Made by a program: the position numbers and the translations under genes. DNA of 64,000 nucleotides, from the NCBI RefSeq assembly GCF_000330885.1, contig NC_020059.1:671001-735000 (forward strand). The letters run 5' to 3'. Of the stretch, positions 1-64,000 are shown in pieces. Source of the DNA: Rhizobium tropici CIAT 899 (GTDB lineage: Bacteria > Pseudomonadota > Alphaproteobacteria > Rhizobiales > Rhizobiaceae). A model generated the notes under the pieces. That model made no database searches, was not told where the DNA came from, and saw only the letters and a program-made list of their open reading frames with translations. How positions within the stretch are numbered: the stretch's first letter is position 1; every line of letters starts with the position of its first letter.

Positions 1-2
1 AC

Positions 3-389
3 ACGTTGGCGCCGGGCATCACCGTTCCGAACAATGCCACCAGCCTCACCGTCAGCCAGTCCGGCCAGGTTTCTGCAATCATCGGCACGGCGACGACGCC
101 GACGGTACTCGGCCAGTTGCAGATTGCCAATTTCGTCAACGAAGCCGGCCTGCAGCCGATGGGCAGCAACCTCTTCACGCAGACTCCGGCCTCCGGCGAT
201 CCGGTTGTCTCAGATCCCAACCAGAACGGCTTCGGCTACATGAAGCAATTCTATCTCGAATCGTCGAACGTCGATCCGGTCAAGGAAATTACCGATCTGA
301 TCACCGCGCAACGCGCCTACGAGATGAATTCGAAGGTCATTACCACGGCCGACGAAATGGCGCAGGTCGTCAGCAAGAACCTGAAGTAA
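3..389 (+). CDS. flgG: FlgG, distal rod protein (3' part)
   Basis: This is the C-terminal part of the flagellar distal rod protein; the gene starts left of the window and the frame is open from base 3. The rod carries torque from the motor through the periplasm to the hook. The last 40 residues hold the conserved rod/hook C-terminal motif, with SSNVDP, a [16 protein letters not shown] stretch and TADEM, followed by a terminal coiled segment ending in NLK. The gene sits 19 bases upstream of flgA, as in other rhizobial flg operons. Identity rests on this C-terminal motif and the neighbours; FlgF is the alternative, but the [10 protein letters not shown] form and the position before flgA favour FlgG. 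Confidence 0.93.
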
Positions 390-408
390 CGAGAGGGACG
401 GGCCAAAC

Positions 409-909
409 ATGAGGTTTCGCCGGATGAAAAGCTTGGCAATGGCATGGTTCGCCGCAGCGAGCCTCTCCGTCGTGTTTGCGTCGCCTACACCCGCCGGTGC
501 GCAGAGCACCGATGGAGGAAGTTTCGGAACTGCCGTAGTGCCGACCGAGACGATCTATCCAGGCGATATCATCACCAGCGGTCAGCTTGAAGAGGTTGAT
601 GTCACCAACCCCAATCTGAGCGGTGACTATGCCAAGCGGCTCCGCGAGGTGACCGGCCTGGTGTCGAAGCGCACGCTGCTTCCCGGCCGCACCATTTCCA
701 TTTCCGCGCTGCGTCAGCCATATGCGGTAACGCGCGGCTCCAATGTTCGTCTGGTGATGAGCATGGGCAGCATGACGATCACCGCGGCGGGCACGCCGCT
801 GGATGACGGCGCCGTCGGCGACAATATCCGCGCCCGCAACATGGACTCCGGCATCATCGTCAACGGCACGGTTCTCCAAAACGGCACGATACGCGTGGTC
901 GCGAAATGA
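409..909 (+). CDS. flgA: FlgA, P-ring assembly chaperone
   Basis: FlgA is a periplasmic chaperone needed to polymerise FlgI into the P-ring. The 166-residue product has a Sec signal peptide (positive MRFRRMK, then a hydrophobic stretch, cleavage near PAGA-QS around residue 32). A SAF-type domain follows, with the typical ending in which a residue run around VLQNGTIRVVAK closes the fold. The ATG has a GA-rich ribosome site (GAGAGGGA) about 10 bases upstream. The stop overlaps the flgI start (ATGA), so the two are translationally coupled, which fits chaperone and client. Length matches rhizobial FlgA, which is shorter than the enterobacterial form. Confidence 0.92.
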   Translation: MRFRRMKSLAMAWFAAASLSVVFASPTPAGAQSTDGGSFGTAVVPTETIYPGDIITSGQLEEVDVTNPNLSGDYAKRLREVTGLVSKRTLLPGRTISISALRQPYAVTRGSNVRLVMSMGSMTITAAGTPLDDGAVGDNIRARNMDSGIIVNGTVLQNGTIRVVAK

Positions 910-2024
910 AACGGCTTCGTCAATTACTCGCAGTCCTATTCGCATTGCCGAGCCTGATCGCCGCCGATCCGGCGCTCGCGATGCAATCGCGCATCAAGGA
1001 TATCGCGTCGCTGCAATCCGGCCGGGACAACCAGCTGATCGGCTACGGTCTGATCGTCGGTCTCCAGGGGACCGGCGACGGCCTGCGTTCCTCGCCTTTC
1101 ACCGAGCAGTCCATGCGCGCGATGCTGCAGAACCTCGGCATCTCGACGCAAGGCGGCCAGTCCGCCGCCAAGAATACGGCAGCCGTCATGGTGACGGCGA
1201 ATTTGCCGCCCTTTGCAAGCCCGGGCAGCCGCATCGACGTGACGGTCAGCTCGCTCGGCGACGCGACGTCGCTGCGCGGCGGCACGCTGATCATGACCTC
1301 GCTGAGCGGCGCCGATGGACAGATCTATGCCGTGGCGCAGGGCTCCGTCATCGTATCAGGCTTCCAGGCACAGGGTGCCGCCGCCACGGTGACCGAGGGT
1401 GTTACCACGGCTGGCCGCGTGCCGGGCGGTGCCATCATCGAGCGTGAACTGCCGTCTCGTTTCAAGGATTCCGTCAATCTGGTCCTGCAGCTGCGCAATC
1501 CGGATTTCTCGACATCGATCCGCATTTCCGACACGGTCAACACCTGGGCGACTTCGCGGTTTGGCGCGCCGATCGCAGAAGCCAAGGATTCGCAGGAAGT
1601 GACGATCGCCAAGCCGAAGATGGCCGACCTGGCGCGGCTGATGGCCGATATCGAAAATCTCAATGTTCAGACCGACACGCCAGCCAAGGTCGTCATCAAT
1701 GAGCGCACGGGTACGATCGTCATTGGCGCCGACGTCCGCGTCTCGCCGGTCGCCGTCAGCTACGGAACGCTGACCGTGCAGGTCAGCGAGAACCCGCAGG
1801 TGATCCAGCCAGAACCGTTCTCCGATGGCCAGACGGCGATCCAGGACCAGACCGATATCACTGCTACCAAGAGCGGCGGCCGTGTGGCGGTGCTGGAAGG
1901 GCCTGACCTGAAGACGCTGGTCGCGGGCCTCAACAATATCGGCGTCAAGCCGGACGGTATCATCGCCATCCTGCAAGGCATCAAGTCGGCCGGCGCCCTG
2001 CAAGCGGAGCTCGTGCTGCAATGA
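906..2024 (+). CDS. flgI: FlgI, flagellar P-ring protein
   Basis: FlgI forms the periplasmic P-ring around the rod. The 372-residue protein starts with a signal peptide (MKRLRQLL, hydrophobic core, cleavage after ALA near residue 25). The family signature follows: SRIKDIASLQ.GRDNQLIGYGLIVGLQGTGD, then PGSRIDVTVSSLGDA and the conserved end with DIIAILQ-type sequence (here DGIIAILQGIKSAGALQAELV). Length is normal for the family. The start overlaps flgA by four bases and the end overlaps motE by four bases, so flgA-flgI-motE-flgH form a tightly coupled operon. Confidence 0.97.
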   Translation: MKRLRQLLAVLFALPSLIAADPALAMQSRIKDIASLQSGRDNQLIGYGLIVGLQGTGDGLRSSPFTEQSMRAMLQNLGISTQGGQSAAKNTAAVMVTANLPPFASPGSRIDVTVSSLGDATSLRGGTLIMTSLSGADGQIYAVAQGSVIVSGFQAQGAAATVTEGVTTAGRVPGGAIIERELPSRFKDSVNLVLQLRNPDFSTSIRISDTVNTWATSRFGAPIAEAKDSQEVTIAKPKMADLARLMADIENLNVQTDTPAKVVINERTGTIVIGADVRVSPVAVSYGTLTVQVSENPQVIQPEPFSDGQTAIQDQTDITATKSGGRVAVLEGPDLKTLVAGLNNIGVKPDGIIAILQGIKSAGALQAELVLQ

Positions 2025-2563
2025 TCCCGAACGCCATTGCCAGAAATATGCTGATCGGCTGCAGCCTCGCAACGGCAGCCCTGCTCTTGTCGCTCGGTGC
2101 GGCTCTGGCGCAGGAAGCGCCGAAGCCGGTCGCCGCCGATCCGGCTTCCAGCCAGGATGAGATCCGCCAGTTCTGCACCAATATCGCCGATCCGGCACGG
2201 GACCAACGCTATCTGCTGCAGAAGCAGGAACTGGAAAAACTCCAGGCGGACGTCGATCAGCGTATCGCCACCATGGACGAGCGCAAGGCCGAATACGAAG
2301 ACTGGCTGAAAAAGCGCGATGACTTCCTCAAGACCGCGGATCTAGGCCTGGTCGATATCTACAAGAACATGAAGCCGGATGCGGCCGCGGCCAGCCTCAA
2401 TGATGTCAGAACCGTCGTGGCGGCTGCAATCATCATGAAGCTGTCCGCGCGCCAGTCGAGCCTCATTCTTGCAGAGATGGATGCGAAAAAGGCGGCGGTC
2501 ATCACCAATATCATCGCCAGCGCATCCGACCCGAATACATCGAAGTCGAAGGACCCCTCATGA
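2021..2563 (+). CDS. motE: MotE, periplasmic chaperone for MotC
   Basis: This 180-residue protein has a signal peptide (about residues 1-30, cleavage near ALA-QE) and a long charged, probably coiled-coil centre (LQKQELEKLQADVDQR onward). The C-terminal segment, with MKPDAAAASLND and LSARQSSLILAEMD, resembles the MgtE-N/FliG-like fold. In Sinorhizobium meliloti, the gene at this position between flgI and flgH is motE, a chaperone that stabilises MotC. MotC is encoded about 14 kb downstream here. It overlaps flgI and flgH by four bases on each side. Assignment is by architecture and synteny. Confidence 0.85.
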   Translation: MIPNAIARNMLIGCSLATAALLLSLGAALAQEAPKPVAADPASSQDEIRQFCTNIADPARDQRYLLQKQELEKLQADVDQRIATMDERKAEYEDWLKKRDDFLKTADLGLVDIYKNMKPDAAAASLNDVRTVVAAAIIMKLSARQSSLILAEMDAKKAAVITNIIASASDPNTSKSKDPS

Positions 2564-3273
2564 ACACGCGTCTTACGGCCGCCTGCGCAATCGTCGTCTT
2601 TCTCGCCGGTTGCCAGTCGCAGGCCCTCAGGGAAATCGGCAGGGCGCCTGCCATGAGTCCGATCGGCAGCGGCCTGCAATATGCGCAGACGCCGCAGATG
2701 TCGCAATATCCAAAGCGGCCGCACCAGGTCGCGCAGGGCTATTCACTCTGGAACGATTCGCAAGCCGCCTTGTTCAAGGATTCGCGCGCGCTCAACGTCG
2801 GCGACATCCTGACGGTCACGATCAAGATCGACGACAAGGCGAACTGGGACAACGAGACCAACCGCAATCGCATCAACAAAAGCGATATGGGCTGGAACGT
2901 CACAGCCAAGATCTTTGGCTGGCAGCCGAGCACGAACGCAAATGCGACATCGGGCTCCGACACCAGCACCGACAGCAAGGGCAAGATGCAGCGCTCCGAG
3001 CAGATCAATCTTCTGGTCGCTGCCGTCGTGACGGGCATTCTCGAAAACGGCAACCTGATGATCAGCGGCTCGCAAGAAGTGCGGATGAACCAGGAAATCC
3101 GTATTCTCAACGTCGCCGGCATCGTTCGGCCGCAGGACGTGACGTCCGATAATACCATTTCCTACGACAAGATTGCCGAGGCCCGCATATCCTATGGCGG
3201 TCGTGGCCGCCTGACGGAAATACAGCAGCCGCCGAGAGGGCAGCAGGCGGTCGACCTGCTCTCGCCGCTCTGA
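2560..3273 (+). CDS. flgH: FlgH, flagellar L-ring lipoprotein
   Basis: FlgH is the outer-membrane L-ring subunit. The 237-residue protein begins with a lipoprotein signal peptide; the lipobox LAGC places the lipidated cysteine at residue 18. Family motifs follow: SLWNDSQAALFKDSRALNVGDILTV, then DDKANWDN, and near the C-terminus a stretch with SGSQEVRMNQEIR.L.V.GIVRPQD and ISYGGRG. The start overlaps the motE stop (ATGA). Length and motif order are those of rhizobial FlgH. Confidence 0.97.
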   Translation: MNTRLTAACAIVVFLAGCQSQALREIGRAPAMSPIGSGLQYAQTPQMSQYPKRPHQVAQGYSLWNDSQAALFKDSRALNVGDILTVTIKIDDKANWDNETNRNRINKSDMGWNVTAKIFGWQPSTNANATSGSDTSTDSKGKMQRSEQINLLVAAVVTGILENGNLMISGSQEVRMNQEIRILNVAGIVRPQDVTSDNTISYDKIAEARISYGGRGRLTEIQQPPRGQQAVDLLSPL

Positions 3274-3296
3274 TTTGATAGCGAACGGATAGGGAT

Positions 3297-3791
3297 ATGG
3301 CAGCAGTCGCAGACGAATCGGCAAAGGGCAAGGGATCGTCGCTGATCATGATGGTCGCCGGGCTGCTGGTACTCACCGTACTCGGCGGCGGCGGAGGCTG
3401 GGTACTGGGAACCACGGTGGCGCCGCGGATCAAGCAGGCCACCGCTGCGGTGCAGGCGACGGCAAAAGCTGGCGGCGACAGCAAGCAGGCTGCAGCCGCC
3501 GCCCAGGCAAACGGCATCATCGCGCTGGATCCGATCACCGTCAACCTCGCTTATCCCTCGCAGAACTGGATCAGGCTGGAGCTTGCGCTCGTTTTCAAAG
3601 GGCCGCCCGACGCCCAGCTTGCCCAGGCGATCCATCAGGACATCCTCGCCTATATCCGCACGGTCTCCCTGCAGCAGATCGAAGGCGCCCGTGGCCTGCA
3701 ATATCTTCGGGATGACATCCAGGAGCGTGTTGACCTGCGCGCGGAAGGACGAGTATCGAAAGTTATGTTCAGAACTTTCGTGATCGAATGA
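3297..3791 (+). CDS. fliL: FliL, flagellar basal-body associated protein
   Basis: FliL is a single-pass inner-membrane protein beside the stator that affects torque or stator engagement. The 164-residue product has a short cytoplasmic N-terminus (MAAVADESAKGKG), a membrane helix at about residues 15-40 containing a glycine run, and a periplasmic domain that ends in a FliL-like segment with VSLQQIEGARGLQYLRDDIQERVDLR. Its stop overlaps the fliP start. The gene follows flgH by 23 bases in the same operon. Confidence 0.93.
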   Translation: MAAVADESAKGKGSSLIMMVAGLLVLTVLGGGGGWVLGTTVAPRIKQATAAVQATAKAGGDSKQAAAAAQANGIIALDPITVNLAYPSQNWIRLELALVFKGPPDAQLAQAIHQDILAYIRTVSLQQIEGARGLQYLRDDIQERVDLRAEGRVSKVMFRTFVIE

Positions 3792-4546
3792 GTCGGCCAG
3801 CACTTGCTCTATTTATATTCGTGATTGCTGCCTTGTCGCCTGAACTGGCGGCGGCGCAGCAATTGTCGCAGCAGCTTCCCACTGATCTTCTGAACGCACC
3901 GGTCAACGGCTCGGTTGCTGCCTGGATCATCCGTACCTTCGGGCTCCTGACGATCCTGTCGATCGCACCGGGCATCCTGATCATGGTGACGAGCTTTCCG
4001 CGCTTCATCATCGCCTTTTCGATCCTGCGCACTGGCATGGGTCTCGCAACGACGCCGTCGAACATGATCCTGCTGAGTCTTTCGCTGTTCATGACGTTTT
4101 ATGTCATGTCGCCGACCTTCGATCAGGCCTGGAAGGATGGCGTGCAGCCGCTGCTTGCCAACCAGGTTTCGGAAGCCGACGCGGTGCAGCGCATTGCCGA
4201 GCCTTTCCGCACCTTCATGTCGAACAATACGCGCGACAAGGACCTGAAGCTTTTCGTCGATCTGGCGAAGGAACGCGGCCAGTCGACGGTCGTCGACAAC
4301 AAGATCGATTACCGCGTTCTGATCCCGGCCTTCATGATCTCGGAGATCCGCCGCGGCTTCGAAATCGGCTTCCTGGTGGTACTGCCGTTTCTCGTCATCG
4401 ACCTGATCGTGTCGACCATCGTCATGGCGATGGGCATGATGATGCTGCCACCGACCTCGATCTCTCTGCCGTTCAAGATTCTCTTCTTCGTGCTGATCGA
4501 CGGCTGGAACCTTTTGGTCGGCAGCCTGGTCCGCTCTTTCCACTGA
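3788..4546 (+). CDS. fliP: FliP, flagellar type III export gate protein
   Basis: FliP is a core subunit of the export gate (FliPQR). The 252-residue protein has a cleavable N-terminal signal segment (ending near AAAQQ) and four hydrophobic segments. Family motifs include SFPRFIIAFSILR, a TPSNMILLSLSLF stretch, and the C-terminal MGMMMLPPTSISLPFKILFF and DGWNLLVGSLV. It ends the left flagellar operon: a hairpin follows 17 bases after the stop. Its partners fliQ and fliR are far downstream at 25.5 and 28.0 kb, a usual rhizobial arrangement. Confidence 0.97.
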   Translation: MSRPALALFIFVIAALSPELAAAQQLSQQLPTDLLNAPVNGSVAAWIIRTFGLLTILSIAPGILIMVTSFPRFIIAFSILRTGMGLATTPSNMILLSLSLFMTFYVMSPTFDQAWKDGVQPLLANQVSEADAVQRIAEPFRTFMSNNTRDKDLKLFVDLAKERGQSTVVDNKIDYRVLIPAFMISEIRRGFEIGFLVVLPFLVIDLIVSTIVMAMGMMMLPPTSISLPFKILFFVLIDGWNLLVGSLVRSFH

Positions 4547-4562
4547 TATGAAAAGCGCAAGA

Positions 4563-4592
4563 CGATCATCGGAGCCACAGCCCCGATGATCG
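4563..4592. terminator. Bidirectional terminator hairpin between fliP and the glycosyltransferase
   Basis: A perfect 10-bp inverted repeat (CGATCATCGG / CCGATGATCG) with a 10-base loop lies between the convergent ends of fliP and the minus-strand glycosyltransferase. There is no strong T-run, so termination strength is uncertain. Position and symmetry suit a shared terminator. Confidence 0.6.
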
Positions 4593-4599
4593 CTGAAGC

Positions 4600-6543
4600 T
4601 TATTCGGCCGCGATCGCAGCCGAGTTCCGGTCATCTTCCATGAACGGTTCCGAACGCGCCGGCAGCGCCGGCACATCGATGTGATCGGGTGCCAGTCCCT
4701 GCTTGGCTCGGGCTGCCATCATTTCGAAGGCCGTCTCCAGATGGTGCGTGAAGCGTTCGGCATCGAAGAGCGGCTTGATGGAGCGATTGGCGGCCAGAAT
4801 TTGCTTGAACTCAGCGATACGCTCCGGCTGCTCGGCGAGCTGCACGGCCATGTCCTCGTAGGTCTGAATGTCTGCGGCCACCAATTCGGGCAGGCCGATC
4901 GCATTCAGCAGGCTTTCGCTGACGCGTGAGGCGAAGTTGGTACCCTTCACCGTGAGGACCGGCAGACCGCCCCACAGCTGCTCGGACGTGGTCGTATGGC
5001 CGTTGACGGGGAAGGTGTCGAGGCCGAGATCGGCAAGCTGCTGACGGTCGATGTGATCCTCGTAGCGAATGCGAGTGGTAAAGACGACCCGCTTGCGGCT
5101 GATGCCACGGGCCTCCAGACGTGCCCAGAGATTGGCCTCTGCGCGGGGACCGTTACAGAGCAGCCAAAGGACGCTGTTCTTGCTGCGCTTGAGGATATTG
5201 CACCACACATCGACCATTTGTGAGGTGATCTTGCGATTGCCGTTGAAGGAGGCGAAGACGAAGGCGTCTTCGGGAAGCTTGTGCTGCGCGCGGGTCGTCG
5301 GTCGCGGCTTCGGACGGTTGAGCGGATCGTTCGGCTGGTAGCATTCAGGTAGGCGGCAGAACTTCTCATGGAAATGTGACTTCGAATGATCCGGAAGCAC
5401 ATAGTGATCGCCGATGATGTAGTCGAGGTCGATGTTGACGACGGAGCCGGGAAAACCGAGCCAGGAAACATGGACCGGAGCTGCCATATGATTGAGGATA
5501 ATCGCGCGACTTCCTTTGGTGTGCCCCTTGAGATCGACAAGAATATCGATATTCCGAGCTCGGATCTCCTCTGCCGCGCCCTGGTCGGACAGACCGCGAA
5601 CGTCGATCATCGTGCCCCACTTGTGATCATCGAACTCCTGTTCCTTCTGGGAAGCGAGATCGGAATGGTCGAAGAGGGTGATCTCGAAGCGATCCCTGTC
5701 GTGCAACTCCAGGGTCCGCTGCATCAGCTTCATTGTCGCGTGGCCGGGCCAGAAATCGGACGAGAGATAACCGACGCGGATTTTGTTGCTCCACGTGTGT
5801 GGCAACTTGCGACGAGTCTCGGCAAGGCCGGCGGGCAAGGGTTTTGTGTCGTGGATAGCATGCTTGTTAATTGCTTCATCGCCACACCAATGCAGGTGGA
5901 AGAAGGGGTTGTCCGGGATCACGTAGGCGAGATTGCCATCTGCCAGTGCCGCTGTGATCGGCGGCATGTACCTGTCGACAACCGCGAGATCGGATATCTC
6001 TCGGGCGAAGATCAGATGAAGTATGCGGGCGATACTGCTGTCTGGATGTTTTTTGAATAGCGTCGCAACTAAGTGCCGGTTGCTTTCGTCGTAGAGATCG
6101 TCGGTGAGGAGTTTCGATGCCATGAGCCGATGCTCGGCTTTCGGTCCCTCGACCAGTACCGTCTTGAAGCCGCTCAGGAGTTCTTTCTGCTCTCGGCTCA
6201 GGAAAATGCGGGCGAGAATGAAGGCAAGATCCGGGTCCTTGAACGCCATTGGAAGGATCAGGCTTCCTACAGCAAGAGCTTGCTCGTCATTGCCGCAATC
6301 GTTGTGCAGCAACAGGGCTTCCCGAAGATAGTCGTCGCGCTGCGGCTTTTGCCGGCCCGCCAGTTCATAGGCGCTCGCCGCATCCGATCTGAAGCCGAGC
6401 TTGAGCAATGTTTTCGCCAGCAACGCATAGGTCTTTGGCGATCTGTCGACGTTCAGCAGCTCGTTCAGTATCTCGAGCGCGCGCGTATACTGTCCCTTCT
6501 GATAGAAACCGGACGCTGTCGAAAAGGCATTTTTCGTATTCAC
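4600..6543 (-). CDS. SPINDLY-type O-GlcNAc-transferase-like protein with TPR repeats
   Basis: The product is a cytoplasmic glycosyltransferase of the O-linked GlcNAc transferase/SPINDLY family (GT41). Residues about 5-110 form tetratricopeptide-like helices (FYQKGQYTRALEIL). The C-terminal two thirds carry the catalytic region: NKIRVGYLSSDFWPGHA, VHVSWLGFPGS, a YQPND segment and the hallmark LGLDTFPVNGHTTTSEQLWGG followed by FASRVSESLL.AIGL.ELVA. The longest open frame starts at a TTG (6558). A GTG at 6543 is preceded by GGAG at good spacing, giving about 647 residues, and I prefer it. It is convergent with fliP and diverges from flaA, so flagellin is an attractive protein substrate; this is inference from position. 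Sugar and acceptor are unknown. Confidence 0.85.
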   Translation of the reverse strand: MNTKNAFSTASGFYQKGQYTRALEILNELLNVDRSPKTYALLAKTLLKLGFRSDAASAYELAGRQKPQRDDYLREALLLHNDCGNDEQALAVGSLILPMAFKDPDLAFILARIFLSREQKELLSGFKTVLVEGPKAEHRLMASKLLTDDLYDESNRHLVATLFKKHPDSSIARILHLIFAREISDLAVVDRYMPPITAALADGNLAYVIPDNPFFHLHWCGDEAINKHAIHDTKPLPAGLAETRRKLPHTWSNKIRVGYLSSDFWPGHATMKLMQRTLELHDRDRFEITLFDHSDLASQKEQEFDDHKWGTMIDVRGLSDQGAAEEIRARNIDILVDLKGHTKGSRAIILNHMAAPVHVSWLGFPGSVVNIDLDYIIGDHYVLPDHSKSHFHEKFCRLPECYQPNDPLNRPKPRPTTRAQHKLPEDAFVFASFNGNRKITSQMVDVWCNILKRSKNSVLWLLCNGPRAEANLWARLEARGISRKRVVFTTRIRYEDHIDRQQLADLGLDTFPVNGHTTTSEQLWGGLPVLTVKGTNFASRVSESLLNAIGLPELVAADIQTYEDMAVQLAEQPERIAEFKQILAANRSIKPLFDAERFTHHLETAFEMMAARAKQGLAPDHIDVPALPARSEPFMEDDRNSAAIAAE

Positions 6544-6795
6544 GAGCGAGAACTCCAAGCGGAATGTTGAACTGGCTCTCGTTAAGGGCCGAGTGCCGGA
6601 ATCATGGATTCCGCCTGATTTTCGCGCACGTAGCTTGCCTGAAACCGAAGCAGCGGCCGAAAATGCCTTTACGCATTTTTAGCTACGTTCCCGAGAGCCG
6701 CTTACCGGCGGATCGAATTTAAGAAATTGGCAAGCAATGGATGCGACTTTCCTTGCGACATGACGGGTTTGGTCCTCTAGGAAAACGGATCGAGG
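6544..6795. other. Intergenic region between the glycosyltransferase and flaA
   Basis: About 250 bases without a convincing gene separate the divergent glycosyltransferase and flaA, so promoters for both should be here. I could not identify clear -35/-10 boxes. The GTTAAC pairs seen before flaB and flaC are absent, which suggests a different promoter for flaA. A weak frame running into flaA from 6741 is only an upstream extension of the flagellin frame. Confidence 0.5.
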
Positions 6796-6842
6796 GGCAT
6801 GAAGCTGCTCCGTCATCGCCGGTATCTCAGTCCGGTATGTCC
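6796..6842 (+). promoter_or_regulatory. Conserved flagellin leader element, flaA copy
   Basis: This is the flaA member of a leader motif found before all four flagellin genes: GCATGA.GCTG, then a CCGG-loop-CCGG inverted repeat, then TATGTCC. It lies about 34 bases upstream of the flaA start. The position suits a 5' untranslated region. FlbT, which in Caulobacter binds flagellin mRNA leaders, is encoded at 24.5 kb, so an RNA-level role is plausible but inferred. Confidence 0.55.
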
Positions 6843-6875
6843 TCCTTTTGTATCCAGTTTCCAGGGGACACTCCT

Positions 6876-7787
6876 ATGACCAGCATTATTACCAACAATT
6901 CCGCAATGGCCGCTCTCCAGACGCTGCGCGGCATCAGCAGCAACCTGCAGGACACGCAGGCTGCTGTTTCTTCGGGCCTGCGCATCTCCAAGGCTTCCGA
7001 CAACGCCGCCTACTGGTCGATCGCCACCAGCATGAAGTCCGACAACGGCGCCATCGGCGCGGTTTCCGACGCCCTCGGTCTCGGCGCCGCAAAGGTTGAC
7101 ACCGCTTCGACGGCCGTCAGCAGCGCCATCGACATCGTCGGCCAGATCAAGAACAAGCTTGCGACCGCCATGGAAGGTTCGGTTGACAAGAAGTCTGTTC
7201 AGGAAGAAATCGGCCAGCTGCAGCAGCAGCTGCAGAGCGTTGCCCAGTCGGCTTCGTTCAACGGCGAAAACTGGGTCATGGCTTCGAGCGGTGGCTCCGC
7301 TTCGGTCGTCTCGTCCTTCATCCGCGGCACCAACGGCACCGTTTCGGTCAGCACGACCTCCTACGCCTTCGACGCCAGCGCAACCGGCAACGTTCTGTTC
7401 GGCTCGAGCGGCGGCACGATCGACACGACTTCGGGCATTCTGGGTACGTCGGATGCGTCGGTTGGCGCTTCGGTCTTCAGCCTCGACATCTCCAGCATGA
7501 CGACCGGCCAGATCTCCAGCGCCCTGAACATGGTTCAGACTGCTCTGAACTCCATGACCAGCCTCGGCTCGAAGCTGGGCTCCGTCTCCAGCCGCATCGA
7601 TCTGCAGACGAGCTTTGCTTCCTCGCTCTCCGACTCGATCCAGTCGGGTGTGGGCAAGCTGGTTGACGCCAACATGGAACAGGAATCGAGCAAGCTGTCT
7701 GCTCTGCAGACGCAGCAGCAGCTGGCTATCCAGTCGCTGTCGATCGCCAACTCCTCGAACCAGTCGATCCTGTCGCTCTTCCGTTAA
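6876..7787 (+). CDS. flaA: Flagellin FlaA
   Basis: This is a 303-residue flagellin, the filament subunit exported by the flagellar type III system. The N-terminal D0/D1 segment has MAALQTLRGISSNLQ, VSSGLRISKASDNAAYWSIA and SDNGAIGAVSDALGLG. The C-terminal segment has SRIDLQTSFASSLSDSI, LVDANMEQESSKLSALQTQQQL and the end SILSLFR. An open frame extends to 6741, but the ATG at 6876 follows AGGGGA at good spacing and aligns with the FlaB start. Only about 13 residues differ from FlaB. The gene is probably transcribed alone, since a terminator follows. Symbol order follows rhizobial convention. Confidence 0.95.
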   Translation: MTSIITNNSAMAALQTLRGISSNLQDTQAAVSSGLRISKASDNAAYWSIATSMKSDNGAIGAVSDALGLGAAKVDTASTAVSSAIDIVGQIKNKLATAMEGSVDKKSVQEEIGQLQQQLQSVAQSASFNGENWVMASSGGSASVVSSFIRGTNGTVSVSTTSYAFDASATGNVLFGSSGGTIDTTSGILGTSDASVGASVFSLDISSMTTGQISSALNMVQTALNSMTSLGSKLGSVSSRIDLQTSFASSLSDSIQSGVGKLVDANMEQESSKLSALQTQQQLAIQSLSIANSSNQSILSLFR

Positions 7788-7796
7788 TAGGAAGAG

Positions 7797-7813
7797 CCAA
7801 CGCAGCGCGTTGG
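7797..7813 (+). terminator. Short GC-rich hairpin after flaA
   Basis: A perfect 7-bp stem (CCAACGC / GCGTTGG) with a three-base AGC loop starts nine bases after the flaA stop. The same hairpin and flanks recur after flaB at 8965-8981. It is probably an mRNA 3'-end stabiliser, since the main terminator lies further on. Confidence 0.5.
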
Positions 7814-7837
7814 TCGAAAATCCTAAACAACAAGTTA

Positions 7838-7868
7838 ACCGCGCCTGTCTAAGGCGTCGGTTTTTTTT
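7838..7868 (+). terminator. Rho-independent terminator of flaA
   Basis: A GC-rich interrupted hairpin (ACCGCGCC / GGCGTCGGT) is followed directly by a run of eight Ts at 7861-7868. It isolates flaA from flaB. Confidence 0.8.
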
Positions 7869-7900
7869 ATATTTTCTGGCTTGAGGCGGTTCAGCTTTTC

Positions 7901-7965
7901 TTAACTATATTGCTGTTTCTTAGGACCATCGAAGCGGCGAGTTAACCTTAACGATTTTGGTTAAC
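7901..7965 (+). promoter_or_regulatory. Putative promoter/activator region of flaB
   Basis: The element TTAACTATATTGCTGT (7901-7916) is followed by two GTTAAC hexamers at 7941 and 7960. The same elements occur before flaC in the same order, with the first GTTAAC 40 bases downstream of the TTAACT box in both. The box lies 143 bases (flaB) and 145 bases (flaC) before the start codon. They are candidates for Rem binding or a class III promoter; the factor is not shown by the sequence. Confidence 0.45.
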
Positions 7966-7966
7966 A

Positions 7967-8011
7967 GGCATGATGCTGAATGCCGTTACCGGTTTTAGGT
8001 CCGGAATGTCC
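7967..8011 (+). promoter_or_regulatory. Conserved flagellin leader element, flaB copy
   Basis: This copy reads GGCATGATGCTG, then TGCCGTTACCGG, an AT-rich loop and TCCGGAATGTCC. It begins two bases after the second GTTAAC hexamer and ends 33 bases before the flaB start. The CCGG pairs can form a small hairpin in RNA. Confidence 0.55.
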
Positions 8012-8043
8012 CTTATTTAACCACTGCCAAAGGGGCAAATATC

Positions 8044-8955
8044 ATGACGAGCATTCTTACCAACAACGCCGCAATGGCTGCTCTCCAGACGCTGCGCAGC
8101 ATCGGCTCCAACCTGCAGCAGACGCAGGGCGCCGTTTCTTCGGGCCTGCGCATCTCCAAGGCTTCCGACAACGCCGCCTACTGGTCGATCGCCACCAGCA
8201 TGAAGTCCGACAACGGCGCCATCGGCGCGGTTTCCGACGCCCTCGGTCTCGGCGCCGCAAAGGTTGACACCGCGACCACCGCTGTCACCAGCGCCATCGA
8301 CATCGTCGGCCAGATCAAGAACAAGCTTGCGACCGCCATGGAAGGTTCGGTTGACAAGAAGTCTGTTCAGGAAGAAATCGGCCAGCTGCAGCAGCAGCTG
8401 CAGAGCGTTGCCCAGTCGGCTTCGTTCAACGGCGAAAACTGGGTCATGGCTTCGAGCGGTGGCTCCGCTTCGGTCGTCTCGTCCTTCATCCGCGGCACCA
8501 ACGGCACCGTTTCGGTCAGCACGACCTCCTACGCCTTCGACGCCAGCGCAACCGGCAACGTTCTGTTCGGTTCGAGCGGCGGCACGATCGACACGACTTC
8601 GGGCATTCTGGGTACGTCGGATGCGTCGGTTGGCGCTTCGGTCTTCAGCCTCGACATCTCCAGCATGACTGGCGGCCAGATCTCCAGCGCCCTGAACATG
8701 GTTCAGACTGCTCTGAACTCATTGACCAGCCTCGGCTCGAAGCTGGGCTCCGTCTCCAGCCGCATCGATCTGCAGACGAGCTTTGCTTCCTCGCTCTCCG
8801 ACTCGATCCAGTCGGGTGTGGGCAAGCTGGTTGACGCCAACATGGAACAGGAATCGAGCAAGCTGTCTGCTCTGCAGACGCAGCAGCAGCTGGCCGTACA
8901 GTCGCTGTCGATCGCCAACTCCTCGAGCCAGCAGATCCTGTCGCTCTTCCGTTAA
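8044..8955 (+). CDS. flaB: Flagellin FlaB
   Basis: This 303-residue flagellin is almost identical to FlaA. The differences are scattered in the first 82 residues (for example I5L, S9A, G19S, D26Q) and in the last 100. Between them the DNA is nearly identical over several hundred bases, with one clear synonymous change (GGC to GGT before TCGAGC). The protein carries the same flagellin N- and C-terminal coiled-coil motifs and ends in QILSLFR. The start has AAGGGG nine bases upstream. It has its own promoter region and terminator and is probably a single-gene unit. Like FlaA it is a filament subunit; the division of labour among the four flagellins is unknown. Confidence 0.95.
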   Translation: MTSILTNNAAMAALQTLRSIGSNLQQTQGAVSSGLRISKASDNAAYWSIATSMKSDNGAIGAVSDALGLGAAKVDTATTAVTSAIDIVGQIKNKLATAMEGSVDKKSVQEEIGQLQQQLQSVAQSASFNGENWVMASSGGSASVVSSFIRGTNGTVSVSTTSYAFDASATGNVLFGSSGGTIDTTSGILGTSDASVGASVFSLDISSMTGGQISSALNMVQTALNSLTSLGSKLGSVSSRIDLQTSFASSLSDSIQSGVGKLVDANMEQESSKLSALQTQQQLAVQSLSIANSSSQQILSLFR

Positions 8956-8964
8956 TAGGAAGAG

Positions 8965-8981
8965 CCAACGCAGCGCGTTGG
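8965..8981 (+). terminator. Short GC-rich hairpin after flaB
   Basis: The same CCAACGC-AGC-GCGTTGG hairpin as after flaA, nine bases past the stop. Retention of this flank shows that the flaA/flaB similarity extends beyond the coding region. Confidence 0.5.
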
Positions 8982-9005
8982 TTGATGGCAAGAGATAAGC
9001 CTTCG

Positions 9006-9040
9006 CCGCGCCTTCTCCGGAAGGCGCGGTTTTCGTTTTT
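9006..9040 (+). terminator. Rho-independent terminator of flaB
   Basis: A perfect 10-bp stem (CCGCGCCTTC / GAAGGCGCGG) with a four-base loop is followed by TTTTCGTTTTT. It faces the end of the minus-strand ATP-grasp gene and may serve both. Confidence 0.85.
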
Positions 9041-9066
9041 GGCTCGGCGCATCGGCGCCGACCGGC

Positions 9067-10329
9067 TCAGGACGCCTTTTCCAGGGCGGCTGCAGCCCTT
9101 TGCCTGATGGCATCGACGAAGCCATCAAACAGCTTCCGCATTGCCGCTTGCTTGTAGGGATAGACGATCGGATCATCCATGTCATGGACCACCATCGCGA
9201 CATCGAGCTCGAACACCAGTAGGCGTCCGTCGGGAAGTTCGGCGCAATCGATGCCGAAATAATCGAGCGGGATATGACGGCAAAGGGCAGCGAAGCTCTC
9301 TTTATGGCGCAGGGCGAAATCCTGATCGAAATTTTCCATCCATGCCTGTTCGACGGCACGTTTTGCCGCGCTCTGCTCCATGCCGGCGCTTAGATAATGC
9401 ACGATCCAATGGTCTGAGAGCGCCATGTGGCTCGCGAACGCCTTGCCATTGATGAACACGATGCGCTGCTTGTTATAGTAGCCGTCGGAACCGCGAAAAT
9501 CGATGAAAGGCGCGACGTAAAGTTCCGGAGCGGGCTGAGCCTTCAGAAAGGTGACGAGCTCGACGGAGTCGGTGATGCGTTCCATGCCGTTGCCGGCATG
9601 CGTGCTGATCGGGCGCACGACCAAAGGATAGTTAAGGCCCGGAGCGCAATCGTCCAGTCGCTTCACGCCCATGGCGACGGCCATAAGATCGGCGTGCGAT
9701 ACGCGGTGGGTAAAGGGCGAAAGGATGGAGGGCTCATTCGCCAGCATGGCGCTGACGCCGTCGCGCGTCAGTCTCGCGATCAGTCCCGGATTGCGGTTCA
9801 TCACCGGACCGTCGAATTTGGCAAGCAGCGTCTGCATATGAGCGAGAAGGGGGGCGTTTTCGGTTGATTCCCCAATCGCCATGAAGGCGACGTCGTGCTT
9901 CGGCAGGTCGGTGAGCATGGATGTCTCTAGATCGACATAGTGCAGCCATAGCACGCAGTCGCTGCCGGCCAGCAGAAAATCGAGCGGCGTATTGGCCATG
10001 AAATCGCCTTCGGTCACGAAAGCGACTAGCCGCGGGCCAGTCCCGTTGCCATGGACGACGCAATAGTCGCGGCGCATCTGCACGGCGCTCTTCAGGATTT
10101 GGCGGGCTTCGTCGCTACGGCCGAGGGTTTGCAGGATGATCGCCATGTCCAACAGCGCGGCCGCGGCTGTCGGATCCACCGTCACGCGTTGCATGAGCTC
10201 GTTCCAGAGGGGGTTCACGTCGTGCCCGGCGTAGACGAGGGAGACTATTCTCCGCATGCCGAGAATTCGGGCGCCGGCCGGCATGTTCAATAGTGCCGGA
10301 TCGGCGATGGGGGCTTTGGTCATCAGCAT
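9067..10329 (-). CDS. ATP-grasp-like protein with N-terminal TPR-like region
   Basis: The 420-residue product looks like a cytoplasmic ATP-grasp ligase-type protein. Residues about 40-90 are TPR-like (PTAAAALLDMAIILQTLGRSDEARQIL). The second half has ATP-grasp-like features: YPLVVRPISTHAGNGMERI, the hydrophobic AFIDFRGSDGYYNKQR-type strand (here APFIDFRGSDGYYNKQR), DYFGIDCAELPDGRLLVFELD and HDMDD, which could carry the metal-binding acidic residues. Its start overlaps the stop of the upstream decarboxylase, so the two are one operon. ATP-grasp enzymes form amide or peptide bonds between a carboxylate and an amine; an amine from the decarboxylase is an obvious candidate partner. That link is inference and no substrate can be named. 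Confidence 0.7.
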   Translation of the reverse strand: MLMTKAPIADPALLNMPAGARILGMRRIVSLVYAGHDVNPLWNELMQRVTVDPTAAAALLDMAIILQTLGRSDEARQILKSAVQMRRDYCVVHGNGTGPRLVAFVTEGDFMANTPLDFLLAGSDCVLWLHYVDLETSMLTDLPKHDVAFMAIGESTENAPLLAHMQTLLAKFDGPVMNRNPGLIARLTRDGVSAMLANEPSILSPFTHRVSHADLMAVAMGVKRLDDCAPGLNYPLVVRPISTHAGNGMERITDSVELVTFLKAQPAPELYVAPFIDFRGSDGYYNKQRIVFINGKAFASHMALSDHWIVHYLSAGMEQSAAKRAVEQAWMENFDQDFALRHKESFAALCRHIPLDYFGIDCAELPDGRLLVFELDVAMVVHDMDDPIVYPYKQAAMRKLFDGFVDAIRQRAAAALEKAS

Positions 10330-11810
10330 TGCGGAAGATCCTGTTGGGAGCCGATTGTCAAAACGCTCCGAACGAGCGCGTCCATGTCAGTCTGTCGGGT
10401 ACGGTGATTTACGATCGCCGCGCGAATTGCCGGCTGACCGTCCAGATGGGTCAGGGACGGAGCAACGCAGCCTTCGGCATGGAGACGCTCGACGATGTGG
10501 GAATTAACCGATGCCGGCATCGTTCCGGAGGCTCCGACATAGGCGAAGCAGACGATGTTGAGGGCGACGGGCGCGAGCAGCTTCAGCGCTGGCTCCCGCT
10601 CGATCCGCCGTGCCAGCTCGCGCGCCAGCAGGCAGTTGGCGCTCATTGCGTCCCCCAAGGCTTTGACGCCATAGGTTTTCAGCGTGAACCAGGTCTTCAG
10701 CGCCCTGAAGCCGCGCGACAGATCCGGGCCGTAGTCGCAGGGCCACCAGTCTCCGCCCGCAAGGCCGCTGGCTGCCCGGCTGAGATAGGCGGCATCCGAT
10801 GCGAAGGTTTGCCGCTGCCACTCGCTGTCCCGCACGAGGAGGAATCCCGCATCGTAAGGCACCTGGCCCCATTTGTGGAAATCGAAGGCGAGTGAATCGC
10901 AGCTGCCGATCCCCGCGAACAGATGTGCGAGGTCGGGGCTGAGGACACCGAGGGCACCCAGCGCGCCATCGACGTGAAAATGAAGATCGTAGCTGTCGGC
11001 GATATGCCGCAAACCTGTGAGATCATCAACGGCGCCCGTATTGACCGTTCCCGCACTGCCGATGACGAGGAATGGCACGAGGCCTTCCTGCCTGTCGCGA
11101 AGGATCGCTTGTTCCAGCGCATCGATATCGATCTGGCCGAGTTCGTTGACGGCAATGCGCCGGAGCTGGTCGCTGCCGATGCCGGACATTTCGAAGGCGC
11201 GGGGAACGCAGCCATGCACTTCGCTCGAGGCATAGGCGACGAGCCGGGATTCGTCGGTCAGACCGGTTGCACGAACATCGCGGCCGAGCTTGCGGCATCT
11301 GGCGATCTGCACCGCAACGAAATTGGCCTGCGATGCACCGGTCAGGAATATGCCGCCGGCCGTTTCCGGAAAGGAGAAGATCTCGCGCGTCCAGCGGATG
11401 ATCTGCCGCTCGACCTCGATCGGCATATGGTCGCGTCCGCCGAGATTGGCATTCAGCCCGCCGGTGAGCATTTCGGCGAGCATGCCGGTAACGGTGCCGC
11501 CGCCCTGGACCCAGCCCATGAAGCCCGGGTGAATGTTGCCGCTGCCATAGGGGAGGATGTGGTCCCGAAAAATGGCGTGGACGTCAGCCAGATCGCTGCC
11601 TTCTATAGGCAATGGTACATCGAATTTGGCACGAGCAGAGGAGGGAGCGTGCTGCCATACTGGCTTCGTTGCGAGTGTCTGGAGATGATCGAACATGTCG
11701 TCGAGCATCCGGTGGCCTTGTTTGCGCAGGGCCTGCCAGTCGTCGGGGTCGAGACTTGTTCGCTCGTGGCGATCGATCGCCGCCCCTCCGGCCTCTTGCA
11801 AACTGAACAT
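10323..11810 (-). CDS. PLP-dependent group II amino acid decarboxylase
   Basis: This is a fold-type I, pyridoxal-phosphate amino acid decarboxylase of the aromatic/glutamate group, about 495 residues. Visible motifs are NIHPGFMGWVQGGGT, GIFLTGASQANFVAVQIAR, LHFHVDGALGALG (with the ring-stacking histidine and the PLP aspartate) and FDFHKWGQVPYDAGF with the Schiff-base lysine in HKW. The frame is open to a GTG at 11843, but the ATG at 11810 has GAGG five bases upstream and is the likelier start. The substrate cannot be read from sequence; HKW and HVD.A are shared by aromatic amino acid, histidine and related decarboxylases. It is the first gene of a two-gene minus-strand operon inserted between flaB and flaC. 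Confidence 0.85.
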   Translation of the reverse strand: MFSLQEAGGAAIDRHERTSLDPDDWQALRKQGHRMLDDMFDHLQTLATKPVWQHAPSSARAKFDVPLPIEGSDLADVHAIFRDHILPYGSGNIHPGFMGWVQGGGTVTGMLAEMLTGGLNANLGGRDHMPIEVERQIIRWTREIFSFPETAGGIFLTGASQANFVAVQIARCRKLGRDVRATGLTDESRLVAYASSEVHGCVPRAFEMSGIGSDQLRRIAVNELGQIDIDALEQAILRDRQEGLVPFLVIGSAGTVNTGAVDDLTGLRHIADSYDLHFHVDGALGALGVLSPDLAHLFAGIGSCDSLAFDFHKWGQVPYDAGFLLVRDSEWQRQTFASDAAYLSRAASGLAGGDWWPCDYGPDLSRGFRALKTWFTLKTYGVKALGDAMSANCLLARELARRIEREPALKLLAPVALNIVCFAYVGASGTMPASVNSHIVERLHAEGCVAPSLTHLDGQPAIRAAIVNHRTRQTDMDALVRSVLTIGSQQDLPQC

Positions 11811-12104
11811 CTGAACCTCGCATGTGGCCGCCGGTATCGCCACCGCCGCCGGAACGCTACCGAAAAAATGCCGGCCTCTTTGCCCGGCACCGGGCGGGCC
11901 TATCTACGACGCTGAAGATGGCGCGAGGCTGACGTGGCTTCTTGCATTCCTTCAGACGGCCGCGCGGATGGAAAATAGCATGTCGGCGCATGCCATGCGG
12001 CTCGGCTCCTTTCCTGTCCAAGGAAAGGCAAAGCAAGCGCTGCCTGATGGTCATCGGCAGAATAGCGGCTTCCGTTAACTTTTGCGGGCGGCATTAACCT
12101 TTTA
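11811..12104. other. Intergenic region between the decarboxylase and flaC
   Basis: About 290 bases without a supported gene carry the divergent promoter of the decarboxylase operon and the far upstream part of flaC. A small inverted repeat (TCCTTTCCTGTCCAAGGAAAGGC) lies at 12008-12030. No recognisable operator or RNA gene was seen. Confidence 0.4.
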
Positions 12105-12171
12105 TTAACTCTATTGCTGTCAGTTGCGGCTAACGCAACGGTTGGTTAACCTCTCCTAAGAGCCGGTTAAC
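12105..12171 (+). promoter_or_regulatory. Putative promoter/activator region of flaC
   Basis: TTAACTCTATTGCTGT at 12105-12120 is followed by GTTAAC hexamers at 12145 and 12166, the same layout as before flaB. The start codon is 145 bases downstream of the first element (143 in flaB). Surrounding sequence has diverged, so conservation of these boxes suggests function. Confidence 0.45.
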
Positions 12172-12172
12172 A

Positions 12173-12216
12173 AGCATGAGGCTGATTGCCGTTCCCGGCC
12201 GCAGACCGGAATGTCC
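12173..12216 (+). promoter_or_regulatory. Conserved flagellin leader element, flaC copy
   Basis: AGCATGAGGCTGATTGCCGT is followed by CCCGG, a short loop and ACCGGAATGTCC. It starts immediately after the second GTTAAC and ends 34 bases before the flaC ATG, like the flaB copy. Confidence 0.55.
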
Positions 12217-12249
12217 CTTCCAAAGTCAGCCATAAAGGGGCACTTTTCG

Positions 12250-13167
12250 ATGACCAGCATCCTCACCAACGACGCGGCGATGTCCGCTCTCCAAACCCTG
12301 CGCGGCATCAACACGAATCTGCAGGATACGCAGAGCCGCGTTTCCTCGGGCTACAAGGTTGCAAAGGCAGCCGACAACGCCGCTTATTGGTCGATCGCGA
12401 CAACCATGCGTTCCGACAATGGTGCGCTTTCCGCCGTGTCCGATGCATTGGGCCTGGGTGCGGCCAAGGTCGATACGGCCTATGCCGCAATGGACAGCGC
12501 CATCAAGGTCGTTCAGCAGATCAAGGACAAGCTCGTCGCCGCAACCGAAAGCAGTGTCTCGAAGGCTGATATCCAGGAGGAGGTCTCCCAGCTTCAGCAG
12601 CAGCTGGAAAGCATAGCACAGTCCGCATCCTTCTCCGGACAGAACTGGATGTATGCGGCGAATGGCGCTTCTGCCTCCGTGGTTTCCTCCTTCGTGCGCA
12701 ACAATAACGGCACGGTTTCCGTCAACAGCACCAGCTACGCCTTCGACACCGGTTCGCAAGGCAACGTGCTGTTCGGCGCAAGCGGCGGTACGATCGATAC
12801 CAGCTCCGGTATTCTGGGCACTCAGCAGAGTATCAGCGGCACATCCTATTCGGTCTTCAGTCTCGATATCACCAACATGACGGGCGGCGACATCGGCAAG
12901 GCCATGAATCTCGTTCAGGGCGCTCTCGATGCTTTGACGAGCACGGCCTCGCAGCTCGGTTCGCTTTCGACGCGCATCGACCTGCAGACGAGCTTCGTTT
13001 CCACCCTGCACGACACCATCGATTCCGGTGTCGGCAAGCTCGTGGATGCGAACATGGAAGAGGAGTCGAGCAAGCTGTCCGCGCTGCAGACCCAGCAGCA
13101 ACTGGCAATCCAATCGCTGCAGATTGCCAATTCGAGCGCACAGAATGTTCTCGCTCTCTTCAAGTGA
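12250..13167 (+). CDS. flaC: Flagellin FlaC
   Basis: This is a 305-residue flagellin. It keeps the N-terminal motifs (AMSALQTLRGINTNLQDTQ, VSSGYKVAKAADNAAYWSIA, LGLGAAKVDTA) and the C-terminal block (STRIDLQTSFVSTLHDTI, LVDANMEEESSKLSALQTQQQL, NVLALFK). It is clearly more diverged from FlaA and FlaB than they are from each other. The ATG at 12250 has AAGGGG eight bases upstream; the upstream in-frame extension from 12211 reads through the conserved leader and is unlikely to be translated. A hairpin follows. It is a filament subunit, and its position after the inserted decarboxylase operon separates it from flaB. Confidence 0.94.
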   Translation: MTSILTNDAAMSALQTLRGINTNLQDTQSRVSSGYKVAKAADNAAYWSIATTMRSDNGALSAVSDALGLGAAKVDTAYAAMDSAIKVVQQIKDKLVAATESSVSKADIQEEVSQLQQQLESIAQSASFSGQNWMYAANGASASVVSSFVRNNNGTVSVNSTSYAFDTGSQGNVLFGASGGTIDTSSGILGTQQSISGTSYSVFSLDITNMTGGDIGKAMNLVQGALDALTSTASQLGSLSTRIDLQTSFVSTLHDTIDSGVGKLVDANMEEESSKLSALQTQQQLAIQSLQIANSSAQNVLALFK

Positions 13168-13195
13168 GCCTTGACTGGAGCTTGCGTTGCGATCG

Positions 13196-13224
13196 CGCGG
13201 CGGCATTTCCCTCTTGTCGCCGCG
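13196..13224 (+). terminator. Hairpin after flaC
   Basis: A 9-bp stem with one G-T pair (CGCGGCGGC / GTCGCCGCG) around an 11-base loop lies 28 bases after the flaC stop and is followed by TATAAGCTTTTGTT. It is probably the flaC terminator. Confidence 0.6.
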
Positions 13225-13353
13225 TATAAGCTTTTGTTAACGTTGCCGCTAATTGATTTGCAGTCTTTGCGCAGGTCCGGCTTTGGTTCTCCCCCAAGCG
13301 GATGCCGGACTGCAGTTTAGCGACGGGCCGTGCTGGGATGTTTCCCGCTGGTG

Positions 13354-13394
13354 GGCATGAGGCCAATCGTTGCTGCCGGATCGGTCCGGCTTGC
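13354..13394 (+). promoter_or_regulatory. Conserved flagellin leader element, flaD copy (divergent)
   Basis: GGCATGAGGC is followed by TGCCGG, a short loop, GGTCCGG and CTTGCC, ending 28 bases before the flaD ATG. It is the weakest of the four copies, but it retains the GCATGA box and the CCGG-loop-CCGG hairpin. Confidence 0.45.
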
Positions 13395-13422
13395 CAGTTC
13401 CAATGGAATTACGGATTTTCAG

Positions 13423-14403
13423 ATGAGCAATGTGACGACGAATCCTTCCACGTCGGCGGCCCTGACCGTGCTGCGCGGTATCAACAAAGATCTCGATGTC
13501 GTGCAGCAGCAGGTCTCGTCCGGTTACCGCATTCAGACGGCGAGCGACGATCCCACCTATTGGTCGATGGCGACCACCATGCGCTCGGACCGAAGCAGCC
13601 TTTCCACGATCACGGACGCGCTTGGTCTCGGCGCGTCGAAGGTCGATACCGCATCCACCGCCATGGATACGGTCGTCAGCCTGCTGACCCAGATCCAGTC
13701 TAAACTGGTTTCGGCCAAGGAATCGGGCACAAACAAGAATGCGATCAACGCCGATATTCAGCAGCTCAAGAACCAGCTGCAATCCGTTACCCAATCGGCA
13801 TCCTTCTCCGGCGAGAACTGGCTCTACAACACCGAGCAGCAAGCCAACACGCAGCAATCGGTGATCAGCAACTTCACGCGGGGCACGGGCGGACAGATCA
13901 ATTTTACGACGATCGACTATGACAGTTCCCAAACCCTGATGATCGATACCGCTCAACCGGCGCGGGGTTTGCTGACGAAGAATGTCGACGCAAGCACGCT
14001 CGGCGCTCCGGGAACCAGCGGCGGGACCGCTCGCAACTACTATCTCCTTGCCGCCAGCGGCGGTACGACACCACCAGGTGGAACAGAGATCTCGATCTCC
14101 AGCAGTACGACAGACGACGAGTTGACCGACATGATCAACGTCACCAATTCGCTCCTGAAATCGGCAACGTCTGCCGATTCGACCTTGGGTCTGATGTCGT
14201 CCAACATCACCGACCAGTCGGATTATATTTCCAAGCTTGGCGACGCCATCAAGAGCAGCGTCGGTGATCTGGTCGACACCAACATGGAAGAGGCCTCGGT
14301 GCGGCAGAGTGCCCTGCAGACAGCGCAGCAGATGGGTGTTCAGACATTGTCGATCGCCAACAGCATGGCGAGCAAGATTCTGATCATCCTTCAATCGAAA
14401 TGA
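13423..14403 (+). CDS. flaD: Flagellin FlaD
   Basis: This 326-residue flagellin is the most diverged of the four. The N-terminal motifs are LTVLRGINKDLD, QQVSSGYRIQTASDDPTYWSMATTMRSD and LGLGASKVDTA. The C-terminal motifs are DYISKLGDAIKSSVGDLVDTNMEEASVRQSALQTAQQMG and IANSMASKIL. The central region differs completely from FlaA-C. I chose the ATG at 13423 because upstream in-frame codons lie in the leader element; its ribosome site is weak (GGA only), which may mean low translation. Probably a minor filament subunit. Confidence 0.92.
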   Translation: MSNVTTNPSTSAALTVLRGINKDLDVVQQQVSSGYRIQTASDDPTYWSMATTMRSDRSSLSTITDALGLGASKVDTASTAMDTVVSLLTQIQSKLVSAKESGTNKNAINADIQQLKNQLQSVTQSASFSGENWLYNTEQQANTQQSVISNFTRGTGGQINFTTIDYDSSQTLMIDTAQPARGLLTKNVDASTLGAPGTSGGTARNYYLLAASGGTTPPGGTEISISSSTTDDELTDMINVTNSLLKSATSADSTLGLMSSNITDQSDYISKLGDAIKSSVGDLVDTNMEEASVRQSALQTAQQMGVQTLSIANSMASKILIILQSK

Positions 14404-14644
14404 CCGTCGGGCGGAACTCGGATCGGCTATGCCGCATCGCATTCATCCTCGCACAAGTTTGACTGCCTACGGTCTTTTGCAATGGCTTGGTTGCGTAAGG
14501 TACCGGTGACATTGGTCCCGGACGCTGCTGCCCGAGGACGGAAACCGGAAGCGTGATGATCGACGTTTTGAGAATGGAAATGGATCGGCCGGCTGCCGGC
14601 ATCGACTTGCAGCGCCTCTGGGGCGCGAATGGGGAGATGCGCGG

Positions 14645-15277
14645 ATGAGCTTGGCACTATCTCGATATCTCAAGGATTTCAGCGCCGAACAGGTTTCTCC
14701 GGCGCATGTCGAGGATATGGCCTTTCCGGAGCCGATCGAGTTTGCCGAAATTCCAGGCGAGCCGCCCGTTGATGTTGAGGCCGAGCGTCGCGCTGCCTAT
14801 GCAGAGGGGCATGAAGCGGCGACGCAGGAACTGACGCAGAAGCATCAGGCCGAACTCGATGCCATGGCCCAGTCGTTCCGCGCAGAAATGGATGCGCTGC
14901 GGATACATTACGAAGAGCAGGCGGCGGAAAAGATCGCGGCAGATATGAACCGCGTCGCCATAATGCTCGGGCAGGCGATCAGCACGGAAGCCGCCGCCAT
15001 CCTTGCGCCGATCATGACTGAGACGCTGACGACCAGGGCGGTCGGCGATCTTGCTGAGCTGGTCAAAGCTTCGATCCTCGACGGCGGTGTCGGGCCGATC
15101 TCGGTCACCGGTCCGCGCCATCTCTTCGAGGTTCTCCATAGCCGCCTCGGCGACGAAGGCGCGCTGTTGCGGCATATCGAGGCCAATGATGTCGATCTCA
15201 CCGTCACCATCGGCGAGAGCGTTCTCGTGACCCGTATGTCCGCCTGGGCCGCCAGTCTGAAAGAGATCCTGAAATGA
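14645..15277 (+). CDS. FliH-like flagellar protein upstream of motB
   Basis: The 210-residue protein resembles FliH-type stalk proteins that bind the export ATPase FliI. It has an acidic N-terminus, a long helix with AERRAAYAEGHEAATQEL and following charged repeats (residues about 45-110), and a C-terminal alpha/beta region (ILAPIMTETLTTRAVGDL, GPISVTGPRHLFEVL, DVDLTVTIGESVLVTRMSAWAASLKE). The start has GGGGAG upstream, and the stop overlaps motB by four bases. In rhizobia a hypothetical gene occupies this position; the FliH assignment rests on architecture, not on a strict motif. Confidence 0.6.
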   Translation: MSLALSRYLKDFSAEQVSPAHVEDMAFPEPIEFAEIPGEPPVDVEAERRAAYAEGHEAATQELTQKHQAELDAMAQSFRAEMDALRIHYEEQAAEKIAADMNRVAIMLGQAISTEAAAILAPIMTETLTTRAVGDLAELVKASILDGGVGPISVTGPRHLFEVLHSRLGDEGALLRHIEANDVDLTVTIGESVLVTRMSAWAASLKEILK

Positions 15278-16701
15278 GCGACGGCGATCAAAATCACGGC
15301 AAGCACGAGATCATCATCGTCAAGCGCCGCGGCGGCGATCACGAAGGCGGCCATGGTGGCGCGTGGAAGATCGCCTATGCCGACTTCATGACCGCGATGA
15401 TGGCCTTCTTCCTCGTCATGTGGCTGGTGAACGCCGCAAACGAGGAGACGAAGGCCTCGGTCGCCTCCTATTTCAATCCCATCAAGCTTGCCGATGAGAA
15501 GCCGACGGAAAAGGGCCTCAAGAAGCCCGTCGATCAGGCTCAGGGCGAAAAGAACCAGCAGAAGTCCGACAAGCCGCAGGAAAAACCGAATGACGGCAAA
15601 TCAGCCAAAACCGGCGAGGACCTGACTTCGACATCGGGCGACCAGACGAATTATTCCGAGGCGGATTTCTTCGAGAATCCCTATTCGGTCCTGGCCGAGA
15701 TCGCACAGGAAGTCGGTCAGCAGGCGAATGTCAGCGCCAAGGGCGAGGGCGGTGCCGCCCAATCGGGTCCGGCGACAGGTGCGGATGGCGGCCAGGCCTA
15801 TCGCGATCCGTTCGATCCGGATTTCTGGACGAAGCAGGTGCAGGTTTCCAGTGCTTCGAAGAAGGCGAACGAGGAACAGTCCGCCAAGTCGGATCAATCG
15901 CCCAAGGGTGAAGTGATCGCTTTGTCGAAGGCAACGGCTGCGGACATCGGCCAGCCGGCCGATCAGCCGCAAACGCCCGAACAACAGCCGACGGTGAGCG
16001 AGCAGCAGGCCGCCGGCAAGGCGCAGGAAAAACAGACGCAGGCTCAGCAGCTTGCCAAGGCCGGCACGCAAGGCGGCGTATCCACCCCTGAAGACAATGC
16101 CGCTGTGCCTGCAAACAAGGATGCACAGCCGACAAAAGCGCAGCAGCAGGAAGCCAAGGATCTGCAGCAGGCAATTCAGGCTGAGATCAAGGGCGTTGTC
16201 GGCCAGCTGGCCGAAGGGCTGCAGGTGACTGCGGCTGAAGGCGGGGTGTTGGTCACGATTTCCGACCAGACCAACGATCCGATGTTCAATATCGGTTCGG
16301 CGGTCCCCCGACGCGAGATGGTGCTGGCGATGGAGAAGATCGGCAAGCTTCTCGCGGAACGCCAGGGGGCGATCCTGATCCGCGGCCACACCGATGGGCG
16401 CCCCTATATGGTCGGCGGCCGCAACGACAATTGGCGTCTGTCGCTCGATCGCGCCCAAAGTGCCTATTACATGCTGACCAGCGGCGGGCTGGACGAGAAG
16501 CGGGTCGTTCAGGTATCGGGCTTTGCGGACCGGCGTTTGAAGCTGCCCGACGATCCATTCAACGATGCGAACCGCCGTATCGAGATCCTGATTGCGAGTC
16601 CCTCTACGCAGGCGGCGACGGACCCCGCAGCCTCGGGAACGCAAGCCCCCGTGAAGCCGGCTTCGGGCAAGGGCAAGTCCGGTCAAGGCAAGCAGGGATA
16701 G
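15274..16701 (+). CDS. motB: MotB, flagellar stator subunit
   Basis: MotB anchors the MotA-MotB proton channel to peptidoglycan. The 475-residue protein has a cytoplasmic N-terminus and one membrane helix (about residues 30-50, AYADFMTAMMAFFLVMWL). D37 of this helix is the expected proton-carrying aspartate. It is far longer than the roughly 300 residues of enterobacterial MotB, because about 230 residues rich in Q, K, A and E separate the helix from the OmpA-like domain. That domain has ILIRGHTDGRPY, NWRLSLDRAQSAYYML and VSGFADRRL. motA is not in the window and is usually elsewhere in rhizobial clusters. It is co-transcribed with motC and motD. Confidence 0.95.
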   Translation: MSDGDQNHGKHEIIIVKRRGGDHEGGHGGAWKIAYADFMTAMMAFFLVMWLVNAANEETKASVASYFNPIKLADEKPTEKGLKKPVDQAQGEKNQQKSDKPQEKPNDGKSAKTGEDLTSTSGDQTNYSEADFFENPYSVLAEIAQEVGQQANVSAKGEGGAAQSGPATGADGGQAYRDPFDPDFWTKQVQVSSASKKANEEQSAKSDQSPKGEVIALSKATAADIGQPADQPQTPEQQPTVSEQQAAGKAQEKQTQAQQLAKAGTQGGVSTPEDNAAVPANKDAQPTKAQQQEAKDLQQAIQAEIKGVVGQLAEGLQVTAAEGGVLVTISDQTNDPMFNIGSAVPRREMVLAMEKIGKLLAERQGAILIRGHTDGRPYMVGGRNDNWRLSLDRAQSAYYMLTSGGLDEKRVVQVSGFADRRLKLPDDPFNDANRRIEILIASPSTQAATDPAASGTQAPVKPASGKGKSGQGKQG

Positions 16702-16704
16702 TTC

Positions 16705-18009
16705 ATGGCGCGCAAACAGCATCGTCATCGCCTTGCGCTCACCCTCACCCTCGGCATGCTGATGCCTGGGGTTGCGAGCGCTGAGGGACAGGACGGCCTG
16801 CCGCTCTACAAGATGCTGCGCTCGCTCGAATTCGTACAGGATTCCGTTGTCGCGGGCGACAATTCCGCCGCCGAGATGCAGCGCTATCTACTCGGAACCA
16901 TAGACGAGCGCCTGCGCAGCGCGGACAAATCCGTCTTCGAGGACAGTCGCAACGTCGATGCGGCTCTCATCTACGCCATGAGCGGCGGCAACCCCGAAAC
17001 GCTCGAATATCTGATGTCACGCGACGTCAACGGCAATTTCGACAATCGCGTTGCGGATGTGCTCAGGAAATATCTGAACGGCAAGGGTCTGCTTGTCGTC
17101 AACACGCTTGTCGACATCTCCAGGGAGTATCGCGGCAAGCCGATCGGCCCATACCTCTCGCTGGTTGCGGGCAATGTCATGTCGGGCAAGAACGCCAAGG
17201 CAGCCTTGCCCCTCTACGACTGGGCGCGATTGATGGCACCCGGTACGATCGTCGAGGAATCGGCATTGCGCCGCTCGCTGGCTCTGTGCGCCGACGCGGG
17301 CATGGTGCCGCAAGGATTAGATTATGCACGGCGTTATACGCGGCGCTTCCTGCATTCGCCTTACGCCAGCCAGTTTGCCGATCTTTTTGTGCAGCTGGTG
17401 GTGGATCACGATTCCGACATCAAGCAGCAGGACATCGTCGATATCCTGTCCTTCATGGACCCGCCGCGACAGCGGGAGATCTATCTGCGCATGGCGCGTC
17501 GGGCCGCGATTGCCGGCAAGGCCGATCTTGCCGCGCTGGCGGCCAATCGTGCCCAGGCGATCTCCAATGACGGCGGTGATGCCTTTGGTGCGCTGGCTAA
17601 CTTCTATGGCGGCGTGGCGGGCATATCCACGCCCGAACTGAAGGCGGCGATTGACGATGTGAACCAGATGCCGGCGGGAGAGTTGAATGCGCGCGACCGC
17701 GCATTGCGCGACGCTGCAAAGGCCGTCGCGGCGGAGATATTGCGAACACCCGATGCTGCAAGCCTCGGGCAAGGCAGTTTTCCTAACCTGCCCAACCAAC
17801 AGAAGACTGAACACGATGCTGCTGTGACGAATCAAGCGGGAGGCCAATCTCCCGGCACGGCGGGTGTTGAGCAGGGAGCCTCGGCAAACGCGGCTCCCGC
17901 CCCGGAGGGAGGGCGGCAGGAGGCCGGCTCTTCGTTCAACGCATTCGTCACGACGAGCCGCTCGAAGCTGGATGCCATCGACGGCCTGTTGAAGCAGGAA
18001 AGTCATTGA
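16705..18009 (+). CDS. motC: MotC, periplasmic motility protein
   Basis: MotC is a rhizobial periplasmic protein that interacts with MotB to control motor activity. The 434-residue product has a signal peptide (MARKQHRHR, hydrophobic core, cleavage near ASA-EG at residue 28). The helical body has GGNPETLEYLMSRDVNGNF and YLNGKGLLVVNTL. The C-terminus is a low-complexity, Gly/Ala/Gln-rich stretch. It lies three bases after motB and directly before motD, the order known in Sinorhizobium. Its chaperone MotE is encoded at 2.0 kb. Confidence 0.9.
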   Translation: MARKQHRHRLALTLTLGMLMPGVASAEGQDGLPLYKMLRSLEFVQDSVVAGDNSAAEMQRYLLGTIDERLRSADKSVFEDSRNVDAALIYAMSGGNPETLEYLMSRDVNGNFDNRVADVLRKYLNGKGLLVVNTLVDISREYRGKPIGPYLSLVAGNVMSGKNAKAALPLYDWARLMAPGTIVEESALRRSLALCADAGMVPQGLDYARRYTRRFLHSPYASQFADLFVQLVVDHDSDIKQQDIVDILSFMDPPRQREIYLRMARRAAIAGKADLAALAANRAQAISNDGGDAFGALANFYGGVAGISTPELKAAIDDVNQMPAGELNARDRALRDAAKAVAAEILRTPDAASLGQGSFPNLPNQQKTEHDAAVTNQAGGQSPGTAGVEQGASANAAPAPEGGRQEAGSSFNAFVTTSRSKLDAIDGLLKQESH

Positions 18010-18010
18010 T

Positions 18011-19615
18011 ATGAACGACATCGGTGTGTCCGGCGCCCCATCGGGGGCGGATATTCGTGCTGTTGCCAAAGGCGGCCGCTCGGCGAAGCAGGATGACGGC
18101 AAGGGTTTTATTGATGCGCTGACGAGCTCGCTCGGCAACGGTGGCAAATCTTCAAGCTCCGATGCCGGTGCCGATACCTCCGCCAATGCGGACACGACTG
18201 CCGATAAGGATGCAAGTGCGGCAAAGACGGTCGCGGGAAATTCCTCCGCGGCAGCTCTCTCCTTCGACGACAGCACCACGGCCGGAGTTGGGGTGATCGA
18301 TACGTCCGGAGCCAACCTTTCCAATCTCGCCGGCCTGGCTAAGGGCGCGAAAGCTTCGCAGCCTGCCGGCGCCGCGTCGCTCTCGCAATCGCTGATCGCG
18401 CTGCAGAATGCAGCTGCAGCGGCGGGTGAGGCCGGCGCAACATCCACCGGAGCCGATCGGCCTGCGGCAGCCACAGACCCGGCCATGCCCACGACCGATA
18501 CGACCAAAGTGCCGGTGCAGTCTGCCGCACTCGACCAGCTTGCCGAGATCGCGCAGCAATTGGCCGATGTCGCGACTGCGAACAGTCAGACCGCACCGGT
18601 CAAGGGCGACGGCAAGGCGTCTGGCGCGAAGGATGGAAAGGATGTCCAGGCGGCGGATGACGGTAAGTCTGCGTCGACGCAAAGCAGCCAGCCAGCCAAT
18701 ACGATTTCCGATACCTTGTCGCTGCTGAACATTGCGCAGCCCGTCGTTGCGGCCCAGGTTAGCACGGCACAGGGTAGCGCGATCCAGGCAGGCAAGACAA
18801 CAGACGATGCCAAGGTCCAGACATTGCCATCAGGCAAAGCTGCCCTCGCGGACGATGCCTCGGAAACGGCCTTGACGCTGCCGGATGACGGCAAGGGAAC
18901 GGATGGCGCACAGACGTTCCGCCTGGCGCGGGCGGATGGTCGCGGCGGTGCACTCGATCTGTCAATCAGCAAGAGCGGCGATGACGTTGCCGATGTCAAA
19001 GTCGGCGCTGCTGCGGGTGGCGATGCGGTGGCAGTGACCGTACTGGATTCGCGTCGTTATCTCGGGCTTGCCACCAACTCGGCATTGGTTGCCGGAAGCC
19101 TGGCAAGCGACCGCGAATGGTCGGCTGCGATGCAGCCGGGCTCGGCGCTTTCCAACGCCGCAAACCTGACGAGCACCGGCAAGGTCGTCAACACGCTGAA
19201 GATCCAGCTACGTCCGGACAATCTCGGCGACGTTACAGCAACCATGCGGCTTTCCGGAGACCAGCTGAGCGTCGATCTGAAGGTGCAGACCGGCGAAGCC
19301 TACAGGCAGCTTCATGGCGATCAGAGCCGCATGGTCGATGCGCTGCGCGCGCAAGGCTATCAGGTCGATAACATCACCGTCACCCTGGCGTCCAATGCCG
19401 ACCAGCAGTCGGACGGCGGCCGCAACTCCGGATCGAACCAGCAGCAGTCTCTGTTGAACCAGGGGCAGGGGGGCGACGCGCGCTCCAGGGGCCAGAATTA
19501 TTCAGGGCAGCAGGCAAATGGGAACGATGGCAATCGCAGTTCGGGTGAGCGCAGCGTTGAGGATGGCACTGGTGGTGGCCTGCAGCGTTCTCGCTCTGGT
19601 GCGGTTTACCTCTGA
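18011..19615 (+). CDS. motD: MotD/FliK, flagellar hook-length control protein
   Basis: In rhizobia MotD is the functional FliK, a secreted ruler that sets hook length and switches export specificity. The 534-residue protein has a long low-complexity N-terminal part (Ala, Asp, Thr and Gln rich, residues 1-330). A conserved FliK C-terminal domain follows near residues 395-455, with LKIQLRPDNLGDVTATMRL, LSVDLKVQTGEAY and LRAQGYQVDNITVTL. The Asn/Gln/Gly-rich tail overlaps the next gene by 98 bases in another frame. Its substrate, hook protein FlgE, appears to be missing from this cluster. Confidence 0.9.
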   Translation: MNDIGVSGAPSGADIRAVAKGGRSAKQDDGKGFIDALTSSLGNGGKSSSSDAGADTSANADTTADKDASAAKTVAGNSSAAALSFDDSTTAGVGVIDTSGANLSNLAGLAKGAKASQPAGAASLSQSLIALQNAAAAAGEAGATSTGADRPAAATDPAMPTTDTTKVPVQSAALDQLAEIAQQLADVATANSQTAPVKGDGKASGAKDGKDVQAADDGKSASTQSSQPANTISDTLSLLNIAQPVVAAQVSTAQGSAIQAGKTTDDAKVQTLPSGKAALADDASETALTLPDDGKGTDGAQTFRLARADGRGGALDLSISKSGDDVADVKVGAAAGGDAVAVTVLDSRRYLGLATNSALVAGSLASDREWSAAMQPGSALSNAANLTSTGKVVNTLKIQLRPDNLGDVTATMRLSGDQLSVDLKVQTGEAYRQLHGDQSRMVDALRAQGYQVDNITVTLASNADQQSDGGRNSGSNQQQSLLNQGQGGDARSRGQNYSGQQANGNDGNRSSGERSVEDGTGGGLQRSRSGAVYL

Positions 19616-20150
19616 CGCCCAGGCATCAGGCAATCCGGCGCCGCCGGACAACGGTGCCGCAGGTCTTTGCGAACGCGAAATCCAGTCCGCTGCCGCGAAA
19701 TACGGAATACCGGAAGGGATCCTTTATTCCGTCGGTCTGACGGAAACCGGTCGCAAGGGGTCGCTTTATCCCTATGCGCTCAATGTCGAGGGACGGCCGA
19801 TCTTCCCGCCGTCGGAAGGGGCCGCCCTGCAGGTATTTGCCGCTGCACGGCAGAGTGGGGCAAAGCTCATCGATGTCGGCTGCATGCAGATCAATCAGTA
19901 TTTTCATGGTGAAAACTTTGCTTCCGTCGACGCCATGTTCGATCCGCGCAGCAATGTCGAATATGCCGCAAAGTTTCTCCGCAATCTGCATGACAGGCAT
20001 GAGACCTGGACCATGGCGGTAGCACGATACCATGCCGGTCCGAACAATGACCCCGCCCAGAAGGTCTATGTCTGCCGCGTGATCGCCAATCTGGTCGCCA
20101 CCGGTTATGGAAAATGGACGCCAAACGCGGCGACGTTTTGTCGGGATTAG
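19518..20150 (+). CDS. Secreted lytic transglycosylase (SLT family)
   Basis: The 210-residue product has a signal peptide (cleavage near AQA around residue 36) and a single SLT domain. It carries YSVGLTETGRKG with the expected catalytic glutamate, IDVGCMQINQYFHG, and VAVARYHAGPNN (here TMAVARYHAGPNN). It should cleave peptidoglycan in the periplasm, probably to open the wall for the growing rod or for stator insertion, because FlgJ here lacks a muramidase domain. Starts at 19518, 19527 and 19563 are all in frame. The first gives the best signal peptide, but it overlaps the end of motD by 98 bases. The last start, at 19563, would shorten the overlap. Confidence 0.87.
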   Translation: MGTMAIAVRVSAALRMALVVACSVLALVRFTSDAQASGNPAPPDNGAAGLCEREIQSAAAKYGIPEGILYSVGLTETGRKGSLYPYALNVEGRPIFPPSEGAALQVFAAARQSGAKLIDVGCMQINQYFHGENFASVDAMFDPRSNVEYAAKFLRNLHDRHETWTMAVARYHAGPNNDPAQKVYVCRVIANLVATGYGKWTPNAATFCRD

Positions 20151-20429
20151 GCACTCATAGGTTGAGTATGGTATCTGGTTAGCCAGTACTAACCCAATCG
20201 AAGCGGTTGACTGCCGTGGTTTTGCCTAAAATGGAAGTGTTAATCATACGCTTGCTAACAGGTTTTTTATCGGTGTAAAACGCCAAGCGCATACTACATA
20301 TAGTGCAAATCGCACCCTTATGGTTAATCAATTATTAATTTCCGTCACTCATTTCCGACAGTTGTTCGTGATTCGCCCGATTCGTACCCATAGGTCATCG
20401 AAACACCACACTGATTCGGAGGCGGACGA
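20151..20429 (+). other. AT-rich promoter region upstream of rem
   Basis: The 280 bases before rem are markedly AT-rich compared with the surrounding genes and hold no ORF of note. Poor homopurine tracts and TTAATCAATTATTAATT at about 20322-20338 suggest the rem promoter and its control region. In Sinorhizobium the master regulators VisN/VisR drive rem; I cannot see a defined site for them here. Confidence 0.45.
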
Positions 20430-21101
20430 ATGATCGTAGTGGTTGATGAGCGAGAGCTCGTTAAAGACGGATACACATCACTCTTTGGGCGCGAGGGCAT
20501 CCCTTCGACGGGATTTGATCCGCGTGAGTTTAGCGAATGGGTCTCGACCGCGGCAGAGGGCGACATTGCCGCGGTCGAAGCCTTCCTGATCGGACAGGGG
20601 CAGCAGGTGCTCGAGCTTCCGAGGGCGATTCGCGACAGGACGGCGGCGCCTGTCATCGCGGTCAGCGACCAGCCCTCGCTGGAAGCCACGCTTGCACTCT
20701 TTGATTGCGGCGTGGACGATGTCGTGCGCAAGCCGGTCCATCCTCGTGAAATCCTGGCCAGGGCGGCGGCGATCCGCCGCCGGTTGAAGGCGATCAACAA
20801 CTATACCGATATCGGCCCCATCCGCGTCTTCGCAGATGGCCGCGATCCGGAAATCAACGGTTCCGTATTTGCCCTGCCGCGCCGCGAGCGCCGCATCCTC
20901 GAATATTTGATCGCCAATCGCGGCCGTCGCGTGACGAAGACCCAGATCTTCAACGCCATTTACGGTATCTTCGACGAGGAAGTCGAAGAGAATGTCGTCG
21001 AAAGCCATATTTCGAAGCTGCGCAAGAAGCTGCGCAAGAAGCTCGGTTTCGATCCCGTCGATTCCAAACGCTTCCTCGGTTACTGCATCGACTGGAGCTG
21101 A
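20430..21101 (+). CDS. rem: Rem, orphan OmpR-type motility regulator
   Basis: Rem activates class III flagellar genes in rhizobia. The 223-residue protein has an N-terminal receiver-like domain (residues 1-115). It keeps acidic residues near its start (VVVDERELV) and the lysine in VRKPVHP. The phosphorylation site position around residue 48-52 ([10 protein letters not shown]) lacks an aspartate, so it is unlikely to be phosphorylated. The C-terminal winged helix (about residues 125-222) has [38 protein letters not shown] and FLGYCIDW. It has its own promoter region and a strong terminator, so it is monocistronic. Confidence 0.93.
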
Positions 21102-21141
21102 TACCGCCAGTCGTGCATTCCAGATGTTAAAGCCTGCTGAT

Positions 21142-21180
21142 AAGCCCGGAAATCCCTTGATTTCCGGGCTTATTCTTTTG
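21142..21180 (+). terminator. Strong rho-independent terminator of rem
   Basis: A perfect 13-bp stem (AAGCCCGGAAATC / GATTTCCGGGCTT) with a CCTT loop is followed by ATTCTTTT. It closes the rem transcript 41 bases after its stop. Confidence 0.9.
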
Positions 21181-21375
21181 CAGTGCGTGCGACAATCACA
21201 GCACGGATAGGTGCGCTTTCACTTACCATTCATGGCGTAATAACGAGCGGTGATACCTCTCGCACGAGACTTGCGACGACGCTTTTCGCGATGATCGTTT
21301 TTTCGTTTTCTCAGACAGCTTCACGCAAGGCCCGCCACCTACTCTCAGTCGTATGAAGGATAACGAGGATTCCAG

Positions 21376-21588
21376 ATGAGGAATTTCGGCAGCAGAGAGA
21401 CCGCGTTTGCGGAAGTGAGTGCAGAGGCAGCTGGCCTCAGCGCCGCTTTTGGTCGCCGTCTCAATGTGCGCGGATTCTCTGGAGGAGCCGTCCGTCCGTT
21501 GCCAACGACAATCTGGTCTATTTCGCCGGCCTCGCTCCGACAGGCTATTCCGACATTTCCAGCGTCTTCGGCCGATCTGCCGCGCTAA
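21376..21588 (+). pseudogene. Possible flgE remnant (70-codon ORF)
   Basis: Other rhizobial clusters have flgE between rem and flgK. Here the gap holds only a 70-residue ORF, preceded by a GA-rich site (GATAACGAGGATTCCAG). Its start (M..FGS..TA) and the A.A..LSA spacing at residues 16-23 resemble the conserved FlgE N-terminus as I recall it. Its end (DLPR, stop) resembles the usual FlgE ending NLKR. The middle is much too short and lacks the hook core. It may be a decayed, internally deleted flgE, or a chance ORF. No alignment was run. If correct, an intact flgE must exist elsewhere for the cell to make a hook. Confidence 0.35.
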
Positions 21589-21610
21589 CGAATAGGGTAT
21601 CGAGTCAGTC

Positions 21611-23101
21611 ATGTCGCTTACAACAGCTCTCAACAACGCGCAGGCAATATTCAATAATACCGGCACGCAGAGCAGCGTGGTGTCGAACAACATCGCCAAC
21701 GCCAACAATACGAATTACTCGCGGCGCCAGGCAATGTTGACCACCGACATGGCCGGCGCACAGGTGGTGCAGATCTCGCGCAGCAGCGAACCTGCACTGC
21801 AGAAGGCCTATCTCAGCTCGGCGTCGTCGGATTCGGCGCAGCAACTGCTCCTGAACGCCTACAGCAATCTTCAGTCGGCAACGATTGGCGGCAACGATAA
21901 TGAAGTTGCGCCGGCGACTTATCTGTCGGCATTTCAGGATGCGATGCAGAATTACGCCGGATCGCCGTCCAATGCCACGGCGGCACAATCCGCGATCAAT
22001 GCAGCCCAGAGCCTGACCACGTCTCTCAACAATGCCACGACGGCAGTACAGGGCGCGCGCGCCGACGCCGACAAGCAGATCAAGTCCGACGTCGATACGC
22101 TGAATAGCCTGCTGAAGCAGTTCCAGACGGCCAACGAGGCGGTAAAATCGGCAACGACCACCGCTGGCCCGACATCGAGCGCCCTTGCCGACGCGATGGA
22201 TCAGCGCGATTCGATCCTGAACCAGATTTCGAAGATCGTTGGCGTGACGACGGTGACGCGCGGCAACAACGACATGGCGCTCTATACCAGCAGCGGAACG
22301 ACCCTGTTCGAGACCATTCCGCGCACGGTGACGTTCAAGTCGACGGATACGTACACTGCGGCCACTCCGGTCCCCGGCAACAGCGTCTATATCGACGGCG
22401 TCGCTCTGACCCCGGGCCAGAGTGCGAATACGACGGCGCAGGGCACTCTGCAGGCGGCGCTTCAGATCCGCGATGATGTCGCGCCGACCTACCAGAAGCA
22501 GCTCGACGAGATCGCCAGAGGGTTGGTTACGGTCTTTGCGGAAACGAACAGCAATCCTTCCAAGCCTACATTGCCGGGTCTGTTTACCTGGAGTGGCGGC
22601 ACTGTTCCTGCCAGTGGGACCGCGGTCACCGGCTTGGCCGGCTCGATCACCGTTAATTCGAAATTAATCACATCCCAAGGTGGCGACCCCACGTTGCTGC
22701 GGGATGGTGGTATCAATAATACCGCGACTGAGACCGGTTATACGAAGAATACCAGCGGCGGCAGCGGCTACTCCACGCAGCTCGATGCCTTCATTACGGC
22801 AATGAATGCGAAGATGGCGTTCGATCCTACCGCGGGCTCCAGCACCAATGCCAGCCTGATGGATTATTCAGCCAGCTCCATTGGCTGGCTGGAAGGCCAG
22901 CGCAGCACGGCGACGACCGCGGCGGAAAATACGTCCGCCGCCCTTTCGCGCTCCTCGGGCGCCTATTCGAATGCGACCGGCGTCAGCCTCGACGAAGAGC
23001 TGACACTGATGATGGATATTGAGCAGTCCTACAAGGCTGGAACAAAGATACTGAACACCGTCAACCAGATGCTTCAAGCTGTACTGGACCTTGCGAGCTA
23101 A
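21611..23101 (+). CDS. flgK: FlgK, hook-filament junction protein 1
   Basis: FlgK (HAP1) joins the hook to the filament. The 496-residue protein has the N-terminal axial motif (SVVSNNIANANNTNYSRRQAM) and a central region with SLLKQFQTANEAV and DQRDSILNQISKIVGV. The C-terminal axial segment is DEELTLMMDIEQSYKAGTKILNTVNQM. The order flgK-flgL-flaF-flbT-flgD is the rhizobial standard. The ribosome site is weak. It is three bases upstream of flgL and follows the region where flgE would be expected. Confidence 0.96.
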   Translation: MSLTTALNNAQAIFNNTGTQSSVVSNNIANANNTNYSRRQAMLTTDMAGAQVVQISRSSEPALQKAYLSSASSDSAQQLLLNAYSNLQSATIGGNDNEVAPATYLSAFQDAMQNYAGSPSNATAAQSAINAAQSLTTSLNNATTAVQGARADADKQIKSDVDTLNSLLKQFQTANEAVKSATTTAGPTSSALADAMDQRDSILNQISKIVGVTTVTRGNNDMALYTSSGTTLFETIPRTVTFKSTDTYTAATPVPGNSVYIDGVALTPGQSANTTAQGTLQAALQIRDDVAPTYQKQLDEIARGLVTVFAETNSNPSKPTLPGLFTWSGGTVPASGTAVTGLAGSITVNSKLITSQGGDPTLLRDGGINNTATETGYTKNTSGGSGYSTQLDAFITAMNAKMAFDPTAGSSTNASLMDYSASSIGWLEGQRSTATTAAENTSAALSRSSGAYSNATGVSLDEELTLMMDIEQSYKAGTKILNTVNQMLQAVLDLAS

Positions 23102-23104
23102 GCC

Positions 23105-24154
23105 ATGAAACTCTCTTTCATTTCGAGCACAGCCATTCAGAACGCCATGCGGCAGACCGTCCGCCAGGCGCAAAATGAGATGACGAGCGCCTCTACGGAG
23201 GCGACCACTGGCGTTTACGCCGATATCGGTGTTTCGCTCGGCGGCAGCACGTCGCTCAATGTGAACCTGACGCGGGAAGTGTCCCGTATCGACTCGATCC
23301 TCAGCAGCAATTCCATTGCCAACCAGAGGATGACAACCTCGCAGACTGCCCTGACCAGCATGGGCACGCAGGCGCAGAAGCTGATGGATCAACTGGTGGC
23401 GCTGAGCGGTAACACCGACGGCAGCAGCGTCGCCCTGGCGCAGCAGGCGGCGTCATCGACCCTGTCGAACGTCATCGCTTCCGCCAATACCATGGTCAAT
23501 GGCGAGTATCTGTTTGCCGGGACGAATACCGACGTCCAGCCGATGACGGATAAATCCGCTACAACGAACGCGGCTATTCAATCGGCACTGACGACCTACA
23601 TGGCCGGCCAATCGCCGGCGGTAACGGTAGCGACCATATCTGCGGCCCAGATAACCGATTTCATCAAGACCAAGGTCGAGCCGATGTTCACATCCGACCC
23701 CAGCTGGTCGAGCTGGTCGAGTGCGTCCGATCAGAATATGACCAGTCGTATCAGCAATTCGGAAGTCATAGAAAGCTCGACGAATGCGAATTCGTCCGGC
23801 ATCCGGTATCTGGCGCTGGCGACCAGCGTGACCAACGCGCTCATGGGCACGCCTCCCGGCCTCAATCAGAGCGCCGTGAACGCCGTCACGCAGCAGGCCA
23901 TCAGCTATACGCGTCAGTCGGTTGACGGGCTGAACAGCCAGGCAAGCCAGCTCGGCCTGTCGCAGTCGCGCCTTTCGGATGCGAATACGACGCTCAACGC
24001 CCAGAAGACCATTCTCACCACGAGCATTGGTGACCTGACCGGGGTCGACCCCTATGAGGCGTCGACGAAGGTCAACAGTCTCCAGACGCAACTCCAAACG
24101 GCTTACACTATTGTTTCCAAGATCCAGCAGTTAAGTCTCGTAAATTACCTTTGA
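23105..24154 (+). CDS. flgL: FlgL, hook-filament junction protein 3
   Basis: FlgL (HAP3) forms the second junction ring under the filament. The 349-residue protein has a flagellin-like N-terminus (AMRQTVRQAQNEMTSASTEATTG) and hydrophobic heptads (INQRMTTSQTALTSMGTQAQKLMDQL-type sequence at about residues 75-100). The C-terminal segment has LGLSQSRLSDANTTLNAQKTIL and LQTQLQTAYTIVSKIQQLSLVNYL. It is three bases from flgK and translationally coupled. Confidence 0.95.
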   Translation: MKLSFISSTAIQNAMRQTVRQAQNEMTSASTEATTGVYADIGVSLGGSTSLNVNLTREVSRIDSILSSNSIANQRMTTSQTALTSMGTQAQKLMDQLVALSGNTDGSSVALAQQAASSTLSNVIASANTMVNGEYLFAGTNTDVQPMTDKSATTNAAIQSALTTYMAGQSPAVTVATISAAQITDFIKTKVEPMFTSDPSWSSWSSASDQNMTSRISNSEVIESSTNANSSGIRYLALATSVTNALMGTPPGLNQSAVNAVTQQAISYTRQSVDGLNSQASQLGLSQSRLSDANTTLNAQKTILTTSIGDLTGVDPYEASTKVNSLQTQLQTAYTIVSKIQQLSLVNYL

Positions 24155-24191
24155 TGATCAAAGGGATGTAATGACCAGGAAGGATGCATGA

Positions 24192-24539
24192 ATGTATCAG
24201 TTCTCATATGCGGAAGTCATGCAGGACGCTGTGGCCGACGCCAAGGAACGAGAACGGCAAGTTCTGGACCGGTCGATAGCTCTTCTCTCCGCGGCCCGCG
24301 ATGCGGAAAAATACGGTCGTGAAGCGATCGAGGCTCTCTTCTATACGCGTCGTGTATGGGTGAGCTTCGTCGACGACCTTAAAAGCCCGGAGAATCAGCT
24401 CAATGTCGAACTGCGTGCCAACCTTATCTCGATCGCAATCTGGATTTTGAAGGAATGCGAGCGAATTCGGCTGCGCCAGTCGGAAAATTATCAAGGCATC
24501 ATAGATGTCACCACCATCATCAGGGATGGACTTAAATGA
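24192..24539 (+). CDS. flaF: FlaF, flagellin synthesis regulator
   Basis: FlaF is a small alphaproteobacterial protein needed for flagellin synthesis or secretion, acting opposite FlbT. The 115-residue protein has the family look: [44 protein letters not shown] and [17 protein letters not shown]. The stop overlaps flbT by four bases. It follows flgL by 37 bases with GGAAGGA (24178-24184) eight bases upstream of the start. Acidic and helical; no membrane segment. Confidence 0.9.
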
Positions 24540-24988
24540 AAAGTACGCTTCGCATATCGCTCAAAGCCGGGGAAAAGATCTTTATCAACGGGGCCGTTCT
24601 GCGTGTCGATCGCAAGGTTGCCCTGGAATTCCTGAATGATGTGACGTTCCTGCTCGAAAACCACGTGCTTCAGCCCGAGGAGGCGACAACGCCTCTGCGC
24701 CAGCTCTATTTCATCGCGCAGATGATCCTTATCAATCCCGAGGGCAAGGAGCAGTCGACGACGATGTTCCGCAAATCGATCGTCATGCTGCTGTCGTGCT
24801 TCCACAACGAGGAAGTGCTGGCCGAACTCAAGCGCATCGACGGGCTTGTCTCCACCGGCCGCGCCTTTGACGCGCTGAAGGCGATCCGCAGCCTGTACGC
24901 GATCGAGGATCAGATTCTGAACAGCCAGGAAATGCCGGCGGCAACGATCGAGCACATCCGCCGGGAGATCGCTCCATGGCAGCGGTAG
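24536..24988 (+). CDS. flbT: FlbT, flagellin mRNA-level repressor
   Basis: In Caulobacter, FlbT binds flagellin mRNA leaders and limits flagellin production until the hook is built. The 150-residue protein has the typical start [21 protein letters not shown] and the family core [19 protein letters not shown] and [15 protein letters not shown]. The four flagellin leaders in this window share a hairpin element (see those entries), a plausible target; no direct evidence exists here. It overlaps flaF and flgD at both ends. Confidence 0.9.
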
Positions 24989-25482
24989 ACGGCGTCGGCA
25001 GCAGCACCAGCACCAATTCTTCGAACACTGCCGGCAATGCTGCCGCCGCATCCTCAAAGGCTACTTTGAACTACAACGATTTCCTGCAGCTCCTCATCGC
25101 GCAGATGAAGAACCAGGATCCGACCAGTCCGATGGATGCCAGCCAGCAGATTTCCCAGCTGGCGAGCTTCTCCCAGGTGGAGCAGCAGATCCAGACGAAC
25201 TCGCATCTGGAAACCGTGCTGCAGAACCAGTGGATCTCGCAGGCCTCGGATTACATCGGCAAGCAGATCATGAGCGCCGACGGCAAGACTACCGGCACGA
25301 TCAAGCAGGTAAGCGTCTATACGGACGGTATCATTGCCGAAACCAATGCCGGCGACAAGATTCTGATCCAGGCCGGCGTGACGATCGCCCCGGCGGGCAC
25401 GACCATTGATACCTCGCCCACGTCGAGCGATAGTAGCAACAGTGATTCGTCATCGAATACGGATCAGACCAGCGGCACATGA
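24976..25482 (+). CDS. flgD: FlgD, hook cap/scaffold protein
   Basis: FlgD caps the growing hook and guides FlgE assembly. The 168-residue protein has [28 protein letters not shown] and [15 protein letters not shown] short C-terminal beta domain follows, with [11 protein letters not shown], then a Ser/Asp-rich tail. It is shorter than enterobacterial FlgD (about 230 residues), as in other rhizobia. It overlaps flbT by 13 bases. Because flgD is intact while flgE is not seen, hook assembly depends on a FlgE encoded elsewhere. Confidence 0.92.
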
Positions 25483-25511
25483 CGTGCCGCTGAACCGGGA
25501 GTGGACAGGTT

Positions 25512-25778
25512 ATGAATGAAGCCGATGCATTGGATATTTTCCAGGCGGCAATCTGGACAGTGCTTGTTGCTTCCGGTCCGGCTGTCATCGCCGCCATGGT
25601 CGTCGGTCTGGTCATCGCGCTGATTCAGGCGCTCACGCAGGTGCAGGAGGCGACCTTGACCTTCGTGCCGAAGATCGTCGCCGTCATGGTCACGATCGGC
25701 ATCTCGGCGCCATTCGTCGGTGCACAGATTTCGATCTTCACCAATCTCGTCTTCTCCCGCATTCAATCGGGTTTCTGA
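25512..25778 (+). CDS. fliQ: FliQ, export gate protein
   Basis: FliQ is a small gate component of the flagellar type III secretion system. The 88-residue protein has two membrane helices (about residues 16-40 and 51-75), with ALDIFQAAIWTVLVASGP at the start and ALIQALTQVQEATLTFVPKIVAV between them, as in the family. GGACAGG lies upstream of the start. The gene is followed by flhA and fliR, which with fliP (3.8 kb) complete the gate. Confidence 0.95.
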   Translation: MNEADALDIFQAAIWTVLVASGPAVIAAMVVGLVIALIQALTQVQEATLTFVPKIVAVMVTIGISAPFVGAQISIFTNLVFSRIQSGF

Positions 25779-25926
25779 AATAGATCCGAAGACGCCTCCG
25801 GCGTCCGGATCGCGCTTGTCGACGGCATCGGCCATGCTCGCGCAAGCTTCGGCCTTTAGAGGTCGGTTCCAATAGGGCAGGCGGTTCAGCCGTTTGCCTC
25901 CTCTCATGAAGAGACGGAACCGGTCG

Positions 25927-28014
25927 ATGGCACAACCACCCGCAATAGCACTCCCCAAAGCCAATCCCAGCGTCCGCGATATCGGGTTTGCCCTCGGTAT
26001 CATGGTCATCCTGTGCGTGCTGTTCCTACCGATTCCGCCATTTCTGATCGACCTTGGATTGGCTTTCTCGATCGCCTTTTCCGTGCTGATCCTCATGGTG
26101 GCGCTCTGGATCAAGAAGCCGCTGGAATTCTCGTCCTTTCCGACGATCTTGCTGATCGCCACGATGACGCGCCTTGCGCTGAACATCGCCACGACCCGCG
26201 TCATCCTTTCGCACGGTTATGAAGGACACGATGCCGCCGGCGGCGTCATCGCCGGTTTTTCCAGCCTTGTCATGTCGGGCGATTTCGTCATCGGCCTGAT
26301 CGTCTTCCTGATCCTCATCACCATCAACTTCATCGTCATCACCAAGGGTGCGACGCGTATCGCCGAAGTCGGCGCGCGCTTTACCCTGGATGCCATACCC
26401 GGCAAGCAGATGGCGATCGATGCCGACCTTTCGGCCGGCCTCATCGACGAGAAGGAAGCGCAGCGTCGCCGCCGCGAACTGGAAGAGGAAAGCTCCTTCT
26501 TCGGCGCGATGGACGGTGCATCCAAGTTCGTACGCGGTGACGCGGTTGCCGGTCTTCTGATTACCTGCATTAACGTCTTCGGCGGCATCATCATCGGCTA
26601 TTTCCGTCATGGCATGCCGATCGGCCAGGCTGCGGACGTTTTCGTGAAGCTTTCCGTCGGCGATGGTCTGGTGTCGCAGATGCCGGCCCTCATCGTCTCG
26701 CTCGCTGCCGGCCTTCTCGTTTCGCGCGGCGGTACGTCCGGCTCGACCGACCAGGCCGTCGTCAATCAGCTGAGCGGCTATCCCCGTGCGCTCGCCGTCT
26801 CGGCCGTCCTCATGGGCATCCTGGCCATCATGCCCGGCATGCCCTTCCTTCCCTTCGTTTTCCTCGGCGGTCTGATGGCCGCCGGCGCCTGGTTCATTCC
26901 GCGCCAGATCGAAGCTGAGAACAAGCTTCGCCGCGACGCTGAAGAGCAGAAGGTGATGCAGACGAAGGAAATGGAAAAGGATTCGGTCAAATCGGTGCTG
27001 AAGACCGCAGAGATCGAGCTGGCGCTCGGCAAGATCGTCTCCACCCGCCTGCTCGGCGCCCATCAGGAACTGGCTTTCCGCGTCGGCAAGATGCGTAAGA
27101 AGTTCGCGACGCAATACGGCTTCGTCGTGCCGGAGATCAAGGTGATCGACGACATGGCGATCGCCGACAAGTCTTATCAGATCCGCATCCATGGCACGAC
27201 GATCGCCTCCAACATGCTGCGCGTCGGCGAAGTGCTCGTCGTCACCGGCTCCGGCCGCAAGCCGACCGTCCCGGGCGATGAGATCCGCGAACCCGCTTTC
27301 GGCATGCCAGCCTTCTCTGTCCTTGAAACCTTCACCGAGGATCTGAAGCGCGAGGGCTTCCAGCCGATCGACAATGTCTCCGTCGTGCTCACCCATATGA
27401 GCGAAGTCATCCGCAATAACCTGCCGGCGCTGCTGTCCTATAAGGACGTGAAGGTCCTGATCGACCGCCTCGATCCGGAATACAAGAAGCTCGCCGACGA
27501 AATCTGCTCGTCGCATATGTCCTATTCCGGCCTGCAGGCGGTGTTGAAGCTGCTGCTTGCTGAGCGTGTCTCGATCCGCAACCTGCATCTCATCCTCGAA
27601 GCCGTTGCGGAACTGGCGCCGCATGTGCGCAAGACCGAGCAGATCGTCGAGCATGTGCGTGTCCGCATGGCGCAGCAGCTCTGCGGCGATCTGGCCGATA
27701 ACGGCGTGCTGCGCGTCCTGCGCCTTGGCAGCAAATGGGACCTCATCTTCCATCAGGCGCTGAAGCGCGACCAGAAGGGCGAAGTGGTCGAGTTCGATAT
27801 CGATCCGCGCAGCCTGGAAGAGTTCAGCGAGCAGGCGGGCAAAGTTATCCGTGAATACATGGACCGCGGCATGCCCTTCGTTCTTGTCACGTCGCCGGAA
27901 ACGCGCTCCTATGTGCGTATGATCATCGAACGCCTGTTCGCGACGCTTCCGGTCCTGTCGCATGTGGAATTGGCCAAGGGGATCGAGATCAAGATTCTAG
28001 GTTCGATTTCATGA
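25927..28014 (+). CDS. flhA: FlhA, flagellar export gate platform protein
   Basis: FlhA is the large export gate protein that forms a nonameric ring and binds substrates and chaperones. The 695-residue protein has about eight membrane segments in the first 330 residues, with the conserved cytoplasmic loop [19 protein letters not shown] (FHIPEP family signature region). The soluble C-terminal domain follows. A longer frame from 25894 adds 11 residues, but the ATG at 25927 gives the normal rhizobial length. The stop overlaps fliR. A 150-base gap from fliQ to flhA suggests some independent control. Confidence 0.97.
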
Positions 28015-28763
28015 TATCAGATCCCCAGGGGACCATTCTGGCGCTGTTCGTCGCCTTCTGTCGCATCGGCGGCTGCATGATGGTCCTCCCGGGATTTTCC
28101 TCTGGCCGCGTTCCCCCACAGATCAGGCTGTTGCTTTCCGCGGCCCTGACGATGGCGATCCTGCCGTTGCTCTGGAACACGATCTATCCTGAGGTGTCGA
28201 AGGGCGATGCGACCTATATCGGCCTCATCTTCACCGAAACCGTCATCGGATTGATGTATGGGATGATGGCTCGCATCTACACGCTGGGCCTGCAGTTTAC
28301 CGGCACGGTCATATCGATGCTGATCGGCTTCAATGCGCCCGGCGGTGCCGACCTCGTCGAGGAATCGAGTGAGACATCGCTCACCAGCCTCATTAGTTTT
28401 TGCGGGCTGATGATCCTCTTCATTCTGGACTTTCACCATTATGTTTTGCAGGCGTTGGTCGATTCCTATTCGGTCATTCCCTTCGGCGGACATATCGAGC
28501 CGCGCGCGGCACTGATCTCCATCACCGACACGCTGGCGACGACCTTCTTCATCATGCTGCGGCTGGCAAGCCCTTTCCTGCTTTACGGCCTGATGTTTCA
28601 GATTTCGATCGGTTTCATCAACAAGCTGGCGCCGCAGATCCCGATCTATTTCATTTCCACGCCCTATCTGCTGATGGGAGGGCTGTTCATGCTCTATGTC
28701 AGTATTGCGGCGTTGGTCAGTCAGTTTTCCAATGCGTTCCTGACTGTCTTCAACGGGCATTAG
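28011..28763 (+). CDS. fliR: FliR, export gate protein
   Basis: FliR is the third membrane gate subunit. The 250-residue protein has about six membrane segments, an N-terminal region with [23 protein letters not shown] and a core with [22 protein letters not shown]. It overlaps flhA by four bases, consistent with co-translation. It ends the export-gate block; four small genes follow. Confidence 0.95.
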
Positions 28764-28831
28764 CCGTAATGACACAAGGCGAACACCGATTCGAGTGCAA
28801 CCGGAACAAGGCGACCGGCGGGTAGGTAGCG

Positions 28832-29251
28832 ATGGCTGAGAAAAACCGGTCCGAAAAACTGAAGCGCCTCGTCGCGGTGCAGCGCCATCTGGAACGGATG
28901 GCGGAAAGCGAGCTGGCCGATACCACCCGACAGCGGTCGGAAGTCACCGAATCGATGAAGCGGGTCATGGTCGCCATCGGCTCCGTTGATCCCGTTCACA
29001 TGGCATTCTCGATCCATTACGCCGAGCGTTATGGCCGCCTGATGATCCGGGACCAGCAGCTGGAAAGCATCCAGACGCTCATTCAGATGAAGGTCCAGCA
29101 GGAGCGCACCAAGGGCGACAGGCTGGAAGAGCACATGAAGGATGCCCGCGAGCAGGAAACGCGGGAGGCGGACGACAATGCCGTCTACGACATCATCGAT
29201 CAGCGCTTCGCCGGCGCAACGCCAGCCTCCAGCAAGGTTCAAAAACCATAA
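28832..29251 (+). CDS. FliJ-like coiled-coil flagellar protein
   Basis: The 139-residue, highly charged protein is predicted as a long coiled coil (LKRLVAVQRHLERMAESELAD, then LEEHMKDAREQETREAD) with no membrane segment. This architecture matches FliJ, the export-ATPase chaperone, in a position where rhizobial clusters have small flagellar genes of weak similarity. The start follows GGTAGGTAGCG at good distance. The FliJ call rests on size, coiled coil and place and is tentative; another chaperone is possible. Confidence 0.5.
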   Translation: MAEKNRSEKLKRLVAVQRHLERMAESELADTTRQRSEVTESMKRVMVAIGSVDPVHMAFSIHYAERYGRLMIRDQQLESIQTLIQMKVQQERTKGDRLEEHMKDAREQETREADDNAVYDIIDQRFAGATPASSKVQKP

Positions 29252-29382
29252 TCATCGCGATCATGGAACAGGATTCGCAGCGTTGGGTTGCCGATCCGTT
29301 CTGACCGTTTGATTCGACATGCCCTGACACGAGCGCTGAGCCGCTCGTTTTCAGTGCATGCGAGAGCAGAAGGAGACGTGAC

Positions 29383-29979
29383 ATGGCTATTTCGCCTCCG
29401 AGTGATTTGGTCCTTGATGTCGTCAAGGCCGCCAATCCCGCCGATGTCGAGGCCGCGCAGGCCAAGCTTGCCGCCAACCGCGCCGCTTTTGCCGCCACCA
29501 GCCTTGCCGAAAACGGCAACGGCTTCGGTGCGACGGTGGATGCGATGAACAGCGCCGCCACCCAGGCGGGCCTCGCCAATGCCAATACCCATGTGGCCGG
29601 GAGCAAGGTCCCGCAGGCCTATCGCAAGTTCGAGTCCATGGTGCTGCAGAACTTCGTGAAGAACATGTTGCCGAGCAGCGAAACGCTCTACGGCAAAGGT
29701 TCTGCCGGCGAGATCTGGAAGGGCATGATGGCCGAGCAGCTGGGCGATACGATCTCCAAGAATGGAGGTGTGGGCATCGCCGAAAAAATGTACAAGGAAC
29801 AGGTCGACAAGATGCGCAATACCGGCGCTATCCATGCGGCGACCGACGAGAACGACAAGAAAATGGCGCTCAGCGCGATTACCGATTTTCAGCGCAAGAC
29901 GCTGGCCGCTGCCAGTGCCGATAACGACGGCAACACCAGCATCACCAACCAGAATTCGTTGACGTCCCAGAAAGCATGA
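29383..29979 (+). CDS. flgJ: FlgJ-type rod-binding protein lacking the muramidase domain
   Basis: The 198-residue protein carries the FlgJ rod-binding (CheL-like) domain: VPQAYRKFESMVLQNFVKNMLP, GEIWKGMMAEQLGDTI and KNGGVGIAEKMYKEQ. The N-terminus is Ala-rich and disordered-looking. There is no peptidoglycan hydrolase domain, so the separate transglycosylase at 19.5 kb may supply wall opening. The start has GAAGGAGACG upstream. It overlaps the next gene's possible start by four bases. Confidence 0.8.
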   Translation: MAISPPSDLVLDVVKAANPADVEAAQAKLAANRAAFAATSLAENGNGFGATVDAMNSAATQAGLANANTHVAGSKVPQAYRKFESMVLQNFVKNMLPSSETLYGKGSAGEIWKGMMAEQLGDTISKNGGVGIAEKMYKEQVDKMRNTGAIHAATDENDKKMALSAITDFQRKTLAAASADNDGNTSITNQNSLTSQKA

Positions 29980-29993
29980 GCGAGGTAACAAAC

Positions 29994-30362
29994 ATGGAAA
30001 TGATGTCGCAGGACTATCGGATCAAGTCTGTCCTTGGCCGGCTGGAGATGATTATCGACAATGAGAATAACCGGATCGGCAGCGATCCGGAATTCGATCT
30101 CAAGGTATCGAACGCACACAAGAGCCGCTGCCTCTACGAATTGTCCATGCTGTTTCGCGATACCGATCCGGCCGATCTCGCCGCCGCCCACATCGAACAG
30201 CTGCATGATCTGAAGAAGAAGCTGGTTCTGAATGCCCGTCGGGTCGAGGCGCATCTCGAGGCTGTGCGTGCCGTCGCCGACATCTTGAAGAATGCCGTGC
30301 AGAATGCCGATGGGGACGGCACTTACTCCCAAGAACAATTCCGCGTCCGTGAGGCCGGATGA
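29994..30362 (+). CDS. FlgN-like flagellar chaperone (putative)
   Basis: A helical, soluble 122-residue protein with two strong amphipathic regions: IKSVLGRLEMIIDNENNRIG near the start and LVLNARRVEAHLEAVRAVADIL near the end, followed by DGTYS. FlgN chaperones FlgK and FlgL. Size, helicity and this C-terminal pattern fit FlgN, but similarity is weak. A longer frame begins at 29976; the ATG at 29994 has GAGG eight bases upstream and is preferred. It overlaps the next gene by four bases. Confidence 0.55.
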   Translation: MEMMSQDYRIKSVLGRLEMIIDNENNRIGSDPEFDLKVSNAHKSRCLYELSMLFRDTDPADLAAAHIEQLHDLKKKLVLNARRVEAHLEAVRAVADILKNAVQNADGDGTYSQEQFRVREAG

Positions 30363-30886
30363 TCAAGCTCGTTTTCACCGGCCTGTGGGTCTGCGCCGTA
30401 ACATTGGCCTCGGTCTATTTTTCGGTGCAGGTTGCGACGGCGCCCGCGATCAGCCCTGACGATGCCAAGAAGGCGCAGCAGGAGCTCGTCAAGGGCGAAT
30501 CGATCAACGTTCCCGTTATCGCCAACGGCCAGGTGACCGGCTATTTCCTGACGCGCATCTCCTTCATGATGGAGAAGGGCAAGGCGAATGCTCTGCAGAT
30601 CCCCCTGCCTGAGTTGACGACGGACGAACTCTTTTCGCTGCTGATCGGCAACAAGACGATCGACATCTCGCATGCGCAGAATTTCGACGTTGCCGGCTTC
30701 CGCGCCGATCTGAAAAAGCGGATGAACGAGCGACTTGGTGGCGACTACGTCACCGATGTGCTGATCGAGCAGCTCGACTATCTTTCCAAAGAAGAAACCC
30801 ACGGCGGGGAAACCGTGGGCAAGAGGACGGTCAAGCCCGTCAAGATCGTGCAGGATGCGGCAAAGGACAAAGTGCCGGTCGAGTGA
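30359..30886 (+). CDS. Membrane-anchored periplasmic protein at the end of the flagellar cluster
   Basis: The 175-residue protein has one N-terminal hydrophobic segment (residues 4-25, probable anchor or signal). A periplasmic body has VIANGQVTGYFLTRISFMME and LTTDELFSLLIGNKTIDISH. The C-terminus is charged and lysine-rich. Topology recalls FliL, which is encoded separately at 3.3 kb, so this may be a second FliL-like protein. It overlaps the FlgN-like gene by four bases and ends the run of flagellar genes. No function can be assigned from sequence alone. Confidence 0.7.
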   Translation: MIKLVFTGLWVCAVTLASVYFSVQVATAPAISPDDAKKAQQELVKGESINVPVIANGQVTGYFLTRISFMMEKGKANALQIPLPELTTDELFSLLIGNKTIDISHAQNFDVAGFRADLKKRMNERLGGDYVTDVLIEQLDYLSKEETHGGETVGKRTVKPVKIVQDAAKDKVPVE

Positions 30887-30966
30887 GATCTCTGGACGGC
30901 AAGGCGGTAAACGTAAGTAATTTCTTACATACTGTCGGTATGCCTAACAAACTCCTGATAGCTTCT

Positions 30967-31008
30967 GACAAATCCAACCTTCCTTCCTAACGGAAAGTTG
31001 GATTTGTC
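30967..31008. terminator. Long palindromic hairpin after the flagellar cluster
   Basis: A 17-bp inverted repeat with one mismatch begins with GACAAATCCAAC and ends with GTTGGATTTGTC, around an eight-base loop. It sits 80 bases after the last flagellar gene. No T-run follows; TTGCTATAAACT comes next. It is probably a terminator or a strong attenuator, but could also be an operator for the next gene. Confidence 0.6.
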
Positions 31009-31128
31009 TTGCTATAAACTGCTACGAGCCATGCCTCCCAGTCGCCGCACCGATGAACGGTGATGGGCATGCGCTCTATGCGTACTGGCATCATGCGCGT
31101 CAGCGATGCCGGGCAGGAGGGTGTTGGA

Positions 31129-31968
31129 TTGAACCAGGTAGCCGATTTTGCCGTCGCCGCGTCACGCCGCATGATCTTCGATCTGCCGGTATGCGATCTC
31201 GACTGGGATGACGCGCTGACCTTCGTCAACGAACTCGCTTCCCTGCCGGTCGGACAGACGTCGATCTCCTTCGTCAATGCGCACAACATGCTTATCATGC
31301 TGCGCGATGAAACTTACCGTAGTGTTCTCGAGCGCAATCTGGTGCTTCCCGACGGCGTTGGCCTCGACATCGCCTCACGCGTTGCTCATGGCGAACGTTT
31401 CCCCGCCAATCTGAACGGCACCGATTTCGTCCCCGCGCTGCTGACATTCATGGAGCGGCCAAAACGGATCGGCCTCTTGGGCGGCAAGCGCTCCGTTGTC
31501 GAAAAAGCTGCCGAGAGATTTCGCCGGCATGCTCCCTGGCACCAGTTCGTCGTCGTATCGGACGGCTTCTTCGATCCGGCCCGGAGCAGCGCAGTGACGG
31601 CGGAAATCAGCCGCCAGAAGATCGATGTGCTGATCGTCGGCATGGGCACGCCCTTGCAGGAAAAATGGGTCGCCGAGCATGTCGGCCCGCAGCACGCCCG
31701 TCTTGTCCTGACCGTTGGCGCCCTGTTCGATTTCATTTCGGAGACTGTGCCGCGGGCGCCAGGCCTTGTGCGCGCGATGCGCAGCGAGTGGCTGTTTCGT
31801 CTCGTGCTGGAGCCGGGCAGGCTCTGGCGGCGCTATATGCTGGGCATACCGCTGTTCTTCTATCAGGTTGTCAGGCATCAGTTTGGCCGCAAGGAACGCG
31901 TCCTTCGCGCGGAGCCGCATCCATTGCCGCAGCGGCACATTGCGCCGCCGGACAAATTGGCAAGTTAG
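31129..31968 (+). CDS. WecG/TagA/CpsF-family glycosyltransferase
   Basis: This family transfers a sugar to a lipid-linked intermediate in polysaccharide or teichoic acid synthesis. The product shows the expected motifs: FVNAHNM, LPDGVGLDIAS, NLNGTDFVPALLTF, RIGLLGGKRSVVE, VGMGTPLQEKWV, VGALFDFIS and the C-terminal EWLFRLVLEPGRLWRRY. A frame is open to 31060, but a TTG at 31129 has AGGAGG eight bases upstream; I take it as the start, giving 279 residues. Acting on the inner face of the membrane, it likely works in exopolysaccharide or surface glycan assembly, supported by the downstream polymerase-type gene. Confidence 0.85.
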   Translation: MNQVADFAVAASRRMIFDLPVCDLDWDDALTFVNELASLPVGQTSISFVNAHNMLIMLRDETYRSVLERNLVLPDGVGLDIASRVAHGERFPANLNGTDFVPALLTFMERPKRIGLLGGKRSVVEKAAERFRRHAPWHQFVVVSDGFFDPARSSAVTAEISRQKIDVLIVGMGTPLQEKWVAEHVGPQHARLVLTVGALFDFISETVPRAPGLVRAMRSEWLFRLVLEPGRLWRRYMLGIPLFFYQVVRHQFGRKERVLRAEPHPLPQRHIAPPDKLAS

Positions 31969-32066
31969 AGCATTTCCAGGAAAATTGCGTAGCGGTTTTC
32001 TGCCCGGAATGCGCAAGGAAACAAGAGCCTAAAGCGTTTTCGCGATTCGAAGAAAAACGGAAATGC
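31969..32066. repeat. Probable dispersed rhizobial palindromic repeat
   Basis: About 98 bases after the glycosyltransferase have terminal inverted repeats (AGCATTTCC at the left, GGAAATGCT at the right). The middle has AGCGGTTTT, CCCGGAATGCG, AAAGCGTTTTCGCGATTCG and AAAACGGAAATGC. It resembles an intergenic repeat common in Rhizobium and related genomes, of the RIME type. Only one copy is in the window, so its repetitive nature is recognised from memory, not shown here. It could fold into an extended stem and may act as a terminator. Confidence 0.55.
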
Positions 32067-32137
32067 TTTGGTATTTGCGGGCTTGGCGTTAACTCTTTCT
32101 TTGGTATGAAAGTTTAGAGTGGGTTAACCATTTGCAT

Positions 32138-32150
32138 TGGTCTTAGACCA
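32138..32150. promoter_or_regulatory. Palindrome upstream of the co-polymerase gene
   Basis: TGGTCT-T-AGACCA is a perfect 13-base palindrome 20 bases before the start codon. It sits where an operator would overlap transcription or translation initiation. No regulator is identified. Confidence 0.3.
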
Positions 32151-32170
32151 TGTGCGCGAGATAGCCCGCC

Positions 32171-34084
32171 ATGTTTGAAAGCAAAGCCAGGACCGGATTT
32201 TATCCCCACGACGCGCAAACCTCTGAAGTTTCGCAGCGCGCTGGAACACGCGCCTCTCCTTATGGTCAAGACGATGATTTGGGTAATGCGGCCGGTCTGC
32301 GCGCTGCCAACACCGACGATCCGCGTGATGCGGAACTGCGCGCCATCCTGCGCAGACGGTTGAATGGCGATCCCTATCCGGTGTCGGGCCATAGAAGATC
32401 GCAGGAGCGCGAGCCAGCGGCGCAGGCCGAAAATATCTCGGACGTCTACTATGCGGAACGCCGCCGGTTGCCGGAACGGGTATCGGAACCGGCGCCCGAT
32501 TTACTGGAATTCGTTCCCGATCTGCTTGAGAGCATGCCGGAGCTTCCGCCGCAAACCGGATCCGCTCCCGTTGCCGTTGAACACATGTCGCCGACTGGGC
32601 GCTGGTCTCTCAGCCTCCGTGCGCTCTGTTTCGTTGCCGCAACCGCGCTGATGGGGGCGGTCGTTCCCATCCTGCTTGCGCCTCCGCCGCGTTATGTCTC
32701 GCAGGCAGTGCTCCATGCGGAAGGCGACGGCCGCGCGCGTCAGGTCCTGCTGGATGTTGCGGCAAAGCGTGTTGTCGCTCCTTCCGTATTGTCCGACGTC
32801 GTTGCCAGGATGAAGCTTGACCGCGATCCGGAATTTACCGGCAGCCGGGCGGGTGCCCTCGGCGTTGCCGTCGAGTTGCTTTCCGGCAGCGGCAACGCGT
32901 CCGATGCGCCCTCGCGCGCGCAGGCCACGCTGCGCAAGGACGTTGCCGTCGAGATCGATAGTCAGACGGGTCTGCTGCGCCTGATCGTTACCTCGGGCGA
33001 TCCCGCCAGATCGGCCGATATTGCCAATCGGCTGGTTATCGCAACCCTCTATGATCCGGGTGTTGCGAAGGCGGCCGGTACGTCGCTTGGGGTTGAAACG
33101 GCGGTTGATCGCAGCCGCAAGGAACTCGATCGCGCCTCTGCCGCCCTTGCCGAATTCAAGGCGCGCTATGGCGAAGACAGGATTGCCGCGGCCGAGACGC
33201 TCCGGCGGCAGCGTCAGCAGCTGGATGTGCAGATAAAGGCAGCCGATCTGGCGGTACGAACCGCCAAGGCCCGTCTCGTAGCTGTCAAATCGGCCACGCC
33301 GGCATCGGTGCTGAGCGGCGCATTGTCTGGCGATCTTTCGTCGCCAGGTCTTGATGACCTGCGCAGCCGCTACAACGCCGCAAAGTCACAACTGACACAG
33401 CTTTCTGTGCAGCTTGGCCCGCGCCATCCCCGCCTGCTGGCGCAACAGGCAACGGTCGATGATCTCGCGGCCAATATGCGTAGTCAGTTGCAGCGGCTCG
33501 CCGTCAGCAGCGAGGCGGACGTGAAAGCGGCTCTGGAAAAGCAAGCCGCTCTCTCGGCGCAAATGACGGCTTCCAGTCAGACGGGGAGTGATATCGATCT
33601 CGGTCGCCTCGGGCAGCTGCAGGATGCCGTGACGACAGCGCAGACCCGCTACGAGGCCGATCAGCAGAATGCCGGCATGACGATTTCCGAAGTCAGGCCG
33701 CCGCTGACGGTATTGTCCCAGGCCGTCGCGGCCGCCGCCCCGTTGGATAACCGGCTCGTGAGCAATCAGGCTGTCGGTTTCCTCATAGGTCTTGGTCTGG
33801 CACTCTGCGCCGTATTCCTGCGCAAATGGCTGGCTGGTGCTGCGCCGACAGAAGATCAGGCAGCTGATGAAAGCACCGTGCCGGAGGCCTACGCTTTTCG
33901 CCATGAGGATGATCTGGAGCCTCAGTTATTGCCGGCGATCGCACCTGAACCACCGGCTGCTCTCGTCCATGATGCGGATCGGCTCGATATTGCGGACGAG
34001 TGGGGCCTCATCCGGCAAGAGCTTGCATCGCTGCGTGCCAAGGTCGAAACCTACGCTGTACGCAGACATCCGGACCGCGCCTGA
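32171..34084 (+). CDS. Wzz-like polysaccharide co-polymerase
   Basis: The 637-residue protein has a long cytoplasmic N-terminus (about 140 residues, Pro/Glu/Arg rich) and a membrane helix around residues 145-170 (RALCFVAATALMGAVVPILL). A large coiled-coil periplasmic domain follows, with a second helix near residue 540 (QAVGFLIGLGLALCAVFL). This is the polysaccharide co-polymerase (Wzz/GumC-type) topology that controls chain length and export of surface glycans. There is no Walker A, so it is not an autophosphorylating BY-kinase. It follows the glycosyltransferase, suggesting one exopolysaccharide function; the polymer is unknown. Confidence 0.7.
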   Translation: MFESKARTGFYPHDAQTSEVSQRAGTRASPYGQDDDLGNAAGLRAANTDDPRDAELRAILRRRLNGDPYPVSGHRRSQEREPAAQAENISDVYYAERRRLPERVSEPAPDLLEFVPDLLESMPELPPQTGSAPVAVEHMSPTGRWSLSLRALCFVAATALMGAVVPILLAPPPRYVSQAVLHAEGDGRARQVLLDVAAKRVVAPSVLSDVVARMKLDRDPEFTGSRAGALGVAVELLSGSGNASDAPSRAQATLRKDVAVEIDSQTGLLRLIVTSGDPARSADIANRLVIATLYDPGVAKAAGTSLGVETAVDRSRKELDRASAALAEFKARYGEDRIAAAETLRRQRQQLDVQIKAADLAVRTAKARLVAVKSATPASVLSGALSGDLSSPGLDDLRSRYNAAKSQLTQLSVQLGPRHPRLLAQQATVDDLAANMRSQLQRLAVSSEADVKAALEKQAALSAQMTASSQTGSDIDLGRLGQLQDAVTTAQTRYEADQQNAGMTISEVRPPLTVLSQAVAAAAPLDNRLVSNQAVGFLIGLGLALCAVFLRKWLAGAAPTEDQAADESTVPEAYAFRHEDDLEPQLLPAIAPEPPAALVHDADRLDIADEWGLIRQELASLRAKVETYAVRRHPDRA

Positions 34085-34201
34085 TCGTCTCACCGTTTTC
34101 CCTTGCAATTACCGCTTTCAGACACCATAGGGCGTTTGCAGGCCATTCCATGGAGTGGATGGCTTGTAGATTGCCAGCGAATTCATGATCGGGAGACGAG
34201 C

Positions 34202-35101
34202 GTGACGACAGTGATCGACGGGAAGAAGGCAGCCGCATCGGTGATCGAGGCCGTGAAGGCTGCGGCGGCGGGACTTGAGGTTGAGGCCGGTGTGAAGACC
34301 GGACTTGCGGTCGTCATCGTCGGGGACGATCCGGCCAGCCACGCCTATGTGAGCTCCAAGAGCAAGATGGCCAAGGAGTGCGGCTTCAAGTCGGTCCAGC
34401 ACACGCTGCCGGCGGAAACGACGCAAGATGAGCTGGCAAGGCTCGTCCAGTCGCTGAACGACGATCCCTCCATCCACGGCATCCTCGTCCAGCTGCCGCT
34501 GCCGAAGCATCTCGATTCGGATGACATCATCCAATCGATCAAGCCGGAGAAGGATGTCGACGGCCTGCATGTCGTCAATGCCGGCAAGCTTGCAACCGGC
34601 GATCTCGAAACCGGACTGATCTCCTGCACGCCGGCCGGCGCCATGCTTTTGGTACGTTCGATCCACGGCGAGGACCTGTCGGGTCTGAATGCGGTCGTCA
34701 TCGGCCGCTCCAACCTGTTCGGCAAGCCGATGGCGCAATTGCTGCTCAATGCCAATGCGACGGTGACGACAGCACATTCGCGCACGAAGGATCTCGCCTC
34801 CGTGGCAAGAGGCGCCGATATTCTGGTGGCGGCTGTGGGACGTCCGGAGATGGTGAAGGCCAACTGGGTGAAGCCTGGTGCCACCGTCATCGATGTCGGC
34901 ATCAACCGGATCGCGGCACCCGAGCGCGGCGAGGGCAAGAGCCGGCTGGTGGGCGATGTCGCCTATGGTGAAGCCTCCGAAGTCGCCGCCGCCATCACGC
35001 CGGTTCCGGGCGGTGTCGGCCCGATGACGATCGCGATGCTGATGGCCAATACCGTCATCGCTGCCCATCGCGCTGCAGGTAAGAAGCCGCCGAAGTTTTA
35101 A
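34202..35101 (+). CDS. folD: FolD, methylenetetrahydrofolate dehydrogenase/cyclohydrolase
   Basis: FolD interconverts methylene-, methenyl- and formyl-tetrahydrofolate. The 299-residue protein has the N-terminal [20 protein letters not shown] with the catalytic lysine-containing YVSSKSK segment, [26 protein letters not shown], the NADP-binding [14 protein letters not shown] and [15 protein letters not shown]. The GTG at 34202 is used: it has GGGAG six bases upstream and gives the normal length, while the open frame to 34103 is not conserved. It is convergent with aglR and the two stop codons overlap. Confidence 0.97.
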
Positions 35102-36126
35102 GCCGGTGCAACGCCGGTCGAGGCGCGCACGATCAATTCGGCTTTCCATAATTCCTGTGCCGGAAATGTCTCCGTATGCTTGATTTCGCCGATCAGTCGT
35201 TCGGCGATGCGCACGCCCGCTGCGCGCAGCGATGAGCGCGTGGTCGTCAACGGCACGGTGAAGTTTTCCGGCTTGAGCAAGGTCAGCACGTCGTCGTGGG
35301 CGATCATCGATATGTCTTCGCCCAGTTTCAGCTTTGCCTGATTGATGGCGCGAACGGCGCCGAGCGCCAATACGGTACTGGAGCAGAGCACCGCAGTCGG
35401 CCGCTTGTCCTTTTCCATTTGCAGGATGCGCTCCATGGCTAAGAGGCCCTGTTCATCCGTCATCGGCGTATGGCTGACGCAGGCTTCGTCGAGCGCCAGG
35501 CCACGCTCGGCAAGGGCTGCATCCATGCCGTTCTTCCGGCGAATGGCGAAATCGAAATAGATCGGGCCGTTCAAAAGGGCGAAGCGCCGGTGTCCGAGCT
35601 GCAGCAGCAGCTTCGTGGCGTCGTAGAAGGCGGCTTCATTGTCAATGTCGAGGAATGGATAGTCGGGCTCGGAGCCGATGGAACGTCCATGCACCAGGAA
35701 GGGCATGGATAGAGACTTCAGCATCTCCAGGCGCGGATCGTGACCACGCATATAATTGACGAAGAGGGCATCGACATTGCCGCTGGCCGCCAATCGCCTG
35801 AGGGCGCCGACTTCATCGTTCGGATCCGCAGGCGTCAGGACGAAATGGAAATCGTGCCGCAAAGCCTCTTCTCCCAGCCCCGTCAGGAACTCGCTGAAAT
35901 GCACGTCCGAAGAGTTGCCGGGCGAGGTTGGCATCACAAGTCCGATCGAGCCGGCCTTGCCCGTCGCAAGTCTTTGGGCTGCCTTGTTGGGCCGATAGCC
36001 GGTTTCGCGAACCGCTTTGAGAACGCGTTCGCGAGTTTCGCGATTGACTTCCGGATATCCGTTCAATGCCCGGCTGACTGTCGTCTGCGACAGCCCGAGC
36101 ATCTGCGATAGCTGTTTCAGATTCAC
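35098..36126 (-). CDS. aglR: AglR, LacI-family repressor of the alpha-glucoside operon
   Basis: A LacI/GalR repressor of 342 residues. The N-terminal helix-turn-helix has [21 protein letters not shown] and [17 protein letters not shown]. The ligand-binding domain has the usual LacI features. A frame is open upstream, but the GTG at 36126 follows GGAGG and gives a HTH that starts at once, as in the family. It is divergent from aglE. Two LacI-type operators with the core AAAGCGCTTT lie between them. Its ligand is probably an alpha-glucoside or a derivative; autoregulation is likely. Confidence 0.9.
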
Positions 36127-36194
36127 GGTATTCCAGCTCCTCCCACTGCACGCCGCCAAGATGCCGAGACAACCTCCTGAAAAGCCCCAGGCTT

Positions 36195-36207
36195 CCAAAG
36201 CGCTTTC
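36195..36207. promoter_or_regulatory. AglR operator, aglR-proximal
   Basis: CCAAAGCGCTTTC, a near-perfect palindrome around the central CG typical of LacI-family operators. It lies 69 bases upstream of the aglR start and shares a ten-base core with the second site near aglE. Confidence 0.7.
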
Positions 36208-36356
36208 AATTATGTAACAGGAGAAGTGCGTGAGACAAGATAAATAGCAAAAAATCGATCTGTATTCCATGTTGCAGCGCGAGAATTGCTGTGTACATCC
36301 GCCAAAATCTGAAAATCGCTTGACTTTAGCCCGCGCTCAATGGATGAGAGAGGTAG

Positions 36357-36370
36357 CCAAAGCGCTTTGA
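36357..36370. promoter_or_regulatory. AglR operator, aglE-proximal
   Basis: CCAAAGCGCTTTGA contains the perfect palindrome CAAAGCGCTTTG. It lies 67 bases before the aglE start and just downstream of a TTGACT at 36320, a possible -35 box. Repressor bound here would block the promoter. Confidence 0.75.
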
Positions 36371-36436
36371 GGAATGGAGCGCGTAGCACAAGACCGTGTT
36401 TGGGCTCATGGGTTTCGTTATTTGGGAGGACAACGC

Positions 36437-37798
36437 ATGAAAAAGATGTTCTTGATGACCGTTGCTGCCGCTGCCTTGGTGGCTGGCACGGCGATGGCGG
36501 CCGATCTGAAGTTCCAGCCCGGCCAAGACTCCAAGTTCAACTGGAAAAGCTACGACGAGTTCAAGTCGGCGCATGCCGACCTGAAGGGCGAGACGCTGAC
36601 TATCTTCGGCCCCTGGCGCGGTGAGGACGAGGCTCTCTTCACCAGCGTCCTCAACTATTTCACCGAAGCGACCGGCGTGAACGCCAAATATTCGTCCTCG
36701 GAAAACTACGAGCAGCAGATCGTCATCGACACGCAGGCCGGTTCGCCGCCGAACGTCGCTATCCTGCCGCAGCCGGGTCTTCTCGCAAACCTTGCCAGCA
36801 AGGGTTATCTGACGCCGCTCGGCGATGATCTCGCAAGCTGGGTCAAGACCAATTACGGTGCCGGCGACAGCTGGGTCGGCTACGGCACCTATAAGGGCAA
36901 GGATGGCAAGGATGCCTTCTATGCCTTCCCCTACAAGGCCGATTTGAAGTCGCTGGTCTGGTACGTTCCGGAAAACTTCGAGGAAGCCGGCTACAAGGTC
37001 CCGACGACCATGGAGGACCTGATCAAGCTTTCGGATCAGATCGTCAAGGACGGCGGAACCCCTTGGTGCATCGGTCTCGGTTCGGGCGGCGCGACAGGCT
37101 GGCCGGCAACCGACTGGGTCGAAGATCTGATGCTGCGCCTGAATACGCCACAGGATTACGATCACTGGGTCGATAACTCGCTGAAGTTCAACGACCCGAA
37201 GGTCGTTGCGGCGATCGAGGAATTCGGCAAGTTCGCGAAGAACCCGAAATATGTTGCCGGCGGCGTTGCAGCTGTCGCCTCGACCGATTTCCGCGACAGC
37301 CCGAAGGGCCTCTTCACGGTTCCGCCGAAGTGCTACCTGCACAAGCAGGCATCCTTCATTCCGTCCTTCTTCCCGGAAGGCACCAAGCTTGGCCAGGATG
37401 CGGACTTCTTCTACTTCCCGCCCTCCGCCGCGCATCCTGAACTCGGCAAGCCGGTTCTCGGCGCCGGCACGCTCGCTGCCATCACCAAGGATTCGAAGGC
37501 TGCACGCGCCTTCGTCCAGTTCCTGCAGACGCCGATAGCCCAGGAGGTCTGGATGGCCCAGTCCGGCTTCCTGACGCCGTACAAGGCCGTCAATACCGCG
37601 GCTTATGCCAACGACACACTGCGCAAGGAAGGCGAGACCCTGACCACGGCCACCACGTTCCGCTTCGACGGTTCCGACCTGATGCCGGGCAAGATCGGTG
37701 CGGGTTCGTTCTGGACCGGCATGGTGGATTTCGTCGGCGGCAAGTCTGCTCAGGATGTAGCCGATAGTATCCAGAAGTCCTGGGACGCCATCAAGTAA
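36437..37798 (+). CDS. aglE: AglE, alpha-glucoside-binding protein of the ABC transporter
   Basis: This is the periplasmic solute-binding protein for alpha-glucosides (sucrose, maltose or trehalose type). The 453-residue protein has a signal peptide (MKKMFLM, hydrophobic core, cleavage near AMA-AD). It has family-1 binding protein features such as TIFGPWRGEDEALF and VVAAIEEFGKF. GGAGGA upstream of the ATG is a strong ribosome site. It is the first gene of aglEFGAK, with a hairpin after it that may raise binding-protein mRNA levels over the rest. Confidence 0.92.
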   Translation: MKKMFLMTVAAAALVAGTAMAADLKFQPGQDSKFNWKSYDEFKSAHADLKGETLTIFGPWRGEDEALFTSVLNYFTEATGVNAKYSSSENYEQQIVIDTQAGSPPNVAILPQPGLLANLASKGYLTPLGDDLASWVKTNYGAGDSWVGYGTYKGKDGKDAFYAFPYKADLKSLVWYVPENFEEAGYKVPTTMEDLIKLSDQIVKDGGTPWCIGLGSGGATGWPATDWVEDLMLRLNTPQDYDHWVDNSLKFNDPKVVAAIEEFGKFAKNPKYVAGGVAAVASTDFRDSPKGLFTVPPKCYLHKQASFIPSFFPEGTKLGQDADFFYFPPSAAHPELGKPVLGAGTLAAITKDSKAARAFVQFLQTPIAQEVWMAQSGFLTPYKAVNTAAYANDTLRKEGETLTTATTFRFDGSDLMPGKIGAGSFWTGMVDFVGGKSAQDVADSIQKSWDAIK

Positions 37799-37814
37799 GA
37801 CATCATAGCCCTAT

Positions 37815-37839
37815 CGCCGCCGGCAACTCGCCGGCGGCG
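37815..37839 (+). terminator. Intercistronic hairpin aglE-aglF
   Basis: A perfect 10-bp stem (CGCCGCCGGC / GCCGGCGGCG) with a five-base AACTC loop and no T-run. It sits 17 bases after aglE. It probably stabilises the aglE mRNA or partly terminates, which would favour the binding protein. Confidence 0.65.
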
Positions 37840-37922
37840 CCATACTGCATATGACGACGCGCCCTTCAGCGCGGCCGATGCCCGACTGATGGACAAAAGC
37901 AGATAATTCGGGGAGGGAAGGG

Positions 37923-38939
37923 ATGTTTTCGCAGATCGTATCGGCGATTGGCGCCATGATATTCGGCGTTGCCATTTGCGCCGCTTATTTCTGGTTTTCC
38001 AACAAGCTTTTGGACTTGATCTTTCCCGCAAGGGAAGGGGACGACGTTCATCGAGCGGCGGTCAACCTTCGCCGCCGCGGTCTCATCCGCCCCTGGCTGT
38101 TCCTGGGGCCGGCACTGTTCCTGCTCGTCGTCTATCTCGTCTATCCCGTCGTCGCGACCTTCATCCTGTCTTTCTATGGCCCGGACGGCAGCAAGTTTGT
38201 CGGCGGCGCCAATTATCTCTGGGCGCTCAACGACACCGAATTCCGCCAGTCGATCTTCAACAACATTCTCTGGCTTGCCGTCGTGCCGGCCGCCTGCACC
38301 TTCTTCGGTCTCGTTATCGCCGTCATGACCGACCGTATCTGGTGGGGCAATATCGCCAAGGCCGTCATCTTCATGCCGATGGCGATCTCTTTCGTCGGCG
38401 CGTCCGTCATCTGGAAGTTCATCTATGAGTATCGCGGCGGCACCGACACGCAGATCGGTCTTTTGAATGCCATCGTCCAGCTTTTCGGCGGAACGCCGGA
38501 AGTCTGGATCACCATCCCCCTCTGGAACAACTTCTTCCTGATGGTCATGCTGATCTGGATCCAGACCGGTTTTGCCATGGTCATCCTCTCGGCGGCTCTG
38601 CGCGGCATTCCGGAGGAGACAATCGAAGCGGCCGTCATCGACGGCGCCAATGGCTGGCAGATCTTCTGGAAGATCATGGTGCCGCAGGTCTGGGGCACGA
38701 TTGCCACAGTCTGGACCACCATCACCATCCTCGTCCTCAAGGTGTTCGACATCGTTCTCACCATGACCAATGGTCAATGGAACACGATGGTGCTCGCCAA
38801 TCTGATGTTCAACTGGATGTTCCGCGGCGGCGGCGACAGCGGCCGAAGCGCCGTTATCGCGCTCGTCATCATGGTCGCGGTCACGCCGATCATGATCTGG
38901 AACATTCGCCGTGCAAACGCTGAGACGAAGGGGCGCTGA
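37923..38939 (+). CDS. aglF: AglF, alpha-glucoside ABC permease
   Basis: A MalF-type membrane permease of 338 residues with about seven helices. The EAA loop is visible as EETIEAAVIDGANGWQIFWKIM. It pairs with AglG to form the channel. GGGGAGGGAAGGG lies just before the ATG. One base separates its stop from the aglG start. Confidence 0.93.
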   Translation: MFSQIVSAIGAMIFGVAICAAYFWFSNKLLDLIFPAREGDDVHRAAVNLRRRGLIRPWLFLGPALFLLVVYLVYPVVATFILSFYGPDGSKFVGGANYLWALNDTEFRQSIFNNILWLAVVPAACTFFGLVIAVMTDRIWWGNIAKAVIFMPMAISFVGASVIWKFIYEYRGGTDTQIGLLNAIVQLFGGTPEVWITIPLWNNFFLMVMLIWIQTGFAMVILSAALRGIPEETIEAAVIDGANGWQIFWKIMVPQVWGTIATVWTTITILVLKVFDIVLTMTNGQWNTMVLANLMFNWMFRGGGDSGRSAVIALVIMVAVTPIMIWNIRRANAETKGR

Positions 38940-38940
38940 C

Positions 38941-40095
38941 ATGATTGGAAATCTCGGTCGCATCGGCCCCGCTCGCATCTTCGTTCATGCCGCGGTGCTG
39001 CTCATCGTCCTTCTCTGGCTATTGCCGACGCTCGGTATCTTCGTCACTGCGTTGCGTGATAAGGACCAGATCGTCGCTTCCGGCTGGTGGACGGCCTTTG
39101 CCGGTTCCTCGCGCACGACGGCTGCCCGTCTCGACGGTCCGGACAAGGCAAAGCCGGACGGCGCAAATTTCGTGATATCAGGCACTCTCGCCGTCGAAGG
39201 CGGCGGCAAGATCCAGTCCTTCGGCCTGCGCGTGCAGGAGCCGGCAGCCTATAAGGCAGGCTCGCCAGCCGAGTTGGAAAATGGCGAGACGCTGACGATC
39301 AACTCTGATGGCAGCTATCGCTATCAGAAGAACGGCGCGTTTGGAGCGGATGCCCGGGCCAAGCGCGTCTATTTGACAGTCGCCACGCCGCCGCAATTCA
39401 CGCTCGACAACTATCGCAACGTGCTGGGCGGGGAGGGGATCGGCCAGTCCTTCATCAATTCGCTGACGGTGACGATCCCGGCGACCGTCATTCCGATCCT
39501 GATCGCCGCCTTTGCGGCCTACGCACTGGCCTGGATGGAATTTCCCGGCCGCGCGATCCTGATTGCGCTTGTCGTCGGCCTGATCGTCGTGCCGCTGCAG
39601 ATGTCGCTGATCCCGCTTCTGCGCATCTATAACGAAATCGGCCAGTTGTTCGGCGTGTCGTCAAAGACCTATCCCGGCATCTGGTTGGCGCACACGGCCT
39701 TCGGCCTGCCGCTCGCCATCTATCTGTTGCGCAACTATATTTCCGGCCTGCCCAAGGAGATCATCGAATCCGCCCGCGTCGACGGCGCCAGCGATTTCGA
39801 TATCTTCGTCAAGATCATCCTGCCGTTGTCCTTCCCGGCGCTCGCCTCCTTCGCGATCTTCCAGTTCCTCTGGGTATGGAACGACCTCCTGATCGCGATG
39901 GTGTTCCTCGGCACCGACAAGGATCACCTCGTCCTGACGGCCGCTCTCAACGCGTTGCTCGGCTCGCGCGGCGGTAATTGGGAAATCCTGACGGCATCGG
40001 CCTTCGTCACCATCATTATTCCGCTCCTCGTCTTCTTCGGTCTGCAGCGCTATCTCGTGCGCGGTCTGCTCGCCGGGTCGGTGAAGGGGGGCTGA
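38941..40095 (+). CDS. aglG: AglG, alpha-glucoside ABC permease
   Basis: A MalG-type permease of 384 residues. The EAA loop reads EIIESARVDGASDFDIFVKII, and the C-terminal half has about five helices. Between the first and second helix (residues about 40-160) is an unusually large periplasmic region with GGKIQSFGLRVQEPAAYKAG and NSDGSYRYQKNG. This is longer than in MalG and could contact the binding protein or substrate. The ATG at 38941 is the natural start; the frame to 38911 overlaps aglF. Confidence 0.93.
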   Translation: MIGNLGRIGPARIFVHAAVLLIVLLWLLPTLGIFVTALRDKDQIVASGWWTAFAGSSRTTAARLDGPDKAKPDGANFVISGTLAVEGGGKIQSFGLRVQEPAAYKAGSPAELENGETLTINSDGSYRYQKNGAFGADARAKRVYLTVATPPQFTLDNYRNVLGGEGIGQSFINSLTVTIPATVIPILIAAFAAYALAWMEFPGRAILIALVVGLIVVPLQMSLIPLLRIYNEIGQLFGVSSKTYPGIWLAHTAFGLPLAIYLLRNYISGLPKEIIESARVDGASDFDIFVKIILPLSFPALASFAIFQFLWVWNDLLIAMVFLGTDKDHLVLTAALNALLGSRGGNWEILTASAFVTIIIPLLVFFGLQRYLVRGLLAGSVKGG

Positions 40096-40131
40096 TCCAA
40101 AATCATATTATCCAGACGGGACCCATTCAGC

Positions 40132-41784
40132 ATGAGCATTGCCCTTCAATCGGCTTTAGAAGTTGACAAGGACTGGTGGCGCGGCGCGGTGATCTATCAG
40201 ATCTATCCGCGCTCCTACCAGGACTCCAACGGTGACGGCATTGGCGATCTCAAGGGCATCGCCGTTCGCCTGCCGCATGTCGCGTCGCTCGGCGTCGACG
40301 CGATCTGGATTTCGCCGTTCTTCACCTCGCCGATGCGCGATTTCGGCTATGACGTCTCCAATTACGAGGACGTTGATCCGATCTTCGGCTCGCTGGCCGA
40401 TTTCGATGCGATGGTGACGGAAGCTCATCGCCTCGGCATCAAGGTGATGATCGATCTCGTGTTGTCGCACAGCTCGGACCGTCATCCCTGGTTCGTCGAA
40501 AGCCGCTCGAGCAAGGATAACCCTAAGGCCGATTGGTATGTCTGGGCCGATGCCAAGCCGGACGGCACACCGCCCAACAACTGGCTGTCGATCTTTGGCG
40601 GCTCTGCCTGGGCGTGGGATCCGACCCGCATGCAGTACTACATGCACAACTTCCTGACCTCGCAGCCGGATATGAACCTGCACAATCCCGAAGTGCAGGA
40701 TCGCTTGCTTGACGTCGTCCGTTTCTGGCTCGACCGTGGCGTCGATGGCTTCCGTCTCGACACCATCAACTTCTATTTCCACGATAAGGAATTGCGCGAC
40801 AACCCGGCGCTGGAGCCTTCGCGGCGCAACGCCTCCACAGCGCCGGCCGTCAATCCCTATAACTTCCAGGAGCATCTCTACGACAAGAATCGTCCCGAGA
40901 ACCTGGAGTTTCTGAAACGCTTCCGCGCCGTGCTCGACGAATATCCGGCGATTGCCGCCGTCGGCGAAGTCGGCGATAGCCAGCGCGGCCTCGAAATCGT
41001 CGGCGAGTACACATCCGGCGGCGACAAGATGCACATGTGCTACGCCTTCGAATTCCTCGCGCCGGACGCCCTTTCGCCGGATCGCGTCGAAGAGGTGATG
41101 AACGACTTCGACACGGCAGCTCCGCAAGGCTGGGCCTGCTGGGCCTTCTCCAACCACGACGTCGTGCGCCATGTCAGCCGCTGGGGCAATCTGGTGGCCG
41201 ACCGGGATGCCTTCGCCAAGCTCTATGCGGCGCTGCTGCTCACCCTGCGCGGTTCGGTCTGCCTCTATCAGGGCGAAGAGCTAGCGCTGACGGAAGCCGA
41301 TCTTGCCTATCAGGATCTGCAGGATCCCTACGGCATCCAGTTCTGGCCGGAGTTCAAGGGCCGCGATGGTTGCCGCACGCCGATGGTCTGGGATAGCCAA
41401 GTGGCGCAGGGCGGCTTCTCGACGGTGAAGCCCTGGCTGCCGGTGCCGGTCGAACACATTCTGCGCGCCGTCAGCGTCCAGCAGGGCGATGAAAATTCGG
41501 TGCTGGAGCAGTATCGCCGCTTCCTCGCCTTCCGCAAGCAGCACCCGGCTTTCGCCAAGGGCGAAATCGCCTTTTCGGAGCCGCAGGGCGACGTGCTGAT
41601 CTACACCCGCACTTATGCCGGCGAGACCATTCTCTGCGTCTTCAACATGAGCCCTGTCGAAACGCTGGCAACCTTGCCTGATGGCAATTGGCAGGCGTTG
41701 ACGGGACATGGATTTACCAGCAACAACTACGGCAACAAGATCGATATTCCGGCCTGGGGCGCCTGTTTCGCGCGTCTTGCCTGA
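40132..41784 (+). CDS. aglA: AglA, alpha-glucosidase (GH13)
   Basis: The 550-residue cytoplasmic glycoside hydrolase family 13 enzyme splits the imported alpha-glucoside. Conserved GH13 regions are visible: VMIDLVLSHSSDRHPWF, GVDGFRLDTINF with the nucleophile aspartate, AVGEVGDS with the acid/base glutamate and FSNHDVVR with the third aspartate. No signal peptide. It lies 36 bases after aglG in the operon. The product, glucose, can enter the Entner-Doudoroff enzymes encoded at 45-49 kb after phosphorylation. Confidence 0.95.
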   Translation: MSIALQSALEVDKDWWRGAVIYQIYPRSYQDSNGDGIGDLKGIAVRLPHVASLGVDAIWISPFFTSPMRDFGYDVSNYEDVDPIFGSLADFDAMVTEAHRLGIKVMIDLVLSHSSDRHPWFVESRSSKDNPKADWYVWADAKPDGTPPNNWLSIFGGSAWAWDPTRMQYYMHNFLTSQPDMNLHNPEVQDRLLDVVRFWLDRGVDGFRLDTINFYFHDKELRDNPALEPSRRNASTAPAVNPYNFQEHLYDKNRPENLEFLKRFRAVLDEYPAIAAVGEVGDSQRGLEIVGEYTSGGDKMHMCYAFEFLAPDALSPDRVEEVMNDFDTAAPQGWACWAFSNHDVVRHVSRWGNLVADRDAFAKLYAALLLTLRGSVCLYQGEELALTEADLAYQDLQDPYGIQFWPEFKGRDGCRTPMVWDSQVAQGGFSTVKPWLPVPVEHILRAVSVQQGDENSVLEQYRRFLAFRKQHPAFAKGEIAFSEPQGDVLIYTRTYAGETILCVFNMSPVETLATLPDGNWQALTGHGFTSNNYGNKIDIPAWGACFARLA

Positions 41785-41805
41785 CCTTTGGGAGGAGGAA
41801 GCATA

Positions 41806-42894
<1,089 letters not shown>

Positions 42895-42910
42895 GCGCTT
42901 ACCGGATGCC

Positions 42911-42953
42911 CCGGCCCAAGTAAAAATGAACAACAAAATTCATCTTGGGCCGG
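42911..42953 (+). terminator. Terminator-like hairpin of the agl operon
   Basis: CCGGCCCAAG and CTTGGGCCGG form a perfect 10-bp stem, with an inner ATGAA/TTCAT stem in the loop. It lies 17 bases after aglK. No long T-run follows. Confidence 0.65.
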
Positions 42954-43024
42954 CGCACTCAAACCTTCTGTTAAAGACCGGCTGATAGTCTCCTCTTCAT
43001 AATATACTTCAGGGGTCTACCAAG

Positions 43025-43438
43025 ATGGCCGCGTTCGGCAGAGCTAATTCAGGTCAGCATTTCCTTAACAAGGAAGAATCCTTCATGTATGACCGCGAAG
43101 TGCGGTTTCGCATGGAAGACACCATGAATGCCGCCCGCCTCGAATACACTGAAAAGGGCGTGATGAATCTTGCATCGCGCCGCTGCGATATTATCCGTAT
43201 CTCGCAGAGCAGCGCGGTTCTTGCGATCCTCACCCAGTATAATTTGCCGAAGCAGTTCTATCTGGATATTCCTGATGCCCGTATCAGCAAGGTCGGCTGT
43301 GTGCTGATGAAGGTCTTCTCCAACAACACGGTGGAAGTTCGTTTCCTGCGGCTTCTCACGGAGAAGGAAATGAACAAGATCTTCGTCTACAGCACGCATC
43401 CGGCCCACAAGAACCGCGTGCTCGACATCAGATCCTGA
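43025..43438 (+). CDS. Small conserved-looking protein, possible degenerate PilZ
   Basis: The 137-residue protein has an N-terminal arginine-rich region (REVRFRMEDTMNAAR) and a beta-rich body with RRCDIIRISQSSAVLAI and GCVLMKVFSNNTVEVRFL. Spacing is reminiscent of PilZ c-di-GMP receptors, but the D/N-x-S-x-x-G motif is not clean (RISQSSA), so the fold call is uncertain. AGGGG lies nine bases before the ATG. A second in-frame ATG at 43085 also has an AAGGA site. No clear operon partner. Confidence 0.55.
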   Translation: MAAFGRANSGQHFLNKEESFMYDREVRFRMEDTMNAARLEYTEKGVMNLASRRCDIIRISQSSAVLAILTQYNLPKQFYLDIPDARISKVGCVLMKVFSNNTVEVRFLRLLTEKEMNKIFVYSTHPAHKNRVLDIRS

Positions 43439-43484
43439 TCAACGACCCACAAGAAGCGGCTTAGCGCTGCGTTCGGCTGACGGA

Positions 43485-44081
43485 TCAGATTTCCGTGCGC
43501 CATTTTGCGAGCGCATCCTCAAGATACTTGATCAGCGGCAGCCTGCCATTTTCCTGCAGCCATTTGTTGACCGAGAGGCGAAGCGGGCTCACTCCGATCA
43601 TCGAAACCAGCTGCAGACCGTCGCGGTCCCTGGTCGGAAACAATTCGCACAGGGCTTGGTAGGCGATTTGCTCAAGCTGCAAAGAGTTGCCCCGCGAACG
43701 GGCGCGCAAGGTCTCGCTTTGACGTAAAAGCTTGGCAGTCTCCAGAAGCCGCGGCGCTTCCGCCTCGATGCGGGCCACAAGTCCCAGCGTGGCTTGATGA
43801 ACGACCTCGAGCGGACGCCCGGCTGAGGCATTCTCCATGATGCCAATCCGCAGTGCGTCCATATATCGGCGCTGATGCGCCAGAAGAATATCGTCCTTGC
43901 TTTTAAAGTAATAAAAGAAAGTCCGGCGGGAAATCCCGGCCGCAGCCGCAATCTCGTCGATCGTCGTTTCCTGATAGCCTTTCGCGAGAAAGGATTTCAT
44001 TCCGACGTCCGCTATGCGTTGAAAGGTCAGGCGGCGCTTCTGTTCGCGCAGCCCTTCCGGCTTTGAGGTTGCATTATGCAT
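43485..44081 (-). CDS. TetR-family regulator
   Basis: A 198-residue TetR-type repressor. The N-terminal DNA-binding domain has RIADVGMKSFLAKGYQETTI and IAAAAGISRRTFFYYFKSKDDIL. The C-terminal ligand domain is unconserved. It is divergent from the lipoprotein gene at 44367, so that gene or its own promoter is a likely target. A clean operator palindrome was not obvious in the 285-base gap. No effector can be suggested. Confidence 0.9.
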   Translation of the reverse strand: MHNATSKPEGLREQKRRLTFQRIADVGMKSFLAKGYQETTIDEIAAAAGISRRTFFYYFKSKDDILLAHQRRYMDALRIGIMENASAGRPLEVVHQATLGLVARIEAEAPRLLETAKLLRQSETLRARSRGNSLQLEQIAYQALCELFPTRDRDGLQLVSMIGVSPLRLSVNKWLQENGRLPLIKYLEDALAKWRTEI

Positions 44082-44366
44082 CCGGGCATTCTGGCATGAG
44101 TCGCAACGCCGCTCAAATCATCGCCATGCGCTGCGGGCCGTTCTCGGTAATCTCAATCTCTGGTGAAATAAATTCTTCGCTTCGCTCTTCGATTGCCGCA
44201 AATTGGCCGATATTAATATTACACTCAGTGCGATATTTAATGACGATGCTGATGTTCATAACCCGGTGCAGGAGCACAAACATCCATGCCAGCCAATGCA
44301 ATCTCAAATCACGATGGAAGTAAGACCTATGGTCCATCTGCCGCTGAAAGCCATCGGAGGGCTGAT

Positions 44367-45206
44367 ATGTGGTCGATGGCCCTGCTGATGAGCCTGCTGG
44401 GCGGTTGCGCCTCCGCGCCGCTGGATCGGGCGGGATCTTTGCGGTCCTATGAAGGGCTGACCCGATCGGACGGGCTGGTCGCACACTCGCTTCTTAGGGT
44501 AAGCAAGGACGATGTTCTTGCGGCCAAGACTGTGAAGATCATTCCCACCGCCTTTTCGATGCGCGCCGAAAGCGCTGCTTTCACACCCAAACAGCGCGAT
44601 CTCGTCACCAATGCCGTCGATAGAGCGCTTTGTTCCGGATTGAGTGAACGCTTCGCCGTCGTCGGTCTATCTGAGCCGGCGGATTTGACCGTTCGCGCCG
44701 TCGTGACGCAGGTGAAGGCAACCAATGCAACTGCCGTCGGGGTCTCGAAAGTTGCCTCCGTGGGCAAGAGCGTGTTGCTGCCGGGTGTACCGGTGCCCGT
44801 CCCCCGTATTCCGATCGGCATGGGCAGCCTCTCGCTCGAGGCGGAGGCTTTCAATCCCCAGGGTGTACAGAAGGCTGTCATGATCTGGGGACGTGGTGCA
44901 AACGCATTCTTTGATTCGGGCACCATCGCCAAGGAAGGGGATGCCTATAGCCTCGCCGCCAAATTCGGTGGCGATTTCAGTAAGATGCTGGTCAAGGGCA
45001 AGACGCCGTTCGGCGCGGCGCCCTCCTTCCCATCCAGGGCGAAATTGGCGTCACTCGTCGGCCGGGCACCGAAATACGACGCCTGCAAGGTATTCGGGAA
45101 GTCGCCGGGCGTGACAGGCTTCGTGGGCGGGCGCCTCGGCCTTCCGCCGGCATGGACGGACAAGGCTCCGCCGGAAGCAGGAACTGCAGCATCCAAAGCT
45201 CCCTGA
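44367..45206 (+). CDS. DUF3313-like outer-membrane lipoprotein
   Basis: The ATG at 44367 has GGAGG seven bases upstream and yields MWSMALLMSLLGGC, a lipoprotein signal peptide with the lipidated cysteine at residue 14. The 279-residue product has a body with TPKQRDLVTNAVDRALCSGLSERFAVV and LTVRAVVTQVKAT, resembling DUF3313 proteins. It should be anchored in the cell envelope. The frame extends upstream to 44286, but the first in-frame ATGs there lack a lipobox. Function unknown. It diverges from the TetR gene. Confidence 0.8.
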   Translation: MWSMALLMSLLGGCASAPLDRAGSLRSYEGLTRSDGLVAHSLLRVSKDDVLAAKTVKIIPTAFSMRAESAAFTPKQRDLVTNAVDRALCSGLSERFAVVGLSEPADLTVRAVVTQVKATNATAVGVSKVASVGKSVLLPGVPVPVPRIPIGMGSLSLEAEAFNPQGVQKAVMIWGRGANAFFDSGTIAKEGDAYSLAAKFGGDFSKMLVKGKTPFGAAPSFPSRAKLASLVGRAPKYDACKVFGKSPGVTGFVGGRLGLPPAWTDKAPPEAGTAASKAP

Positions 45207-45247
45207 TCAGCCTTCGATGCGGTCCTGCCGAAATCCGGCGGACAATC

Positions 45248-47071
<1,824 letters not shown>

Positions 47072-47239
47072 GGTCGATCTGCCTCCGTCTGTTCTGCGCG
47101 GTGCCCTTGATATCTGCTTCGCCAGAGGGCATGGCGCGGGGTCTAAAAGTCAATGCTTTGCCGCTGCGCCCGAGGGGCACATGGCGCAGCACAGGTTGCT
47201 GTGTCTGTCAGGGTTCGATGACCAGGCCTTCCGGCCGTA

Positions 47240-47938
47240 TCATGGAGCCCAGTAAATCTCGACCGGGGAAGCCGCCCGGCGCAGCATGGCGCGGATCGGC
47301 ATCTCGGTTTCTTCGCCCGGCGCTTCGGCCTTGGCCAAAACATCCTTCTTTCCTTCTCCCTCGATATGGAGCACCAGCAATCGGGCATCCTGAAGGCTGG
47401 AGAAAGTGAACGTCAGCCGCGGCTCGCCGGCACCTTCCGCTTCCATCGTGATGATACCACGCGGGGTATTCGGATCGAGTGCGGTCTTGAGATTGCTGCC
47501 GCCCGGAAAAAAGGAAGCTGTGTGGCCGTCATTGCCCATGCCGAGGATGGCGACATCGAAGGGATGGCCGATAGCCTTGGTCTTTTCGGTGGCAATGACC
47601 GCGGCCTCCTCGACGGAAGCCGCAGCCTGATAGAGCGGAAGGAATTGGGCAGCCGCCGCCTTGTCCTTCAGCAGGTTTTCCTGGACAAGCAGGTGGTTCG
47701 AACGCGGATTGTCCGCCGGCACGAACCGCTCATCGACGAGGGTGACCGTCACCTTGCCCCAGTCGATCGAGTGCGATGACAGCGCTTGGAAAAAGGCCTT
47801 CGGCGTCGAGCCGCCGGAGACCGCGATGCTTGCGGAGCCGCGGACGGTAATCGCAGCCGAAAGCGTTTCGGCCACCTTGTCCGCGAGCTTGCCGGCGAGT
47901 TCGGCACCATTGGCAAAAGCATGCATGTTGGCTGTCAT
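47240..47938 (-). CDS. pgl: Pgl, 6-phosphogluconolactonase
   Basis: Pgl hydrolyses 6-phosphogluconolactone. The 232-residue protein is of the DevB/Pgl type: ASIAVSGGSTPKAFFQAL, VTVTLVDERFVPADNPRSN and ILGMGNDGHTASFFPGG. It is 15 bases from zwf, so the two are probably co-transcribed. Confidence 0.96.
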   Translation of the reverse strand: MTANMHAFANGAELAGKLADKVAETLSAAITVRGSASIAVSGGSTPKAFFQALSSHSIDWGKVTVTLVDERFVPADNPRSNHLLVQENLLKDKAAAAQFLPLYQAAASVEEAAVIATEKTKAIGHPFDVAILGMGNDGHTASFFPGGSNLKTALDPNTPRGIITMEAEGAGEPRLTFTFSSLQDARLLVLHIEGEGKKDVLAKAEAPGEETEMPIRAMLRRAASPVEIYWAP

Positions 47939-47953
47939 CGTTGTCGTCCCGGT

Positions 47954-49429
47954 TTAGATATCGTCGTGCCAGGTGCGGCCGTCACGCTCGATGAGCGCAA
48001 TGGCCTGGCTCGGACCCCAGGTGCCGGCCGTATAGCCCTGCACCTGCTGGCCGGCGTGTTCCCAACCCTTGAGGATCGGGTCCACCCACTTCCATGCGGC
48101 TTCCACTTCGTCGCGGCGCATGAACAGCGTCTGGTTGGAGCGGATGACGTCCATCAGCAGGCGCTCGTAGGCATCCGGATTGCGGACGTTGAAGGCAGAG
48201 GCGAAGCTCATGTCGAGCGAGACGTTGCGCAGGCGCATGCCGCCCGGACCCGGGTCTTTGATCATCAGCGACTGCTTGACGCCTTCGTCCGGCTGCAGGC
48301 GGATGATGAGCTGGTTGGCGACGATGCGGCCGGCGGCCTGATCGAAGATGGTGTGCGGAATGTGCTTGAAGGTGATGACGATCTCCGACATGCGGCCGGC
48401 AAGGCGCTTGCCGGTGCGGATGTAGAAGGGAACGCCCGCCCAGCGCCAGTTGCCGATCTCGGCCTTGATGGCGACGAAGGTTTCGGTGTTGGAAACGCCG
48501 CCTTCCAGCTCGTCGAGGTAGCCCTTGACCGGGCCACCTGCCGAAGCGCCGGCGCGATACTGACCACGAACGGTCGCCTGCTCGACGTTCGAAGCGTCGA
48601 TCGGCTTCAGCGCGCGCAGAACCTTGAGCTTCTCGTCGCGAACGGCTTCCGAATCCATGGAGGAGGGGATTTCCATTGCGGTCAGGCAAAGCAGCTGCAG
48701 GATGTGGTTCTGTACCATGTCGCGCAGGGCGCCAGCCGTGTCGTAATAGCCGGCGCGGCCTTCGAGGCCGACCGATTCCGCCACCGTGATCTGCACGTGG
48801 TCGATGTGGTTGGCGTTCCACAGCGGCTCGTAGAGGGCGTTGGCAAAGCGCAGCGCCATCAGGTTCTGCACGGTTTCCTTGCCGAGATAATGGTCGATGC
48901 GGAAGATCTGCTCTTCCTTGAAGACCTTGCCGATGGTGTCGTTGAGCTGCAGAGCTGAGGCAAGATCGCGGCCGATCGGCTTTTCGACGACGATGCGGGT
49001 CTGTTTGGTGATCAGCTTGTGATCGTGGATCTTCTGCGAGATGTCGCCGAAGATGCCCGGAGCGACAGCGAGATAGAAGGCGCGCACGCGCTCCTTGCCT
49101 TCGTCCAGGATCTTCTTGAGCTGATCCCAGCCGGCATCGCTGCGAGCGTCGACGGGCACGTAGAACAGGCGAGCCAGGAACTTCTTGACCTCGGCGTCGT
49201 CATATTCGCCCTTCTTCAGGTGTTCCTTGAGGGCGGCATCTGCAAATTTGCGGTATTCTTCATTGGAAAGCGCGCTGCGCGAAGCGCCGATGATGCGCGT
49301 CGGCTCGGAAAACTGGCCTTCGACCTGACGATGGTAAAGAGCGGGCAGGAGCTTGCGTTCGGCAAGGTCGCCGCTGCCGCCGAAAACGACATAATCAAAT
49401 GGTTCAACGGGAATGATCTGGCTGCTCAT
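47954..49429 (-). CDS. zwf: Zwf, glucose-6-phosphate dehydrogenase
   Basis: Zwf oxidises glucose 6-phosphate, giving NADPH and the lactone that Pgl hydrolyses. The 491-residue protein has the nucleotide-binding FGGSGDLAERKLLPALY near the start, RIVVEKPIGRDLASA and the active-site FRIDHYLGKETVQN. It is the first gene of the zwf-pgl-edd run. The upstream 60 bases contain an AT-rich inverted repeat (49463-49486), a possible control site; a regulator is not visible. Confidence 0.97.
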   Translation of the reverse strand: MSSQIIPVEPFDYVVFGGSGDLAERKLLPALYHRQVEGQFSEPTRIIGASRSALSNEEYRKFADAALKEHLKKGEYDDAEVKKFLARLFYVPVDARSDAGWDQLKKILDEGKERVRAFYLAVAPGIFGDISQKIHDHKLITKQTRIVVEKPIGRDLASALQLNDTIGKVFKEEQIFRIDHYLGKETVQNLMALRFANALYEPLWNANHIDHVQITVAESVGLEGRAGYYDTAGALRDMVQNHILQLLCLTAMEIPSSMDSEAVRDEKLKVLRALKPIDASNVEQATVRGQYRAGASAGGPVKGYLDELEGGVSNTETFVAIKAEIGNWRWAGVPFYIRTGKRLAGRMSEIVITFKHIPHTIFDQAAGRIVANQLIIRLQPDEGVKQSLMIKDPGPGGMRLRNVSLDMSFASAFNVRNPDAYERLLMDVIRSNQTLFMRRDEVEAAWKWVDPILKGWEHAGQQVQGYTAGTWGPSQAIALIERDGRTWHDDI

Positions 49430-49561
49430 GAGCTATCTCTCAATCGGTCTTGGTTGAGGCCCCTTTTAATCTAATCGATTTAAAAAGGCCAGTGTGCATC
49501 GCAAAAATCAGATGCGGCTTTTTAGAGCGGATTGCCGGCGGAAGAAATCATCCTCCGGTTT

Positions 49562-50860
49562 TTAAAACCTGTCGCGCAACGCAAACCACGAGAGCGCCAG
49601 GAACAGCAGAGGCGCCCGCATGCGCGCACCGCCGGGGAAGGGCGGTATGCTCAGCTCTCTGAAGAGATGAAGTTCATCCGCGTTCCCGAGAACCGTTTTC
49701 GCATAGAGTTTACCGCAATAATTTGACAGCATCACCCCATGGCCGGAATAGCCGCCGATGGAAGTGACACCCGGCATGACCTCGCGCACGAAGGGCTGCC
49801 TCGGCATGGTGATGCCGACCGAGCCGCCCCAGGCATAATCGATGCCGATATCGCCGAGAGCCGGATAGATTTCGGTGATCTGCCGACGGATGTGCTGCGT
49901 TATGTCGCGCGGATTGTCCGCCGTATAGGCCTCGCGCCCGCCGAACAGCAGGCGGCCATCCTTGGATTTGCGGAAATAGCGCACGACGAATCGCGAATCG
50001 GCGACGGCCTCGTTGCCGGGCAGCACCGCCGGAAAGCGATCGAGCGGTTCGGTCGCACCGATGAAGGAGCGGATCGGCATGACGTGACTTGCCGTCACCG
50101 GCTCCAGATTGCCGATATAGCCGTTGCAGGCGATCAGCACCCGGTCGGCTGTGATCTCGCCGCCATCCGTTTCGACGATCGTCTTGCCGCTGGCTTGCCG
50201 AAAACCCTTCGCCTTGGTCATTTCAAAGAGCGACGCACCGGCCTCGGCCGCGACGCGGGCAAGGCCGATGAGCAGTTTCAGGGGATGGATATGGCCCGTG
50301 CCCGTATCCCGAACACCATAGAGATAGAACGACGACCCCAGCCGCTCCTGGGTTTCGGCCTCATCCATGAACCTCATGTGAGGATAGCCATAGCGGGTCG
50401 CTGCGATCTCCGCACTGTCCATATAGTCACGCTTGTAGCTGCGCTTGTGCGTGACATTCATCTGGCCGGGCAAGAAATCGATGTCGATGCCATGCTCGGC
50501 GGAGAAATCGAGAAGATGCCGCTTGGCGTCCTCGGCCAGATCGAACAGGGCTTTGGAGCGTTCATAGCCGATCTTCTCTTCCATCTCTTCCGGCCACCAG
50601 CGCTGGCCGGTGCCGAGCTGGCCGCCGTTGCGGCCGGAGGCGCCGTCGCCGAAGCGGTTGGCATCGATCAGCACGACCTCCGCGCCACCTTTGGCAAGAT
50701 TGTAGGCGGCCTGAAGACCGGTATAGCCGCCACCGATAATCGCGACATCCGCGCGGCGCGAGCCGTCGAGCTTCGGATAGCTCGCACGCGGGCCAACGGT
50801 CGCCTGATAGAAGGAAAGACCCGGTGCGATCGGGCTCTGCCATGTTTCCTGCAATGTCAT
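49562..50860 (-). CDS. puuB: FAD-dependent amine oxidase (gamma-glutamylputrescine oxidase type)
   Basis: A 432-residue flavoenzyme of the D-amino-acid oxidase fold. The N-terminal FAD motif is DVAIIGGGYTGLQAAYNLAKGGAEV, followed by SGRNGGQLGTGQ. C-terminal segments include WGGSVGITMPRQPF and GYSGHGVMLSNYCGK. In the Puu pathway, PuuB oxidises gamma-glutamylputrescine made by PuuA. It lies 12 bases downstream of a glutamine-synthetase-like gene, as in known puu clusters, so I use the symbol tentatively. Related enzymes act on other amines. Confidence 0.75.
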   Translation of the reverse strand: MTLQETWQSPIAPGLSFYQATVGPRASYPKLDGSRRADVAIIGGGYTGLQAAYNLAKGGAEVVLIDANRFGDGASGRNGGQLGTGQRWWPEEMEEKIGYERSKALFDLAEDAKRHLLDFSAEHGIDIDFLPGQMNVTHKRSYKRDYMDSAEIAATRYGYPHMRFMDEAETQERLGSSFYLYGVRDTGTGHIHPLKLLIGLARVAAEAGASLFEMTKAKGFRQASGKTIVETDGGEITADRVLIACNGYIGNLEPVTASHVMPIRSFIGATEPLDRFPAVLPGNEAVADSRFVVRYFRKSKDGRLLFGGREAYTADNPRDITQHIRRQITEIYPALGDIGIDYAWGGSVGITMPRQPFVREVMPGVTSIGGYSGHGVMLSNYCGKLYAKTVLGNADELHLFRELSIPPFPGGARMRAPLLFLALSWFALRDRF

Positions 50861-50872
50861 GGGCGATCTCCT

Positions 50873-52309
50873 TCACACGTTGAGCAGAAGGAATTCCCGC
50901 TCCCACGGGCTGATCACCTGCATGAAGGTTTCGAATTCGCCACGCTTGACGCCGGCATAGATGTCGATGAAGTCCTTGCCGAGCACCTCCTCGAAGGCCG
51001 GCTCGTCCTCAAGCAGCGCAATGGCTTCCAGAAGGCCGCGCGGCAGGTCGATCGAGCCTTCATTGGCCGAATCCTCGGTCGGCGCGGTGGGTTCCACCTT
51101 TTTCATGATGCCGAGCAGGCCGGAGGCGAGCGAGGCGGCGAGCGCCAGATAGGGATTGGCGTCGGAGCTCGGCAGCCGGTTCTCGACGCGCCGGGCCTGC
51201 GGATCGGAAACGGGAACGCGGAAGGCCGTGGTGCGGTTGTCGTAGCCCCAGGCGTTGTTGACCGGGCACGACATGTTCGGCGCCAGCCGTCGATAGGAAT
51301 TCACATAGGGCGCGAGCATGGCGAGCGCATTCGGAACGTAGCGCTGCATGCCGCCGATGAAATGAAAGAACTCCTGCGAAGGGCTGCCGTCCGGATTGGT
51401 GAAGACGTTCTTGCCGGTCTCGATGTTCACGACCGACTGATGGATATGCATCGCCGAGCCGGCCTGGCTCTGCATCGGCTTGGCCATGAAGGTCGCGTAG
51501 ATGCCGTGCTTCAGCGCCGCCTCGCGAATGGTGCGCTTGAACATGAACACCTGGTCGGCCAGTTCGATCGGGTCGCCGTGGCGCAGGTTGATCTCGAGCT
51601 GCGCCGGACCCTCTTCATGGATCAGCGTATCGATCTCGAGGCCCTGCTTCTCCGAGAAATGGTAGATGTCATCGATCAGTTCGTCGAACTCGTTGATGCC
51701 GGCGATCGAATAGCCCTGCCCGCCGAGGATCGAGCGGCCGGAGCGGCCCTTCGGCGGGTGCAGCGGATAGTCCGGATCGTCATTCTTGGCGACGAGATAG
51801 AACTCGATTTCCGGCGCCACCACGGGCTTCCACCCGCGCTCGCGATAGAGCCCCATGATCCGCTTCAATAGATTGCGCGGCGTGTAGGACACCGCATGTC
51901 CCTCGGAATTGACGATATCGCAGATCACCTGCGCCGTCGGATCGCTCTCCCAGGGCACGACCGAAAGCGTCGAAAGGTCCGGCACCAGCTTCAGATCGCT
52001 GTCGCGCGGTTCGTAACGGAAGCTTTCGGTTTCCTCCGGATACTCGCCGGAAATCGTATGGCGATAGATCGCCGAGGGCAGCGCCAGCGACGTGTTGGAG
52101 GTGAATTTCGACGTCGGCATCATCTTGCCGCGCGGCACGCCGGCGAGATCAGGCGTGATGCATTCTATGTCCTCAATCCCGCGTGCCCGCAGCCATTGCG
52201 CCGCTTCCTTCCAGTTTGCCACGCCGCGTGCCGATCTCAGAGAAGGAGGTACTGTAGGAGCTTTCGAGACGGGTATGGAAGCTTTCAGCGGGGTCTTTCT
52301 CGCGGGCAT
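50873..52309 (-). CDS. puuA: Glutamine-synthetase-like gamma-glutamylpolyamine synthetase
   Basis: The 478-residue enzyme is GlnA-like: PEIEFYLVAKND, HEEGPAQLEINL, PMQSQAGSAMHIHQS, NSYRRLAPNMSCPVN and ENRLPSSDANPYLA. The ATP and glutamate signature regions are present, while the N-terminal extension (residues 1-30) is of low complexity. Its partner is the FAD oxidase, so gamma-glutamylputrescine synthetase (PuuA) is the best reading, and a polyamine transporter lies 6 kb away. A similar enzyme acting on another amine is possible. The start has no strong ribosome site. Confidence 0.75.
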   Translation of the reverse strand: MPARKTPLKASIPVSKAPTVPPSLRSARGVANWKEAAQWLRARGIEDIECITPDLAGVPRGKMMPTSKFTSNTSLALPSAIYRHTISGEYPEETESFRYEPRDSDLKLVPDLSTLSVVPWESDPTAQVICDIVNSEGHAVSYTPRNLLKRIMGLYRERGWKPVVAPEIEFYLVAKNDDPDYPLHPPKGRSGRSILGGQGYSIAGINEFDELIDDIYHFSEKQGLEIDTLIHEEGPAQLEINLRHGDPIELADQVFMFKRTIREAALKHGIYATFMAKPMQSQAGSAMHIHQSVVNIETGKNVFTNPDGSPSQEFFHFIGGMQRYVPNALAMLAPYVNSYRRLAPNMSCPVNNAWGYDNRTTAFRVPVSDPQARRVENRLPSSDANPYLALAASLASGLLGIMKKVEPTAPTEDSANEGSIDLPRGLLEAIALLEDEPAFEEVLGKDFIDIYAGVKRGEFETFMQVISPWEREFLLLNV

Positions 52310-52445
52310 AAAACACCGTATTTGGGTTGATCGACGACTGCATCATAACTGCAGTTTGCCAATTGGCGAGGGGGAAACCGCTCGGACTTTCGCCGTATGA
52401 TGGAAACATGACGAGAGAGCGCGGCGAAGAATAAAGGGCTAAAGC

Positions 52446-53627
52446 GTGGCTGGCAGATATGATGTGATCGTCCTCGGTGCGGGTGCGGCAGGCATGATGT
52501 GCGCCATCCGCGCCGGCCGGCGCGGGCGGTCCGTCCTCGTGCTTGATCACGCCGCGGCGCCGGGCGAAAAGATCCGCATTTCCGGCGGCGGCCGCTGCAA
52601 TTTCACTAACATCCATGCCGGCCCGAAGAACTTCCTCTCCGCCAATCCGCACTTCGCCAAATCGGCGCTCGCCCGTTTCACACCGCAGGATTTCATCGCC
52701 ATGGTCGAACGCCATGGCATCGCCTGGCATGAGAAGACGCTCGGCCAGCTCTTCTGCGACAACAGCGCCAAGGACATCATCCGCATGCTCACAGACGAGA
52801 TGCGCGAAGCGGGCGCGCAACTGCGATTGCGAACGGAAATCGGTGATATCGAGCAAATTGCCGGCGGTTATCGCGTCAGCACCTCGGAAGGCGCCTTCGA
52901 AGCATCCTCGCTGGTCCTCGCTACCGGCGGCAAATCCATTCCCAAGATGGGCGCCACCGGCTTTGCCTATCGCATCGCCGAGCAATTCGGGTTGCCTATA
53001 GTCGAAACCCGACCAGGCCTCGTGCCGCTGACACTCGATCCACAATTGCTTCAGCGCCTCGCGCCGCTTTCGGGCATTGCTGCGCCCGCCGAGATCCGCC
53101 ATGGCAAGACGGCGTTCCGCGAAGCCCTGCTCTTTACCCATCGCGGCCTCAGCGGCCCCGCCATCCTGCAGATTTCCTCCTATTGGCGGGAGGGTGAGGA
53201 GATCACGGTCGTGATCGAGCCCGACATCGATGTGTTTGCGCTTCTCAAGAAAGCCAAGCAGATGAATGGCCGACAATCGGCGCAGACCGTTCTTGCGGAA
53301 ATCCTGCCGAAGCGGCTGGCCCAGCATGTCGTCGAGAACGAAGGCATCTCTGGCAACATGGCCGATCAATCCGACAAGCGCCTGCAGCAGCTCGCGGCAG
53401 CCATCCAGTCATGGAGCGTCAAACCCTCGGGCTCCGAAGGCTATCGCACGGCGGAGGTGACGCTGGGCGGCATCGACACGAACTGCCTCGATTCGCGGAC
53501 GATGCAGGTAAAGACCATTCCCGGCCTCTTCTTCATCGGCGAATGCGTCGATGTGACCGGCTGGCTCGGCGGCTACAATTTCCAATGGGCGTGGGCTTCC
53601 GGCCATGTCGCCGGCGAGGCGGCCTGA
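52446..53627 (+). CDS. HI0933-type NAD(P)/FAD-dependent oxidoreductase
   Basis: The 393-residue protein has an N-terminal Rossmann motif (VIVLGAGAAGMMCAIRAGRRGRSVLVLD), the family motif KIRISGGGRCNFTN, GKSIPKMGATGFAYRIA and a C-terminal GLFFIGECVDVTGWLGGYNFQWAWASG. It belongs to the HI0933/aminoacetone oxidase-like family, whose substrates are mostly unknown. The GTG at 52446 is preceded by AAGGG. It is divergent from the GS-like gene. Confidence 0.88.
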   Translation: MAGRYDVIVLGAGAAGMMCAIRAGRRGRSVLVLDHAAAPGEKIRISGGGRCNFTNIHAGPKNFLSANPHFAKSALARFTPQDFIAMVERHGIAWHEKTLGQLFCDNSAKDIIRMLTDEMREAGAQLRLRTEIGDIEQIAGGYRVSTSEGAFEASSLVLATGGKSIPKMGATGFAYRIAEQFGLPIVETRPGLVPLTLDPQLLQRLAPLSGIAAPAEIRHGKTAFREALLFTHRGLSGPAILQISSYWREGEEITVVIEPDIDVFALLKKAKQMNGRQSAQTVLAEILPKRLAQHVVENEGISGNMADQSDKRLQQLAAAIQSWSVKPSGSEGYRTAEVTLGGIDTNCLDSRTMQVKTIPGLFFIGECVDVTGWLGGYNFQWAWASGHVAGEAA

Positions 53628-53699
53628 ATTGACCTTGCCAACAGGCCGCGAAACGGGCAAAGAGCACCTCCAGCGCGAAAATACTCAATGGAGACAATC

Positions 53700-54212
53700 A
53701 TGACGTTTAAGGCTCTGATATTCCGCGGCACAGTTCTTTCAGGTATCGTTACGGCCATGGCGATGCCACTTGGCACGCTTGCCGTCACGGCGTCCGATGC
53801 GAGCGCTGCTTCTGCGCAGTGCAAGAAGCTGGATCCAAACGGTCAGGATGCGGGTGGCGATACGAATTTCGCCATTGCGATCCGCGACAAGAAAGGCGAT
53901 GTCGTCAAGAAGATGCTGGCATGCGGCGCCAAGCTGGACATGAAGACGACGGAGGGCTGGTATCCGCTCCATACCGCGGCCTATTACGGTCCTCCCGAAA
54001 TGATTGATTTGCTGGTTTCCAAGGGCGCCAACGTCAACGCGCCCGGCGATTACGATGGCTGGACACCGTTGCACATGGCGAGCCAGCAGGATGATCCGGC
54101 CGTCGTCAAGGCATTGTTGAAGAATGGCGCCGACAAGACCATCAAGTCTGCCTCCGGCAAGACGGCTGCGGAAACGGCGACGGATCCTGCAATCGCTGCA
54201 TTGTTGAAGTAG
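53700..54212 (+). CDS. Secreted ankyrin-repeat protein
   Basis: The 170-residue protein starts with a signal peptide (MTFKALIFRG, hydrophobic core, cleavage near ASA-AS). About four ankyrin repeats follow: NFAIAIRDKKGDVVKKML, GWYPLHTAAYYGPPEMIDLL, GWTPLHMASQQDDPAVVKALL and a half repeat. The ATG at 53700 has GGAG six bases upstream. Periplasmic ankyrin proteins often bind partner proteins; no partner is visible here. Confidence 0.85.
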   Translation: MTFKALIFRGTVLSGIVTAMAMPLGTLAVTASDASAASAQCKKLDPNGQDAGGDTNFAIAIRDKKGDVVKKMLACGAKLDMKTTEGWYPLHTAAYYGPPEMIDLLVSKGANVNAPGDYDGWTPLHMASQQDDPAVVKALLKNGADKTIKSASGKTAAETATDPAIAALLK

Positions 54213-54245
54213 CGCGCTTCGGCCACAATTCCCGCATCTATTACG

Positions 54246-54280
54246 GTTAGCCGCGAGGCTTGCGGCTAACCTCTGGTTTT
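54246..54280 (+). terminator. Hairpin after the ankyrin gene
   Basis: GTTAGCCGC and GCGGCTAAC form a perfect 9-bp stem with a seven-base loop, followed by CTCTGGTTTTC. It lies 34 bases after the stop. Confidence 0.7.
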
Positions 54281-54377
54281 CACGTTTTCTTTTCCTACAT
54301 TTCTGTTTTGTATATTGCCTGTTGCGAAAACGGCCCTTTGCCGGTTATCGTGTCAGTGCGAAAATGGGAATATACTC

Positions 54378-54521
54378 ATGAACAGAACACATCGTCGCGC
54401 CCGCGCCATTGCAATCGCCCAGACCCGTGACAATGCCAAGCTTCTGGCGGCAAGACTGTTGATGTTGGCGACCGGCGTGACAGCCGCTTGCATCGCTTAT
54501 CTTGCCGTACGCGGCTTCTGA
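54378..54521 (+). CDS. Small membrane-type protein, 47 residues
   Basis: A short ORF with a positively charged N-terminus (MNRTHRRARAIAIAQ) and one hydrophobic segment (LLAARLLMLATGVTAACIAYLAV). GGGA lies about eight bases before the ATG. It may be a single-pass inner-membrane protein or a small regulator. Coding evidence is limited to the start site, the compact Arg/Ala composition and location between two hairpins. Function unknown. Confidence 0.5.
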   Translation: MNRTHRRARAIAIAQTRDNAKLLAARLLMLATGVTAACIAYLAVRGF

Positions 54522-54840
54522 GTACAGCCGCCCCATTGTTCCTGGCTGCCGCCCCGCGGCAGCGTTGGCTCGCGCATATAGATAGGCCTTATCGCCCGCT
54601 TTTCAGCGCTTGGTTGTATGCTGTGGGTCGCATTACATCTTTATCTGAAAATTAATTAATCGCCCACACAATCCTACTCAATTTCTTGGGGCGCTCCACC
54701 GCAAGCTGGAGCCGAAGCAATGATTGCTTCCTGACTTATACTCAGGAACCCCGCCTGCGGATATTTCAAGAACGATGGTTATACATCCGGTCAGCGCCGA
54801 GGCGGCGTCGACGGGGGAGCGGTGTGAGGTCTGGGCCAAA
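54522..54840. other. Intergenic region upstream of the chemoreceptor
   Basis: About 320 bases, including AT-rich stretches. A perfect 8-bp hairpin (GCTGCCGC / GCGGCAGC, 54545-54563) lies just after the small ORF, without a T-run. In-frame codons upstream of 54841 reach 54724 but lack a good ribosome site. The chemoreceptor promoter is probably here; no clear boxes were identified. Confidence 0.5.
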
Positions 54841-57381
54841 ATGTTCATTGACAAGATATTGTCGCGTTTCAACATCAGGACGAAGGTTCTGATATTCGTC
54901 CTGCCGTTCGTCATCAGCATTTCTGCCGTGGGCCTTACCGGGCTTTATGCGTCGGGCCTGCTTCAGGGACGTATGGAGATTTCCAACAGCGTCCTGCAGT
55001 CCTTGACCGGGTTCAAGAACCTGTATGGTTCCATGGATGATTTCCTGCGCATCACCAACACTCGCCAGCGCGACAAGCTCCTTGAAGACATCAAGTCGCA
55101 GCAGAGCGTGCTCAATTCGACGCTGAGTCAGCTCGCTCCGGAGGCGGAGGGCCGCGACAACCTCACCGAAGCGACGACAAAGACCGCCGACATGTCCAAT
55201 CTCGTCGGCAGGCTGTGGTCGCTGCACGAACAGGAACTGTCCTTGCGCAAGACGATCGACGACGGCCAGCGCGCCCTGATCAGCGCCCGCTTCAACGTCA
55301 ATTTCAACAGCCAGCAGCTTGAAGACCAGATGCGCAAGGATCAGGCTGATGCGACCTCGACCCTGCGCTCGGCCGATCGGTTGCTGAAGGGCGGCGACCT
55401 GCTGGTTGCCGTGGCGCAAGACTTCAATAATGCGGCGACGCCGGCTGACAAGGTCAAGCTTCTCAAAGATCGTCTGCCGGATCTGAACAAGGCGCAGCGG
55501 TCGATTGACCTCGCATTGCCGCAGAACCAGAAGAGTGTCGTCCAGTCGCTGACGGGCACAATCAAGGATCTCGCCGCCTTCACCGAGAGCACCGATGCTC
55601 CGACCGACGACACGATCACCAATATCGGCCGGCTGCTCTCGCGCTTCCGCCAGACCTCGACCTACACGCAGCTGACGGCGACGCAGATGATGCGCCAGGC
55701 GACCACGACCTTCGTGTCCCTCGACGCTCGCGTCGCACAGACCAATTCGGTTCTGCAGGACACGCGCCGCCTGCAGGATTCCATCTATTCCCTGCAGCTC
55801 GTACTGGCGGATTTCAACGCCAATACCAACAAGGACAATCTCGTCCGCCTGCGTCAGGAAGTCTCCAAGCTCGGCGGCGATATCGATACGCTGAACCAGA
55901 GCGCCAAGAGCATGGATTTTGCTGGCGACATCGACTCGGCCATTCGTCCGGCGATCAAATCGATGGATGACGCCGGCGGCAAGCTGGTCGATACAATCAA
56001 CCAGCGGATTGCCGAATATGCCGGCGCCCGCCAGCAGCTCGATCAAGTCTGGGGCCAGCTCACCGCCTTCGCCGAGACGCAGAAGCAGAGCGCCGGCAGC
56101 GAGCGCAACCAGGCAAATTCCATATCCATCCTGGCAACCGCACTCGGCATCATCCTCTCCGTTGCTGGCGGCATCGCGCTCGTCCTGACCCTGCAGCGAC
56201 CGATCGGCCAGATCACCGCCGCCATGCGCCGCATCGCTGACGGTTTGCTCGAAACTTCGATCTCCGGCGAGCAGCGCCGCGACGAAATCGGCGATATGGC
56301 CCGAGCCCTTGGCATCTTCAAGGAAAACGCCATCTCGAAGATCCGTATCGAGGAACAGAGCGATGAGGAGCGTGCGGCCGCGGAGCACGAACGTCAGCGC
56401 AACGACGCCGAAAAGCGTGAGCTCGACCGGCAGATCGACTATGCCGTCAGCGAGCTTGCTGCCGGGCTCGAGCGCCTTGCCCAGGGCGATATTTCGGCAA
56501 CGATCGAAACGCCGTTCATTGGCCGTCTCGAACAGCTTCGCCAGGATTTCAACAGCTCGCTATCACGTCTGCAGCAGACGCTGAGCCAGGTGCGCGACAA
56601 TGTCGAGATGATTCAGAGCAACGGTAACCAGATGGCTGCTTCTGCCGAGGCTCTGTCGAAGCGCACCGAGCAGCAGGCGGCGTCTCTCGAGCAGACCGCC
56701 GCGGCCGTTGACGAGATCACGGTCACCGTCCGTTCGTCCGCCGAACGTGCCAAGGATGCGGATGCCATCGTGCGCGAAGCCAAGCGCAGCGCCGATGACA
56801 GCTCTGTTGTTGTCGGCAACGCCATCGACGCGATGACCCGGATCGAAGATGCATCCCGCAAGATCGAGCAGATCATCGGCGTCATCGACGAGATCGCTTT
56901 CCAGACCAATCTCCTGGCGCTCAATGCCGGCATCGAAGCCGCCCGTGCCGGCGATGCCGGTAAAGGTTTCGCCGTGGTCGCCATGGAGGTGCGCGAGCTG
57001 GCACAGCGCTCGGCCGCTGCCGCCAAGGAGATCAAGGGTCTCATCAACAAGTCGACCGAGGAGGTCAGTTCCGGTTCGCAGTTCGTGCAGGAGGCCGGCT
57101 CGGTACTTGCGCAGATCAGCAGCCAGATCGTGACGATCAGCCAGCATGTGGAAATGATCGCCCGTGCCAGCCACGATCAGGCAAGCGCCCTGCAGGAGGT
57201 CAACTCGTCGGTCAATCACATGGACCAGATGACGCAACAGAATGCCGGCATGGTTGAAGAAACTACCGCCGCCAGCCGGGAGCTTGCCGCCGAGGCCGAT
57301 GCTTTGCTGCACCTCATTCAGCAGTTCAAGATCGAGGCTGGTTACAGCGCGAATTACATGCGCGAGCAGGCGGCAGCCTGA
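54841..57381 (+). CDS. Methyl-accepting chemotaxis protein
   Basis: A transmembrane chemoreceptor of 846 residues. A helix near residues 13-38 is followed by a long helical periplasmic sensor region, a second helix near residues 427-449, a HAMP domain ([16 protein letters not shown] onward) and a signalling domain. The hairpin tip reads [25 protein letters not shown], the CheA/CheW contact site. The C-terminus (MREQAAA) lacks the CheR pentapeptide. Ligand is unknown. The start at 54841 lacks a clear ribosome site; earlier ATG codons in the same frame reach 54724. A terminator follows. Confidence 0.93.
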
Positions 57382-57614
57382 CTGCAGCGATTATTGCCAC
57401 TGCAGGCGGATCGGCCGATTTCCGGCCGGTCCGCCTTTTTCATTGCCTTGCGTCGGATGCCCGAGCCAGCAAATATCCGCTCAATCCATATGAAGAGCCA
57501 CGGCGGTTCGAGCCCGTAGTCGAGGTAGAATAGATCCTCGTCGCAGCGCCATTGCTCTTCGCGCGCCAGACTTTGGATTTCTATGGCTTTCGCCAGGGCC
57601 ATGCTGTCCATCAT
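57354..57614 (-). CDS. Small hypothetical protein, 86 residues
   Basis: The ATG pair at 57614 has GGAG seven bases upstream, a strong ribosome site on the minus strand. The first 50 residues, with [20 protein letters not shown] and [14 protein letters not shown], look like a real, compact protein. The rest crosses the chemoreceptor terminator and overlaps its last 28 bases, and is rich in Cys, Ser and Ala, so the C-terminal part may not be functional. It is divergent from the LysR gene. Function unknown. Confidence 0.55.
57405..57440 (+). terminator. Rho-independent terminator of the chemoreceptor gene
   Basis: GGCGGATCGGCCG and CGGCCGGTCCGCC form a 13-bp stem with one mismatch, a five-base ATTTC loop and a following TTTTT. 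It lies 23 bases after the chemoreceptor stop. Confidence 0.88.
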
Positions 57615-57703
57615 GGGATGTCTCCTTTCCTGTGAGGCATCCCTTCAACTACACATCCGAATTTTCTTTATAAACAGCCGTGATCGTCTTATGTTTTTCA
57701 ATT

Positions 57704-58576
57704 ATGAAAAACTCGTCATGGGATTCGTATCAGCTTTTTCTCGATGTGGCCCGCGGCGGCGGCTTGACGGGCGCGGCCCCTTCAAGCGGTCTCAGCCCGG
57801 CAACGATCGGTCGGCGCATGCTGGAACTTGAAGCGCAGATCGGCCGCCCACTCTTCGAGCGCAGCCAGGCGGGCTACACGCTGACCGGCGACGGTCAGAC
57901 GCTGTTCGATCAGCTGCTGGAGATGGAGGCGGCCGCTCGCAAGGTCGACAGCTGGCAGCGCGATGCCCAGGGCACGTCCGTGGTCCGCATCGCTGCCGGT
58001 ACCTGGGTTGGCTGGCTGCTCAGCCAAGACATGCCAACGATCTGTTCGGAGCGGGACGGCTTCCGCATTGATCTGCATCTCGGCGAGCGCCGCGCCAGCC
58101 TCGCCCATCGCGAGAGCGATATCGGTATCCGTGCCTTCGAGCCGGAAGAGACCAATCTCGCCGCCGTCAAGATCGGTGATGTCGCCTATGCCGCCTATCA
58201 GGCCCGCAATATGCGCTTTGTCGGACCGCAGCGCTGGATCGCGGTGGCGGAGGAGGAAGCGATCTCGGCCTATCTGCGCTGGCCGCATCAGAATAGACGC
58301 GAGGAAATCGCCTTCACGGTCAGCCGCCCGCGCTCGTTGCACGATCTGGTGCTCGCCGGATCCGGCATTGCCGTTTTGCCCTGTTTCGTCGGAGATCAGG
58401 AGCCGCGGCTGGAGCGGGTCGGCGAGGAAATCCACGAGCTGCGCCACCGGCAATGGATCGTCATGAACAATGTCGACCGCCACCGCCAGGAAATCCGCAC
58501 GGTAGTCGATCGCATGATCAAGCTGTTGAAAAGCCATGCCGAACTCTTTGCCGGCAAGCGCCCGACCTATCTGTGA
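57704..58576 (+). CDS. LysR-family regulator
   Basis: The 290-residue protein has an N-terminal winged helix (SYQLFLDVARGGGLTGAAPSSGLSPATIGRRMLELE) and IGRPLFERSQAGYTLT. The rest is the inducer-binding domain. I chose the ATG at 57704 because it begins right before the HTH; the GTG at 57680 adds eight residues. The neighbouring polyamine transporter on the same strand (from 58871) is a possible target; no binding site was identified. Confidence 0.88.
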   Translation: MKNSSWDSYQLFLDVARGGGLTGAAPSSGLSPATIGRRMLELEAQIGRPLFERSQAGYTLTGDGQTLFDQLLEMEAAARKVDSWQRDAQGTSVVRIAAGTWVGWLLSQDMPTICSERDGFRIDLHLGERRASLAHRESDIGIRAFEPEETNLAAVKIGDVAYAAYQARNMRFVGPQRWIAVAEEEAISAYLRWPHQNRREEIAFTVSRPRSLHDLVLAGSGIAVLPCFVGDQEPRLERVGEEIHELRHRQWIVMNNVDRHRQEIRTVVDRMIKLLKSHAELFAGKRPTYL

Positions 58577-58870
58577 AAGAGCCGACTGCAATTGGGGGCG
58601 GCGAAACAGGTTTGAAAATGTTCGCGAGCGAGAACGTCGCGATGTTAGCAAAGCCGGGTTCCGTATCGACGCGTGAAGCAGGCGTTGAGTTCACGATCGC
58701 GTGCGAGCGACAGCCGTTTGCAGAGCGCTCGATCGTTTTTGGGTAAAAAAGCTAAAGCGCGCGCTGACCTGCCTTTTTCCCTTGTCGCCTTTCGATTTCC
58801 TTTCTAGTCTAACGGGAAAAACAGAGGGTTGGGCATCGGCTGGATGCCCTTGAACAAAACAGGAGAGACT
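58577..58870 (+). other. Promoter region upstream of the potF-like gene
   Basis: About 294 bases without a supported gene lie between the LysR gene and the transporter. A small inverted repeat, GTTCGCGAGCGAGAAC (58620-58635), is the only notable symmetry. A region near 58799-58815 (TTTCTAGTCTAACGGGA) could belong to the promoter. Nothing else was recognised. Confidence 0.4.
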
Positions 58871-59968
58871 ATGAAGTCCATGTTCGCACGGCTTGCAGCA
58901 ACGGCTTTTGCGGTCGTTTCGCTGGCGACGGTCGCTCAGGCAGAAGACAAGGTCGTCAATATCTACAATTGGTCCGATTACATCGACAATTCAATCCTCG
59001 CGGATTTCACCAAGGAAACCGGCATCAAGGTCGTCTACGACACCTTCGACCAGAACGAGACGCTGGAAACCAAGCTGCTGGCTGGCAAGACCGGCTACGA
59101 TATTGTCGTGCCGACGGCCTACTTCCTGCAGCGCCAGATCAAGGCCGGAGTCTTCCAGAAGCTCGACAAGTCCAAGCTGCCGAATATCTCCAACATGTGG
59201 GATACGGTGCAGAAGCGCATCGCGACCTACGATCCCGGCAACCAGTACGCCATCGACTACATGTGGGGCACGAGCGGTGTCGGCTATAATGTCGATAAAG
59301 TGAAGCAGATCCTCGGCACTGACGATGCGCCCGATATCAACGTGATCTTCGATCCGAAACTCGCCGCCAAGTTCAAGGATTGCGGCATCTACGTGCTGGA
59401 TTCACCGACCGACGTCATTCCGGCCGCGCTGCGCTATCTGGGCCTCGACCCGAATTCGACCAAGCAGGAAGACTTTAAGAAGGCCGAGGATCTCCTGACC
59501 GCGATCCGTCCCTTCGTTCGCAAGTTCCACTCCTCCGAATATATCAATGCGCTTGCCAATGGCGATATCTGCCTGGCGTTTGGCTATTCCGGCGACGTGC
59601 TGCAGGCCCGCAATCGTGCCGCCGAGGCGAAGAACGGCGTTAATATCGCCTATTCGATCCCGACAAAGGGCGCGCAGATGTGGTTCGACGTCATGGCGAT
59701 CCCCGCCGATGCGCCGCATGTCGAGGAGGCGCATATCTTCCTCAACTACATCATGAGGCCTGAGGTCATCGCCAAGGCGAGCAACTTCACTTCCTATGCC
59801 AACGGCAACAAGGCATCGCAGCAGTTCTTGAGCAAGGACGTACTGGAAGATCCGTCCGTTTATCCGACCGACGCGGTTCGCGAGAAATTGTACACGCTGA
59901 CCCCTTGGGACTCTAAAACCCAGCGCGTGGCGACGCGCTTGTGGACAAAGGTCACGACAGGCCAATAA
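58871..59968 (+). CDS. potF: PotF-like polyamine-binding protein
   Basis: The periplasmic binding protein of a putrescine/spermidine ABC transporter, 365 residues. A signal peptide (MKSMFAR, core, cleavage near AQA-ED) precedes VNIYNWSDYIDNSILADFTKETGIKVVYDTFDQNE, a typical PotD/PotF start, and YDIVVPTAYFLQRQ. AGGAGAGACT precedes the ATG at 58871. It is followed by a hairpin and the ATPase gene. Specificity between putrescine and spermidine is not decided by sequence. Confidence 0.92.
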   Translation: MKSMFARLAATAFAVVSLATVAQAEDKVVNIYNWSDYIDNSILADFTKETGIKVVYDTFDQNETLETKLLAGKTGYDIVVPTAYFLQRQIKAGVFQKLDKSKLPNISNMWDTVQKRIATYDPGNQYAIDYMWGTSGVGYNVDKVKQILGTDDAPDINVIFDPKLAAKFKDCGIYVLDSPTDVIPAALRYLGLDPNSTKQEDFKKAEDLLTAIRPFVRKFHSSEYINALANGDICLAFGYSGDVLQARNRAAEAKNGVNIAYSIPTKGAQMWFDVMAIPADAPHVEEAHIFLNYIMRPEVIAKASNFTSYANGNKASQQFLSKDVLEDPSVYPTDAVREKLYTLTPWDSKTQRVATRLWTKVTTGQ

Positions 59969-59976
59969 ATCGAAGC

Positions 59977-60005
59977 GGCCCGGACGGCAACGTCCGGGCC
60001 TTTCC
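59977..60005 (+). terminator. Intercistronic hairpin potF-potG
   Basis: GGCCCGGACG and CGTCCGGGCC form a perfect 10-bp stem with a GCAA tetraloop, followed by TTTCC. It may partly terminate or stabilise mRNA, favouring the binding protein. Confidence 0.75.
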
Positions 60006-60098
60006 TTATGAGGATAAGGCAGGAAATCACGAGCGCGCCGGGATGGGGAAGAGCCGGCGCGACGAGCGCCCGTAAGGGCATCCATTTGGGGATAGATA

Positions 60099-61241
60099 AT
60101 GAAGTCACTCGGTAATATCCGGCGTTCCTTTGCTCCTTGGACCGACCCTTCGGCCAAGCCCTACATTTCCTTCAAGAACGTGACGAAGAAGTTCGGTGAT
60201 TTCACCGCCGTCGATAACCTCTCCCTGAATATCTACAATCGTGAATTCTTCGCTCTTCTCGGCGCATCGGGCTGCGGCAAGTCCACGCTTTTGCGCATGC
60301 TGGCGGGCTTCGAGCAGCCGACGACGGGAGAGATCGTGCTCGATGGCCAGGATCTTGCCGGCACGCCGCCCTATCGCCGCCCCGTCAATATGATGTTCCA
60401 GTCCTACGCGCTGTTTCCCCATATGTCGGTGGAAAAGAACATCGCCTTCGGCCTGCGCCAGGATGGCATGCCGAAGGCCGAGATCGACGATCGCGTCGGG
60501 CAGATGCTGAAGCTCGTCAAGCTCGAGCAGTTCGCCAAGCGCAAGCCGAACCAGCTTTCCGGCGGCCAGCGCCAGCGCGTGGCGTTGGCCCGCTCACTTG
60601 CGAAACGGCCGAAGGTGCTGCTCCTCGATGAACCCCTTGGCGCGCTCGACAAGAAACTGCGCGAGGAAACCCAGTTCGAACTCATGGATCTGCAGCAGAG
60701 CCTGGGGCTTACCTTCGTCGTCGTTACCCACGACCAGGAAGAGGCGATGACCATGGCCGACCGCATCGCAGTCATGAGCCACGGCAAGGTGGTGCAGGTG
60801 GCGACGCCGGCCGAGATCTACGAGGCGCCCAACTGCCGCTTCGTTGCCGACTTCATCGGCGATGTGAATATCCTCGACGGTAATGTCAACTCGGCACAAT
60901 CGGGCATCGTCGAGATCGCGGTCGAATCGGGCTTCACCGTGCGCACGGCTTCTGGCGACATACCATCGGCTGGAAGCCGCGCCAGTCTCGCCATCCGCCC
61001 GGAAAAGCTTCGGGTTTCGCCGCGTCCGCCAGCCAATGCCTCGGTCAATGCGGCAGAAGGCGAGATCTGGGACATCGCCTATCTCGGCGACATGACCGTT
61101 TTCCACGTCAAGCTGAAGAGCGGGCAAGTGGTCAAGGCCTCGTCGCTGAACGCAGTCCGCGCCGTGGAAGAGCCCTTCGCCTACGACCAGAACGTCTGGA
61201 TCTCCTTCGATGAAAATGCCGGCGTCTTGCTGAAGGATTGA
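60099..61241 (+). CDS. potG: PotG-like polyamine ABC transporter ATPase
   Basis: A 380-residue ATPase with Walker A GASGCGKST, the signature LSGGQRQRVALARSL, Walker B VLLLDEPLGALD, the switch VTHDQEE and a C-terminal TOBE-type domain. It energises uptake by the PotH/PotI permeases. The TGA stop lies two bases before the potH ATG. It is separated from potF by about 130 bases with a hairpin. Confidence 0.95.
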   Translation: MKSLGNIRRSFAPWTDPSAKPYISFKNVTKKFGDFTAVDNLSLNIYNREFFALLGASGCGKSTLLRMLAGFEQPTTGEIVLDGQDLAGTPPYRRPVNMMFQSYALFPHMSVEKNIAFGLRQDGMPKAEIDDRVGQMLKLVKLEQFAKRKPNQLSGGQRQRVALARSLAKRPKVLLLDEPLGALDKKLREETQFELMDLQQSLGLTFVVVTHDQEEAMTMADRIAVMSHGKVVQVATPAEIYEAPNCRFVADFIGDVNILDGNVNSAQSGIVEIAVESGFTVRTASGDIPSAGSRASLAIRPEKLRVSPRPPANASVNAAEGEIWDIAYLGDMTVFHVKLKSGQVVKASSLNAVRAVEEPFAYDQNVWISFDENAGVLLKD

Positions 61242-61243
61242 TC

Positions 61244-62155
61244 ATGAAAGCGCTCGGCTCCTCCATCTATCAGCGCCTCGTCATCATCGTTCCCTATGCT
61301 TGGTTGCTGCTCTTCTTTCTCGCGCCCTTCCTCATCGTCTTCCGCATCTCGCTGTCGACGAAGGCCCTGTCGGTGCCACCCTATGATCCGTCCTTCGCTT
61401 GGACCGACAGTTTCGGCGATTGGTGGGACAAGCTGCAAACCATGTCGTTCGACAATTACATATGGCTTGCCGGCGATCCGCTCTACATGAACGCCTATAT
61501 CGAGAGCCTGCAGATTGCCGGCATCTCGACGCTCCTGACGCTGATCATCGCCTATCCGATCGCCTATGGCATGGCGCAGGCGCCGCGTACGATTCGGCCG
61601 ACGCTGCTGATGCTGGTCATCCTGCCCTTCTGGACGAGTTTCCTCATCCGCGTCTATTCCTGGATGTCGATCCTGAGCACGACGGGCCTCCTGAACCAAC
61701 TGCTGATGGCGCTCGGCATCATTCATGAACCGCTTGTCATCCTGAACACCAATACCGCCGTCTATATCGGCATGGTCTATTCCTACCTGCCCTTCATGGT
61801 GCTGCCGCTTTATTCCGCGCTGGAAAAGATGGACGGCACGCTGATCGAGGCAGCGCAGGATCTCGGCTGCACGCCGATCGGCGCCTTCTGGCGCGTCACC
61901 TTTCCGCTTTCGCTTCCCGGGGTCATCGCCGGCTGCATGCTGGTCTTCATTCCCGCCGTCGGCGAGTTCGTCATCCCCGATCTGCTCGGCGGCTCGCAAA
62001 CCCTGATGATCGGCAAGGTGCTCTGGACGGAATTCTACAGCAACACCGACTGGCCGCTGGCATCGGCGGTGGCGACCATCCTGCTTCTGGTGCTCGTGAT
62101 TCCGATAGTCTTCTTCCAGCATTTTCAGGCAAAAGCCGACGAGAAGGGGAGATAA
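61244..62155 (+). CDS. potH: PotH-like polyamine ABC permease
   Basis: A 303-residue membrane permease with about six helices. The conserved EAA-type loop reads LIEAAQDLGCTPIGAFWRVTFPLSLPG. The ATG at 61244 has AAGGA seven bases upstream; an in-frame TTG at 61238 is less likely. It pairs with PotI. Three bases separate it from the next gene. Confidence 0.93.
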   Translation: MKALGSSIYQRLVIIVPYAWLLLFFLAPFLIVFRISLSTKALSVPPYDPSFAWTDSFGDWWDKLQTMSFDNYIWLAGDPLYMNAYIESLQIAGISTLLTLIIAYPIAYGMAQAPRTIRPTLLMLVILPFWTSFLIRVYSWMSILSTTGLLNQLLMALGIIHEPLVILNTNTAVYIGMVYSYLPFMVLPLYSALEKMDGTLIEAAQDLGCTPIGAFWRVTFPLSLPGVIAGCMLVFIPAVGEFVIPDLLGGSQTLMIGKVLWTEFYSNTDWPLASAVATILLLVLVIPIVFFQHFQAKADEKGR

Positions 62156-62158
62156 CTT

Positions 62159-62974
62159 ATGATCCGCTGGTCCCGCTTCAACATCGTCTCGGTCACGCTC
62201 GGTCTGGCCTTTCTCTACCTGCCGATCCTGCTGCTGGTGATCTACTCCTTCAACAGCTCGCGCCTCGTTACAGTCTGGGGCGGCTTCTCGACGCAATGGT
62301 ACGTTCATCTTTTCAGCAATGATACGATGCTGAATGCCGCGTGGCTGACGGTCCGCATCGCGCTGCTCTCGGCGACGATTGCAACGGTGCTCGGCACTTT
62401 CGCGGCGATTACCCTTGTGCGCTACACGCGTTTCCGCGGCCGCATCCTGTTTTCGGGCATGATCTATGCGCCGCTGGTCATGCCTGACGTCATCACCGGC
62501 CTGTCGCTGCTGCTGCTCTTCGTCACGTCGGGCGTCGATCGCGGTTTCTGGACGATCGTCATGGCGCATACGACGCTGACCATGTGTTTCGTCGCCGTCG
62601 TCGTGCAGTCCCGCCTGCTCACCTTCGATCGTTCCATCGAGGAGGCGGCGCTGGATCTCGGCGCACCGCCGGTGCGCACCTTCTTCGAGGTGACGCTGCC
62701 GATCATCGCGCCGGCCGTCTTCTCCGGCTGGGTGTTGGCGCTGACCTTGTCGCTCGACGATCTGGTGATTGCGACTTTCGCTTCCGGTGCTGGCGCCAAG
62801 ACGCTGCCGATGCTGATCTACAGCCAGGTAAAGCTTGGCGTGACGCCGGAAATCAACGCGATCTGCACCATCCTGATCGGCGTGGTCGCCGTCGGGGTCA
62901 TCTGCGCTTCCATCGTGACGAAACGTCGCGAGGTTCAGCGACAAAGGGATGAGCATGCCGCTGCAGCCGCTTGA
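62159..62974 (+). CDS. potI: PotI-like polyamine ABC permease
   Basis: A 271-residue permease with about six helices and the EAA loop SIEEAALDLGAPPVRTFFEVTLPIIAPAVFSG. It completes the ABC transporter. Its end is only 27 bases from the convergent end of the AsmA-type gene. AGGGGAG precedes the ATG. Confidence 0.93.
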   Translation: MIRWSRFNIVSVTLGLAFLYLPILLLVIYSFNSSRLVTVWGGFSTQWYVHLFSNDTMLNAAWLTVRIALLSATIATVLGTFAAITLVRYTRFRGRILFSGMIYAPLVMPDVITGLSLLLLFVTSGVDRGFWTIVMAHTTLTMCFVAVVVQSRLLTFDRSIEEAALDLGAPPVRTFFEVTLPIIAPAVFSGWVLALTLSLDDLVIATFASGAGAKTLPMLIYSQVKLGVTPEINAICTILIGVVAVGVICASIVTKRREVQRQRDEHAAAAA

Positions 62975-63001
62975 AGTGCTGCGGGCAAACGGCATGAAGA
63001 C

Positions 63002-64000
63002 CTACGGCTGTTGTATCGGCTTCTGCAGAAGCGTTGCGACCGGCGAAATCACCGGGTTCGGCCAACTGCCGCCAATGAAGAAGGGCAGCATCGGCAGTTC
63101 GTCGGCATCGGATGGTGAGGTCGCCTCGATCGCACCGGAGAGGGCGAGCCCGTTGGTGCGGAACGGAACCACGCCGTTGAAGGTGATCGTTTCGTTGCGG
63201 CCCGTAACGGTTGCGTTCTGTACCTCGGCGGAGCCTTTGGCAAAACTTGCATCCGCGTTGATGCTGTCGAAGTCGAAAGACGAGTCGGCGATGTCGCTCA
63301 TCCGGAAGAAAGCCTTCTGGGCGGCAAGCGTCCGGAAGGTGGCGAGATTGAATTGGCGAAACGACCCTGCCGACGAAGCGAAGTGCAGCGTGCCGGCGAC
63401 GTCGCTGAGCGTGGCAACCCAGATCGGCTTCGAAGTGCTGAGCGCAAGATCCAGCGACGCCGATGACGGCATAGGCAGCGGGCCAATCAGCTTCAGGCGG
63501 GTGAAGAGCCCACCGAAATCGGCATTTCGGATCGATATCTGCAATTTGCCGCCGCCGTCGAAATCGCCCGGCGCGACCTCAAGATGCGCGGTCAGGGAGC
63601 CATTTTCGAAGCCGCTGTCGCCTATGTCGAATTTCGCCTTGCCGCCTAACACCAGCAGGCTGGCGCCGATATCATCGAACTGGAAGGGGCCGAGAGCCGC
63701 CTTGTTCGACGACAGCCGCAGGTCGAGGTCGAGCCGCTGCAGCGGGTTGCCATTCAGCAGCGCATCGATGGCGGTTTCAGCCGCAAGGCGCATGGAGAAG
63801 GCGGCCAGGAAGGGATTGAGGTTCATCTGGTCGAAAGCCAGCGTGCCGGAAATCTTCGGTTTGCCCGCTTTCGTGTAGTTCAGGTCCATGATGCCGGAGG
63901 CAGCGGAATCGTTGACTTTGAAGCTCAGATTGTTGAAGCGCAGGCCGTTTTCGATCGCTGCGATGTTGGCGGTGAGCGAGATATTCTTGAGGGCATCTGC
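63002..64000 (-). CDS. AsmA-family protein, C-terminal part
   Basis: The frame is open from the right edge of the window (base 64000) to the stop at 63002. Repetitive beta-type motifs such as GTLAFDQMNLNPFLAAFSMR, TGRNETITFNGVVPFRTNGLALSGAIE and LTAHLEVAPGDFDGGGKLQI are typical of AsmA-like proteins. These are envelope proteins linked to outer-membrane assembly or lipid transport. The N-terminal membrane anchor is outside the window. The ending is short and polar (LLQKPIQQP). Confidence 0.8.
   Translation of the reverse strand, partial: ADALKNISLTANIAAIENGLRFNNLSFKVNDSAASGIMDLNYTKAGKPKISGTLAFDQMNLNPFLAAFSMRLAAETAIDALLNGNPLQRLDLDLRLSSNKAALGPFQFDDIGASLLVLGGKAKFDIGDSGFENGSLTAHLEVAPGDFDGGGKLQISIRNADFGGLFTRLKLIGPLPMPSSASLDLALSTSKPIWVATLSDVAGTLHFASSAGSFRQFNLATFRTLAAQKAFFRMSDIADSSFDFDSINADASFAKGSAEVQNATVTGRNETITFNGVVPFRTNGLALSGAIEATSPSDADELPMLPFFIGGSWPNPVISPVATLLQKPIQQP

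Follow-up and report, generated by a model that had tools for sequence, protein, structure and literature searches.

The stretch of DNA analyzed here (the window; 64,000 nucleotides, G000:C1:671001-735000) lies in the genome of Rhizobium tropici CIAT 899 (6.69 Mb, 4 contigs) and contains four plus-strand flagellin genes, flaA (6876-7787), flaB (8044-8955), flaC (12250-13167), and flaD (13423-14403), all recognized by matches to Flagellin_N and Flagellin_C, with the starts taken from gene calls. Two minus-strand genes stand between flaB and flaC. The first gene of the pair, DEC (10323-11810; ATG start), encodes a group II PLP decarboxylase of 495 aa, recognized by its Pyridoxal_deC match and by alignment to solved decarboxylases over 450 residues. 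The second, GRASP (9067-10329; ATG start), encodes a protein of 420 aa with a TPR-like N-terminus and an ATP-grasp-like region, recognized by TPR matches, ATP-grasp profiles, and co-occurrence with DEC. The two genes overlap by 7 bp (10323-10329). The first-pass annotation had described an overlap-coupled minus-strand pair between tandem plus-strand flagellin genes, and ORF coordinates and Pfam matches confirmed this arrangement. The left neighbor flaB and the right neighbor flaC, which is divergent from DEC, are directly adjacent in G337, a genome without the pair; both mark the place of insertion and have no functional part in what follows.

Several features of the flagellin array itself were recorded. 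By inspection of the sequence, the FlaA and FlaB proteins are near-identical for the most part, and recent duplication or gene conversion may account for this. Adjoining flaA is a minus-strand gene (4600-6558) for a TPR and glycosyltransferase family 41 protein (Glyco_transf_41, E = 6e-74), a candidate flagellin glycosyltransferase; a relative was present in 33 of the clustered loci, and none was called in Rhizobium sp. BK376 (L082) or G385 (L303). A block 5' of flaC (approximately 12074-12210), rich in GTTAAC and TTAAC and conserved also in the pair-less G337, is probably the flaC promoter region. A structured RNA scan of window positions 4500 to 15000 gave no score near the gathering level. 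In L054 and L061, the long flagellin ORFs were rejected as artifacts, as their reading frames cross runs of N.

DEC matched Pyridoxal_deC with 199.2 bits (E = 1.2e-58; cut-off, 27), and its closest solved chain was 4obu, a pyridoxal-dependent decarboxylase domain protein (E = 9.6e-58). The FDFHKWG stretch, in which the Schiff-base lysine had been seen earlier, indeed aligned with the corresponding region of solved decarboxylases; in this alignment, judged by eye, the lysine, the PLP-binding His and Asp, and the loop tyrosine were all present. No NCBIfam equivalog assigned DEC to a substrate class, as all seven families listed scored far below their cut-offs; the best-scoring model, the diaminobutyrate decarboxylase RhbB, reached 135.3 of 900 bits. 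Compared by eye with pig DOPA decarboxylase, DEC appears to have polar or small residues at several aromatic pocket positions, so that an aromatic amino acid is weakly disfavored as its substrate. In profile-profile comparison, DEC matched class V PLP enzymes at 98.0%. A DEC relative (40.5% identical) was also observed on plasmid p1 of Ensifer adhaerens (L354, 6832-9440), directly 3' of another pyridoxal-phosphate-dependent enzyme gene.

TPR-like repeats were found near the N-terminus of GRASP by Pfam matches, and no curated ATP-grasp family in Pfam or NCBIfam exceeded its cut-off. Matches to CPSase_L_D2 were present in 14 of 61 GRASP relatives (best E = 0.0017). A profile of the C-terminal region, built from 23 regions, matched 16 solved sequences at E ≤ 10, of which 13 were ATP-grasp enzymes; the top match was of the RimK/LysX type and is labeled ribosomal protein S6 modification protein (E = 0.0012). 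Profile-profile comparison with the RimK-hit proteins of relatives gave 73% (E = 3e-5) with the cleaned, rebuilt reference set and 94% (E = 2.1e-7) with a less clean first set that contained wrong-frame ORFs, and controls remained at or below 0.2% for four unrelated families and five column shuffles. At the position aligned with the ATP-binding lysine, Arg239 was present in 61 of 61 sequences; Asp361, Glu374, and Asp376, presumably the metal-binding acidic positions, were invariant. The assignment of the C-terminal region as ATP-grasp is supported by the profiles. The earlier description of an ATP-grasp-like protein is in this respect backed by profile similarity (13 of 16 solved sequences), but not by a curated family cut-off. 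A second, solo GRASP homologue of R. tropici (L083, G000:C4:98409-99587; 48% identical) adjoins a sensor kinase and a response regulator. A phage or defense origin of the pair was considered and rejected, since a phage search with GRASP gave no match and no defense model was convincing (for DEC, only weak matches of the cysteine-desulfurase type, with E = 0.0025 and 0.0074).

The spread of the genes was assessed in 148 genomes of the genus: 53 had GRASP, 55 had DEC (E ≤ 1e-60), and 53 had c13, a third gene described below. All GRASP-bearing genomes had both GRASP and DEC (53/53), and GRASP and c13 were found together in 50 of the 53; Fisher values for this co-occurrence take the genomes as unrelated. 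DEC without GRASP was present in G334 and G430 (41% identity). The pairing of DEC and GRASP is specific, as the first-pass annotation had held. The pair was located among flagellin genes in 37 of the 53 genomes (R. tropici and 36 fetched loci) and outside flagellin genes in the other 16 (15 fetched loci, and G358 by coordinates only). The orthologous pair sat among flagellins in every fetched orthologue locus of the genus (36/36), and its placement is therefore more than chance. The named loci are the best 80 of 312 confirmed loci and were fetched by GRASP: among these best 80 of 312, 29 lay in the flagellin array and belonged to one lineage around R. tropici, 36 had DEC but, within five genes, no flagellin of the window's cluster, and 15 had no DEC within the same span, including two (L191 and L206) in which gene calls missed GRASP itself. 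Hosts of the 36 non-flagellin pair loci included Rhizobium, Mesorhizobium, Hyphomicrobium, Novosphingobium, Sphingomonas, Stakelama, Phenylobacterium, and Caulobacter. Since the pair occurs without flagellins in so many hosts, the two genes are paired generally, and only one lineage has them among flagellins. Presence across the family was sporadic: 14 of 297 genomes gave a match to GRASP at E ≤ 0.001, a count that includes weak matches. Flagellin arrays without the pair were found in G337 and in 14 other Rhizobium loci.

The third gene, c13, lay beside the pair in 27 of the 36 non-flagellin pair loci among the best 80 of 312 named loci. In R. tropici it is found outside the window (G000:C4:1039743-1041284), by dctA/B/D and thiamine genes, and five plasmid-collection records of 1.3 to 1.6 Mb contain most of this region. 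Within the R. tropici lineage, only Rhizobium sp. BK376 (G382) has all three genes together among the flagellins; elsewhere c13 was not located beside the pair. Separated c13 was present in 34 of the 36 lineage genomes other than BK376, each time on another contig than the pair, and c13 was absent from G348 (82% complete) and G379 (73% complete). The third GRASP genome of the genus without c13 was G385 (99% complete), which has the pair. A c13 match without the pair was found in G330, G345, and G394; two of these proteins were placed in the c13 tree, far out and 22% identical to R. tropici c13. Distant c13-like proteins were seen in G330, G345, G394, and G322 (L290 to L292), genomes that differ in whether they carry the pair. 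The tree of c13 sequences grouped the BK376 gene with the 17 fetched separated genes (support 97/57; identity, 60 to 67%), and the 17 separated genes alone had a support of 96/94. From this grouping, c13 seems to have moved out of the cassette once the cassette was already in the flagellin array. At certain Rhizobium loci (L089, scanned, and L086, L090, L091, L093, L095, and L096, by clustering), the three-gene cassette stands beside EptA-like (phosphoethanolamine transferase-like) and tyrosine-phosphatase-like genes. Neighboring genes were rejected as a clue to the product, as EptA-like, phosphatase, TetR, two-component, amidohydrolase, and dct/thiamine genes vary between lineages.

Searches of c13 against curated families gave little. 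When 40 aligned members were searched singly against Pfam at E ≤ 1, matches were scattered (the commonest in 3 members) and none was to class V; with NCBIfam, two of three proteins had no match and one matched EgtE under its cut-off (2.2e-4); and the sequences of solved structures gave no credible relative up to an E value of 10. The profile of the 40 members, however, matched class V PLP enzymes of relatives, the class of SufS and EgtE, at 88.6% (E = 2.6e-6) over 358 columns, and the VDACQ and TGSK motifs of c13 aligned with the Asp and Lys motifs VDGSQ and TGHK of class V; c13 differs from SufS/EgtE in lacking a class V Pfam match at E ≤ 1 in 40 of 40 members. Control comparisons with four other families and five column shuffles were at or below 0.3%; one of the four families was DEC, whose profile the c13 profile matched at 0.3%, even though DEC matched class V at 98.0%. 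On these profiles, c13 would be a remote class V PLP-like enzyme without a Pfam family. Relatives at E ≤ 0.001 numbered 285 of 7,997 scored candidates; among the 120 c13 matches listed, all named ones read hypothetical protein. A Rhizobium tumorigenes plasmid record labels the three genes tetratricopeptide repeat-containing protein, hypothetical protein, and pyridoxal-dependent decarboxylase. That c13 belongs to the DEC/GRASP set is new here.

A 19-bp motif (11915-11933, minus strand; sense GTCAGCCTCGCGCCATCTT) lies 104 bp before the DEC start codon and is conserved across the aligned pair loci and at the separated c13. In an alignment of the DEC-flaC gap covering 19 of the 37 pair loci, the block (sense GTCAGCYTCGCKCCAYCTT) was present 5' of DEC in 19 of 19, once with a one-base deletion, and the flaB-flaC gap of the pair-less G337 showed no such block. 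All 17 fetched loci of a separated c13 had the same block 5' of that gene, differing from one form of the 19-mer at no more than 3 positions. The distance of the motif from the gene is approximately 100 bp at the pair and at the remote c13 alike. No motif was found upstream of c13 in BK376 (at least 7 mismatches), where c13 stands in an operon-like row with the pair. In the R. tropici genome, an 18-mer of the DEC form gave 6 matches at ≤2 mismatches, versus 1 for a reversed control, and two of the 6 were those at DEC and c13. A survey of 26 genomes with a degenerate 18-mer (≤1 mismatch) detected a site at all 15 separated c13 genes and at 15 of 16 DEC genes, BK376 included; the DEC gene missed was that of G392, the carrier of the one-base deletion. 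Ten genomes lacking this form of the system, four of them with the other cassette type, had 1 site in total. The survey also gave 11 further sites (three without mismatch) versus 6 for the reversed control pattern, and the sites at DEC and c13 therefore stand out, with a few other real sites being possible. In the 17-kb flagellin loci, one site was present at ≤2 mismatches in 33 of 34, at DEC wherever its position was checked. In other cassette lineages, best-mismatch counts for the motif resembled those of shuffled upstream sequence, except at two loci in the set that belong to the R. tropici lineage. A third copy of the 18-bp pattern was observed at G000:C4:568170-568187, with a like site in G417; it was rejected as a further regulon member, as no gene start lies in a promoter-like place downstream. 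The common motif is a putative regulatory element of DEC/GRASP and the separated c13.

G337 is informative on the relation between the two places. Its flagellin array reads flaA, flaB, a gap of approximately 470 bp, flaC, flaD, with no recognizable remnant of the pair, and its GST gene is followed directly by dctD, where R. tropici has c13 in between. No GRASP or c13 match and no motif site were found in this genome; its DEC-like protein is only 27% identical, and R. tropici has such a protein too. In a tree of four flagellar-cluster proteins covering 49 of 52 loci (L049, L080, and L081 were dropped for too few markers), G337 was nested in the pair-bearing clade with supports of 1.0, 0.99, and 0.91. 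The nested position of a genome without the three genes and the motif suggests that they were lost together from both places; this concerns a single species and a four-protein tree. Beyond the flagellar-cluster markers, c13 and GRASP distances were correlated (partial r = 0.67), as were GRASP and DEC distances (partial r = 0.68), each over 153 dependent pairs; these correlations count as supporting evidence only.

Co-occurrence, adjacency in many lineages, a common motif where the genes are split, and joint absence in a nested species lead us to conclude that DEC, GRASP, and c13 very probably form one functional unit. With moderate confidence, we favor a dedicated three-enzyme biosynthetic unit, its third part c13 outside the window, that works by an amide mechanism. 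Against this reading stand GRASP without DEC in 15 of the best 80 of 312 named loci and in the solo L083, DEC without GRASP in G334 and G430, G385 (and the less complete G348 and G379) without c13, the 0.3% match between the c13 and DEC profiles, the motif not being seen in other cassette lineages, the 11 further motif sites of the survey, the ATP-grasp scores below every curated cut-off, the Arg at the ATP-binding lysine position, and a joint absence in one species on a four-protein tree. DEC would produce an amine by removing CO2 from an amino acid; GRASP would activate a carboxylate with ATP, as an acyl phosphate, and join it to this amine, giving an amide or pseudopeptide; and c13 would provide a PLP-dependent step that makes or alters one building block. 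The amide-type small molecule proposed in the first-pass annotation fits the chemistry of a decarboxylase and an ATP-grasp enzyme, and for this inferred mechanism the balance is modestly favorable.

Enzymes of these types are known to act together. In butirosin synthesis, the ATP-grasp ligase BtrJ and the PLP decarboxylase BtrK belong to one pathway; they act on a carrier protein, and the fold of the butirosin decarboxylase differs from that of DEC. In archaeal methanofuran synthesis, MfnA is a tyrosine decarboxylase and MfnD a tyramine:glutamate ligase (PMC8141765), so that there too a PLP decarboxylase makes an amine that a ligase joins to a carboxylate. DEC is distantly similar to the MfnA model (67.8 bits, far below the cut-off of 299.4), whereas GRASP, with an ATP-grasp region nearest to RimK/LysX-type enzymes, is likened to MfnD by described role only; unlike MfnA/MfnD, the R. 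tropici set has a third PLP-like gene and TPR-like repeats. In the fungal E-64 pathway, an ATP-grasp enzyme and an amide bond synthetase are used with amines from PLP decarboxylases (PMC12568646). The likeness lies in decarboxylation-derived amines that feed an amide pathway with an ATP-grasp enzyme; the fungal pathway requires an oxygenase and an amide bond synthetase, and among the neighbors scanned no counterparts of these stood beside the cassette. Membership in the methanofuran or E-64 pathway is not claimed.

The first-pass annotation had linked the pair to flagellin or to a motility signal, and the flagellin address would be accounted for if the pair modified flagellin or made such a signal. 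All 36 fetched orthologue loci do have the pair at this place, so the position was kept throughout the history of the lineage. However, the comparison of neighborhoods across genomes showed that the pair often occurs where flagellins are absent: of the 51 named loci not in a flagellin array (among the best 80 of 312), 36 carry it with no such flagellins within five genes, and the flagellin arrays of G337 and of 14 other Rhizobium loci do not contain it. The motif, moreover, occurs once per flagellin locus (33/34), at DEC where its position was checked, and its second gene lies far from flagellar genes, next to dctA/B/D and thiamine genes. The distribution, the placement of the motif, and the third gene led us to reject a flagellar role of the pair, and we consider modification of flagellin or a motility signal very improbable. 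The flagellin position seems to be the place where the ancestor of the R. tropici lineage would have received the cassette, and a functional link to the flagellum is unlikely. Of the earlier reading as a whole, the pairing stands and the amide-type chemistry fits, but the link to flagellin or motility does not hold.

GRASP could instead modify a protein or peptide, like RimK or a graspetide enzyme, with DEC supplying the amine that is attached. TPR-like repeats, which often bind proteins, are present in GRASP, and its best solved match is the protein labeled for ribosomal protein S6 modification (E = 0.0012). Neighborhood listings (ORFs of at least 60 aa), however, contained no small conserved gene beside the pair, and no target protein was tied to the cassette across lineages, which leaves this alternative unlikely, if the most plausible of those weighed here. 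It is less likely still that the three genes are a co-inherited block without joint function. The several gene orders and contexts among the named loci and the sporadic presence in the family (14/297 genomes at E ≤ 0.001, weak matches included) agree with such a block, but it fails to explain why the parts, which lie apart in the R. tropici lineage, are yet kept together, have a common motif, and are jointly absent in G337; the partial correlation of c13 and GRASP after the flagellar-cluster markers (r = 0.67; 153 dependent pairs) likewise argues against it.

No paper on these genes or their combination was found in the open-licence full texts searched, and the main text of PMC4782375 makes no mention of decarboxylase, flagell, or motility. 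Tentatively, the dedicated three-enzyme unit might represent an undescribed alphaproteobacterial small-molecule pathway that combines a decarboxylase, a TPR-ATP-grasp ligase, and a PLP-like family without a curated model, and that in the R. tropici lineage is split between a chromosomal flagellin array and a second replicon and tied by its own regulatory element. A positional curiosity is in this way turned into a testable pathway, with three candidate enzymes, one of them without any curated family, in a probably tractable bean symbiont. The common motif offers a handle on the regulator and, via the regulator, on the compound, and the address in the flagellin cluster is a caution against inferring function from position.
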